DNA of 64,000 nt from Antedon mediterranea (GCF_964355755.1 NC_092672.1:11280501-11344500), one strand, 5' to 3'. Counted from the first letter of the stretch, positions 1 through 64,000 are shown. Numbers and translations are program-made. The notes: generated from the letters alone by a model not told the origin.

Positions 1-769
1 TGGGAACTACAACCACAATACCTGCACTCACACACGTAAGTTATAGACGTTTATTGTACCGTTCGGATGTCTGAATGTTGTAGAAAAAATAAACAAACAT
101 CTTTTTGTATGATTATTTCGAATGTAGTTTTTTTACTAACTATATCAATAAGTTGAATAATGTGATTTTCCTTTAGAGCGCCAACCTCAGAATTGGTGGA
201 AGCTTGATCTTGGAAATTCTTACACAGTCAGATTCGTGAGAATTTACAATAGACACGGTAAAAACTTATCTAGGCAAAGAACATGAATTATTCGTTCATA
301 TTCTATTACTTTATTAAATATGCATTAGGTGTGACGTAATAATTGGACTGCCTCACATTATATATTACTTGAGGCAAGTTTAGGTAACAAGCAATATAGG
401 CCTACTATTATAATATAATAATAAATTCATGTTAAAACAATACGTTAGTACAATTGCCATATTGTACAATATAACAATAGAAACAAAAATAGGCCTAATA
501 AAGTTTGTTTTAATACTGAGAAATTAAAGTAACAATGAATTAAATTTAAGATTGCTGTAGAGAGCGATTAGCTGGTGCCATTGTCCGTGTTGGCGATGAC
601 GAAGGCATGACGTCAAACCCTCAATGCGGAGAACCAATAGCAGCTGATGACACTACTGCATCATCCATCATCGACCGACAGTGCAATCCTACACTTGATG
701 GTCAATACGTCAGTATATCCCTAGAAAACAACTACCTAACTCTTTGTGAAGTCGAAGTATGGGGAGATG
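1..769 (+). CDS. FTP (F-type lectin) domain 1, three exons, first one partial
   Basis: Exons 1-35, 177-257 and 551-769 encode the end of the A segment (a CTHT motif), the B segment ([18 protein letters not shown]) and the C segment starting DCC and ending [12 protein letters not shown]. The fucose-binding pattern is complete: His of CTHT, 26 residues, then R-H-D, four residues, Arg. The two introns split this motif. All junctions are phase 1. Confidence 0.85.
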
Positions 770-3700
770 GTATGAACTAATGTAGTTAGCGCAATAGCGT
801 ATTAATTTTATGTGTAAAAGCATGTACAAATCTTTCAGAATAATAATAAATAATAGCTATAATTAATATATTTATATATATATAATAATAATCTTTTAGA
901 GATAAAAAATAAATGTCACGGGCACTTGTGTGTCTGTATGCATACAATGTTCCAAGCTAAAACAGAATTCTTTGTTTATCTTTTTCAGGAGATATGGAAA
1001 GACCTGTCGTTTCTGAATCTCCTTCTGGTAATGCTCACTACTGGTCATAACAGACTAGATAATCATATTAAGATATGAATCCTATTCTTGACTTATCTTG
1101 TATTAGGCTTACATATAAATATAGTTCTAATTCTCCTGTCATTCTACTGCAGATACGAGGCTTCATACATGAAAGTCTTCCAGTGGATCTGAATACATGT
1201 CATGTAATGATATAAATATGTATATAATTATGACACTAAATAACTAATTCTAAATATGGTTAGATTCTAGCCCAATGAAGCAGCGGCTACTGCAAAACCA
1301 GCATGATGATAATAATTATGATTATTATGAAGTATTTTAAAATTAATTTAAGATGAAAAAATGAATGAATAAGGTACAATTACGAGAAAATTTCGAGAAA
1401 AGAAAAGAGCAAATATCTGACAATACCGTGCTCCCTGAAGCAAAGCTACTTTGAAATAGATATTCAATTTAAACCTGTTTGGGGCTGCTTCATTGGACTT
1501 GAATCTAAAGGGCCTTTCACACCTGTTCCGGCACGGTTCCGGTCCGGCAAATCGAACAAAAATGTTTCGTTTTTACGACGCTCCACGCAGCCAAGCACCA
1601 ACCGATATGCGCGTAGCCGCGTGAAAACGAAACATTGACGTTCGATTGGATTTGCCGTCGCCGGACCGGAACCGTGCCGGAGCAGGTGTGAAAGGCCCTT
1701 AACTCTAGTCAGGCAAGCTCGATTGTCTAGAACGCTAGGCTAGAGATACCGGAGTAAATGGGTTAGTGTCCCAAATTTGAATTGTATTTATGTTTACTTG
1801 CTAAGGGTTGTTGTCGGCTGGAAAACCCACTGCTCAGAGTTCATTAGGATGGCAAGGTTTATCGATGAGAGCCGTTGATGGCGATTACGGGGCAAGATAC
1901 AACCAGAGAACTTGTACTCATACTCGTGAGTTTTTACATTAATGATTATAGTGTACATTCTGTTATTACTTTTGCCAATAATTATATTATTAGTTGGCTA
2001 TTTTTTAATTTTGTTTAATTTGGTAAAATAACAATTTTCAAAGTATATTTATACTTACACTGTTTGTTTAACAATTTGTATGCACGATAGAGAGTCTACA
2101 GTTTTTAAGTTATCTACTTAAATTGTTAGGCCTCACAGAACATATCGATTTTCATGAAAATTATATTGGATGACTTCACAAAAGCTTAAAATCTCGATTT
2201 CCCTTCAACATAAGCTGAAATATTAGCACGCCCTCTGTCCTCTGCATTTTGTCAAACATTTCACTCATTCCTCTGAACGCTGAATGGATTGTTTATATTG
2301 GGGGAGGGGGTGGGGGGTGTCAAATATTAGTGGTCTGCATTTCAACCAATTATTGAAATGCAAATTGTATAAATATAAATCTTAACGAAAAGCTATATGT
2401 GCCCACAGATGGTTCTTTTGATTTACCGAAATTTTTCATAGCGTAAATGTAGGCCTATATATAGATTGATGTTAGTGTTATTTATGATTATCAAAATAAC
2501 AAGCATGCATCTGTATACTTGTATATATTAAAAATGTTTATATTCCACGTTTAGAAAGCGACAACCCAAGTTGGTGGAGAGTTGATCTTGGACAATCACT
2601 AACTGTACGATATGTGAGGATAAGGAATCGAGCAGGTCTTGAATCACGAATTTCATTTTTTTTAAAAATCATTTAAATGTTTATGAAAGTAAATGTAATT
2701 GTACAGTATTGGTACAATTACAGTAATAGTGATAATAAACGTCGACCTTATATTAGTCGATATGCACAAAACTTCAACGCGCTTCACATTATTAACAATA
2801 ATTAAGTAATGTTTTGGATCAAACACGTCTGGAAACATGCTCCCATAATGTTGTGTCTGTAATCAGCGCAGTTGTGTTTTGACCTTTACCAGGTACCCAT
2901 GTTTACACCTGAGAGGCAAACGTAAGTAGAGTGTCTTGCCTAAGGATACAAGCAATGCGACGAACTTCGGATTCGAACTCACGATCAATAGTCCATCCTA
3001 CACGCCTTACGCCATCATATTAGATAATGTTGACTGGTACATTTTATTATGATATTAACATTACCTCCTACCAATTATTATTTTGTAATATTTTGCACCT
3101 AGATTGTTGCAGTGATCGATTAAATAATGCACAAGTTCGTGTTGGTGACAACGAAGATGTGATGTCAAACGCTGAATGTGGAGAAGCATTTACTTTGGAA
3201 GACATCACCAATGTACCTTCCCCAGCCAGAATCTGCAATGGCGATGAAGGCCTTCAAGGACGGTACGTTAGCGTGAACGTAAACAACTATCTAACTCTCT
3301 GCGAAGTTGAGGTTTATGACGGAGGTGAGTAGCCTACGAATACCGTACGATTTGACGTTTTTGTGACGTTGAACATTCAGTAGTCTAGCCACTAGACACG
3401 GTATTTACAAACAAAATTAGCCATCAAACATTCGGTAATGCATTTTAAATAAATATAAATAAATGTATATATTCTCTAAATATAACAGTGTTGCTTACTG
3501 GAGGTACTGCTTCTCAGAGCTCGGATGGATGGGGTGGGGAAGCTGCAAGAGCAATTGATGGAAACCGAAATCATCTTTACGGAGGCAGCTCATGCACACA
3601 CACCCGTAAGTATGCACACTCACACGCGTTCTTGATTAGATTTGGATTTGAAGGTAAACTAACATAAAATAAAGAGAGAATCTAAACATGTTTGTGAGAG

Positions 3701-6700
3701 TGTACTGAAATTGTACTATATCATGTATGATTCCACCGGACTTTCGAGTTAAAATAACGATTGTGAGGCATTTTGATAAACAGGCAAACTATATTGACAT
3801 GTTTTACTATAATAATAATATCACATTTTTATAGCGCCCTTTTATGAATACAAATTATCATTCACTTATGAATGACTTATGTTACACTTCAACTACATGT
3901 ACAGCTAAGTGTGATCTAGCACGACGGGGTAACTCGTGCTCGCCTCGAAAGATACTAGGTTCTTTACAATTGACAATTCTTATCCGATCCGAGCTGAGAC
4001 TTGTTCTACCACCACCATAACCATGGAGAGAGTGACCCTCGAACCCTTGTAATAATAAATTACTCAAAGAGCCGGGCTTCCAGGGAGCCCTTCGCGGCTC
4101 GCTATCCCACAACATAATGTTACTCGCTTCGCTCGCAAAGTATTTTATTTGTATACGTCCCCCACTATTAAAAACAGATCTGTGCCGTTGCTTGTGGCTA
4201 TGCACGGATTACGGTCCCACTGCGTTGACCACTCGGCCACTCACTCACTAAACGTAAAATACAAAACGTAATACAATACAAACATGAAAAGAAATAAAAT
4301 GAAGGCATATTCCTGAAAAGATGAATAGCATATTGAGAGTGAACAAAGTTTAAAAAGGATTTAATAAAAAAAGAAACAAGGATGACCGATTAGGTTTCTA
4401 TTAATTTTTCGTTCTTTTTAACATTCTAAATCGTTACTTTGGCAGACGAAAACAATTTTATCTTTTTGCTCAAAAGAGTACAATAACAATTATAAATAAT
4501 TGACATAAATAACATAATACCATGTTAATTTCGTCAGAATTTTAAATACAGTAACACGCATTTGTAATATTGATATTGATTGGAGTAAACGACAACAAAT
4601 GTTTATTGACTAAACTGATTTAAATCAAAATTGGTTAATAATAAAATCTATGCAACGTTTAAAACTTATTATAAAAGGTCAGAACATTCATCTGACTGTG
4701 TTTATGTTCTATTATCTCTAGTTTAATTTCCATTTTAGGCTGAAAATATATACTGTAGCTCCTCTTGGATGCATCTGGAGAATGCTTTTTATCATTACAC
4801 ATTTTATTTATATTATTTAATGTTTTGTCTTCGTTTTAGAGAATCATCCTAACTCATGGTGGAAAGTCGATCTTCTGGAAACTTTTGACATTACTTCCGT
4901 AACTATTTTCAACAGAGCAGGTACGTAAAACTTACAATGCTTTCTCTCCGGAAGTGCGTACACTCTAAGTTTATTCATACACGAAAGACGAAAACTTGGT
5001 CTTTTGTCATTACATGCAACATGAGAAACAGATGCTAAAGATGATTTTCTTCCAAATACCAGATTGCTGTACAGATCGGATAGTCGGTGCTATCGTTCGG
5101 GTGAGCCGCGAAGAAGATAGCCAATCTGGCGAACAATGCGGCGAACCAGTTAGTAGCATTGATGTTTCACGCTCACCCAGAATCGTTCGAAAATGCACCC
5201 TTAATGGCCAATATGTTTCGGTTACCGTCAGTAACTACCTCACCCTCTGTGAAGTGGAAGTTTTTGGAACACGTAAGTGAGAAACAACATTTCATATGTT
5301 TAATTATAAATCCTAAAATTCAACATCACGTGTCATTCTGCCGCAAACAAATCCAAATCCCGGTAATGATGTGGTAACAATGACGTTAGTTTCATTGGCA
5401 GCATATTGGAGGATTAGGAAATTGATAACGTAGCACTTGCAGTGCATGCTACTAGACGCATTGTTCCCGGTTTACGCTTTAAGCGACACAAGCGCAGCAA
5501 TAAAAGTTTATTAAACCAATTTGTGTTGCTAGTTAGTACACCATGATTGAATTATTCAAATGTTTGACTAATGTATTTGGAAGTTATGCTATAAATGAGT
5601 TTATAATGTGACTCTTTGTAAGCATGTTGTGCTGTAGTGCTCTAGGATAGTGGGTAAGGTTTGTGTTGTGTGTTGTTTGATTGTGAGGTGTCTGAGATGA
5701 TAGACGATAACAATGGGTACGAATATCACATGTATTATTCGTCAAATTAAAATCTAGCTTTCCGTTTCCTTTTTCCTAGACAACAAAGAAAGCAACTGTT
5801 TGTATAAAGCCATCCGACCTTTTAAACAAGTGCCTCGTGTTGAGCCGTGAAATGTGCTAAAAGACAAATTTGTGCAAACAACCATATTTTGTGCAAACGT
5901 GGCACCCTCAAATGTACATGCAAATCTGTAAAAAATGTATTATCCACTGATGTGCACATCACACCGTTAAATGTAAAAACGATAAGTTTTATGTTGAATG
6001 TGCAAATGAGATTCTAAAATGTGCAGACCTGTATTTTTATATATTTTTTTGCATGCGGATTTATATGAGCTCTGGTTTTATCAAATACTAAAAATACCAT
6101 GCCCTGTTCAAAATTCTCTGCACAATTGAATATTGATGCAAGAAAATCATCACAATTTCAAACTGTATAAATTGTTCAAATTGCGCATAACAGAAATACA
6201 GTTTGAATATAATAATAATCTATTGAACTCATTTAACTATGTTTTGTGAATTTCTTTGAAATGAGAGGACAACTATAAAGGACTTCAATTTCGACGGTAT
6301 GGAAGTTACCATCTCCAGCAAGCAGCGACCACGTGTCAGTCTTCTGACATGATTGTGTTTTTTTTTCAAAACAGATTATTTCAGCCTGTAAGTAGGCCTA
6401 CTACAATTAAATATGAAGTGGCTATATTTTGAAACCATGCAATGTTTTCCAAATCTCGCTGTTTTCACATTTGAGGGTAACATTTTTGCACAAATGTGGT
6501 TGTTTGCACAAATGTGACTTTTTGCACATTTCACGGCTCAACATCCCGTCCCAAAAGAAAGCCATACAATTCATGACCAGGCACTCATCATTCGTGAGAG
6601 TAGAAAACAATCATTCTTTCTCTGTTAATAATTATTATTATTTATTTTTTAGCTGATGCTGACACCATAGCTGCACGAGAAGCAGGTAGAAAAAACAATT

Positions 6701-9700
6701 TAATTGTTATAAATAATATTCTTCAAGAGATTTACTTGATCTGAATTTGAAATTATTATTGTATCTCACATATTCTGATACTGATAATATGCTATTATTT
6801 TAGCTGCCGCTGAAGCCGCCCGTTTGTTGGCGGAACAAGAACGAGCAGCAGAAGAAGCACGGCAGAGAGCAGAGGCCGAGGCAGCGGCAGAGGCACAGCG
6901 TTTGTTAGAAGAGAACAGAGGTATAAGACTTGTTGGAGGTGATTCTGAAAGTGAAGGAAGGGTCGAAATATTCTTTAACAATGTATGGGGTAGCGTATGT
7001 GATGATTACTGGGACCTGTTTGATGCATCTGTTGCTTGCAGACAAATGGGGTTCGCGGCAGGAGCACTGGAAGCACCAATGCGAGCTACATTTGGACAAG
7101 CTGTGGGGATAGTAATCCTTCTGGACGACCTTTCGTGTTCTAATGCTCCTGGAGAGAGAGCTTTGACAGACTGTCCTAATGCTGGCATTGGTATTCACAA
7201 CTGTGCTCACAGTGAGGATGCTTGTGCCGTATGTAATAGTAAGTATTATAATTAAACAATCGTGTTTATCAAATATAAGTAAAATACACATTTTGCTTAA
7301 AGATCTATGTTGAAACAGACAGCAGAAACCTTATGTTCCTCCAACCTCCATATTCGGTAGGCCCTACCGTTTTTTGATCACGCGAATGACATTTTGACAG
7401 CACTTTTACGACATTATTTTGAAGTTATATGCTGACTAGTCATCTTAACGGTGCAATTAAATATGTCGTAGGGTTTCAATATCTTCTTTACACTTATTTT
7501 GTAAAAAAAGTTCATGCATTGAGTACGTACTTATAATTAATTATGGAACACAATTAGCAATTCAAAGGTCCATTATAAAACGACTCCAATGTCCGATACT
7601 ATATTATTAGACGGCTTTTTCAGTCGAATGTTTTCCATAAGTATATTGATTTTAAGTAATGCGGAGTAAAATAAACATAACATCTTCATATTTGTTTAGC
7701 CGGCAGTCCACCACCTATTCCTAGTATACATGTTCGACTTGTTGGCGGAAGTAGTGCTAACGAAGGTAGAGTAGAGGTGTACATCCACGGCTTCTGGGGA
7801 ACTGTTTGTGATGACTCTTTTGATCTTAATGACGCAAATGTCTTCTGCAGACAAGCGGGCTTTGAACACGGTGCACAGGATGCCCTGCAAAACGCTCCCT
7901 TTGGACAAGGTACGTCATTAAGCATCGCCCTGGACGATGAAGCTTGCTCTGGAACGGAAACAGACTTTATGAGCTGCGGAAACGCGGGCATCGGAAGACA
8001 CAACTGTGGTCATCACGAGGATGCTGGTGTTATTTGTAATAGTAAGTTGTCGCTTTTTTTCTCTTTGGTGGGGTGTCCCACATTTATTCTCATATGCATA
8101 AATATAAAGACTAAATAAAATATGGTTAGTACGGTACACTATCAGTGTCTAATATCTCTTATTATCTTCCATTGTATTTATTTTCTTTCTTTTTAAATTT
8201 TTGCAAACATTCACAAAAGATATGTTTATTTCTTTTCTACAGCATCCATGGTTTTTTTCTTTCAGTATTTGCATACTCATTTTCTGTATACTTCACATAC
8301 AGAATATAATTTGTTTTATGTGAATTAGCTTTTCTATAGAATATTCATATAAAATATATATTTTCCATGTTACAAAGGTTATACACAAACACAATCTAGT
8401 TAATAATGTTCACAATTCTCTCTTATCCTATTTTAACCATATAATTTTCCTCTTTTAATTATAATTTTTGTATTACCTGCTTTATAATGTTCTTCTCATC
8501 ATTTGTAAAAATGTTGAGATGTAACCTGAATTTTAATTCATTTAAAAACATATTGTATACTGATGTCCTCCAGATCCATTTATTAACTTCCATAAGTATT
8601 TTACGTTTGTATAAACACAATATTCCTAAAGTTCCAATTTTTATAAGAAAATTTTCATTTTTTTAAAAGGAAATTAAGCAAGTTGTCGCTACTCCCTTGT
8701 ATAATAAACTGATTATCCAGTACGTGTATATTCGTTTAAATTAACACTATGAAATTAACTATTCAAGATTCCAGATTCAAGAAATTTTATTTGTCCATAA
8801 AACTGGAAATTCACTTTGCTTGGTAGATTAAAACAACAACAAAAAAACAAACATAAAAAATGTTGCAACAATATAAAACGTGCAGTATTAAACAGATTAA
8901 AATACAAGATAGAGATAAAAATTAAAAAAAACGTTAAAAATGTAAAACTATTTAAAAATTGCATTATCGTCTAACATTAGAATTAAAAATATGAATGCTA
9001 TTTACAACGAAGGATTTTCTAGTTCTACAAAGATTTGTTCTTGGAGATCGTAGCCTAATACCTGATCTATTTAAGTTATAACAGTAATGTAACGGATGAG
9101 TGGGGTCTTTCATAATATTGTTAACTTTTTTTTAAATACTCTTTTCATAGATGAATGAACAAGGCGTTAGATCAGCTTTAATAATACGTTGTGTAATTTT
9201 ACGTGGTCTCTCAATATTTTTCTTATCATTTTCAGTAAAGTTAACCATAAAAACATCCAATGCTAAGAGATAAAATACTTTGAATAATACTTTGATAAAA
9301 TAGAATTAAAATAGTGTTATCAACTCTAATTTGCTTGAGTTTTCTGAGAAAGTAAAGCCTTTGAGATGCCTTCTAGGAAATCATGAGAGAGTTTGACTCC
9401 CATTTTAATTTGTTGTCAATTATAGTACCTAAGTATTTGTATTGGGTTACTCTTTCAACCTCGGTTTCTTTAATAGTTATTACATTATGTTCAACTGCGG
9501 TTTTACGAAAATCTATTATCATCTCTTTGGTTTTAGTAATATTAAGTATTAAGTTCATATCCTCACACCAATTAACAAATCTTCCAACTTCATTAACAAA
9601 TTCATTTACATTATGCTTACTATCGCAAAGAAAACCACTAATTACAGTATCGTCAGCGTATTTTACAATATTGCAATCTTTACTTAAAATATTAAAACTA

Positions 9701-12700
9701 CTTGAATAAAAAGAAAACAAAATTGGGGAAATAACACATCCTTGAGGAGCTCCAACACTGATAGATTCTTTGTTGGATAGGATACCATTGCACTTAACCA
9801 TCTGCGGTCTATTAATCAAAAACCTATATAAAACTTTGGCGAGCTGAGGTGAGACATTAAAACTTAATAATCTATCAATTAAAACATGTGGTAAAATAGT
9901 TAGAAGTTTTCCATATGCGTGGAACAGTACCATTTCTAAAAATAATATTAAAAATATAAGTAAAAATTGGACATAGTTGGATATTGCACACTTTTAAAAT
10001 TCTGTTTGAAATCCCATCTGGTCCAGTTGCCTTTTACACGTGCAAATTATCTTAAAACCTCGTCTTCATTAACAACAACATTATTATTATCATCATTACC
10101 AATATTGTTATTATTATTATCATTATATTCATTATCTTTAATTGTTAAGTTTCTCACTGTTAGTCATATTGACCATCATCAAATCTGCAGAAAAATTTGT
10201 TTAAGGAGTCCACAAACTTCTTGTCACAGTCACCTACGTATTTTTTCGGTTTTTCTTTGTAGTCAGTGAGCATATGCATTGCCTTCCAGGCCGAACGCGT
10301 GTCTTTATCCTTGAAATGTTTTTCCATTTTAGCTTTATATTTTTGTTTTGCTAGATACTAGCATCAACCTCCTTCTGAATTCGCTTCGCTTCATCTTTCT
10401 TACCGGCTGCATATTCTTTTTTCTTTTTAACTATGAGACATTTCGTTTCATGTAAAAACCATGGCTTGCAATTAGGGTAAATTTTTGTCTTCCTTTTAGG
10501 TATAATGGTATCAGCACAATAGTTTATGTATGAACAAACAGCATTTACTTCAACATCGATAGAATTTTCGGATTCTGAGAAAACACCCCAGTCCGTAGAT
10601 TCAAAAAACCCCTTTAGCATATCAATTGCCTCTGTGCACCAGATCTGCCTTTCTTTGACTACAGGCTTCTGTCTTTTTAGGATTGGCTTGTAGAGTGGTC
10701 TTAGGATCACGTTGTCGTTCATATGTAAATGAATTACTTATCTTTCAAAATTATCACCACGAAGTGTTTATCTTTCATAGTTATGGCACCAGCACCAGAT
10801 GTACTTGTTAGACTAGTTGGAGGTGGTGCGGCCAACGAAGGAAGAGTTGAAGTGTGGAGGCTTGGACATTGGGGAACTGTTTGTGACGATTATTGGTCAG
10901 CAGAGGACGCACGTGTGGTCTGCTTCCAACTAGGTTTTACTAGCGGCGAAATGGATTCACCATTACGCGCTAGGTACGGTCCTGGTAGTGGTGCCATTCA
11001 TTTGGATGATGTCAGGTGTAGTGGATCCGAGAGTAGTGTACTCGATTGCCCTTCCATTCATAATCATAACTGTGGCCACCATGAAGATGCTAGTGTTATA
11101 TGTTATAGTAAGTTTTTGGGGCTTAGTGTTGGGGTATGTTCTAAAATTGGGTAGCCGGCCTGCTCTGAGTAATTTGTGTCATGTACATCGTTATAGGCCT
11201 ACAGTATATTTAAGCGCCTTGCTCAGTAGTAGTAAGAACCATCTGAAGATGCACTTTCGATAAATTCTCTTCGCCAACCACGAATTCAAAATTATTCATG
11301 TTTTACTTGAAATATCCTAAAACGTAGACACAGACACGTCGCATTTAGCAAGTGCTAAATCCAATTTTCAAATTTATAATTAATTCCGGTCATGAGAGGC
11401 CCGTTCGGGCCTGGTTATTTTACCTAATGATTTTGACGCTTACCAATGACCAAATACCGTGACCATCACAATAACATTATATAATTATTGGAAATAATAA
11501 TCGTTTTGTTGGAAAAAAGTGTATTAAACACAGAGAGACTAGTTTTGTGGATTTTAAAAAATGTATCGATTATAAAAGTATTAATACTGTATTCACAGGT
11601 AATGTAGGTACTGCCGGTGGCGTTCGATTAGTCGGAGGATCAAACGAACGTGAAGGCCGTGTTGAAATTTATTTAAGTGGAAGGTGGGGTACAGTATGTG
11701 ATGACTACTGGGATAGGAACGATGGTAATGTATTGTGCAGACAGCTAGGCTTTGGTTTAGCAAGTGAAGCCCCATCGAATGCTAGGTTTGGACAAGGAGG
11801 TGGTTCGATTAACTTGGATGATGTTAGATGTTCCGGATCAGAGAGCAGTCTTGGTTCCTGCGGTAACAGAGGAATAGGAGTCCACAACTGTGCACATTCC
11901 GAAGACGCCGGTGTCATTTGTCTTGGTACAGTTTAGATATAAATAAAATATGTTGTATGCGTTTGATAATATAGGACCTGTTGGACCTACTTTCGAATAT
12001 TTATATTTGAAATAATAACTATTAATGAGGATGTGCAAAACATAGTAACGAAACAACCTTTAAATGAGGAAATGTTCTTAGTAAGTACGCTCAAAGTTAG
12101 TCGTCGGAATTTATTGACTATAGCGTGTAAAAGAAGACTTAAGGCTTAAACGCTCATCGGGTCGGGCCGGTGCAACTGGAATGTATAGTTATTATACCAC
12201 ACTATTCCATCGGTCAACTACGCATCACATATTAATGATTATAATTGAATTAGGCCTAATGGTTGTTTAATAGACGTTCACGTTTTTTTTCTTTGTAAAT
12301 TCATAAGTAACTCTGTGATGCATTAATTAAAATTCAAAAACTCAATTATGGTTTCAATAGCCACATGATGGTTCAGAGAAGGACAATAATACGAAGACCT
12401 GAATTTGATGCAATAGATTTGAACGAATTCGAAATCTTAAAGCTCTGTCTACACTATCAAACTTTATGTGACAACAAATATGATGTGCCCATATCTGGAC
12501 ATGATTTCATATCATCACTACGGTACCGTATTTAGGCTTTCATAGTGTAGATAGAGCAGCTTTAGGCCTACCTGATCATCTCCTATTACTTCTAGTTACT
12601 CGTTAATCGTTTATTAATGCGTTTTATATAACACCTATATAAATTCCTGTCATTTGATTGGACGAATGTGGGTCACATGGCGTCCAATAGTACGCACTAT

Positions 12701-13692
12701 TCAACGATCGTTAAATAGTACTTTTTGAAACATTTTTGTGTACGAAAAAAAAACGTCTAGATGTTATATAAAACAAATAATGAATGTTTTGTATTCGTGT
12801 AATGGTACAAATAATGGCACTTGGTGAATGATGAAAGGTTATATCAACTCGGCTTTGCCTCGTTGATATAACCTTTCATCATTCACCTCGTGCCATTATT
12901 TGTACCATTGCACTCATAAACATTCATTATTTGTATAACATAAGGTGGTATATCAAATATTTGTAAAATGTAACGATGAGTAGTAGTTTGTTAAGTTAAT
13001 TTTTACATTTGATTTTTTAAAGCCATTAACCGACCTGCGCGGTTAAGACTTGTTGGCGGAAATGGATATTTCGGACGAGTTGAAATAAATATTGATGGAG
13101 AGTGGGGCACTGTGTGTGATGATTACTTTGGCATAGAGGAAGCTCGGGTTGTCTGCAGAGGATTAAATTTACCAGAAGCTACTGAGGCAATATCAAGAGC
13201 CGCATATGGTCAAGGAAGTGGGCCTATAATATGTGATAACCTTGGTTGTAATGGAAATGAAAATGATTTGGCTGCTTGCTCCTCTAATGGAATTAGAATA
13301 CACAACTGCGCTCATTCCGAGGATGCTTCTGTCTACTGCGGGCGTAGACGTAAATATTATAATTAATTACATACGTTAATATTGTTTTTAATATATTTTA
13401 ATAAAGTGGTGTGTTGTTCAACCGTACCACCCTATCCAATCTAATGAACCCGGATCTAATGGTTAACGCACCTAAATATGAAGTAGAATGGGATCTGGAT
13501 TCGAACCGGTTTGGGTTGGCTTTTTCTTATTTTCACAGAATTCCTCATCTTTACAGAGTAGGCCTACTTGATACATTTTCAGTGATAACAATTTTACAAT
13601 CATTACACTATTAAAGCTATATTTGTTTTATTCTCTCTGCAGCTTTACCTAGACTACATTGCAGCTGGAGCAGAGGCTGTTGGTGGGGTTAA
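1..13692 (+). CDS. FTP-lectin / SRCR multidomain protein, 3' part of gene (5' end outside window)
   Basis: Predicted secreted or cell-surface recognition protein. Coding exons by splice site and phase are 1-35, 177-257, 551-769, 989-1027, 1806-1925, 2555-2635, 3103-3324, 3489-3605, 4840-4920, 5063-5272, 6653-6685, 6804-7238, 7700-8041, 10781-11107, 11599-11925, 13023-13349 and a short last exon 13643-13692. Domain order is FTP (fucolectin-type) x3, an Ala/Glu/Arg-rich coil, then SRCR x5. All introns are phase 1, so every exon is a symmetric 1-1 module. The FTP copies keep the fucose-site spacing H-X26-R-X-D-X4-R. The SRCR copies show the WGTVCDD, CRQLGF and HNC..SEDA signatures of group A. 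The family binds fucosylated glycans (FTP) and polyanionic or microbial ligands (SRCR); binding by this protein is inferred. The 5' exons and any signal peptide lie upstream. The last exon is the least certain part. Confidence 0.88.
989..1027 (+). CDS. Short linker exon between FTP domains 1 and 2
   Basis: A 39-nt exon (tttttcag acceptor, G|gtaatg donor) reads [14 protein letters not shown] in the same phase-1 frame as its neighbours. It is a hydrophilic linker with no recognisable domain. Supported only by splice sites and frame. Confidence 0.55.
1508..1700. mobile_element. Foldback MITE, family A (copy 1)
   Basis: Inverted ends of about 40 bases begin AAGGGCCTTTCACACCTG and include CCGGCACGGTTCCGG. 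The interior has paired ACGAAACATT/AATGTTTCGT blocks. A relative lies at 44691-44846. No coding capacity. Confidence 0.75.
1806..3324 (+). CDS. FTP domain 2, three exons
   Basis: Exons 1806-1925 (starts [12 protein letters not shown], ends RTCTHT), 2555-2635 ([20 protein letters not shown]) and 3103-3324 ([16 protein letters not shown], ends [12 protein letters not shown]). The fucose motif H-X26-R-A-D-X4-R is intact. The intron between the second and third exons contains a SINE fragment. Confidence 0.87.
2775..3005 (-). mobile_element. tRNA-derived SINE copy (no insert)
   Basis: Read on the minus strand it has a tRNA B-box-like GAGTTCGAATCCGAAG near 2970-2985, then TATCCTTAGGCAAGACAC, GCCTCTCAGGTG and GGGTACCTGG. 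It ends near an AGCGCG tail at about 2780. The same body, interrupted by another element, occurs at 49110-49520. Confidence 0.6.
3489..5272 (+). CDS. FTP domain 3, three exons
   Basis: Exons 3489-3605 ([20 protein letters not shown], ends SCTHT), 4840-4920 ([20 protein letters not shown]) and 5063-5272 ([20 protein letters not shown], ends [12 protein letters not shown]). The fucose motif is intact. The second exon has diverged most: the usual T-V-R-Y-V-R-I core is replaced by D-I-T-S-V-T-I. The first intron carries a tRNA-derived SINE. Confidence 0.87.
3820..4245 (-). mobile_element. SINE-like element with tRNA-like head and GGGCGCTATA tail
   Basis: On the minus strand it opens with an A-box-like GTGGCCGAGTGGTCAACG (about 4218-4238). 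It contains GGGTTCGAGGGTCAC (B-box-like) near 4033-4047 and ends in AAGGGCGCTATAAAAATGTG at about 3823-3843. The two boxes are about 180 bases apart, much wider than in a tRNA, so the head looks interrupted or composite. The open frame on this strand is a by-product. Confidence 0.5.
5838..6543. mobile_element. 706-bp foldback element in the intron before the coil exon
   Basis: Perfect 20-base terminal inverted repeats (TGTTGAGCCGTGAAATGTGC at 5838 and its complement at 6524-6543), continued by paired TTTGTGCAAACA and CCTCAAATGT blocks. No transposase frame; non-autonomous. No clear target duplication. Confidence 0.75.
6653..7238 (+). CDS. Linker exon plus coiled-coil and SRCR domain 1
   Basis: Exon 6653-6685 ([10 protein letters not shown]) leads into exon 6804-7238. 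The latter begins with about 38 residues rich in Ala, Glu, Arg and Gln (such as [20 protein letters not shown]), then a complete SRCR domain starting [19 protein letters not shown]. An internal Met at 6824 could be mistaken for a start, but the open frame and the tag acceptor at 6801-6803 make this an internal exon. The SRCR has the six group-A cysteines plus one extra, in HSEDACAVC where other copies have EDAGVIC. Confidence 0.85.
7700..8041 (+). CDS. SRCR domain 2 (single exon)
   Basis: A Pro/Gly-rich lead ([10 protein letters not shown]) is followed by [30 protein letters not shown] and [13 protein letters not shown]. Six cysteines; those at group-B positions C1 and C4 are absent, so this is group A. 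Length 342 nt, phase 1 to phase 1. Confidence 0.9.
8758..10722 (-). mobile_element. Degenerate CR1-group LINE (connector, RT, 3' tail)
   Basis: Reverse-oriented in the intron between SRCR 2 and 3. The pre-RT connector (minus, 10722-10351) has [18 protein letters not shown] and [11 protein letters not shown] core at 9933-9373 has [13 protein letters not shown] and the catalytic [10 protein letters not shown]. The C-terminal tail continues in broken frames to about 8970 ([38 protein letters not shown]). The 3' end at 8758-8785 reads TTCTTGAATC(TGGAATC)TTGAATAG, a short tandem tail typical of CR1-group elements. Several frameshifts and stops; dead copy, no endonuclease left. Confidence 0.8.
10781..11107 (+). 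CDS. SRCR domain 3 (single exon)
   Basis: The domain starts [17 protein letters not shown] after a lead reading MAPAPDVL, with [17 protein letters not shown] and [13 protein letters not shown]. The exon follows a 2.7-kb intron filled by a reverse-oriented LINE whose 5' remnant ends only about 60 bases upstream of this exon. Length 327 nt, phase 1 to phase 1. Confidence 0.9.
11599..11925 (+). CDS. SRCR domain 4 (single exon)
   Basis: A short glycine-rich lead (NVGTAGG) precedes [34 protein letters not shown] and [13 protein letters not shown]. Six cysteines, group A, 327 nt, phase 1 to phase 1. The donor is G|gtacag. Confidence 0.9.
12437..12564. mobile_element. Foldback MITE, family B (AAGCTCTGTCTACACTATC)
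   Basis: Inverted ends AAAGCTCTGTCTACACTATC and GATAGTGTAGA..CAGCTTT flank GATGTGCCCATATCTGGACA. One of about six family members in the window. It lies in the intron before SRCR 5. Confidence 0.7.
12624..12940 (+). mobile_element. Hairpin element, family C (intact copy 1)
   Basis: About 317 bases: a unique half (CACCTATATAAATTCCTG to AACGTCTAGATGTTATAT) followed by a long palindrome whose arms (about 50 bases, 12806-12906) share GGTGAATGATGAAAGGTTAT. A nearly identical copy in the opposite orientation is at 46780-47094; palindrome fragments are at 22590-22740 and 56540-56632. Confidence 0.75.
13023..13349 (+). CDS. SRCR domain 5 (single exon), divergent
   Basis: The lead INRPA precedes [40 protein letters not shown] and [13 protein letters not shown]. 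It has an extra Cys (IICDNLGC) and lacks the usual RQLGF. The chosen end is C|gtaaat at 13349; a second in-phase donor lies at 13343. Most diverged of the five repeats. Confidence 0.85.
13643..13692 (+). CDS. Probable terminal exon of the lectin/SRCR gene
   Basis: A strong pyrimidine-rich acceptor (ttttattctctctgcag) followed in phase 1 gives a 16-residue, Trp- and Cys-bearing tail ([15 protein letters not shown]) and a TAA at 13690-13692. A second acceptor 18 bases on (cattgcag) would instead give [16 protein letters not shown] and a stop. No transmembrane or GPI-type tail is seen in either case, so secretion is inferred if this is the true end. Confidence 0.45.
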
Positions 13693-13924
13693 GGCAAGTT
13701 CTACGTCGCATCTCTGATGAACTACAGAAAAACAGTTATCTTATATTCTATTTTGGCTTTTTGGCGAAATTTATATCTTTTTGTGGGGATTCTTTATATT
13801 TCTAGAATTGTATTCAAACAAATTAAATACTATTAATGCAACAATACCTTTTGAATATTCCTTTTTTTGTGTTACATTTCGTATGTATGTCTTAGCTGCT
13901 GAGAGAGTTAAGTTGGCGAGTCTT

Positions 13925-14845
13925 GTCCAAAAAAATGGGGTTTTTATTCAAGAATAACAACAATAGCGACATTTTGTCGAGAATAGCGACAGTGCTGTGT
14001 CAACAAAATAGAGAAACGGTCCAATAAAGCGAAATTTATAATTTGTCCAAACTGTGGAAATGTCGTCGAGAATAGCGACAATGCTGTGTATAATAGAGAA
14101 ACGGTCCAATAAAGCGAAATTTATAATTTGTCCAAACTGTGGAAATGTCGTCGAGAATAGCGACAATGCTGTGTATAATAGAGAAACGGTCCAATAAAGC
14201 GAAATTTATAATTTGTCCAAACTGTGGAAATGTCGTCGAGAATAGCGACAATGCTGTGTATAATAGAGAAACGGTCCAATAAAGCGAAATTTATAATTTG
14301 TCCAAACTGTGGAAATGTCGTCGAGAATAGCGACAGTGCTGTGCATAATAGAGAAACGGTCCAATAAAGCGAAATTTATAATTTGTCCAAACTGTGGAAA
14401 TGTCGTCGAGAATAGCGACAGTGCTGTGCATAATAGAGGAACGGTCCAATATATAAGATAATTTAGATTTTCCCACATTGTGGAAATACTGTCCAGAATA
14501 GTGACAGTCGTACTGTGTAAAGTGTAAACAAATATTGAGAAAGTGTGCGAAGTGTTAATTCAGCTTTAAATGTTTTGTTCAGAATATGTCTATATTGTGA
14601 CCAAAATTGAAAAACTGTCATATAGTAATAGAGAAATTCGTCCAAAGTGTGGAAATTGTCCAGAATAGCGACAGTGTTATGTCAAAAATAGAAAGAAACT
14701 GTAAAATAGTATAAAGAAATGCATACTAGTGTCCAAAATGTGGAAATTGTGTCTGAAATAGCGACAGTGCTGTATCAACAAAATAGAGAAACAGTCCAAT
14801 AAAGAATTATTCAAAATGTGGACATTTTGTCCAGAATAGCGAGTG
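13925..14845. repeat. 85-bp tandem array with decayed flank
   Basis: Five consecutive unit starts (ATTTGTCCAAACTGTGGAAA at 14041, 14126, 14211, 14296, 14381) give an exact 85-base period. The core is about 13957-14460 and more diverged copies run to about 14845. Each unit contains GAATAGCGACA and CCAATAAAGCG, so an AATAAA hexamer recurs every 85 bases on the plus strand just downstream of the SRCR gene. Confidence 0.92.
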
Positions 14846-15782
14846 GTAATACAATGTGTAAAAAATCTTAATCTTAATAATAGTTCTCCAGAAATTCTAC
14901 AGAGGTAGGCCTACTATAGAGATAAGATCACCACTGGACACTTGCTTAATCAAATCTAATGTCTTAATGATTGTATTGATAGTGGTTGCATATGTATATT
15001 CTATATAACCAGAAAAAAAAACCTTTTCTTTGAATATACAATAGATTTACTCCCATTCTTGTTATTCAAATATGTAGTAATTGAAATTGAATTATTAGCA
15101 ACTCTAGACATAACACACTATTATATTATAATATAAACGTCAATTAATTGTCAATAAATAATCATAGTATTGATCACATACACTTTTCGATAATTTTAGA
15201 ACTTGAAGATTATCTCCCAATAAATGAGTTCTGAATTTATTTGAATCATAAAATGATATAACACAGTAATTATCGACAAGTATAATATTATGCTAAATTA
15301 GTAAACATCAAAAATACATTTTATGACAACAAATTAATATGAAGCCTAACGATAGTAACATACTGTATGTGGCATTGCTGATACATATCAAATCTCAAAT
15401 TCATAACACAATAGAGAAATACGAACACGAAAGTGAGTTTGACGCGGCCAATGCCAAAGGTGCAATTTGTGAGTTCAATTTACATTCTTAAATCACCTCA
15501 GCCACTATGATTGGGGCCGAGGTGGATAATAGTGACGTGACATATCTCTTTCGCACCTCCTAACATTAAATCCTGTTTTTGCTCTATCATTTCTTAAGAT
15601 TTTAATTCCTGGTTTCACATTTTGATAAGATAAATGGAATTGCTCAAACATATTCTGTGACAACACCCTTACTATACAGTTTGTAACAATTCTGAATTAG
15701 TCAACCACAAAGTTTGATCATAAGGAAAGAAAATTCAAAATATAAAGATTGGACCAATTAGATCTGGATAAGGAGAACTTTA

Positions 15783-15925
15783 TGCTGTCTACAATATCAA
15801 ACTAGTTTGACAAAAATATGTGATGTGGTATGTGCTAAAATTTAATACTAATATAACATTACCGTGTCTATATTGACACATTGTCGCATTTTAAGTTTGA
15901 TGGGTTTGATAGTGTAGACAGAGCG
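15783..15925. mobile_element. Foldback MITE, family B
   Basis: Left TGCTGTCTACAATATCAAAC and right GTTTGATAGTGTAGACAGAG form imperfect inverted ends about 143 bases apart. The interior has TATGTGATGTGG. Confidence 0.6.
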
Positions 15926-16012
15926 TTGGTCCTGCGTCCAGTATATCATTAACTTAAGTGAGTAATGATTTGTACCTCCTCACATCCAAGTCAGCCAACA
16001 CCGTTTCATCTA

Positions 16013-19000
16013 CTAGAACAATGAAAACGTTGATTGTGTTGTTTCATCAGTAGTAGATGATGCTGCCGCCAAAAAGCTTAAGCCTGGCGATTGATGATTT
16101 GAATCCTGCTGCTCACCGCCAAATGAAAACTGGAATTCTGGAGTTTTCGGAGTTTTAGATTTATGCTTGTCATTTTCACCTCCACCACTGAACAGTGCTA
16201 ATCATTTATTGAAAAATAAAAGATAAGTTTAGAAATATGATTTTAAAAGTTATTTGCTAAGGTATTGTGCTCTATCACAAGACTATACTGCTTGAAGATG
16301 ATTTGTCCAAAACGACAGCCATTCGGGTTTAGAAGGTGATCAGTTAATATAATTTAGTTTCATTTTGAATTGTAAATATTAATTAATTAATTAAATTGTC
16401 AGTCTATTACCCGGCAGTTTAGAATTCATGTTCTGTACCTAATGTGTTTACATAATTATATAATTTAATTTTTTTACATAATTATATAAACAGTATCTCT
16501 TCAGATATCCTGCTTTGTGAATAAAAAAAAAAAAGTGAGGGCGTATCAATTTGATCTCTGGTGCGTGTACGTACAATTGAGGGACTTCTGCTGTTCCACT
16601 GTATCACGCCAAGAGTGTTAAAGGCCAGGTGCGGGCAAAAAATTTCTATTGATCATACATTCCAATAATTATCGATCTTTAGTTTTCCCTATGTTTCATA
16701 ATTTTTGGGATTTTATTTGTGTTACACGAGCTTGTTGAAAATAAGCACTTTCTTATCAGTGGGGGGATAGTTCAAATTACACAGTAAAATCCCTATTCTT
16801 TTGTACACAAATTTTGTAAATAGAGAGGCATTTTAAAAAGCTATGAAAAATAAAAGGTGTGGTAAAAAATGTTATCAGATGACTAAATATGGGTAATATA
16901 ACTTGAATATTACATTTCTGATATTTTTATTCAACTTCAGATTTTTATTTTCATGCTATAGCAAAAATTATCCACTGTATATCCACCATCTTTTTTCACC
17001 GTCTAGGGAGTCACCAGACATGTTATTACATTAGGTTAATTACCTAACTACTGAAAAAAAGTCTTTTATGGAAGAATTTTGCCAAATTTTGTATTTGACT
17101 ATATTAAGGGAAATTCATGTTTTTTTTGTCTCGATTTCTGTTACAAATATTTGATTTATGTACAATGAACCAAATATTATATTTAAAATTGATGCCTGTA
17201 CCTGAGCTTTAAATAGTCGCTATCCAATTGAGTTTGAACAATACCATGAAAGTCCCAGTGGTCTAATGGTTAGGACATCTGCATATCAAGCTGAAGGTTC
17301 TGGGTATCATGGTTGGGGTGACTTTTTCTCATTCTCTACAAAGCATGTGCTAATAGAACTACAACTTAGTAACAGCAAAAACTAACAGTTACTTACATTT
17401 CTCAGACTGGAATGATGAGAGTTGAGATTCCATGAATATCTCTCCCAAAGTGGTAGAAGGTACTACCTCAGAAGAAACAAACAAAGACTTTCCAAAACTA
17501 TGTTGTTGAATCTGAGATTTTGGTGACTTTGAATCTATCAAATAAATGTAATACAGTTTTCAACTGGTTAAATTTTCTAGTTGTAAATGTTCCATCACAA
17601 ATATTTAAAAAGTCACCACCATAACCCCCCCCCCCCCCCCCCACCCAATCTATTTAATTACTTTTGTCATTCAAATTGTTTTTCTCACCGTAAGTAGTAC
17701 TGGACTGATCCATGTTTGAGTCAGAGTTCTCACCAAGTTGCTAAAACAAACAAAAACAGCAATTTTAATTTTTCGGAAGAGTGGTGAGGTACCCCTGGTG
17801 TACTGGTCCATTCAGCCCCAGTTGTTGTGGACTGACGCCATTTAGTGGCAGCACTCAACATGAAGGAACTCTCAAGGGAGAAGAAAGTAGGTTTCAAGTC
17901 ACAGATTATTCCTCATTTACATCATGATGATGTTAAAGACGATGTTGATGACGATGAAAGCAATGACTAGTCATCACCCCAATAATTAATAGGAATTACA
18001 ACACTGCTGATTTAGTTATTTTACTTGCCTGAAAGAATGATTGAAAAAACGGATTATCCACTTGACCAGATGAGTAATTATTTTCTTCCTGATTTTGTCC
18101 ATCTAAACCCTGTCAACAACAAAATTATTACACATTCATTTATGTATTAAGAAAATGAATACCTCAAAATCTTGTAAAAAGTGTAAAAATTAATCATGAA
18201 GGAAGCCATGGATAAATAATATAATAGGCCTATTTAAAAATTGTTTAATTTTTCTTTTATATTAATCAATTCTTAACTCTAAATTAATTTAATCAATATG
18301 CCAGTGCCATTAAAAGAGGGAAAAATGCTGTCTTGCAATTATGTATAAAATTAATAATAAAATAATTAAAGTATCATTTGGCTTTAAATGAACGTAAAAT
18401 AAGTGCAGTGAAGTTTTTGAGGTGCAAAGATGATCTATAAAAAATTCAAAAATAGGAAACGAGAGAAATAAATGGAGGGCTTTGAAAGAGGAACATGTAA
18501 TGCACTACAGTGGACTGCTAAACTCTGAAGAAGAAGAAATAAGTTTTCTCCAACTTATGAAGTAAATGGTAAATTACTGGAACTGAAGTCTTTAATAATT
18601 GAACCAAATGACTAAGTTCACAAAGAAAAATTCATTACCTGCAGAGTATCAAACATTGGACGCCTTGTAAATACAAAACCAGGACTACTGGAGTTACTAA
18701 CATTATTCTTGTGAGATTGACTGTCCTCTGGCAGCTGTACTTCATAAGTACTGTTTAGTGTGTTTATAACACTAACCACTATTTATTAAATAATTGAACA
18801 TTTTTATTTCATTGAAACATTTACTTATAATTAGTTTTTCAAATCAGATTGCTTCTCTTGTAAAATATTATGTATTTTCTATACTAATTTAACAAATTGC
18901 ACGCAAAAATTGTTTTTTCCATGGTTACCAACCATGTTGCATCGTACAAAACCAGTCCCAAAAACAAACATGTACATTTGGCAACAACTTGTAATCCTTG

Positions 19001-22000
19001 GTGTCAATTATAGTGTGAACTCTCTACTATTACTAACCTTCTTCTAAAAGTTTACCTTGGCTTGTTGAACCTTCTGTTATATGCTCTGGTTCTTCAGGGT
19101 CGATTTGCACATAAGCCATTGTCTCTTCTGTAGTGTTAATGTTGTTACCAGTATTGGGCGGGCTCTATTGTTGTAAAAGTGTGCACAAAAAAAGAATTTT
19201 TTTAAGAGTAAGGAAAAAAAGAGAGTGTGATAGTGGAGGCGGTGAGGTATAATTTTTAGAGAAATGTTGATAAAAAATAATGTAAACTTGACTTGATATG
19301 GGTGATGTATGGACAATGTATTTACTAATGTAGCCACAGGATGAAAATAACCAAATGTTTGGTTATATACAGTAATTAAAATGTGTGATGCTAGGTGACA
19401 ATCTAGTTAGCAAAACCAGAAATCCATTGTTGAGTAAAATAGTGTTTATGCAAATCATGGTCAACATGAATTTGTTTGTTCATTATTGTATGAAATTAAT
19501 GTATTTAAAAATATTCTGTATTATTACTATACAAATTAAAACAATAAATTAATGAATGCACTTACTGCTATATTGGAGTCATTGAAATTAGCATGTATTG
19601 GTGATTGTAAACTCTGTTGTTTTGATTGACAATCAGGAAAATCTTGTTTTAATTGCAGAGACGATGTCAGAGTGTCAGAGAAGGATCTCAAGATGGAAGG
19701 TGCCTGTGAAGTATTGAAATGTGGAGAAGGGGGTGGCTGGTACAGAGATGGCATTTGAAAGGGCATACTTCTTCTAATAGGAATCTCTTGTGCTTTTTCA
19801 TTCTGGATGTTAGCAGTATTTTGTGATACCTTTTGAGACGCCATCGATTCATACTGAATAAGGTCAGATGCAGGCTGCGACAGAGTTTCTGTTGTATTAA
19901 TAGGTTGGGAATACAAGCAGGATGATTCAATCTCTGGTTGTGGTATGTCCAATGGCTGGGTATTCTCTTGATATTGAATAAGATACGGTGTTGAAACAAC
20001 CGCTGTTGGTGGTGGAGTGCGAGCATTATCAAGTTGTACTTCTCTGAATGGAGTGACTGGTGTTGAAATCATTGGAACTTTAGTAAGCCATGACACATTA
20101 TGCTCTTTATTCTGTTGATTTTGATGGATATTTTTCACATTCTGCTGTGCTCTTTCCATTTGATGCTGGTCTTCTACAAGTTCCATTTGATTCTGCTCAT
20201 ACAGCTGCTGTTCTTCAATATACCTCCTGTTCTGGTGTTGTAATGTTCCCATACGCTTCTGTGGACTTTCCAATTGCTGCCTTTCTTGTATGGGACAATC
20301 TAACTGATATTGTTGGTTCATAAGTTTCTCCATCTGCTCCCTTAATTTTATTTGCTCTGATTTTTCCATTTCTACTTGCTGAAGTCTTTCTTTCTTTTGA
20401 TGGCTCTGTTGTTGAAGACATCTGTCCACTTTCTGCTGTATTTTGAATCCTTGTTGTGCTACCTCTAATGGCTGCTGATGTAGTGTTTTCTCCATTCCTT
20501 CCTGCAGTAGGGTTCTCTCCATCGCTTCTTCCTGTAGCATTCTCTCTATCCTTTCCTGCTGTAGTGGTCTCTTTATTTGATCCTGCTGCAGTGGTCTGTC
20601 CAATTTTTTCTTTTGCATAATTCTTTCCATTCGTTCCAGATGTAGCATTCCTACCACTTCTTGTTGGTTTAGTGCTCTAATCATGTTATCCTGTAAAACA
20701 CTCTCCTTTTCTCCCTGCTGTAGTGTTCTAGTCATTCCTTCTTGCTGCAGTGTTCTTTCCATTTGTTCCTGCAGTTGTATTTTTTTCGTTCTTTCCTGCT
20801 GCTGTGATCTATCCATTCCTTCCTGCTGTAGTGTTTTTTGTAGTATTTTATCAATAGTTTCCATGTTCTTTTGTGCTTTTTCATTTTGTTGAAGTAATAT
20901 TTTATCTGTATCAGCTTGTTCTTTTTCCAGTTTCTTTTTTTCATAATATTTCTTGATAAAAAGTACAAAACAAACAAGTTAGAAACTCTATATAATAGTT
21001 ATGAAAATTAACAAAAGCAAGCAACGTAATGTAAGGAACGAATGATTTTAATTTGAAGAGTCAACAAAGACAATAAACAATTGTCAATCTTTCATACTAA
21101 TTAATTCAGTTTAATGTGCTGTCATCTGTTAATTGAGGGGGAGCGAGGGCAAGGGTTGTGGCCAACACCTCCTAAATTATTAGGTCTACTGATAGAATAT
21201 ATATATTAATAAATATATTCAACTGTAACCAATATTCAATTAGTAAAACATATAATTCAAGAACTCATTTTCATTGCTGTTCACACGTTGATATCTGGGT
21301 CATGCTACATCCAATGCCTAAGAATGAAGTCTGAACTATAGTATTGGGCTCGCTCTACACATCAATTGCTCTAAAACAATTGCGGTTTGATCTTTGTGGT
21401 GATCATACAAGTGTCCGTTAAAAAATTACAAAGGTTCACGATTAACAGATTTTTAAATTTATATACTTATATAGACTAAATTAAATTGTATTCATTAGGA
21501 AAGTTACAGAAAGACTTTTGAATGGATAAATTTCTCTAAAACGCAGGGGTTCAACTTGGCAGCTTATTGTTATTCGCTCCTCTCGCAAGGTACTCAATAT
21601 TTTATTAGTTTTGAGCCCCCTCCCCTGGCTAAAAATAAATCCCACACACACACAGGAATGTACATACCTGCATAAGATTGTTTTGTCTTTCTTTTTCTTC
21701 CTCCACTCTTGCAATCATGTAATTGTTATCTTCATTCATTTCTCTAATTTTGTAATCAATTTGATCTGCCTGTAGCTTCATTTTTGCACTTGTGCCAAAG
21801 ATAGTTAAAAAAAATAGAATTGTCACCAAGTGAGAGAGTGATGTCAGAACTATTTATATTAAGTATGTGACTATATCTTTATTGAGCACACTGGACAAAA
21901 TGTACAGTATTTATTATGTTAAAATTAGTAGACTTGTAAAATAGCCATTACATTTTTTACCAATGGTAAAGGATACAGTTCAATAACACAACTTTTCCAG

Positions 22001-24496
22001 GATTCATCTGAAAATAAATAAATAAATATCATCTTGCCTGGAACCCTTGTCAATCTCAAGATATTTAAGAAGGCAGCTTAAATGAAAAAAACTTTAGCTT
22101 TATTCATCAAAACTGCTTTTTATTTTAAAGACCTTTGTCTGATTCGCATTATAAATAGAAAAGGTCTCAAATCATTTAAAGAATACACTGTTAGTAAAAT
22201 ACACTACGATAATAATACAGTATACATTTGGTAAAAATTTGGTTCTATAACAGAATTTTAAAAATTAGAATTATAAGTGTAAGGCCAACCTTTGGACTGC
22301 AGAGCGCATAATTTTGTTTTCAAATTTCTGTTGATATCATGTTTTGCTTGCAGGTTTTGTTCAACTGCTTGCAATTCCTGTTTGTGTTTTCGTAGCTCCA
22401 CTGCCATTGGCATGCTTTCATACTTGATCTTGTAGCTCTGCCAAATGTTATCATAATGCACAAGCGCTTTATCCAAACCAATTCTTAAAAAATAAAATTT
22501 TTACAAATGTTTGATTCATCAGATAATATAGGTAATTATAAACCTGTCTTCATGTTGCCTAGAAATATATATCATGGATCATTGTGTCCTTAATGTTATA
22601 TTATACAAATAATGAATGTTTATGAGTGTAATAGTAAAAATAATTATGAGGTGAAAGATCAAAGTAAAAATAGAACATTTCATCTTTCACCAATGAACCA
22701 TTGCATGAATATAAAACATTCAATATTTGTTTTATAACACACCTATTTTTAACAAGAGGTAAAGCCATAATAACAAACTTACATTCTTGATAACATAAGA
22801 GTTCAATGGAGTAATTATTTAATTGACCCACTGGAATCCTCTAATCAAATTACAAGAATCTATTCAGATATATATTAACTATTTCATCCCAATTTCATTT
22901 TCAATCAATAACACTCTCAGGAATAATCAAAGTAAATCTAAAACACTAATTTAATGTGCTGCCTTTTTTTTAAATGAAAAAAAAAAGATGTATTGTCCCC
23001 CTGTCACATAATGGTTATTACTCAGACAAAAAATTGGATCGTTAAAAATATATTTACATGAAAAAACTGTAAATTAAATTAAGCTCTCAGTCAATGGGGT
23101 TTTGGTTAAATTTTTTATCATTCATAAGTAGAAAAAAAGTGGTTTTTTTTTCTAGGCCGAGTGAATAAATTAATAATTAATAATTAATCTTCATTTTTCA
23201 TGTTTTTGGGGACAATCCATCTTTAAAATTGATGTTTACTTTTGTTCTATCCAGTTTTCTTGCAATGTTTGATAACGCTGTGATAAAGCATCTTGGTGTT
23301 CAACCAACACAGTATAGTGATTCTTCAAACTACAAATCAAATGAATTAATGAATATTTTATATTTTAAAATTATTTATTTTATTAAAAACCATATATTAG
23401 ATACACTGCTACTCACAGTGTGGTTTAATCTTTGGAACACTTAAACACTACGACAAAACATTAATTAAATCCTTAAATTATGGAAATAAATAAATTTAAT
23501 TTTTAATTATGTATATTCAATACATAAATATATAATTAAAGTGCATGGGAGTGTCATTTCTGGCCAACTAGAGGTGCTATTTATCATGAATGTATGTATT
23601 ATATCCGACAACAAGTAGGGTGTCATTTGCTCGCCACAGACCCCAGCATCAATTACTCAGTGTGTCATTTTTATGCCCTGGGCCAACTCTAATTCACTCT
23701 TGCCTCAATTAATTCTATAGTGTATAACATACAGTGATAGAAGTAGAAATACAAACTCACCTATCTATAGTATCTTTATTTTGTCTATACTGATAATGAA
23801 CAGCTTTAGTGTCTTCATCTAATATAGTGTTTGCCTGCTCTAAATCTACAATCTTTTCCTCTGTTGATTTTACTCTACTCTCTAGTGCTGATCATGAACA
23901 ACAAAAAGGGTAAAGCTAACTACTATATATTGCAAAATATATAGTATTGAGTATGGCTAAAACATTTTTAATCTACATATCACTATACAATGTGGATATC
24001 ACTATAACAATGTGGGTATCACAAAACAATGTATCACTAAAATATTTGAGTATAAATTTTGAGTAGCATGAACATTATACAGTACTGAGTATGGCTAAAA
24101 CATTATCATGTATCACTAAAATATAATAATACAATATTGAGTATCATAATATGATAATAATAAAATATGTATACTAAAATACAGTAATGAGTTAACAATG
24201 AAATATTAGCTGTAATTTACCTGTAATTTGTTGGTTTTCTTTTTCAAGTTGCTGTATTTGAATATGTGTATCTTGTACTACAAATTACAAAATCAGATTG
24301 AAGCCAATTATTAGTTATTAGGGCTTTTAGAATTGCTGCAATTAATTGAGCACTTACTATTTATATGAGATTATTAAGGAGTTTGGTCTTACCAAGGTTA
24401 TGAAGAATCTTATCAATTTCATCTGTATCTGCTGAATGCAATGCAGAACTAGTGGTACAAAAACGTTCAATTTCCATCGCACTTGTATTATTTGGG
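16013..24496 (-). CDS. Coiled-coil, Gln-rich protein; possible SIX6OS1-like synaptonemal complex protein
   Basis: Fourteen exons (minus order): 24496-24393 (ATG at 24477), 24277-24221, 23887-23761, 23329-23240, 22483-22290, 22007-21961, 21775-21668, 20951-19566, 19164-19034, 18750-18639, 18109-18029, 17740-17689, 17534-17397, 16197-16013 (TAG). Joined they total 2793 nt, 930 residues. Residues 1-235 are predicted coiled coil, including WQSYKIKYESMPMAVELRKH followed by a Trp/Pro segment (ESWKSCVIELYPLPL). Residues 237-698 form one exon of Gln-rich repeats then an S/T/P-rich stretch. The tail has TPKTPEFQFSFGG. The order (N-terminal coil with a QYxxKYxxxP-type motif, a Pro/Trp patch, a disordered tail) recalls vertebrate SIX6OS1 (C14orf39); this is from memory and tentative. 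Frame stays open 5' of the ATG, so another 5' exon is possible. The 18029 junction needs a GC donor and the 19034 donor is weak. Confidence 0.8.
17252..17327 (+). pseudogene. tRNA-like sequence (decayed)
   Basis: CAGTGGTCTAATGGTTAGGA is a good A-box of the Asp/Glu/Gly tRNA type. The B-box region (GGTTCTGGGTATCATGG) is weak, only the outer three acceptor pairs form, and a T5 run follows. Best read as a tRNA pseudogene or SINE head, inside an intron of the coiled-coil gene. Confidence 0.4.
17626..17643. repeat. Poly-C homopolymer
   Basis: A run of about 17-18 C (G on the other strand), followed by ACCC. Length is likely unreliable in any assembly. Confidence 0.8.
19566..20951 (-). CDS. Large Gln-rich repeat exon of the coiled-coil gene
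   Basis: A 1386-nt phase-0 exon (462 codons) ending ATAGCA|gtaagt. After KYYEKKKLEKEQADTDKILL come about a dozen imperfect repeats of the type L-Q-Q-E-G-M-E-R-T (roughly 20830-20480), then Q-rich sequence, then an S/T/P-rich part with VPMISTPVTPF and FQMPSLYQPPPSPHF. Charged heptad-like spacing suggests a coil in the first half and disorder in the second. Confidence 0.85.
22590..22740 (-). mobile_element. Family C hairpin, decayed fragment
   Basis: ATACAAATAATGAATGTTTA at the left and AACATTCAATATTTGTTTTA at the right match the palindromic half of the elements at 12624 and 46780. The arms are diverged and shorter. Confidence 0.6.
22983..23226. mobile_element. Foldback element, family D (AGATGTATTGTCCCC ends)
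   Basis: The left end AAAGATGTATTGTCCCC and the right end GGGGACAATCCATCTTTAA are inverted. Relatives lie at 40912-41096, 46082-46412 and 52749-53500. Located in an intron of the coiled-coil gene. Confidence 0.6.
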
Positions 24497-24589
24497 CTAA
24501 AAAGATTAGATTGGTAAATGTTATTGTTAAAACCTATCTTTAGTATTCTGTACTCTCCTTTTTAGTTTCACAAGAAAGTGTCCTCTTAC

Positions 24590-25110
24590 ATGCTAGGTTA
24601 GGCCTAGCCCTAGTCCCTACTATACTAGGCTAGCCTAGCTCGGTAGTCAGGTTAACTATTATTACTATAACTAGGCCTAGTAGGCCTAGCTAGTCTAAAA
24701 CGTACCCTAGCTTTATAGATAGTAAGGCCCTAGCTAACTAGGCTTAGGCTAGACGGGGTATCTAGGCCTAGGCTAGGCCTATTTAGGCCGGCCAGAAAGA
24801 ACAGCCCCTCTACTCTAGCCTATCACTTATCAGTAGCCTTCTTGCTAGCCTAGCTAGCTAGCCTATAAAAGGCCTCTACTCTAGCTATCATATAGGCCCC
24901 TAGCCTAGTAGGCCTATGAGGTAGGCCTAGGTTAGGCGTATCTATTTAGTATTTTTTTTACTTTTAACTTTAAGCCTGGCCGGCCCTACTCTAGGCTTCT
25001 ACTACTAGCCTAGCCTAGTAGGCCTAGGCTAGGCCTAGCTAGCTAGTAGGGCTAGGCCCTAGCCCTAGCTAGGCCCTAGCTAGCTAGGCCTTAGAGCGTA
25101 AAAGGTGCTA
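24590..25110. repeat. CTAG/AGGCCT palindrome island upstream of the coiled-coil gene
   Basis: About 500 bases built largely of overlapping CTAG, TAGGCCTA and CCTAGG words with no fixed period. Smaller islands occur at 27055-27085, 29640-29765 and 59880-60050, and as tandem units at 30118-30490. Confidence 0.75.
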
Positions 25111-25662
25111 ATTTTATCTAAAAATCAAACCTTTTGTCTATTTCTTTGATCGAATAATATTACCACTAGATAGGGCCTAATACGCCTATATAAAAAAGGG
25201 GCCTTTCTTAGGGTTTTGTATTAAATGATTTAATTTAATTAGCCCAGCCTAGGCTACAGGTACGTAGGTAGGCCTAAAAAACAGATTCTCCCCATAGTAG
25301 GCCCTCAACGTCTAACAAAACTTTTACACCATATTGAGGGCGCGCGTGTACTAGCATCATTTGTAACGCCCTCAATGTTCAAAGATACTTTCTAAAAAGA
25401 TTATTCAGATAATTAAAAGTTTTTGGAAGTTGAGGGCCGGATACTTCTATGTAATGAGAGAATTTCTCATTAGTATTCCTTACATGAATGGTAATACTAA
25501 TAATATAATTAAACTGGCATATTCTCTATTGGCAAACCTTTGTTTGTGCTAACAACAGAATATATAAGTTACGGTGGCCTATAAGTGTCACGGCAACTTT
25601 TTTTAAATATCACGGCAATTTTTTCATAAAAAGCAACGGCAATTTGTAAAAAGCCACTATGT

Positions 25663-25725
25663 CGGTCGGTCGGTCTGTCTGTCTGTCGGTCTGTCTGTCG
25701 GTCTGTCTGTCTGTCGGTCCGGTAT
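25663..25725. repeat. GTCT/GTCG tetranucleotide array 1
   Basis: Alternating GTCT and GTCG units, entered by CACTATGTCGGTCGGTC and left by GGTCCGGTATCACTATGC. The same frame of flanking words surrounds the second array at 26313-26390. Confidence 0.85.
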
Positions 25726-26312
25726 CACTATGCGTTTTATCGCTTTATGACCTTATCTTGATATCAGTTTAATCTAGCTAAGTCAATTTTTCACAGAATA
25801 TTCCTTATGGCCAGGAATCGATGTGGTTATGTTTTCACGGTGCGCAATAAAAAATTACGCGGTCTACGCACGATTTAACGAAATCACGTTTGTAATCATA
25901 TCTTAACAACCATGAATCACAATTAAATAAAATTTGGTACTCATACATTTCAGGGCATAAATCATCATATGGCAATACAGTTACGTGCGTAGCGCATGTA
26001 ACGCATGCGTACGCGCGCTTAAAATTTTCAAAATTTATTTTCGATGAAATAAGAGTACGTTTCAGGCAATTTTAAGCGTTTACAAAATTGCCATGAGTGC
26101 GCAGATTTTTGCGCGCGCACTGCGCGTTAAATGTTATTGCGCACTCTTTTTGCCCGATTTCTGTTTTCTTGACTTACTTTTCAACTCGAAATTACGTTAT
26201 ACGAGCACGTCAAAAGTGACAGGCTACGCACGTGTAAATTAAAAAAATATATATGTTTTTAAACATTTCAACATTTTTAAACATGTTCAGTAATTTCGGT
26301 CAGTATAGTTCA

Positions 26313-26390
26313 CTATGTCGGTCGGTCCGTCTGTCTGTCGGTCTGTCTGTCTGTCGGTCTGTTTGTCTGTCGGTCCGGTATCACTATGCA
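26313..26390. repeat. GTCT/GTCG tetranucleotide array 2
   Basis: Same composition, orientation and flanks as array 1 (CACTATGTCGGTCGGTC before, GGTCCGGTATCACTATGC after), about 650 bases further on. Confidence 0.85.
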
Positions 26391-26999
26391 TTGTAGCACG
26401 CGACTTAAAATGGATATGAAAGGGTTCCTAGCAATATCATTTTATTGGCTCAACGTGTAGATCAATCGGTTTTAAGCTCGCCATAGTCATACTTAATGTT
26501 TTGGAGGACGACAACGCCCTCAAAACGCCCCTGAGAAACCTGTGAAAAACTTTTTGTGACGTCACTAAAAGTTATTTTTGTATTACAGAGATAGGAATTT
26601 AGGAGTAAATCATTGATTGATGCAAAAGCATGGTAGTAATTACTTATCGCTTTGATGTTTTTATTCTTGGATAAGTATGTTAGCTTAATCGAATAAAATT
26701 AATTCATATTATCAACCATGTTTTTTTTTAAACGGATTTTAATTTCGTTTTTCAAGGCCACCTTTCACGAAATTCATAGCCAAATGCCTATCTTGCTGGG
26801 TACACGGAGTTATTTTGCGCATGCGTGAGAATCACAGAGTCGATCACCTTGGCCCCTCTCTCTCGACCCTCCTCTAGATCTGGCGAGCGATGTTTATTTC
26901 GCTATTTAGTATACACGTATTATTGAAACATCATTTTATTATTATTTCGTTGTAATTAACTGAAATTGATGGAAATTCGTCCACATCGTGTGTTAACAT

Positions 27000-28275
27000 C
27001 GTTTTGAAGAAACCGTTGGACGAGTAAATGGTGTTTACAATGCCATGGCCTGGAGCTAGCTAGGCCTAGGCTAGTAGGCCTTTTTAGTAGTGATGACTGC
27101 TAGATACGGTGTTTAGTCGCCCGGCCAGAGGTGAGCTGAGAGCGTATGCTCCTTGTTGATGTATCGTTGAGGGTGTTAATGGTAGGCACAATTGTGTTAC
27201 TGTATTATGTATATACACATTATTTATAGTACGTTTATTAATATTGTTGTATGCTGTAGTGTCCGTTTCTGACTAACGCATTATTAAAATATTTTTTTGT
27301 TATTAATTACATACCGCCCTAACTAGCTAGAGCCTAGGCTAGGCAACACTGAATACTAAATATTAGGATTCCCAATTAAAATGAATAGAGGTGGATTTTC
27401 TCTAATGTAGTAATAAAGGGTATAACAGGCCAGGCCTAGTTAGGGGTATTTGATATCATATCATATATTATTAAAAATACAGTATAAATAAACAATTCAT
27501 TTGTATTTTTACCTACCTACAGGTCTATAATTGGAGTGGAACTATGATAATTGATGGACGGGATAAGCAAATGTATTTATTGATTGGAATGGAAGCGCAA
27601 ATGAGTCAAATTATAATATTAAGGTAACAGATACTGAGCATTGCTATTTTAAACTGTTGATCAAACTTACATAATAGTAATACATTATACTAAATTATTA
27701 TTTTGTTTTGAGGGCAGATAAACATGTGCTTATTCATTTTCCTTTTTTCAGGTGAATAGAAAGATGCCCAGCGTACGTTATAATAGATGCTACTTGGATC
27801 AAGCTTGCACGATACATATGCAGTATACTAAGACACCAAGTATAGAATGAGCGCAGACAATTAAAATTACAGAACTAAATATTTATGAAGAATAGTAAAA
27901 TATGCATAATAGAATGCTTTAGACGTGAATGCTATGGTTACAGTCATACTGTAACTATGGTAATGTACTACCAGACAGTACACTAGTAGCAGTGCATCAT
28001 ATAGTGTTTGTTTTTAACCATCTAAATGGGTCTGGGTATATAATTTAAAACAAATAAACCACTACTGTACTTCTTTTTTTATTTATTTAGCCAAATACTA
28101 TGTACAATGGACATTTATGAAAGAATCTCTTGAATATGATGGAGTTGGCTGGTGTTGATAGAATTAAAATGTATCACTCAGGTCTCAAAAGTATTTTATG
28201 TCCCGTTTGGAAAATCCTGCTTGTTCCAAACTCATTATGATACATTTGTTCAATAAAATTCATTCCACACACTAT
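27000..28275 (+). ncRNA. Candidate spliced noncoding transcript
   Basis: Inferred only from signals. Exon 1 ends at 27130 (GAG|gtgagc); exon 2 is 27523-27623 (cctacctacag acceptor, AAG|gtaaca donor); exon 3 starts at 27752 (ccttttttcag acceptor) and runs to an AATAAA at 28252-28257. No long open frame spans these exons. The transcript start is unknown. Confidence 0.25.
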
Positions 28276-28299
28276 TTCTGCCATATAATTTGTTGATGT

Positions 28300-28777
28300 T
28301 TACAATTTTATTACTAGTACTACAGGTATTACAGTTCTTCAAGCCATCTCATGTACTGTTGATTCCATAAATCTGCAAAGATAAGACCAATAAATGGTTG
28401 GAAATGTACTATTACTTTTATTCAATCCTACCTAGGCCCTATAGTATTATATTTTATGACTTGGTAAAAAACAGAAAGAGGTTATTATTTAATTACAGTA
28501 CTAATAACTAAACTATAATAATAATCCTCTCTGCCTCACCTCTGCTCTACTTTAATTATTAGTATTACTATTATTATATTACTATATTAGTCAATAACAA
28601 AATTCAGAGCCAAAAACAAGTTCAACACAAGCTTACCTTTTTTATTTACGTCGCCTTTTACATACGTCTACGCCCGCGCCTTGTCCACTTCCTGGAGGTT
28701 CGTCGGTGGACCGGCGACTACTACTCTCTGATCTTGTACTGTATGTAGGCCATGGAGTAACTCCATGTCTCCATGTG
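28300..28777 (-). ncRNA. Candidate minus-strand spliced transcript end
   Basis: A donor AAAAAG|gtaagc at 28637/28636, an acceptor tcttatctttgcag ending at 28373, and an AATAAA-type hexamer (minus) near 28306 outline a two-exon 3' end. All frames of the upstream exon stop before the donor. One frame ends in a basic KRRRK just before its stop, so it could be the 3' end of a small protein gene. Weak evidence. Confidence 0.2.
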
Positions 28778-29538
28778 TAGGCCTAGTATAGTACTAGCAA
28801 ATTTAGAGACCTAGCCTATTTTGTAGTCTGCGTGAGTGGTTTAGTGTGAGATGTACAAATACACCCTTTCTTCTTTTCACGTACAATCTTTGCAGACATA
28901 ACTTTTTATTGATTTGTGAAATATCGATATTTTCTACGACTGCAGCAGCAACAGGGAGCTTGCAAAACATCGTGTAGAGGATGGGTTTGTTTATTTTGTT
29001 TACACCACACAGTCCGCGAACGAGACAAGGCGGTGATTGGACTGTATTAAAATTCATTAACCAATCACAAAACGACTGCTGCCGTGGCTACAACCCCGGG
29101 TGTTTCAAACTCTAAATTTGACGATCTCGTACGTGCGTATAGAACGTTCATAAAAATTAAGATGGCGTGCCAGTTGGTCGGCCATTTTGCGGACGTTTTA
29201 TACCAAAATTTTATTTGTTTATTTCTCAAGTTCTACTAGGTATTTGAATCTAATTTTTTGTGTGCTGTTTATTAACATTAAAAGGATTCATACAAAGTCA
29301 TTTTTGTGAAATTTTAAAATCCTTTCATATCCATTTTAATGGCTGTTGGCCTTGTTTTTATTTGAGTGGCCTGGGTGCGATTTTTTTTTTCGTACATAAA
29401 ATATATAAACTAAACCTAAGGTAGAAATCCATCCAACAGAGGGCGTGCTATGAAAAGTAACTCGAGCTGTCTGCGAGCTCGTGTTGTTTTTTTCACCGGT
29501 TTTTGGTACAATCTGTTTTATTTCCATACAATATCACA

Positions 29539-32500
29539 ATGCCTACCATAAGTGTAAAGAAACATCTTTTGTTTGAAGCTCTCAGCAAAACATATAGTAA
29601 GTTTACTTTAATATTATAGGCTTAGACACTCTAGTACTTTAGTAGCAATAGCTAGGAAGGATAGGCTAGCCTAGGCCTGTAGCCTAGCTAGCTAGGCCTA
29701 GCCTAGGTAGGCCTAGGCCTAGCTAGGCTAGTCTAGGCTCTAGGCCTAGGTCTAGTTATACTACTACTCTAGTAGACCCCTCCTGGTCTGATAGCAGGAA
29801 GATTGCGCTGAGACGTTTCGGCCCGGGACGATTCGCCCCGGGCCCTTGCTTGGCCTTCAGACAATTCGGCCCGGGACGATTCGGCCCATATAGGTCTATA
29901 TTTTATCAACATTGCCATGGCCGGCAATATCAATAAAATTGTATTAAATAGTAGTTCAAACACCTAATTAAAAACTTGATAAATACTCAAAAAAATGTAT
30001 ATTAAATTAATTATTTAAAAAAAGTGAGATGTTTCAACCTAAAAAATGGGACGTTTCGGCCCACCAAAAGTCGGCTGAATCATCCTGGATTTATTTTATA
30101 TTTTAACTTTAAAAAGTAGTTAGTAGTAGTAGTTGGCCCTAGGCCTATTAACCTGCCTAGGCTAGGCCTAGTAGTACTGTAGTACTGTTAGTTGGCCCTA
30201 GGCCTATTAACCTGCCTAGGCTAGGCCTAGTAGTACTGTAGTACTGTTAGTTGGCCCTAGGCCTATTAACCTGCCTAGGCTAGGCCTAGTAGTACTGTAG
30301 TACTGTTAGTTGGCCCTAGGCCTATTAACCTGCCTAGGCTAGGCCTAGTAGTACTGTAGTACTGTTAGTTGGCCCTAGGCCTATTAACCTGCCTAGGCTA
30401 GGCCTAGTAGTACTGTAGTACTGTTAGTTGGCCCTAGGCCTATTAACCTGCATAGCCTAGGCCTAGTAGTACTGTAGTACTGTTAGTTGACAAAAACAAT
30501 ACATTCTATCATGTGCATAACACTTAAACAACAATATGCCTAGTTTAGCGAATGTTTACTAAATATATTTTTTATTTATTTTGAAAGTAAATTACACAAA
30601 ATATGTAACTTAATTTTTTTTTGGAATTTGTGCGTATTAAATTGTTAAAAATACAAATAATTCAAGATTTGATAATTTAATTGTTGCAGCTGATGATGAA
30701 TTTGCAGACTTATGTTTTGACTATGGCCTAGAGCTGGATGAAGTAGTAAGTAATACCATATTTTGGATGTCTGAATACTCATAATTCAACCTTGTCATCC
30801 AACAGATTTTCATTATAAGTGTTGCGTTTGTTTGAGCATAGAGATATCTTTAACTTTAATATCCTATGTATATCCAATCAAACCAACATCATTGAAACTG
30901 CAGCACTTGCTTATTCTGTACTTTATATGTCCAGTAATATCAAAACAAATTTTGTGTACAGTGTTGTTGTATGGTGCCTGTATTAGGTAAGGTTAGACTT
31001 ATTGCCTATGATACAGGTTTCATATGTGATACTGTATATGTGACACTCTATTACAGAATTTTCATGCCCAAAGCTTTGTACCCCTTGTCTTAGGCTCTGT
31101 CTATGCTGTCAAACGTTATGTGACAAAAAATGTGATGTTTCCATATGGACATGATGGTGTCATAGCACTACCAAATTTGTACATATTACTTCCATATTTT
31201 AGCACATTTTTTTTGTCACATCAAGTTTGATAGTTAGACAGAGCTTGAGGGTACAAATGGACATAAACAGATATAGAAACATTTCTTCACACAAATATGT
31301 GCATTTAAAATCTCTCTCCCTGCTTTCAAAAATGTTTTTTTTTCTTTTGTTCATTAGACATCTGAAAAGGAGATGTTGGCAAAAGAACAAGGAGAGAACA
31401 AAGCATCGACCTCTCTGGCTTCTGATATCATCATCTACAGAATAGATATTCCAGCTAACAGGTAAGAATGTAGGCTAAGGCCTAATAATCTATACAAATG
31501 AGGCCGATATTTGGCTTTATTGTCAATAGTTATAAAGCAGGTGGGCTATGCCATCACTACATCAGTTCTTTTGTTACATTTTCTATGCAAATGTCAGTGA
31601 GTTGCCCGGTAATGTTTTGCCATACTGTCTTTATGAAATCGTAATACGAAACTAAGGTAAAAGAATATATACATAAAATAAGACAAATTTAATGATACTG
31701 TTTTTATCTTCCAGTCAACTAAATGATTTTATCTTATTTTAGGTATGACCTACTTTGCTTAGAGGGCCTAGCCAGAGGTCTCCTTATCTTTCTGAAAAAA
31801 GCAGAAGCGCCACGATATAAAGCTTTACCGCCACCTGATGGCCAGATGCAAAGGCTTTACATCAAACCTGCTGTAAGCCATGTTTATTGTATATTCGGTG
31901 TTTGAAGCTCTGTCCACACTATAATGTGATGTGCCCATATAGGGACATGATGATGTCATATCGCTACCATATTTGGGAATATCACTACCATATTTGGGCA
32001 CATCACTACCATATTTGGGCACATCACACTAGATGTAATGTACAGAGCTTTAAGTAGCATATTGTTATTTCTTTGGGATTGATAGTATGTTTGTCATTTG
32101 TACTTTCTTTATTCTTTCATCATAATCTTTCTGAGCTCAAAAAGAAGCCTATGATTGTCTTCTTTTTTATGACTCTTGGGTGGGCTTCTTTTCAAACTAA
32201 AAAGAGAGCTATTTTTAGAAATGAATTATGTAAATTTGGTGAATTGTTACTAGTCTACAACAATGATTATATAGACATTCCCTGGCAATTTTACATATTT
32301 TCCAATGAAGCAGACAAGAATAAAGATACAAGATGGGTTTTTTTTTCAAACGAAGCCGAAACTGTATATCTATGGTAGAGGTCAAGATAGACAAGGGTTA
32401 GGTGTAGGAGAAATTTCACGACGTTAGGCAGAAAATTACAATAAAGGTTATGTAAAGAGATACAGTAATTTACCTGTAATATAATCTTTTTCACAGACAA

Positions 32501-35500
32501 AACAAGTACGCCCTCATGCTGTGGCGGCAATCCTTCGGAATGTCACCATTACCAAGGAAGTTTATGACAGTTTTATCGATTTACAAGACAAGCTTCATCA
32601 GAATATATGCAGGTTAGCCAAAATATATTTGCAATACTTACGAGTAGCTTTGCTTGGGCACTATTGAAAATACCGTACATAGTGCCTTTAAAGGGGAATA
32701 GTCTTGTTATTATTGTATCAAATGGAAACATGATTTTAATGTACTGTATTTAAATGATGGTTTTAACTATACAAAGTCATAACATTATTTAACTGACATC
32801 TTCAAAATCCTCTTTAAAAGAGGATTCAGGATAACCTTAAAGGCTTACAGTAATAGCTTATTTTTATTGGATATGTTAGTAGCATCATTCTCTCTTGGAT
32901 TCTCTATTCACATAATGGTAATCTGTTTACAGACAACTTTTAAACCTATAAAGTTGTCATTGATTGAATACGAGACAAAAATGTTACCTCTTAATTAATC
33001 ACAAAACAGCATTAATTTGCAGAAATATATATCTTGTGGTATTTTTGTGCAGAGAGTTGGTATTAGTTTACCTAAAATTTCACATTGCAATAATTTTATA
33101 ATGATGTTTTATAGGAAACGGTCTTTGGTTGCTATAGGAACGCATGATCTTGACACTATTACTGGTCCATTTTATTTTGATGTCCAGGATCCAGAAAAAA
33201 TCAAATTTTGTCCACTAAATCAGGTTAGTATTAACTACATCAAAATGGACAAATAGAAGCAAATTGACAACAATAGACACGTTTCGCGCTCGCGAGGTCA
33301 CCGTCAGTTTGGCCTTTTAGTGGGTATACAATGGTAAACAAACCCAGCGAGAGGTATGTTAAAGCACGGGAGAACTGAGAGATGATCATCTTAAAAAGCA
33401 ATCGTCAAAACTAGCCTTTTGATGGAATGGCATGGTAAGGATGTTATTTATTTTCTAAACTTATGTTTTATATTCACTGTAGAATTATTTGGGCATTTTG
33501 TTCGGAATCATCGACTTTATTTATGTATTGTCATTTTTGGTTTGACACATATTACGGTGCATTTAATACATGTTAACTGTTGATTTTATTTACAAATGTT
33601 GCGTAAATATATTAATTATTATCTTTATTTTATTTTTATTTTATTTATCAGATTTCTATAGCGCCCTTTTCATGAAAACTCATGCTCAAAGGCGCTTCAC
33701 ATCATAAAGACAAACATCATAAGCAATAATTACAAAAGTAACCTCAAATTATTCGAAATAAGATTTCTTAAACTAAGTTATAAATATTCTTACTGTACAT
33801 TAATTAAAATCGCATAAAATAGAAAAATAAAATGAACGATATACAAAATAGGTCGGAATTTCTTAAACTACGATTACAAAAATACAATTTATTTACATAT
33901 TAATTATTATTTAATTTATTTATTTTATTTATTTATTTATTTATTTTTTTTTTTTATTTAATTAAATTGATTAAAAATATTATTGCACAGTAATTGACCA
34001 AACAAATTGCAGTAGAAAAATACAAGATTACAAAAATAGGCATCAATACTATATACTATATTCAAATTGAAATCAATCATTGTTGTAGTATGACACAAAT
34101 AAGTGTGTTTTAAGTTCCCCCTTAAAAATGTTCAAGGAAGAAGCACTGCGGAGCTGGTATGGAAGAGCATTCCATAGAGTCGGCGCGGCCTTTATGAAAC
34201 ACCTTTCACCATACGATTTGGTTTTAACTCTAGGAACACATAAAGTAAAAGAATCCTGTGATCGTAATGGCCTATTTGGTTGATAAACCTTCAGCATATC
34301 ATTGATGTAAGTCGGCTCCTGATCATGCAATGCCTTGAAGGTGTGTACAAGTAACTTATACTTTATGCGTGCCTGCACCGGTAGCCAATGGAGCTCCTTT
34401 AAAATAGGTGTAATGTGGTCATATTTACAGGTTTTCGTAATTATTCGCGCTGCCGTATTCTGGACTTTTTGTAATTTATCAATAGTTGTAGTCGGCAGAC
34501 CATAAAGTAAGGCGTTACAGTAGTCCATACGAGAGATCACCAGCGACTGTATCAATGATTTCGTGGCATCATATGTTAGATGACGTCGGATATGAGAGAT
34601 GTTACGTAAGTGCATATAACACTGCCTCGAGATCGATTGTACATGTGAATCCATAGTAAGATGTTTGTCGAATATTACTTCGAGGTCTCTCACAGTCGAC
34701 GTTGGTTTTAGAACTATGTTTCCGACATTCACGTCCAAATTTATACTGGTCTTAGTGTACCGTGACGAAAAGAGTATCACTTCCGTTTTTCCTTCATTTA
34801 ATTTCAGTATGTTTTGGGTCATCCATACCTTGACATCTGAAACACATTTTTCCATCGAAATTAGAGCAGATTGTATTTCTGACTTGTCATTTGGGCGAAA
34901 AGAAACGTACATTTGCGTATCATCCGCATACAACTGGTAGCCGAGTCCGTGTCGTCGAACGATGTCTCCAATGGGCTTTGTGTACATCGAATAAAACTTT
35001 GGTCCAAGGACCGATCCTTCCGGTACTCCATATTTAAGGGGAAGTGGATTCGAACGCGCATTATTAATGAACACTGATTGATAACGATCCTTCAGATAAG
35101 ATGAAATCCATGCTAGGGCATTTCCACGTACTCCAAAATGATGATAAAGCCGTTGAAGTAGTGTCTGATGGTCGATCGTATCAAAGGCGGCTGAAAGGTC
35201 AAGTAGTATAAGCGCAGAAGCGTAACCCTTGTCTAGAGACGTGATAATGTCACTTTGGACCTTCAGAAGGGCAGTCTCCGTTGAGTGAAATTTCCTGTAT
35301 GCCGACTGATTGCACTCATGAACGCCATTAATTACAATGTGTTCTTCTAGGCTTGCGTCAACTACTTTTTCAAGGATTTTGGACATGAATGGTAAGTTAG
35401 ATACAGGTCTATAGTTCTTGAGAGTCTCCGGATCTAGGTTACGTTTCTTTATGAGAGGTTTAAGAAGCGCATGTTTAAAATCACGTGGAACGTAACCCGT

Positions 35501-38500
35501 CTGTAGTGATGCATTGACGATAGCTGTTATCAAAGGCAGAAGTTCTTCAAGGCACTCCTTCAGGAGCCATGTCGGTAGAGGATCTAATTCACATGACTTA
35601 CTCTTTGATTTTAGGATGATTGTTCGCACTTCGTCTAGAGAAACCGTCGTATATTCCACTAATGGTGTTGCATCAAACGTGGTCTCTCCAGGATCTCTCT
35701 CTTGAGCATTAACTTTGTCAACATTCGCCGATATATCATGACGAATATCTGCAATTTTAGAATTAAAGAAGGAAATAAAGTCCTCGGAGAGTTCTTTGGC
35801 GTTTCGGTAGAGTCGGGTCATCAGTTTCACCGAATAGATGTCTTGACAACTTAAATAAACATTTTTGATTTCGATCACAGGCAGCTATCTTTTCAGAATA
35901 GTAATCGATTCTAGATTTATGTAGTAGTCGATTTACGATTGAGCACTGACCACGATAGTGTTGATGATCGACTGCGAGTTTGGTCTTGCGCCATTTGCGC
36001 TCTAATTTCCGTCGAAGATGCTTGGCTTTGTGGAGATGATCAGTGTACCAAGGACAATTAGGTCTCTGCACGATAACCTTAGTACGTAAAGGTGCATGTT
36101 TGTCAATTAATGATCGCAATGAAATATCATATGTGGACAACAGTTCATCGACAGGATTTAATAACGATGTCGAAGAGACGAATGACTGGATATCTTTCCG
36201 AAACGTATCAACATCGATGGCTCGTAACTTGCGGAAGGTAACCTTCTTATAGATCGGACTAGGTTTCGCTATAGCTGTTCTAAAATGAACGGCAAGGTGA
36301 TCACAAGTCATTTTCCCACTTTCATCAGAAAGGCCTGGATCAGTTACTGAGATATTAGATACCATACAGCTTGTATCCCTAACAATAACTACATCCAATG
36401 TGTGACCATGGTTGTGTGTCGGGTCCTTCACAAGTTGTTTTAGACCATGCGACTCAAGAATATCAACAAAACGCTGAGAGTTACGATCTTCCGCGACATC
36501 TAAATGGAAATTAAGATCTCCTAGAATTAGAATGTCTTTTGGAATTGTTACATACGAGGAGAGAAACGTAGACCATTCATCGAAAAAAATCACTGATCTT
36601 TAGGCCGTTTACAGTAGATGGTGGCGGACGATAAACAGTGGCAACGCGCAATATCACACCATCTATATCAACATCACAGTCCATGTATTCAAATTGAGTA
36701 AATCCTCTATCTTTGCTGGAACGTACAATTTTGGTTTTTATTGATGTTTTTCCCAGCCAAGTTTCAGTTATAGATAAAATGTCGAGATCATTAGTTGATA
36801 TAAAATCATTGATAGATAGAGTTTTATTCTTGACTGACCGTGCGTTGAAACAACATACATTAAGCTGTTGTTTAATTGGAATGTTCTTATTTACTTGACA
36901 TTTCACAATGACACGGTTACGTTCATTCATATACGTCGGATAGTGTTCGTTAAAATGTGCTTTAGTTCTTTTAGTTATTCTCACGGATATCCTTCTTTTC
37001 ATTTTGCAACCAGCTTTGGTCCCGCGAACTGTAGGGACTGTTCGGCATATACCAAAGGCCTTCATTGTTCTATACAGTTTACTAGGCACAGGTGTAACCG
37101 TAGCTGGCCGGCATAACTGCATGAGTGCGTGACTAGAATACCTAAGCATAGTTAGTTAGGCTTACCGTTACTCGAATTAAGATTTTCAAAAGCAAGTAAA
37201 ATCCACCTTCCTGTTACAAATTAAATAGCGCTACAATATTTGGTAACAACTATCATCATCTGTACAAACTATCTACTTTATTTCGTCGTCTTATGAAATT
37301 CTATTACATATAGATTTCATTCCTTTTCATGCTCCTATTGCATCTTCCATGTATTATGTGATGTTCTTCGGCGCTTAAACAGACACCCAAGCCTCCTAGG
37401 CCTAGTAGACGAAGTACCGCATCAGGCAACGCCACCGGGCGGGAGGAGAGACACGAGCACATCGTGGACGTACCTTTCTTTGAAAAATTTCCAAGATTTT
37501 GCGCCACTATCCTTCGGAGCCGACGCAAACCACTCAGCAAGTGTTTGAAAATTAAAAACAGGAATATTATTCGGTGATTTTGTGTAGTTAAATTCACGAT
37601 TTATCCAACATATACAACATTTATGATGCACCTTGCAACAAAAGCACTCGGCAGTCGCCATTTCACTATGCTTCAACACGCACTAGAGGCGAGAGGTGTT
37701 CGGTTTGTTTACAAATCTATACCCACTATTTCTGATTGGTCGCGAGCGCGAAACGTGTCTATTGAGAAAAAAAACCATATAGATAAATAAAATAAAATCA
37801 ATAAAAAAAATATTGTAATATAATAATAGTTAGTGTATAGCACATTTTCTCAGTCCCTAAATTCCAATTATTTGCAAACTTTTATTTTGTGATTTTTTTT
37901 TTGTTCTATAATTTGGCGAACAAAAATTGTTGATGCATTTTGTTTTCAACAAATTAAAACATTCTGTCCATTCAATATACATTCAATTCATATTTGTTTC
38001 ATTTACATACCCACTGTCCTAAATTTGTATTCTTTTTATCTGCTGCTTCCATTTTGAATTAAGTTTCGAGGGCTAAGCAAAAGAAAAAATCATTGATTAC
38101 AGACAAATTCTTTCATAAAAGTGGTACCTATTTGATATTTTTTAGGCAATTGAGTTTACAGCAGCTGCTCAGATGGAACTGTTCTCACATGACAGCCATC
38201 TACGTCATTACCTACCAATAATTCGTGATAAACCAGTATATCCTGTTATCTATGATAGCAACAACATTGTTTTGTCTATGCCTCCTATTATTAATGGTAA
38301 GTATGAATCTATAAACTAGGTTTCAACGATCTTCTTAAATCACTCTTAAGCTCTGTCCACACTATCAAAAAAGTGTGATGTGCCCAGACAGAGCTTTAGA
38401 CTCATTCCTTTGGGGTGTCTAGAAAACTCAGATCTCAGATATATCTGAGTTTTCTAGATCTAGAAAATAGATAGATCAATATAGATCAATATAGATCTTG

Positions 38501-41500
38501 AAAACTCAGATATCAATATCTGGGTTTTCTAGTTCCAAAATGGAACTAGAAAACTCAGATCATCATATGATTGGTTGGTAGATAGGTCATTTGGATCATT
38601 CCATTATTAATCAGAAGGTAGGTCATTTGAAATAGGCCTACTAGAGTATTATTTATTATTATTGAAACTGATTACTGTGTATGTTTTCTTACTAATATTG
38701 TAACATGTAGAAGCGGCCTACGGCTTAAATCATAAAGAAAATACAGTGCACGTTACCGTTAAAATGTAGGCTTAAAAATTAGGTATGTACGAGGTAGCCA
38801 AGTTGGGAATAGGTACAATACGAATACGAGTACAAGTTATTTTGGGTACGAGTTGACCACTTCTAGCCTAGTACCCGGGCCAGGCCTACTCTTCGCGATA
38901 CATCGCGATAGCGCCCACACGTTGAGCCTTAAAATTGAGTTTGCTTAGCTAGGGTCGGCCTAAATGCTAAGCCTACATTTTAAAAGGTGTATACTGTATT
39001 TCTTTATGATTTAAGTGGTAGGCTGCTACTACAAGTTACAATAATTATTATTAGTAAGAAAACGTATAATACTGTAGTATTTCAAACAAGCTACCCTCTG
39101 ATAATAATGGAACGATCCATTTGATGATCTAGGTTTTCTAGTTCCATTTTGGAACTAGAAAACTCAGATATTGATATCTGAGTTTTCTAGATCTAGAAAA
39201 CTCAGATATATCTGAGATCTGAGTTTTCTAGACACCCATTATTTTGATACTGTAGAGTAGCTACCTGATATGGCTATGTGCTGTTTTTGTCATGTCTTGC
39301 CTCTACACATACTGTAGAGTAGCTGTCTGATATGGCTATGTGCTGTATTTGACATGCCTAGCATCATCACATAAGTACAGTAACTGCCTGATATGGCTAT
39401 GTGTTGTTTTTGACATGTCTAGCCTCAACACATACCGTAGAGTAGCTGCCTGATATGGCTATGTGCTGTATTTGACATGTCTAGCATCATCACATACAGT
39501 ACAATAGCTGCCTGATATGGCTATGTGCTGTATTTGACATGCCTAGCATCATCACATAAGTACAGTAACTGCCTGATATGGCTATGTGTTGTTTTTGACA
39601 TGTCTAGCCTCAACACATACCGTAGAGTAGCTGCCTGATATGGCTATGTGCTGTATTTGACATGTCTAGCATCATCACATACAGTACAATAGCTGCCTGA
39701 TATGGCTATGTGTTGTTTTTGTCATGTCTAGCCTTAACACATACTGTAGAGTAGCTGCCTGATATGGCTATGTGTTGTTTTTGTCCCGTTTTTGTCATGC
39801 CTAGCCTCAACACATACAGTACAATAGCTGCCTGAAATGGCTATGTGTTGTTTTTGTCATGTCTAGCCTCAACACATACAGTACAATAGCTGCCTGATAT
39901 GGCTATGTGTTGTTTTTGTCATGTCTAGCCTTAACACATACTGTAGAGTATCTGCCTGATATGGCTATGTGCTGTATTATAACATTTCAAACATCATCAC
40001 ATGACAGCCTGATAATGTTCCGAGGTGCCTGATACTCTATAGCATTTGACATGTCTGGAATCCACATGTTAGCAGTACTTTACTACTTGACATCTAAAAC
40101 AAGTCTCTATTTTATAGGTGATCATTCCAAGCTTACTCTAGAAACAAAGAACGTCTTCATTGAGTGTACAGCAACTGACCTGACTAAGGCAAAGATTGTT
40201 CTTGATACGCTGGTAACAATGTTTAGCCAATACTGTGATAATAAGTTCCAGTAAGTTTATTTCTAAACATATCTAATTACTACTGTACTAAGCTTCTCCT
40301 TTTATAGTTACTTCTATGTTTGTTAACAGTATTAAAATATGTTTACAATATTCACTTGTCTTATTTACAATACTATAATTAGTAATTATAACAAATCAGA
40401 CATGAAAGCCTGTCAACCCCGCATTTGTCCTGCCATTTCAACCACGCAATTTTCCTGCCACTCCCTAATATAGAATTAATATCAATGAGTTATTCATTGT
40501 GCCGTGTATCCGTATATTTGGAAGTCATGGAACCCGGAAGCCAGTTGTACAGTGCGAGTATGTGAAAATAAACCTGTGATATCCACAAATCAAGCATAAT
40601 TTATATATAGATTTATGTGTGGTAAACATGATAAAAATTATGTACAGGAATAAAAATGAATTATGGGTGATTTTTTAATGTGTTTAATTTTTGTTATTAG
40701 GGTAGAGTCTGTTGAAGTAATATATGAGGAGGATGGAAAGTCATGTATTTATCCTGAACTGAAGTATAGACATGAGGTTATCTCTGCTGATCTTATCAAC
40801 AGACAAATTGGAATTAAGTAAGTGCATTCAAAAATCAATCCTTTGTTAAACTCATTTTTGGTGTTTCTGAGTGTTGGTAAACTGTAATTAAAATAGTCAT
40901 ATATATATATATATCGGTTTTTGGTTGGATTTAAATGTTTATTTTGTTATTCTATAAAGTGAAAACATTATTTTTTCGGTGTTTTTTTCTACGGAATTAA
41001 CTTTTTTAAAACTACAAAATGGCCTACTCAAAGTCTGATTTATTAATCTTTATTTTTCATGTTTTTGAGAACAATACATCTTTAATTGTTTTATTTTTGT
41101 TTATGTAAGTGCTGTATAGGTGTATTAATACATATCATAAGCATCTTCTTTATGCGATATTTTCTCTAAATATTGGTTGTAATAAATGATGTTATTTAAA
41201 TTGTTTTTTAGTGAGACAGCTGAAGACATTGCATCACTATTAACCAAAATGTGTCTAGCAAGCGAAGTTGTCGAGGGCGGGAAAAAGGTCAAAGTTGAAG
41301 TTCCTCCAACTAGAGCTGATATCCTTTATCAAACTAACACTTATTGATACAAATTTAGCAATTTTGATGTAAAATAAGCATGTTATAACTGTTACTAGGT
41401 ATCCCAATGAAAGCGCACAGAGGGGTATCACTTTTGAAATATTGACGAAATTCGAAAAAGTAGTATGACTTTGATGTTAAATAAATCGTATTCAATCTTA

Positions 41501-44500
41501 ATTAATACTTACAAAATTTATATTGTTTGAAAGTACTTGTTTTAATCTATGTATAAGTGTGTTTATAATTAAAATTAATGAATTAGTTGCCGAGAAAATG
41601 CGATTTTAAAACGGTTCTAAAATCCTGTCGAGCCGATTTCCGCGCGTTGAAAACCTCATCGGAAAATCCCCATCAGTTTTCAAAACACGATCGCACGATT
41701 ACCATTGGAGCTAGCGGATTAATTTTTGTTGTATGTTATCAGGCTTTAAATAAGCTTTAATTTGATATGAAAATCGTCTTCTATAAATAGGTTTTTCGTA
41801 ACGAAAAGTCAATTTTTGTGACAAAAATCCAATTTTGATTCACCGTTTATGGAAAAATATTATGGATTTTGGTATTAAATTATAGCTAAATCTACATTGA
41901 ATTCGATAAAACATAGTTTACAAACGTATTGTGCATGGTAATTGTCCGAACTACATTTTAAAATGGTGCATGAGGCGTAAATCCCGTTCAAAATTTTAAA
42001 GATCCAACCATTATAATCCGGTGAATATTGTAGTGAGTAAAATATTGTACTCTAAAATACGCGCGTGTTTGTTGTGGCGTTTTCCGTTAAATACATTAAT
42101 GCACCCTATCAGCGAATGGTACGTTCCATATTTTGAACACGTTGTTTAGTTTTCCTCGCTCGAGTTCGACCGGCTCGACGCGAGATGTGTGACAGCAGCG
42201 ATGTTGGAGATTGACATGTCCTTTTCCGTCGTAGAATATCTGGTTTTACACATTAATTTAACAACTTAAAATTGATGTAATGTGCGGAAGATTTATTATG
42301 CAAGTATACAATGCAAGTATACAATGCAAATGCGTTAGGTTAAAATGTACCGAAGAAATTTATTAAGCTAATTTACCAACGTTACATTTGACTCTGTATA
42401 CGGCGGTCGAAAGTCATTAATGCACTTGTCAATTGTATGACCCACTATACGACCCCCGGGAGAGGTGCGTCATTTGTCCGATGTACGTCATACTTTTGAA
42501 TACCATGACGCACCCGTGCGTCAAAAAGGTGACTTACCTTTAGGTGACCATGACGCACCCATTTTGACGCACTGTGACCATGTTGTTTATGATATGGTGG
42601 GTGGTAAAGTGACGGACATTGACACACCTTGTTCATTGATGTGACGTACCATCTAGGTTTTTTGACGCACCCCTGCGTCAGTAATTATTTGTAAATGACG
42701 CACCCATGACGCACCTCCCGGGGGTCGTATAGTGAGTCATACAATTGACAAGTGCATAACTGCGACCGAAATACTTTAACGGGAGCGACTACTGATCGCG
42801 AGTAAGCCGTGACTTGGCCTAAACTTTAGCTCCGTATTTCAATTTAATAACGTAATAATACGAAAAGAAAACAATTTTTATAATGTTATATATACTATTC
42901 AGGTAAACAATTAATTGTTTTAATTAACATTGATTATTTTAAATGAGTTTATTTTGACCCATATTGTGCGTTTACCTTAAAAGAGCATATCTTACTTAGC
43001 AGCCCGGCTTAGATTTGGTGTCATAATCATACGGGCCTAAAATCTTGTTTTACGTATTCAAAAGTTATATATAATAGTATTTATGATTGAAATTATAAAT
43101 ATAAAGTATATTAAAATATTCTAATAATTATACTTACCGAAAATTGGTGTAAAAGAAAGGAAACAGTACACATCATTTTTAACATAGTTTTTCATTTTTT
43201 TTTTTTTTTATTTTAAATTTCACCATTAAAAAAATTTTTTTTTTCATATACACATCTAAAATGTATTTATTAATGAAATATACACTACATTCTAACAAGT
43301 ACAAAAAAAATTAAATGAATTAGTACAGTAGTTCAAAAGTTACAGATCATTGAAAAATTGCAGTTTTTTCATTTTTTAGGGAATTCCAGCAAAAATGGGC
43401 GCTAAATGCTTTCCTACCACTTTGCGGACCAATAATTTAAAAAATAGGTTTTGTTGAGGCTCCAAAAAAATAGAGTTGTACAACTCTGTGATATCTATAG
43501 GTTTAAAAAAATTCAAAACTTTTAACTAATTATTGTAAAACTTATAACCTTTTAAAAATGCTTCCAATTTCAACTGCAAAAAAACACCATTTTTAGGCAA
43601 AAAATCGTATATTTTTTTACCACTTCAAATAACCATAACTTTAGAACGGGTAATCGGATTTCAATCATTCAAATTGCAAAATGCTAATTACATTAAGTTC
43701 TTTATGGTTAACTGAAAGAAAAAGTAAAAAAATTAATCTGAATTTTTTCATTGGGATACCTACTGTTACAACCAGATAATTGGTTGATGTGCATGATTTT
43801 GGTCAAATATATTAGTGTTTTTTAATTTTTTAAATGTTTTTTTGTTTTTGTTTTAATATACTGTCCACTATCAAACTAGTGTGTGATGTGCCCAAATATG
43901 GTAATGCTATGATTTCATTGTGTCCAGATATGGGCACATCACAGGTTGATAGTGTGAGGCTGAGTTTAAGTCACAAAATATTATTGATATACTTGTTTCC
44001 TTTAGCCAAAATTTGACTACTGAAAAAATTCTGAAATGTTAAGTTACTGGGTGAACTTAGAACAAGAAATATATTTTGTTCCAAAAATCCTTAACAACAT
44101 GACACATGTTATTCATGCTTGCGACATAGTTGAGGATGTTGCAATTGCCTACAGTTACAACCGCATCGTGGAACGTATTCCGAACACAAACACAGTTAGT
44201 GTACAGTACCCCATCAACAAACTCTCAGATCTGCTACGACAGGAAATTGCAGCATCCGGATTTACGGAAGCATTGACCTTTGCCCTAGTAAGTGTATTAT
44301 TGTTTTTTGATTGTTTTGTGTCAGTAAAATGATTTTGTTTCAATGGTGTATGTGAACTTACCTACTTACCTTTACATTTAAAATAGAAACTAAACAACAT
44401 TAAACACAAGCACTAAGTCATTTTCTTTCTTTTTTTGTTGTTGTTAGTGTTCAAGAGATGACATATCAGTAAAACTGCGAAAAGATTTGAAGGATACTAA

Positions 44501-47500
44501 AGCAGTCCATATTGGAAACCCTAAAACATTAGAATTTCAGGTAATTTTAAATAAGAGTGATAGTGAGCAACCAATATTTTAGTGAAAAGTATTTTTTTTA
44601 TGGAAAGCAAAACAAAAAAGATCAATACAGTATACCAATATAAAGTGCATCTGAATTCCCATGTTTAGACCTGCCTAAGCATAGAGCCTAAAAGGCCCTT
44701 CACACCTGTTCCGGCACGGTTCCGGTCTGGCGCCGGCAACTCCAATCGCACATCAATGTTTCGTTTTTACGCGACTACGAAAGCGAAACATTGGCGTGCG
44801 ATTCGCCAGATCGGAACCGTGCCGGAACAGGTATGAAAGACCCTTTATGTTTGCAGTAGTAAACTGTTTGAATGAATAGAATATTTTGGGGGAGTTGTCA
44901 ACAACAGTATGTGATATTGACACAGAAAAAGTGTATTTATAATTTTCCTTTAACATTGGTACTTGTGGAGATGGTAGACGCTGTGTTTCTTTGGGAAACC
45001 CTTATTCAGGGGACACAGCTATTATACCCCTTTCACACCAAAACTCCCCGGGGTTTATGACCATTCAAAACGTCGAGAAAATCCGGAGATACCCCTTTCA
45101 CACCAACCTAGCAACACCGTGGTTTATAAAATAAAATTGTAAATGTCGCCCTCTATTTTTTTTGTTTACATAGCGACGATCATTAGAATCATTTTAATTA
45201 ATAATATTTTAAATTTAATAATTACTTTCAAAAGTCTCAGAAGTAATATAATGTTTTATTTATACTACTTATTATTTTCTAGACCCGCTATATATTTTTT
45301 ACAAATATTATAGTGTTTTAAAATAATAATAAATAATTGATTGCGAGGATAACCTTTTGACCCGAAACACTCCGGAGTTTGATGTTGGTACCTTTCACAC
45401 CAAAACACCGGGGTGTCCCCGCAGTTCGCTCTCCGGAGAATGTTCAGCTGTTCAACCCAGCAGTTTTAAACTCCGGAGTTGCTTGATTTTACCTTTCACA
45501 CCAAACAGCGGGGCGTCAACTCCGGGGTGTCTCCGGAGTTTTGCTTTTGGTGTGAAAGGGGTATTAGAGGAGGGTGGAAGGCACTTTTCTGTAGAATGAA
45601 AGAGGGGCAATATAGTATTTTGCATTAATGCAAACCTCTATTCAAGACAACTCCCTATTCAAATTAAAGTGGTATCCCATTGATAGAGGATCTATAATAT
45701 ATATAAACATGAATGTTAACATTCAAGACATAATTGTATTTTATATTTTCTTATTTATTGATATCCAAAGGTTGCCAGAACCACTCTTCTGCCTGGAATC
45801 TTAAAGACAATAGCAAGCAATAAGAATATGCCTTTACCAATGAAGCTGTTTGAGATCTCTGATGTCATTGTTAAGGATTCAGAAAAGGATGTCGGTGCCA
45901 GAAACTTTCGTAACTTCTGTGCTGTGAACTACAACAAGCTACCGGATTTTGAGGTCAGGGTTTTAATTTTGAAAAATAAACATTTTATGTTATATCCAAA
46001 TCAAAATGAAATTTAATAAAGTTATTCACTTCTGTAAAAAAAAGAGTGAAATTATTTCACTTATAAAATGACAAAAGAAGCGGTTAAAGATGTATTGTCC
46101 CCAAAAAACTTGAAAAATGAAGATTAATAAAATCAGACTTTGAATATGCCATTTTGTAGTTTAACAAATCATTTCCGTAGAAAAAAAACCCCGAAAAAAT
46201 AATGTTTTCACTTATAATATGACAAAATAAATGGTTAAATTCAACCAAAAACTCTTTGTCTGGCAGCCAATTTGACTATGTTTTGCCTTAAATTTTTCCC
46301 ATTAAATGTTTGGTCAAAGTGGATAACGATTATCTGACATTGGCATATTCAACAACAAAAATTGTAAGAATTATTTTTCGGGGGTGGTGGGGAGAGACAA
46401 TACATCTTTAATGAAAGTAAAATATTACAATTTTATTTTTTTAACTTTGATGAAAAACTTTTACTTTTGTGTGATTGGTGAATATTGTGTCTCACCTTTA
46501 TTTCTTGATGGAATTTTGATTATTTCTATAGACAATTTAATTACTCTTATCTTAATATAGCAGTGCATGTTATTGTTATTGTTATTTTTTGCAGGTAATT
46601 CATGGGTTGTTGGATAGATTCATGCAGTTGCTGGAGATACCCTTTTCACAGAATGGTAAAGGATACTGCATTAGAGCTATTGATGGTAAGTATATATAAT
46701 ATTATTCTCCCATCAGTTTATTACTGGTACTGTAGGCTCTAGTGCAGAGTATCAAAGGCTAGAAGTTGCCATGCTATAGTATACAAATAATGAATGTTTA
46801 TGAGTGCAATGGTACAAATAATGGCACGAGGTGAATGATGAAAGGTTATATCAACGAGGCAAAGCTGAGTTGATATAACCTTTCATCATTCACCAAGTGC
46901 CATTATTTGTACCATTACACGAATACAAAACATTCATTATTTGTTTTATATAACATCTAGACGTTTTTTTTTCGTACACAAAAATGTTTCAAAAAGTACT
47001 ATTTAACGATCGTTGAATAGTGCGTACTATTGCACGCCATGTGACCCACATTCGTCCAATCAAATGACAGGAATTTATATAGGTGTTATATAATAGCCAT
47101 TATGATTAGAACAATAGGCTCTTTGGTAGAGTATGGGTTAAAGTTTAACAAGATATAGTTGCCATTATGACTGGGGTATGATGGTAGGCTCGGAGTACAG
47201 GCTAGACATTTTCAAGCTATGTTACCATAAAATGTGAGCCGACAGTAAATCCAGAACCCAATTAAATTAACATGTTAACAAAGAAAAATATTAAAATATA
47301 AATAATACTGTATTTTTAATTCAGGCTTGATCTCAGATATCAGCTGACTATCAGAGCTTAGATCAAATCTTTTAATATGAAAATTGCCTAATCAAATGTG
47401 TGTTGTTCGCTTAAATAAAACCTAACCCTCTGAATATTTCTACACTAACAATAACACAGTGAATAGTGGAGGATTCGAACCATAGCGAAACTGATCAGTC

Positions 47501-47900
47501 AAGTGAACAATATGGAAATAGGATTTATTAAGCGTGGTACTGTAGTATTATACATACGCAAGATTTCACAGAACATTTAATAATAAAATGCCAGAAATCT
47601 AATTTAGAATAAAAATTCTCATATAATTGGTTAAAGAAAATGCTCAATTAAAATGTTCACAAAATGCCATGGGTGACCGATTACTAGGTCAAATACTGTT
47701 ATATTCTTAAATTGAATATAAACTTTTAAATGCTTTTCTGTTTTACAGATCCAACATTCTTTAAAGGTAGATGCGCAGAAATTGTTGTAAATGAAAAACC
47801 AATCGGCAAACTCGGTGTTCTTCATCCAGAAGTTTTATCCAAATTTGACCTGTCCATGCCATGTTCTGCTCTAGAAATCAACATTGAACCTTTCCTTTGA
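29539..47900 (+). CDS. FARSB: Phenylalanine--tRNA ligase beta subunit, cytosolic
   Basis: Beta subunit of the cytosolic alpha2-beta2 PheRS, which charges tRNA-Phe with phenylalanine; this subunit carries the tRNA-binding and editing modules. Fifteen coding exons: 29539-29596, 30690-30745, 31358-31461, 31743-31872, 32497-32612, 33115-33223, 38146-38296, 40118-40250, 40701-40817, 41212-41318, 44106-44287, 44448-44540, 45771-45953, 46595-46685, 47749-47900 (TGA). Total 1782 nt, 593 residues (family about 590). It starts [19 protein letters not shown] and carries the family blocks [101 protein letters not shown] and [11 protein letters not shown]. It looks intact and functional. The intron after exon 10 is AT-AC (U12 type). 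Introns hold most of the repeats between 29.6 and 47.7 kb. Confidence 0.97.
29640..29765. repeat. CTAG/AGGCCT palindrome island in FARSB intron 1
   Basis: Dense TAGGCCTAG/CCTAGG/GCTAGC words within 200 bases downstream of the FARSB start codon. No fixed period. Confidence 0.7.
29790..30075. repeat. Cluster of GGGACGATTCGGCCC motifs
   Basis: Five related words in about 280 bases: GAGACGTTTCGGCCCGGGAC, GACGATTCGCCCCGGGCC, GACAATTCGGCCCGGGAC, GACGATTCGGCCCATA and GGGACGTTTCGGCCCACC. They are unusually GC- and CpG-rich for the surroundings. Possibly the remains of a small repeat element. Confidence 0.6.
30118..30490. repeat. 59-bp tandem array in FARSB intron 1
   Basis: About six near-identical units (starts of GTTGGCCCTAGG at 30191, 30250, 30309 and so on; period 59). 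Each unit carries CCTAGGCCT and GTAGTACTGTAGTACTG. The last unit has a small change (CATAGCC). No unique spacers, so not a CRISPR array. Confidence 0.93.
31091..31247. mobile_element. Foldback MITE, family B
   Basis: The left TAGGCTCTGTCTATGCTGTC and the right TGATAGTTAGACAGAGCTT are inverted. The interior has TGTGATGTTTCCATATGGAC and GTCACATCAAG. Lies in a FARSB intron. Confidence 0.65.
31904..32052. mobile_element. Foldback MITE, family B with internal triplication
   Basis: The ends are GAAGCTCTGTCCACACTATA and TGTACAGAGCTTTA. The interior has three tandem copies of ATCACTACCATATTTGGG, so the family's core motif has been amplified in this copy. Confidence 0.65.
33640..37149 (-). mobile_element. 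L2/CR1-type LINE, two frameshifts
   Basis: Minus strand, three overlapping frames. 37149-36577 has the start of an apurinic endonuclease ([33 protein letters not shown]). 36593-35763 has the rest ([31 protein letters not shown]). 35878-34073 has the reverse transcriptase ([24 protein letters not shown], catalytic [11 protein letters not shown]) and the C-terminal [20 protein letters not shown] and [12 protein letters not shown]. The 3' end near 33640-33720 reads AAGCGCCTTTGAGCATGAG then AAAGGGCGCTATAG. Frame changes near 36585 and 35810 are the only clear breaks, so it is fairly young. A TTTA-rich run at 33903-33968 interrupts the 3' UTR. Confidence 0.88.
37422..37679 (-). CDS. Short Cys-rich open frame upstream of the LINE endonuclease
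   Basis: 85 codons on the minus strand between the right inverted repeat and the LINE. The start is rich in cysteine and histidine ([14 protein letters not shown]), then [21 protein letters not shown] do not recognise it. It may be a remnant of an ORF1-like LINE protein, a piece of the carrier element, or chance. Confidence 0.2.
   Translation of the reverse strand: MLKHSEMATAECFCCKVHHKCCICWINREFNYTKSPNNIPVFNFQTLAEWFASAPKDSGAKSWKFFKERYVHDVLVSLLPPGGVA
38346..38398. mobile_element. Foldback MITE, family B, 53-bp minimal copy
   Basis: AAGCTCTGTCCACACTATC and CCAGACAGAGCTTTA, with only GTGTGATGTGCC left between. An internal deletion has reduced the element almost to its ends. Confidence 0.65.
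38411..39238. mobile_element. Foldback element with long palindromic ends
   Basis: About 110-base inverted ends (TGGGTGTCTAGAAAACTCAG outward) are themselves made of shorter palindromes: CTAGATCTAG, CTCAGATATATCTGAG, and TTCCAAAATGGAA or its complement. The interior of about 600 bases shows no coding frame. Lies in FARSB intron 7. Confidence 0.75.
39240..39990. repeat. 62-bp tandem array with 186-bp higher-order period
   Basis: About twelve units centred on CTGCCTGATATGGCTATGTG (for example 39384, 39446, 39508). Variants alternate (AGCATCATCACATA versus AGCCTCAACACATA), and a block of three units starting near 39350 is repeated almost exactly from about 39536. Not CRISPR: the units abut. Confidence 0.92.
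40912..41096. mobile_element. Family D foldback fragment
   Basis: Matches the complement of the left half of the element at 46082-46412 (TTTTTGGTTGGATTTAAATG ... CTACGGAATTAAC ... GAACAATACATCTTTAA). Only one terminus is present. Confidence 0.6.
41396..43762. mobile_element. 2.4-kb terminal-inverted-repeat element inside the U12 intron
   Basis: TAGGTATCCCAATGAAA at 41396 is repeated inverted and ends at 43762 (TTTCATTGGGATACCTA). The AT-rich interior has no transposase frame and hosts a smaller foldback element at 42418-42758. Probably non-autonomous. Confidence 0.6.
42418..42758. mobile_element. 341-bp foldback element with about 50-bp arms
   Basis: The left TGCACTTGTCAATTGTATGA continues through CCACTATACGACCCCCGGG, and the right arm mirrors this with few changes. 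The interior repeats TGACGCACCC several times in both orientations. Nested in the 2.4-kb element. Confidence 0.8.
43861..43976. mobile_element. Foldback MITE, family B
   Basis: CTGTCCACTATCAAACTAGT at the left; CAGGTTGATAGTGTGAGGC and CTGAGTTTAAG at the right. The core has GATGTGCCCAAATATGG and its complement. Confidence 0.65.
44691..44846. mobile_element. Foldback MITE, family A (copy 2)
   Basis: The ends AAAGGCCCTTCACACCTG and CAGGTATGAAAGACCCTTT with CCGGCACGGTTCCGG inside match the element at 1508-1700. Central CGAAACATT and AATGTTTCG also pair. Lies in FARSB intron 12. Confidence 0.75.
45022..45566. mobile_element. Foldback element, family E (ATACCCCTTTCACACCAAAA)
   Basis: Inverted ends TTATACCCCTTTCACACC and GGTGTGAAAGGGGTATTA; CTCCGG/CCGGAG blocks repeat along both arms, each preceded by CTTTCACACCAAA. 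About 545 bases, no coding capacity. Confidence 0.7.
46082..46412. mobile_element. Foldback element, family D (complete copy)
   Basis: TTAAAGATGTATTGTCCCC at the left and GACAATACATCTTTAA at the right, about 331 bases. The interior is AT-rich without a frame. TTAA lies at both outer ends, possibly a TTAA target site. Confidence 0.7.
46780..47094 (-). mobile_element. Hairpin element, family C (intact copy 2)
   Basis: Nearly identical to 12624-12940 but inverted: the palindromic half comes first (GGTGAATGATGAAAGGTTAT arms), then AACATCTAGACG and CAGGAATTTATATAGGTG. Lies in FARSB intron 14. Confidence 0.78.
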
Positions 47901-48184
47901 GACCATATCAATATGTGCAAATACTCCGGTGAACAAGAATTTATATTATATTAAATTGTCGCGTACTGTAAAGCCAATCTTGTCCATTTATTATTAATAT
48001 AATGTTTATAAAAAATATATAACCTTAAGGTATATATAAGTTTTCCACGAGGCAAATTCATCCATGTGATTTGAAAATTACCACAGGGAACACCATTTGC
48101 ACTATAGTATACCATTTTACTATTTTTCACTACAAAATGAATACAGGAGCAGAATTGTTCATTTCGAGTTAATGAATACTGAAG

Positions 48185-48435
48185 TAAAGCCTGGTTTCCA
48201 TAAAATCGCTACACGGCAGAGCGTAGCGATTCTATGGAAACGCTAGAATTTATCGGGGATCTAGTACGCGAGCGCTAAATATTCTTTGGTACGTGTATAC
48301 GATTCATCGCCGACACAATCGGCAAAGTTGAACATGGTTGAACTTTGCCGATTTGACTGCGATGAATCGGGGAGCCTTCCCGATTGCGTCGGCGACATCT
48401 GCGCGTGTAGCGATTTTAATGGAAACCAGGCTTTA
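48185..48435. mobile_element. Foldback MITE, family F (TAAAGCCTGGTTTCCAT)
   Basis: Inverted ends TAAAGCCTGGTTTCCATAAA and ATGGAAACCAGGCTTTA. The inner arms pair (AATCGCTACACG; CGTGTAGCGATT), with a central GAACATGGTTGAAC loop. Probably transcribed as part of the FARSB 3' UTR. Confidence 0.75.
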
Positions 48436-49109
48436 TAAAATACAAAAATGTATTTGTCCTTAAAAATTGTAAATAAATAACAATTTGAGGACATAGAAGT
48501 TCACAAATTTGTTGAGCTTAATCTACAGTACATATTATATTTATTATAAAAATCATAGGTTTAATAATATCTGATTTTGATTTAATATAGTCTACACTAT
48601 AATCACCCTGGGTGATGATACCTCGCATTTTGTTGTAGACAGGACCAACATTTAATGTCTCATTTGAAGGATGAAATGAAGAGAAGCATCTTGCTTGTAA
48701 AAAGCAAGTCTGATTTACTTCTTTGTACTATTTTGTTCTAATCATGTTTTATTGGTTTGAAAAGATTGTGAAATTGATTCTTCTTAAAATACAGATGTTT
48801 TTATGTGATTCAAATATCTGTGATTTTCGGTAACTTGCTGCTTTACAAACATTTTACATCCAACTCCCAAATAAAATAAAGACAAGAAAATGTGCAATTT
48901 GTCAGGTTTTTATTTCTTTGAGTCTTAATTACTTCTATGTAACATTTTATTGAACTATTTTTTTTATAGAAAGATAAAACTGGAATTAAATCCCAGTTAA
49001 AGAAATACATTTCTTATTTTCAAACCAATTAAACTCTTAAGGGTGTGGAAGGCATGTTGACCTCCTATTCCACTATTTCTTGTATTCTGGATTTTAAAGT
49101 GCATAATTT

Positions 49110-49520
49110 TGTGAAACCTTTAAGCGCTGTACATATTACTCCAGTCATTTTTGGATTATACATGTATGGAAACATTCTTATGATGAGACAGTAATCTGCG
49201 CAAACTTGTGTCTTGACCTTACCAGGTACACATTTGTACACCTGGGTGGAGAGAGGCAAATGTAAGTATGTGTACTGTCTTGCCTAAAGCGTGGTTCCCA
49301 CTAGCGACGCAACACAAGGACGTAACGCAACGCAAGTGAATTGACCAATCACAAGCGATGGCTTATTCGCTTGTGATTGCTGTCTGTAACTTCGCTTATT
49401 GGTTAAAACGCTTGCGTTGTGTTTACGTCCTTGCGTTACGTTCTAGTGGGAACCAAGCTTTAGGATACAAACAATTCAACGACATTGGATTCAAACACAA
49501 GATCAGTAGTCAAATTTCCC
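49110..49520 (-). mobile_element. SINE copy interrupted by a foldback MITE
   Basis: CTTGACCTTACCAGGTAC, CACCTGGGTGGAGAGAGGC and GTCTTGCCTAA match the SINE at 2775-3005. After the insert at 49285-49462 the body resumes with GGATACAAACAATTCAACGA and GGATTCAAACACAAGATC. Confidence 0.65.
49285..49462. mobile_element. Foldback MITE, family G (TAAAGCGTGGTTCCCACTAG)
   Basis: The ends TAAAGCGTGGTTCCCACTAG and CTAGTGGGAACCAAGCTTTA are inverted, and the interior arms pair (ACGTAACGCAACGCAAG; CTTGCGTTGTG). It interrupts a SINE. Comparison with the uninterrupted SINE at 2937 gives the empty site GCCTAAGGATAC, consistent with a 3-bp TAA-type target. Confidence 0.8.
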
Positions 49521-50059
49521 ATATACAGATGCCCGTCAATTTGGACTTGCATCTAAGTTAAATGTGACGGTTAGGAGATACTGGGAAGAGAGCATGGGGA
49601 AACAATCTAGATGAGTAGAGATCGATTAATAAAGATGCAGCAGATGTAGAGAGAAAATGCAGTGATAAACAATACAGTATACTAAACAAACAAAATCAAT
49701 CAACAAATCACTTGTTATTATCATGTTATTGAGTCAGAATCCATAATAAACACAATAATGTTATATTAACAACATATTATACTTGATTTTCCACAGACAA
49801 TTGCTTTTCTTTATTATGTTTTAAAAACCGATTAATTTAATAAAATCCATAAAGCAGTCTTCATAGCAGTTAACAATGATGCTATTATACTTATAGAAAC
49901 CTCAAAATAAAACATTTAATACATGTTTTTCTTAATAAAAATCTTTAATTTTCTAAAATATGCATGCACATCTGACTACTATTTAACAAAAGAACCTAGT
50001 AAATGCAAAATATTAGCAAAATAATACAAATTCTTTAAAACTTTTTTCTTTATGCACAC

Positions 50060-50890
50060 ATTCCAATAAGGAAACAATATGTTTATAGCACCAATGTAAA
50101 AGATAAAACACAAAAATTAATAAAAAAGTAAACTCAAAAATTCAAAATTATTATTAATTATTTTATCACAGTACAAAATCAATAAAATCCCAAACAAAAA
50201 ACAAATTTGGAAATCTTTTTTAAACACGCTTTTCAACAAAGAAACACATTGTTTTATAGCACCAATGTAAAGGATGAAACACAAAAATGAATAAAAAAAA
50301 ACTCATTCAAAATTTAAAAACAATGTTGAGATACAATTCATTCATCACAGCACAAAATGTAGCAATAAAATAAAAACAAAGAAATTTGGAATCTTTTTTA
50401 AATTGTAACATCCTTTTTTATAGCACCAATGAAAAGGGTGAAACAAAAAAATGAATTAAAAAGAAGTAACTCATAATTAAAATTTAAACACAATGTTGAG
50501 CTAAAATTCATTCATACAGCACAAAATGTAGCAACAAAATAAAAACAAAGAAATTTGGAATCTTTTTGAAATTTATCCTTTTTTATAGCACCAATGAAAA
50601 GGGTGAAACAAAAAATGAATTAAAAAGAATGTAACTCATAATTAAAATTTAAACACAATGTTGAGCTAAAATTCATTCATACAGCACAAAATGTAGCAAT
50701 AAAATAAAAACAAAGAAATTTGGAATCTTTTTGAAATTTATCCTTTTTTATAGCACCAATGAAAAGGGTGAAACAAAAAATGAATTAAAAAGAATGTAAC
50801 TCATAATTAAAATTTAAACACAATGTTGAGCTAAAATTCATTCATACAGCACAAAATTTAGCAATAAAATCCCAACAAAATATAAGCATC
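50060..50890. repeat. 165-170 bp tandem array
   Basis: Four to five units; GAAATTTGGAATCTTTTT recurs at 50381, 50550 and 50715. The last units are nearly identical and the first more diverged. Each contains TATAGCACCAATGAAAAGGG. A looser repeat of CATTTGGACA and ACACTTTAAACACAAT follows at about 51040-51400. Confidence 0.88.
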
Positions 50891-52545
50891 TTTTTAGCAC
50901 CATTGTTGTAAAGGTTTTTATTTTGGTTAAACAATATTTAATATTACAATCTGGTAGGGTATACTCATTATCGCCACTAAAGGCTAAAACATCAACAAAA
51001 CTCTAAACTTTTAAATCCAAAGTTAAACATTTTAAATAAACATTTCTTCATTTGGACAGTATAATACATAGTTTCCATATTATTAATAGCACACTTTAAA
51101 TACAATTTAAGAAAAGATAAACTTGAGTGAATAAGATAGAATGCAACAAGTTACACATTTCAAATCAAGTGTTATTCACTGTACAATGTATTCATTTGGA
51201 CAATGCATTTTTAGCTATTATTAGCACACTTTAAACACAATAAGAACTGGAAAAATAAACTTTAATGCCAGCAACTTTTAAACCCATATTAGAAATTTCA
51301 AATCAAGTGTTATTTACTGTAAAATGTCTTCATTTGGACAATGCCTATTTTTACTTAGATACATTATTGGTACACTTTAAACACAATCTGGCAGATAGAA
51401 TGGAAAAAAACACAGAAGTGAATAATTTTGTGTTAAGATCATCTGTTTTTAAAACTAATATATAATTCAACAATTAGACAAGAAGAAATACATTAAAATG
51501 TTTCTTGTCTCAAAAGATTGGTGGTAGATTTTGGTCAACGTTAGTCACCAAAATCGTGTCACATCAACTCAACTTAAGTACATTACAAACAAGATTTACT
51601 TGCATATTTATATTAACATTATCTTAAGTCATGTTTTATGAAAATATTATATAGAAGAGAATGAAAATATCATCATAAGGTTAATTTTGACACCAGGGCA
51701 TCTGGCAAGTACCATGATTTAATCTATTTTATTAATACAAACTATACTACTGATGTCTTTTTTGCATATAATTATAACTAATAACTATAATATTTATTTA
51801 AAAACTTATATTAATTTATATAAAAGTGTATAAAAATGCAACCATAAAAAATATTTATTAATAATAGCACCAAAACCTATAAATATAATTTAAAATTTGC
51901 ACATTATACTATAGCAAATGTTTTTAAATATCAAGTCTGCATTATCAATTTTAAGTATATTAGGTTAAAAAATTACTTTTTATATAAAGTAAAATGTACA
52001 GTTAAAAGTACATTCCTCACTAACATAAGATCATCACAAATGAAATGCTGCCTACGTGCTAAAAAATAATAAAAGGGTACCATGATTTTTTTTTATGCGA
52101 GTGACAATGGATTAGCACAAATAAATTTATCTAGATAGATAGGCTTAAGATTTCATGTTAATCAAAAATATCTTAATAAACTTAACTTTTAAATTATGAT
52201 CCATAAATACTAAATGCTTTAATTATTATTATTCTTTTTAATCCTTACTATCACTACTTTTTTTTAGTGATCAATTGAGTAAAACATTTCTATTTCTAAC
52301 TGCTTTCATACATTTAATTTTCATATCAAATCTACCCATACATTTTCTGTACATTAACATTTGTGCGACTGAACCAAAATAGAAGTTTAAAAGTAAGACA
52401 TACAGGAAAAATCAAAATATTAATTGTGAAACTTGTACAGTACTTAGTTTGGTATTATTGTATATAAAAATAGGACATTTTACATTTTAATTTATATTGA
52501 AACATTATATACTGAATCAACTATTACAGTATACTGAAACATCTT

Positions 52546-55500
52546 CTATTCAATAAGGTTGTATCTTCTTACTAGTTTGAACTGTCCAGTAGGGTCAACA
52601 ACAAAGTATTTTTCCCAGGCTTGAGTGTGTTGTGAAGTGCGTCCCCATGGTTTGAAGTTGCCGCTCCAGTGAATCAACTTGGCTGCTTGAATAAATGATT
52701 GTGAATAACGGGTACCTGATGTTAGTCCTGCAAAATATGTACAAAATATTAAAGATGTATTGTCCCCAAATATTATATGAGTTATTTTTTTAATTCTAAC
52801 TAAATTATTGTTTTGCAATCTAAGCTATATATCGTGGGCCTAGAGTCAGAACTGTGTCCAAAACTGACGTTTTGAGAAAAAGAGGTTTCAAAGTTTAATT
52901 ATGTCTTACAAATCAAAAAATCTAGGCTAAACAATAATACTCAAGAATTATGTTACTAATACAGTACTCAGTCAAAGTTGATGTTTGGGCCTCATACTCG
53001 TTCTTCCCTTGGGTGGGCCAAAAATGGCAAAAAATCATCAAAAATGGACATAACCAGTTCTGGTCGAAAAAAAAAAAACCACAATGGACATAATCAAAGT
53101 CAGACATAGTACTTTTTTGGTTCATTTAAGTCACAAAAATTCAGAAGTGAGAAACAACTTGAAAATGATAATACGGAAGAGACAGCATGGACACCACCGC
53201 TGCATACAGGAATCCAATGTAAAAGATATGTCTATGTCCTAAACAAATTAAAAAAAATCATGCCAGAACTGACCATGTCCCAACATAGACAGTTCTGGCA
53301 TAAATCAAAATCATATATATGGACATAGACTTAATTTACTTTGTCTAACGCCCCCTATTTTGAAGGGAGTGGACCTAGTCACTTCTGGCAGAGAAAGTAT
53401 ATCATATCATATAACATAACTAATAGAGGGTCTAACTCATTTTTGCTGAAATTGAACATAGACAGTTTTGGCACTAAGCCCACGATATATTGTCTTTAAA
53501 AAAAAAAATATAAAAAAAACAATAGTAACAATAATTACCTAAATGTCTTATATGCCACATTGGGTCAATTTTTGAATATTTTTTGTACACAACAATCATC
53601 AAGGGTGGCGCTGTAGCTCCTCCTGCTCGTTGGTTTCCATAAACATTCTCACTATAAAAAAAACACATTACAAATTCAAATTTAAAACAATACAAACTTG
53701 TTTAAAGGTTTTTATGGCGAAAATAGTACACCATATTTCCAAAACGAAATAAAGTAATAGTTGAGAGTGTCTTAACATCACAATATAATAGAAATACCCA
53801 TATCAATAGGAAAAAATATTTTGTAAATTTGTTTAATTCAACCTTATTTCGACCAAAATCCAAATGTATACAAACAAAAAACAACAAAGTATCATTTGGT
53901 TGAGGGACAACATAAAGACTCAAATAAGTCTGTCACTGACGCCACTCCTCATGACACATAATAATTACATAACAACATTTAAAAATACAGATTCTTAAAA
54001 AAATGGTTTTCCTTTTAGTATTCCAATCAAGTGATTGAGGTCAAAGGTTACTTACTGTGCATTTAGTTTGATCCAGTAGTCAATTCTTGCAGTAATTCCT
54101 TGCTTTTTCCATTCATCAATGTCAACAACAAACACACCAGCATTGAATGAACACTCCAGTGGGTTCATTGTCATTGCCTTTACTTGTGGATGGTTAAAGT
54201 TAATATAGCTCCCATAATTTGTCTGTAAGAGAAGATAAACAATTGTTTAAAGACGTCATATACTTCTTTCAAAGACCTTTCAACAAATGTCCTTCAACAA
54301 ATTAATTTGGTTCTGAAATGTACCATAACACTATCTCAGAATTGTCAAATAAAAATAAATTACATACTCTTGCTCAATTCAAGTAATTTCTTATTGTTTT
54401 GAATGTATATAAATTCCATGATATCCTGAATTCGACCTCAAATATATTTGTATTTCAACAACCAAAGTTCATATTACTGTATCCAGTTAAGTTCTTATGT
54501 GTAGTGGCTTCCAAGTTCAATTTTGTTGTTTTCTAAACTTTTTTCAACTTTAATTAAAATTTTTTTCCTTATACCACTGAAATTATTACATAGCATGAGA
54601 TTGCAAGGCATTACCATTTTGTAAATTACAGTTAGCTCTCCCAATACTGGACACATTTGAGCTGGCCAAATATGTCTGGTTTTTTAAATGAGTTTTTAAA
54701 GATAAAAAGGAAATTTGTGACTGGAATAATAGACAATGGCCAACATTTGTGATATTTCACTAATTCAATTAAAATAAATGTTTACAGGTATTTCTCTTTC
54801 TCAATCATACAAGTAACTTATTAAGAGAACGAAATTATTATTTTAAATTGTATCAGTTGTGTCTCTTTTTGTTTTTTTGTATAGTTTTTGAATGATTTAC
54901 TGTAAATGATAACTTGTGTAAATAGTTTTATAGTAAGTAACAGCCTTGTGAAAAACAACAATCTAGTGCTTCAAGTGTTACATCCGTTTTGAAATAAAGT
55001 TGAATTATTATTATATTATTAATATATAAATTCCAGAAAGCAAAAGTTTGTGACAATATATAATTAATAATACGGTAGGTAATAATCTATCTTAACTTTT
55101 TTCTTCTTTTTAACTTACTTTGAAAAAGCCATATCGACTGGATGTGGCTGTGCAGTCATCTGACAGAGCCAATGCGTTTCCTGCTTCTATCTTTGTGTTG
55201 TTTAGCTCTCCAATATTCCCCTGTACTACTGTATCACTGTCAACAAATACTAAGCGACCTTTCACCTCAGGGATGATTTTTGGGAAATAAAACCTGGCAT
55301 AGTTTAGCTACAGAAAACAAGAAATAGATGCATAACACGTCAACATTTAATAAGTTGTCTTCGATACTATGTCTCCAATTGGATTTGAATAAATTAAAAA
55401 TATTTACTTTTTTGTGTGCCTCCTTAGAGGTTTGGATATATTTAAAGTTTTAATTATAAAGAAATTTTATTATGAATTATATACAATATGATAATATTGT

Positions 55501-58500
55501 ATCAAGTTTAATGTTTTTCTACAAATAGTTATAAATCTCTACTAAATGGTTTTAGTACAGCAGCATATATGCTATACATTGTAACAGATGTTACTACGAT
55601 AATTATTAATTGTAGACAATATACTGGTACCTGTAGAGAAATTCAAATGGTCTAGTAAAACATGAATTTTGATCTATGATATACTTATTTGCAGCATGGA
55701 CAATTTTATAATTTCTAATTTTCAGTAGCATGCAGAGAATCCAATTTAAATTGAAGTTAATTTACATTTTTTTATTTTAGTATTTTTATGTTTGTTAGAA
55801 GTTTATATTTAATTTTATGTACAGTATTTATGACAAATTTTGCTCCTTAAGTTTTACTGCATTATTGATGTGTACTGTTGGTGATACAAAAGTGAAAATC
55901 AATATAATTAAATAGGCGCCATTTTGAAATCCAACATGGCGACCAAAATAGGGTCAGTTAAAATTGGCCCTCAATTGCAATGAATTCTACTACAGTAGTC
56001 CCAGGTCCCATATCTAACAAGAACTGAATTTGAGTGCTAAAATCTCACAGAATTACAATAGACTCCCATTGTTTAGTGTTTTTAGTTAAGCTTACACTTC
56101 ATTACCATAAACTGTTGAAACTTACAGGTGATGTTTCTCGTAGGTCAGACCTAACATCCTTGGGGTGCATCTTTTCTCTCATAGCAGTGTCGTTAAAAGC
56201 AATAATTGTATAATCAATATCTTTTAGTATTGAATCTGTTATCCATTTGCTGAAATTTAAGAATATAGATAACTTTATTAATTTTCACAAAGTCCGTTTT
56301 TTTCTTTAAAACTGCTGTAAATATGTGCTTTTAAGTAAACTTTTAGACATAACTTCTCATCTGTTTTTGTAACACAACTACGTAAATTTGTGTCATTTGA
56401 GGACATGATATTAAATTTTAAACTTCACTACAAGATGCTGGACATTCTATAGAGCAATAAACACGTTTTCCTGCATACAGAAAAAAACAAATAAGGTATA
56501 GTGAAATATAAAAATCTGTTATATTTTCATCTTTTCGCCTTTTAATATTTACTATAACCTTTCATCCTTCGCCTCATGAAATTATTTGAACCATTTCACT
56601 CATAAACATTTATTATTTGTATAATAAATTGAATACTCACTTTACATGGTTGATAGAAGATTTATCAAGAACTATGTAGTACTTCACTGGAACTTTTGTA
56701 TTCATTCGTATACTATTGATAGTGGTAATCAAGCCGCCGATCGTATGATGATCTGAGCACAGGAGTACATTAACAGGAATGACTGACTTATCTTCCAGTT
56801 TTACAGGATGGGTTATTCGAAATCCATCGGGAATTTTCTTCAACTCTAATGATAAATGAAATTGTAACACATTTTTGATGATTTTACTGACACTAAAACA
56901 TCAATCAAAATTATAATTCAATATTTAACTGAAAGTTTATGATGTTTACCTTATAATTAAAATTGTCTGAATAAATTTTAGAGTGAAATGAATGAAACCC
57001 TAGAGATATTATAGTGAACTAGAGGGACTATTGTTATTCAGTACTTTAATAACAATTATTCCAATTTCCCCTTGATATTAATCACACAACACAATTAGCA
57101 ACTGATATTAGTTGCTAATTAGTTGCTAATTAGCAACTGATATTAGTTGCTTGATTTCATAATTATCAACAATTTGAAAGGATCACAATGGCCTCTATTA
57201 CACTTTGATTTAATAGAAGATAATTTTATTGGTGAAGATTTTGTTCACTATAATATATCAAATGAAAAATAATTAATGACCACTAAAATAATTGTTAGAA
57301 ATAAATTATTTTTAGGGCTTTTAATGTGTACCAATTGTTAATGCCTTGTCTAGTAATATTAAGCATTTGCCGTACACAATGGCATAGATACTAATTTCCT
57401 TAAAAAGGAAGTAGGTGAGGTTGAGCAATTTTATTTGATCAATATGAATGTACATAAAACTTTAAATATACCCATGTTCATCTGTTGATTGCAATTACAG
57501 CAAGTTCTATTCTTGAACATATAATATTAATTTATATTGTTATAAAGATCAATCAATTATAGCCAAGACCCTCACCTAACTTCCACCTAATAGCATTACT
57601 GTCTGTATATGTTTGTCTTCCGACTTTAATGTTTTAAAGCAGTTACAGTAATTTGAATAAGTACTGTAGTTGTTCTGTGTGTCATGTGCTTGTACCATTA
57701 ATATGTGTGGTTAAAGCTCAACTACTGTATATTGAGAATGTTATGTTTTTTCTCACCTTCACTGTTTATGTCCAAATCAGTGTGGATTGGTTCCGATGTA
57801 TAGTACACCATGATGTAACCCATTCCAATGAATGTGACCAAAGCAATTACTAAGTAAATAATAAAAAACTATAATAATAATAATAATATTTATTCGGTCA
57901 TCAATGTAAAAATAACCAGGAATGAGAATAGGCTAAAGCCCAAACAGATTCTGCACTCACTCACTTAACAAAAAAGTATGAAAAAACCAATTGCGTCAAA
58001 GGTTATATTATACGTGATTCAAACGATTTTTGCAATTTGAAAACATATTAACATTGAACAAAATAGTAGGGAGAATCCCGTAGTACTAGTAGGCACAAAA
58101 GAGGAAGCCCTCCCATAGTCACTTTAGTTGCACTACTAACTCGGCAATGCTAGCTCACCCTTAAAAATTAAAAGGGGAAACTCTGTCATAGTCATTCTAG
58201 TCGGACTACCTCACTCAGCACTTGGCAATGCCAGTTCACTATTTGTTAAACAGGATCATGCCTATTCTTTTGTGTTTGTTTTAGGCTAGCTGAGCCTAAT
58301 TTTACAGTGCAATTTCTTGTCTAATTAAAACATAACAAGTTTTATTCTTTAACATTTATAACATGTTATTCTTTTTGGTATATATGTGGGGATTAATCTA
58401 ATCATGTGATAATTAAATACTGCCCTCTATAGGTGTTACTGCCCCCTATAATTGTAACAGTCTTTTTCAAATGATTTGCTTTCTTTTGTATTCATGAACC

Positions 58501-60246
58501 GGTCAAGGAAGCAGATAGTTTTGTCTCTTATTTAATTAAAGATCTGATTAAAAGGACCATACTGATCTCTATTGTTATGCTAAAAACAAATTAAAACCAA
58601 ATACACCACCGGACCGTGGTAAAAGTGAGAAAAGGCGTGTTTTTCTTTTTGTGTTGTCGTCCACATCCTTACAATTTGGTGTCAGAAGTGGGATCGTGGA
58701 TCGTATTTGGCTTTAACATTAGAGATCAGTGATGGCAAGCAAGGCATCGTTGCGAGATGTGCAGAGGACGGTTGATGAGCTAAGAGCCGAACTAGAAGCA
58801 ACTAGGCGTGCTGCCCATGGGAATGGAAACACAGTATATGTTCTCCCAGAGAAGAAGATGAGACACTTTGTGGGAGCCGAAGGGGAATGTGTGGAGTCCT
58901 TTGTTGAAGACATCAAGGCAGCTATAAAAGTCAGAAAGTTTGAGGACAAACTCAGCTTAAACAGGGGAGTGTGGGGATTAATCTAATCATGTGATAATTA
59001 AATACTGCCCTCTATAGGTGTTACTGCCCCCTATAATTGTAACAGTCTTTTTCAAATGATTTGCTTTCTTTTGTATTCATGAACCGGTCAAGGAAGCAGA
59101 TAGTTTTGTCTCTTATTTAATTAAAGATCTGATTAAAAGGATTATACTGATCTCTATTGTTATGCTAAAAACAAATTAAAAACCAAATACACCACCGGAC
59201 CGTGGTAAAAGTGAGAAAAGGCGTGTTTTTCCTTTTGTGTTGTCGTCCACATCCTTACATATAGACCTATTTATCGCTATTTATTATCATAATACTGCAA
59301 AAACTCATTATTGCGCTGTTTTAAATTTTCTGAGTACATTAAATATTCGCTGTGGCTAAAGATACGGTACCGTGTACTAAAAGGTACGATAAAATTGCAT
59401 TACGTCATAATCAGCCAATGGGGTGCTGGTACGTGTGTGACGTCATCGTATAAGGACTTGGGATGTTTTTTCATATCGCGTCTGTACAGTAGAGAATGCC
59501 TATCGGCGGCGCCAGGCTGCATGAATGTGTGTGCGCTGATTAAGGCTTAATTTTGATTCGGCCTATTTAGGCCTATATTTTTTATTAAATTTTACAGATG
59601 GTGACCATAAACAACAAGCAAATGCGGACAATAAAGGGTCCCTCAAATACTACTATGATTTAGACAGTAGCCCTAAATGCTGTTGATCACCGTTTTCGCG
59701 ATATGAAAAAAAATCCAATTGTCAATGACGTCACACACGTACCAGCAATGCAATTTTACCGTACCTTTAACAAATGGAAGTTAGGATACGGTACCGTATC
59801 TTTAGCCACGGCGTTAAATATTTTGGTTCAGATTGTGCAAGAAAATCTTTGGGCACTTATTTTATTTCATATACAAATCTAGGCTAGCCTCTCTCTAGGC
59901 CTAGTAGTACTACTAGTAGAGTAGTACAGCAGTGAGAGTACTAGTTAGTAGTAGGCTAGGCTAGTAGCAGTAGCTCTAGGCTCAGAATAATAATATTAAT
60001 ATTATTAATAAGGTCTATCTGAGCATAGGCTAGGTAACTCAGGCCTACGCCGCCAAGTCTACCTACTACACCACACACTCACTCATCTCAACAGACTCAA
60101 TCAAAACAAAGATCAATATTATAATAATTAATTTGAGTTCTGTATCTGATCTGTATAACTGAATGTACAGACAGTGTTCTAAAATTAAGCACTTAATTTA
60201 TAAACAAATATAAATTCTTACGAGTCATTGGGTAGAATCGAGCCAT
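52546..60246 (-). CDS. GLT8D1: Glycosyltransferase 8 domain-containing protein (GLT8D1/2-like)
   Basis: Type II membrane glycosyltransferase of family GT8, expected in the Golgi; acceptor unknown. Eight exons (minus order): 60246-60222, 57849-57757, 56845-56641, 56249-56126, 55307-55119, 54222-54056, 53651-53539, 52727-52546 (TAG). Total 1098 nt, 365 residues (family about 350-370). It starts MARFYPMT, followed by the signal anchor LIALVTFIGMGYIMVYY (residues 9-25). The GT8 fold follows: IPVNVLLCSDHHTIGGL, a DXD metal site as VDSD (residues 171-174; vertebrate GLT8D1 has a DDD-type site), SFNAGVFVVDIDEW (about 237-250), a PPLMIVVY..IDPMWHIRHL block, and HWSGNFKPWGR near the C terminus. It looks intact. 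I cannot separate GLT8D1 from GLT8D2 orthology. Intron 1 holds an LTR element. Confidence 0.93.
52749..53500. mobile_element. Family D-ended element, 750 bp
   Basis: ATTAAAGATGTATTGTCCCC at the left and an inverted CGATATATTGTCTTTAA at the right. The inner pair TATATCGTGGGCCTAGAG (52830) and AAGCCCACGATATA (53476) also mirror. The middle has repeated GGACATAA and ACAGTTCTGGC words. Lies in the last intron of the GLT8D gene. Confidence 0.5.
56540..56632. mobile_element. Family C hairpin fragment
   Basis: ACTATAACCTTTCATCCTTC and AACATTTATTATTTGTATAA match one arm of the elements at 12624 and 46780. Lies just before an exon of the GLT8D gene. Confidence 0.5.
57870..58260 (-). mobile_element. 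Retroelement 3' end with ATT-rich tail
   Basis: On the minus strand it ends in CATTGATGACCGAATAAATA then (TTA)n. Farther in, two imperfect copies of a block with CATAGTCA, GACTAC and CGGCAATG or TGGCAATG follow one another (58070-58240). No coding frame seen; family not recognised. Confidence 0.4.
58385..59259 (+). mobile_element. Internally deleted LTR retrotransposon (gypsy-like)
   Basis: Two direct LTRs of about 290 bases, 58385-58673 and 58970-59259, both TGTGGGGATTAATC to ATCCTTACA and nearly identical. After the left LTR come AATT and a primer-binding site TGGTGTCAGAAGTGGGAT at 58677. A gag-like frame from about 58732 follows (ASKASLRDVQRTVDELRAEL), then a purine run AACAGGGGAG directly before the right LTR. 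A TATA target duplication flanks the element. All of pol is missing, so it can move only with help from a full element. Sits in intron 1 of the GLT8D gene. Confidence 0.9.
58732..58969 (+). pseudogene. Truncated gag fragment of the LTR element
   Basis: About 80 codons between primer-binding site and purine tract: a charged heptad-rich start, then RHFVGAEGECVESFVEDIKA, which resembles the N-terminal capsid region of gypsy-type gag. The frame runs into the right LTR and stops there. Confidence 0.7.
59349..59813. mobile_element. 465-bp foldback element with 26-bp ends
   Basis: CGCTGTGGCTAAAGATACGG at the left and the complement of CGCCGTGGCTAAAGATACGG at the right, one mismatch in 26 bases (both continue TACCGT). 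Inner blocks GTACGTGTGTGACGTCA and TGACGTCACACACGTAC also pair. Confidence 0.75.
59880..60050. repeat. CTAG/AGGCCT palindrome island near the GLT8D first exon
   Basis: CTAGGCCTAGTAGTACTACT, GTAGGCTAGGCTAGTAG and similar words, about 200 bases inside intron 1 from the first coding exon. Confidence 0.65.
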
Positions 60247-62738
60247 AATGATGATTCAAAGTTACAAAAGTAGACCCAAACGTTTCCACGGTGTAAGTAT
60301 TCTACTAGTTCTGCATGCATTCTTCAACTGTTTACGTTGTAACTTTTCAGCTCATGGGCGCTGACATATTGAATGGAATGTTTCATTAACTATTTTAGGG
60401 TTATAACAAATCAGTGTATTTACGATTTATTAAAAAAAATATATAGATATTATTAAAATAGTAGTATTAATAATCCTTAATAGTATTAAAAGTAATTAAT
60501 GATATTTTTTCTAGTTTTTATAAGTTTTTTAACTATTTTTTAAAATAATAAAATAAATAAGTATTAAATCATTGACCTAAAATAGTAATGGACTATTCAG
60601 CCACGTATAAAATGTCTGTTCGTTGTACTTATATCTCCACTGTGGAAAACACAAATGTTGATGGCGGAAACTCACAGTTTCACATTAACTAATTGTGCAT
60701 TGTGCCGGTAGTAAAATTTAAGCAAGGTCAGGATCAAATTAGTAAATTATATGAAGACTAGACCCTTTTACTGTTACCTACAACAATATGTTATGTTATG
60801 TTGTTAACGTTTTCCGTCTTCCGACATTACGCTTTCCACAATTTGTTTCCATTTTTTTCTGTTTATGGCAGGATGGTTTTATTGTGTTAGTGTCTACTTG
60901 TCCTTGTAAGTCTTTCTTTATTTGATTCATCCAGTTATTTCTTGGTCTTCCTACGGGTCGTTTTACTTTCCTATTAGTTTCCTTCATTGTTTGTTTGATT
61001 GGGGTATCATCCGGTAATCTAATTATGTGTCCACACCATTATAGTCTCCTTCGTTTAATTTACTCCATTCTTCTTGTTTTGTTATCTCGTATATTTTCGT
61101 GTTACACACTCTATCTGTTAATTTAATATCTATCATCTTTCGCAACATTTTCCTGTGATATATATCTATACTCTCTTGTAATTTTTTGTTTAGTACCCAG
61201 AGTTCACTGTTATATAAGAAAATACTTGCTATGTATGCGTCAAACAAACGGGATTTCACGTCTATAGACATCGTTTTGTGTTCTAGCGACGACTTCAGCT
61301 TGTTATATGCCATAGCTGCTAGTGATTTTCTTCTTTTAATGTCTTTTTCTGTGTCCAAGTTACTACCGAGGTATCACACTTTGTGTGCACCCACAAAAGC
61401 TCACCAAGCATATAACTATTCCCGGGCACAATACATATTAGAAACAATAAAGTATTATCTCAATAATTATTATCAGAACATAATACAAGACCATTTATCA
61501 AATGTATTTTCTCATGGAACTTGTTTTTGACCCGTTAGTGGTGTAAAGCGATAGGCCTATATAGTGTCACATTGATTCTTGAAGATAAATGAACAACAAG
61601 CGGTATTACAATGTCTTATGTCTACTTTCATTTGTAAACTAGACGTAGTAGGTATAAAAATATATCAAATTACACACATGATTTCTCTTACTTTATAGCT
61701 CTGTATAAAACTTAATGCCGGTTTTGATAGAAAATAATAATATCATAATTCTAGCACAGTGCCCTCTAGAGGGAGAAGTAATCACGTAACGTCACAAAAT
61801 ACTCAATTATAATACAGTATTAGAATATACCAATAACAGAATATATGTTATTTGAAAAGGGGTTTAATTGAGATGTGGGTGATGTATGGGAGCCATGATC
61901 ACCTGAAATAAAATTACGCCATGCAATTACAGTAATTTAAAACATTATTATATAACTGTAAAGCTTTAAAAAGTGTTGTAGTCGGTGTTTGCGTTAGATA
62001 GAAAGGACCCGAGTTCCGTGTTCCATATAGCTCCTCAGCAACCGCAAAACAAATGCGATTTTCTTTCATCTTGAAAAATTTACTATTTAAACTACATATA
62101 GGACTGTCTGAAAAAGTATGTGAAATACATTTTTTTTAATGAATACATTTTTAAAAGTATATAGGCCTATTCATATTTGATCGCATATTTTTCGTTAAGG
62201 ATGTTGTTCAACTTGCTATGCCTTATCTAAATGGTTTACACATAATTTACTTTTCATTAAGCCATTTTCTGAACATTATAATTAAAATGTTTAATCATTA
62301 TTTATACAAAAATTAATCCTTACCTTACGCAAATTCAGTATAATCATGGAGTAAGCTTTACTCCATGGTATAATCCTCAAATGCATTAAAAAAATAAAGT
62401 AGACCTAACTAATTAAGGTGGTCAGATACTTTGTCTATTTTTGTGGTTAAAAAAGTTTATTTATGCAAATTACAAGATCACGACTTCACTTGTTTTCCTA
62501 TTATTAATTTTCACTTGTTTTCCTATTTATTATTAATTTTCACTCAGTACGCCTGGCATAAACAACATGTATAGCGCCACCTATTGACAACACAAAATAA
62601 AACTCAGTGAAAGCAACCAACCGAGATGGAAGTCGTCTGCTACTCCCAGCCAATCAATCTATTTCAGTTCGGACAGAGAAAATACATTGAAGTGCCGTAC
62701 TAACTTACGTCCCAGTTGGGATTCCGTGCGTAGTTGCG
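60247..62738. other. Divergent intergenic region between the GLT8D gene and the 62.7-kb gene
   Basis: Contains the LINE tail fragment and otherwise AT-rich DNA. A perfect 10-bp-arm palindrome (CATGGAGTAA GCT TTACTCCATG) is at about 62347, and a short direct duplication (ATTATTAATTTTCACTTGTT-like) at 62495-62545. No further gene seen. Confidence 0.55.
60796..61378 (-). mobile_element. LINE reverse-transcriptase C-terminal fragment
   Basis: Minus strand, broken frames. YLGSNLDTEKDIKRRKSLAA (the Y-L-G motif that follows the RT core), KSRLFDAYIASIFLYNSELW and RKMLRKMIDIKLTDRV (61378-61045), then the tail KETNRKVKRPVGRPRNNWMN (60985-60796). The RGRP..W-type ending is common in RTE-like and related LINEs. 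The catalytic domain is absent. Confidence 0.75.
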
Positions 62739-62823
62739 ATGGCGGCCTTCTCAAGATTGGGATTTGCTATACTTTTTTGGATAATATTTGTGTTTTCATG
62801 CCCTAGGACATTTTGTAAAGAAG
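62739..62823 (+). CDS. First coding exon of an unidentified secreted or membrane protein
   Basis: ATG in a good context (gttgcgATGgcg) opens MAAFSRLGFAILFWIIFVFS followed by CPRTFCKE. This is a typical signal peptide: short basic start and a hydrophobic core of about 13 residues. The exon ends G|gtatgt in phase 1. A possible second exon begins at 63981 (ctaaatttttag acceptor; reads GKQINAI to the window edge, in phase). The rest lies outside the window; the family cannot be named. Confidence 0.6.
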
Positions 62824-64000
62824 GTATGTATTTTAGCGCTACAGTTTGGTGAACTTTTTTGTTTGGTTAGTAGTGGATACTCAGTCGTGGTTAGGGCATA
62901 TAAGGTCCCACTCATGGGGTAAAACTTGCGTAAAACTTTTCATCATTCAGGTTGTACACACAGGTTTAGGACCAGTCTGCTCTTGTACTTACATTCTCCA
63001 CCAAATGTTAAATAATATTATATATTAGTATATTAGTTCTCTTATTTTAGTTCAAGTGATGTTCCCTAATACTAATTAGGAATACTAATAAAAAAAAAGT
63101 CATTAAAAAAAACATCTTCAACTTCACTGCAAAAAAACCCACAAAAAGTATGTGGGTGTGGACGGTGCCTAGCTAGGCTCTGTTCTAAAACATGACCTAT
63201 AAGAAATAGAATGGAATAAAAGAATCAGAATTTTATGATTCTGATTAATTTGTTTTGTCAAAAACGGAATTAAAATGTATCCTTGTTAGCTCCTCTGTCA
63301 TCAGTAAAGCCAACACTTGGTATTAAAAATCCTAGCAAAATATAGGCCAACTTAATTAACTGAATTTACATAGATATATTTGTTATTGAATACTTATATC
63401 ACAATCATGACATTTTTAGAATGAAAAGATATGTTTCCTTAAGATGCACTTGAATCTTCAACCCAATTTAATGCAAAAAATTTTGCATATAGGCTAAAAT
63501 AAGTAACAAAATATGATATGGTTCCCACAATAAAATCTGTTTTACCTATTATTGTGTTTTTTAAATGAAGTGTCTTTGTTTCTTTTAAATATATATTTCT
63601 TTATGTAAATTTGTAATCCATTGTACACAATACAGAAATTTAGAAATTGCTACCAAGTATATTTTAAAAGCATCATTATTCTAATGGTTTTTAGTGTTAA
63701 TTTATCTCTAATATAGTTCTGTTTATGATCCAAATACCATCTTTCAAGTGGAGCTAATGATAAAACAGCTATGTTTATCGACAAACTTCCAGTCTCCCAA
63801 TTTAATTGGACTAAGAACCCTTTTTTAAAGACTTCCTATACATTATAAGAGCACTAAATTGCAATATATTTATATAAACCACTATTCTTATCTTTCAATT
63901 CAGTTGTTATCATTTTACATGTGTAGGTGTTTACTGTTCGCTTACTGCAGTAAATTACAATATCCCAACTAAATTTTTAGGAAAACAGATAAATGCTATA
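62824..64000 (+). other. First intron of the 62.7-kb gene (AT-rich, no features)
   Basis: No repeats or coding frames of note. The earlier acceptor-like site at about 63050 leads to an in-frame stop after nine codons. The site at 63980 keeps the frame open for the last 20 bases. Confidence 0.4.

Follow-up and report, generated by a model that had tools for sequence, protein, structure and literature searches.

The locus at the start of the window, as we call the whole 64-kb stretch of Antedon mediterranea DNA that was analysed (C3:11,280,501-11,344,500), reads as a single intact animal gene, a full-length sister of which lies close by, and the sequence comparisons support well its translation into a single polypeptide that joins F-type lectin (FTP) domains to SRCR domains. 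This one functional gene would probably encode a secreted, multivalent recognition protein, for which we infer a role as an agglutinin or opsonin.

The gene model was built from the window together with 10 kb of upstream DNA and comprises 22 exons, the first of which begins about 8.5 kb upstream (near position -8527), so that the window opens mid-gene (Table 1). From the signal peptide to SRCR5 the spliced reading frame runs for about 1,230 codons with no in-frame stop and encodes, in order, a signal peptide, a short acidic region, four FTP domains, a helix of about 36 residues, and five SRCR domains. Three exons make up each FTP domain and one exon each SRCR domain. Canonical AG/GT splice sites lie along the chain and every internal junction is in phase 1, which bears out the original prediction of a continuous, phase-compatible exon chain. 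Searches of the genome (354 Mb in 18 contigs) used single-exon proteins as queries, and the exon encoding the helix and SRCR1 found a paralogue at 80% identity; this second copy occupies C3:11,074,220-11,109,046 on the same strand, with its start 198 kb upstream of the start of the window gene.

Table 1. Features of the FTP-SRCR gene and its candidate ends, in window coordinates (negative positions lie upstream of the window).
Feature	Position	Strand	Observations
Signal-peptide exon	-8527 to -8392		Sequence MFKLSFLLLFVCCAKLVVSQQ
Acidic region			Three short exons after the signal-peptide exon; the 21-base exon is tentative
FTP1	-1902 to -568		Outside the window
FTP2, whole domain	-84 to 769		First 84 bases upstream of the window
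FTP2 exon a, 3' part	1..35	+	Exon starts at -84; splice sites kept in paralogue
FTP2 exon b	177..257	+	Gene model, paralogue splice sites, HMM map
FTP2 exon c	551..769	+	Fucose motif RHDCCRER; Pfam match
FTP3 exon a	1806..1925	+	Gene model, paralogue splice sites, HMM map
FTP3 exon b	2555..2635	+	Weak donor GTCTTG, identical in paralogue
FTP3 exon c	3103..3324	+	RADCCSDR; Pfam and structure-database matches
FTP4 exon a	3489..3605	+	Gene model, paralogue splice sites, HMM map
FTP4 exon b	4840..4920	+	Gene model, paralogue splice sites, HMM map
FTP4 exon c	5063..5272	+	RADCCTDR; Pfam match
Linker exon, 33 bases	6653..6685	+	Encodes (PD)ADTIAAREA; the 10 complete codons give the same peptide in paralogue
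Helix and SRCR1, one exon	6804..7238	+	Ala/Glu/Arg helix joined to SRCR1; PF00530 match
SRCR2 exon	7700..8041	+	PF00530 match, paralogue splice sites
SRCR3 exon	10781..11107	+	PF00530 match, paralogue splice sites
SRCR4 exon	11599..11925	+	PF00530 match, paralogue splice sites
SRCR5 exon	13023..13351	+	Donor at 13352 (CGTAGAC/GTAAAT) aligns with paralogue donor (CCATGA/GTAAGT); slash marks the exon edge
In-frame TAA	13364..13366	+	Read-through end if the SRCR5 donor is unused; AATAAA at 13400
Candidate terminal exon	13643..13692	+	Open for about 16 residues, then TAA; good acceptor; no paralogue counterpart

Single FTP exons gave no Pfam match, the domain being split over three exons, and the assembled domains were used instead; all four scored above cut-off (PF22633, E-values of 1.5e-11 to 2.2e-19; PF00754, 2.5e-9 to 6.9e-11). 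The top match of FTP3 was striped-bass FBP32 (1e-42), and the same domain matched the eel lectin AAA (1k12) at 3.2e-15. Three domains with a complete fucose motif had been predicted, and these proved to be FTP2, FTP3, and FTP4, in which H-X26-R-X-D-C-C-X-X-R is intact (family motif H-X24(26)-R-X-D-X4-R/K), but the gene also holds a fourth, variant domain upstream, FTP1, that reads H-X26-R-N-S-F-G-E-R and keeps the basic triad but has lost both the Asp and the vicinal cysteines. A composition shuffle of FTP3 returned a similar motif pattern in 0.2% of trials, and three matches at the homologous position are therefore not a matter of chance. The cation motif h2DGx is matched by FTP3 and FTP4, the corresponding residues being AIDGG in FTP1 and AVDAS in FTP2. 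Tandem FTP domains are shared with MsaFBP32 and the fish tandem F-type lectins (PMC5712786; PDB 3cqo), which provide the best solved relative of FTP3. The N-terminal domain of FBP32 resembles FTP2-4, and its C-terminal domain (NR-DSFEKR) has in common with FTP1 a shortened R-x-S-F-x-x-R block; in that C-terminal domain the triad is retained, the disulphide of contiguous cysteines is lost, and avidity is lower (Vasta et al., PMC5712786). FBP32 differs in having two FTP domains and neither helix nor SRCR, against four FTP domains, a helix, and SRCR domains here.

All five SRCR exons matched PF00530 (9.4e-25 to 1.2e-31; scores of 87-109 bits, cut-off 26.1) and, in the PDB, CD163, DMBT1, MARCO, and others, with SRCR4 matching DMBT1 chains at 1e-36 to 1e-39. 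The predicted count of five stood, and the assignment to group A needs qualifying: the six group-A cysteines are found in SRCR2-4, but SRCR1 and SRCR5 have seven. Vertebrate group A domains are split over two exons, unlike those described here, each of which is a single exon. One exon per domain is reported for sea-urchin SRCR domains (PMC10855680). Cation-site positions in SRCR1-5 were mapped from the residue numbering of SALSA SRCR8, whose cation-coordinating residues are D1019, D1020, D1058, D1059, N1081, and E1086, and in which substitution of D1019 or D1020 left no binding to hydroxyapatite, heparin, or a streptococcal protein (PMC7043408). The residues of the dual cation site (CDD, LDD, HNC, and H[SH]ED) are present in SRCR1-4, and SRCR5 carries CDN in place of LDD. 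Direct polyanion binding through a basic SRCR face was rejected, as each of the five domains has a negative net charge (-4 to -11), and the polyanionic ligands originally proposed are accordingly unlikely in that basic-surface form; cation-bridged binding of anionic ligands would be a better fit to such strongly negative domains. DMBT1 carries CUB and ZP domains, neither of which occurs among the exons found for this gene (in the model ending at the SRCR5 region), and it is without FTP domains, unlike the gene here. Like the product here, SALSA/DMBT1/gp340 has many SRCR domains, and this glycoprotein carries the same cation-binding residues (PMC7043408).

The helix exon is rich in Ala, Glu, and Arg, and AlphaFold placed a helix at residues 2-36, with pLDDT of 82-91 over the first 30; the SRCR part was modelled poorly (pLDDT <50, only two sequences). 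As modelled, a helix between two lectin-like blocks suggests that chains bundle, as collectins do, or that the helix is a rigid spacer. In the working we propose, the helix would bundle chains into an oligomer, the clustered FTP sites would bind fucosylated glycans on microbes or self with avidity, the SRCR arms would bind anionic or sulphated ligands of microbial or host origin through bridged Ca/Mg, and the molecule would agglutinate or opsonise, much as DMBT1/SALSA with a tandem F-type lectin added might do. Two-ended binding of this sort is plausible from the fucose motif in three of the four FTP domains and the Ca/Mg residues in SRCR1-4 and, nearly, in SRCR5; against a secreted agglutinin stand the incomplete motif of FTP1 and the departure of FTP1 and FTP2 from h2DGx. 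Recognition may instead serve a non-immune end, such as gamete recognition or the organisation of extracellular matrix, as F-type lectins are sperm bindins in oysters and act in fertilisation (PMC5712786) and SRCR domains bind matrix molecules (PMC7043408). We consider this less likely: the genome shows an expansion of SRCR genes and of F-type lectin genes alike, which would better fit a repertoire for microbial recognition.

The reading as a secreted protein depends on the 3' end. The prediction had called the product a receptor; a signal peptide is present, but the search turned up no convincing transmembrane exon, and because there are several candidate C-terminal ends and the hydrophobic candidates are weak, we do not use that name. 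Since the SRCR5 donor is conserved, a further exon is implied. The exon at 13643 with which the predicted chain ended is open and has a good acceptor, but it is one candidate end among several and has no counterpart in the paralogue, where blastn, tblastx, and comparison of terminal peptides found no homologous C-terminal exon. The same ectodomain could be anchored in the membrane if SRCR5 were followed by an exon for a transmembrane segment or a GPI signal, to which the conserved donor would point; phase-compatible hydrophobic candidates lie at 13728 (QLSYILFWLFGEIYIFLWGFFIFLEL) and 14884 (SNVLMIVLIVVAYVYSI-stop), and the three hydrophobic candidates counted slightly exceed chance, since Markov controls average 0.5 and 4% of them reach three. 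However, the candidate acceptors are weak, A+T-rich DNA readily yields hydrophobic stretches (many occur in the paralogue flank too), and those found here have no above-chance similarity to that flank, so that a membrane-anchored receptor seems to us rather improbable. Directly 3' of the gene lies an 85-bp tandem array (window 13976-14451; 5.6 copies, 97% matches).

Evidence that the two halves belong to one gene comes chiefly from the paralogue, in which four FTP domains are followed by the linker exon, the helix-SRCR1 exon, and SRCR domains to a total of 12. Apart from the tentative 21-base exon, every exon of the window gene has a colinear counterpart there, and the helix part matches these two loci only in the whole genome. 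Protein identity is mostly 89-100% for the FTP exons (71-77% for FTP1 exons a and b) and 61% for the signal-peptide exon, whose homologue makes the 5' end of the gene clear. Where FTP, linker, and SRCR exons were checked, their AG/GT sites and phases are kept, and Ka/Ks between the copies is 0.30 overall (1,197 aligned codons); by this measure both copies are under purifying selection. Phase compatibility was rejected as proof of one gene, nearly all such modules being 1-1. The single FTP-SRCR polypeptide originally proposed is well supported instead by the colinear paralogue, the splice phases shared with it, the identical linker, purifying selection, and the want of an intervening start exon. 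It is very unlikely that two adjacent genes are present, namely a gene for a four-FTP lectin, ending after FTP4, and another for the helix and SRCR domains. With all introns in phase 1, phase alone is uninformative on this point, the halves are separated by 1.4 kb, and AATAAA-type signals occur both in the interval and all along this A+T-rich sequence; yet neither the linker nor the helix exon contains a start codon or signal peptide, and in neither copy did the FTP4-to-helix interval hold an ATG exon that combines a signal-peptide-like start with a strong phase-1 donor, so that a separate SRCR gene would have no start. Furthermore, the FTP half reaches a good donor (GTAAGT) without a stop, and FTP4, linker, and helix are colinear and in frame in both old copies. 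A pseudogene or assembly chimera, as might be suspected from the weak donor at FTP3 exon b, an SRCR count below the paralogue's, and transposon pieces within introns, is scarcely credible: all 22 exons are open and their splice sites intact, Ka/Ks is 0.30, and the order and the odd donor recur at a second, independent locus.

The single gene and its sister differ in how their parts have diverged. SRCR2, SRCR3, and SRCR5 are at or near synonymous saturation between the copies and their introns cannot be aligned, from which we conclude that the copies are old. The FTP2 and FTP3 exons are about 95-98% identical (window 1-3324 against C3:11,079,616-11,086,337), with Ks of 0.07 and 0.04 respectively, such that about 5% of synonymous sites differ. 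Introns inside FTP2 and FTP3 have no alignment above chance, identity ending 3-33 bases past the exon edges, and introns between FTP3 exon c and the linker exon align at about 88-93%. The simplest account of these patterns would be gene conversion confined to exons, with a single longer tract spanning FTP4-linker; alternatively, strong constraint on synonymous sites may have produced the near-identity of FTP2 and FTP3. More tentatively, the pair may form a family of two genes for oligomeric, bispecific lectins, fused once and kept, with the FTP block homogenised repeatedly and exon by exon through conversion and the SRCR arms diverging and changing in number (5 vs 12), a history that we regard as possible but short of probable.

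The FTP4-linker intron holds a terminal-inverted-repeat element (window 5838-6543) with 52-nt arms that are 92% complementary; at least 38 copies of its left end are dispersed over the genome, and this end also occurs in the paralogue's intron. A fragment of non-LTR-type reverse transcriptase (RVT_1, 8.7e-14) lies on the minus strand of the SRCR2-SRCR3 intron (window 9373-10737), and a long near-perfect palindrome (hairpin) was seen by eye in the SRCR4-SRCR5 intron (window ~12764-12942). Across the 64-kb window, TAGGCCTA is in excess at 43 copies, which together with the SRCR expansion suggests an echinoderm; AGGCCTA occurs 47 times, as compared with 0-3 times in Markov controls. A COX1 search, intended to place the phylum by its mitochondrial code, found no mitochondrial contig. 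Farther downstream, a Gln/Glu-rich open frame of 480 aa on the minus strand (window 19536-20978) matched nothing in Pfam above cut-off.

Lectins that are mosaic or hold several FTLDs are already familiar, and FTP domains are joined to other recognition modules in Xenopus pentraxin-FBPL, Drosophila furrowed (CTLD/CCP/TM), and sea-urchin SpCRL (CCP/FIMAC); unlike the gene here, none of the mosaic F-type lectins in the review of this family is partnered with SRCR, the partners being CTLD, pentraxin, CCP, transmembrane, and FA58C (PMC5712786). Our literature searches likewise found no description of the order FTP, helix, and SRCR, in keeping with its having been thought undescribed, but F5/8-type-C domains are already catalogued in sea-urchin SRCR proteins, 36 of them in S. 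purpuratus according to a 29-species survey (PMC10855680). Because PF00754 also matches the FTP domains here, some of those proteins may themselves be FTP-SRCR. They have the PF00754 match and one exon per SRCR in common with this gene; their order, FTP subtype, and any helix linker do not appear in the main text of the survey (PMC10855680). FTP-helix-SRCR is thus an unusual combination of well-known parts within a known class of mosaic immune proteins, and not a new category. Elsewhere in the genome, FTP, SRCR, FTP, and FTP exons lie on one strand at C8:5,541,131-5,574,741 (minus), in an order differing from that of the window gene and with repeated short exons, one of them weakly C-type-lectin-like (E 0.055); this locus is perhaps a second, different FTP-SRCR mosaic. 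At C11:680,991-697,772 one strand carries an FTP domain and, 15 kb later, an SRCR exon.

If expressed as modelled, the gene would place two unrelated recognition systems, fucose-specific FTP and cation-dependent SRCR, in one soluble molecule with the helix coupling them, and would be a clear case of phase-1 exon shuffling in the building of innate-immune repertoires. Were the two-gene family history true, a common lectin head would be borne on differing scavenger tails. The paralogue pair also offers a test of how a binding head could be kept uniform by conversion while the domains attached to it diversify.
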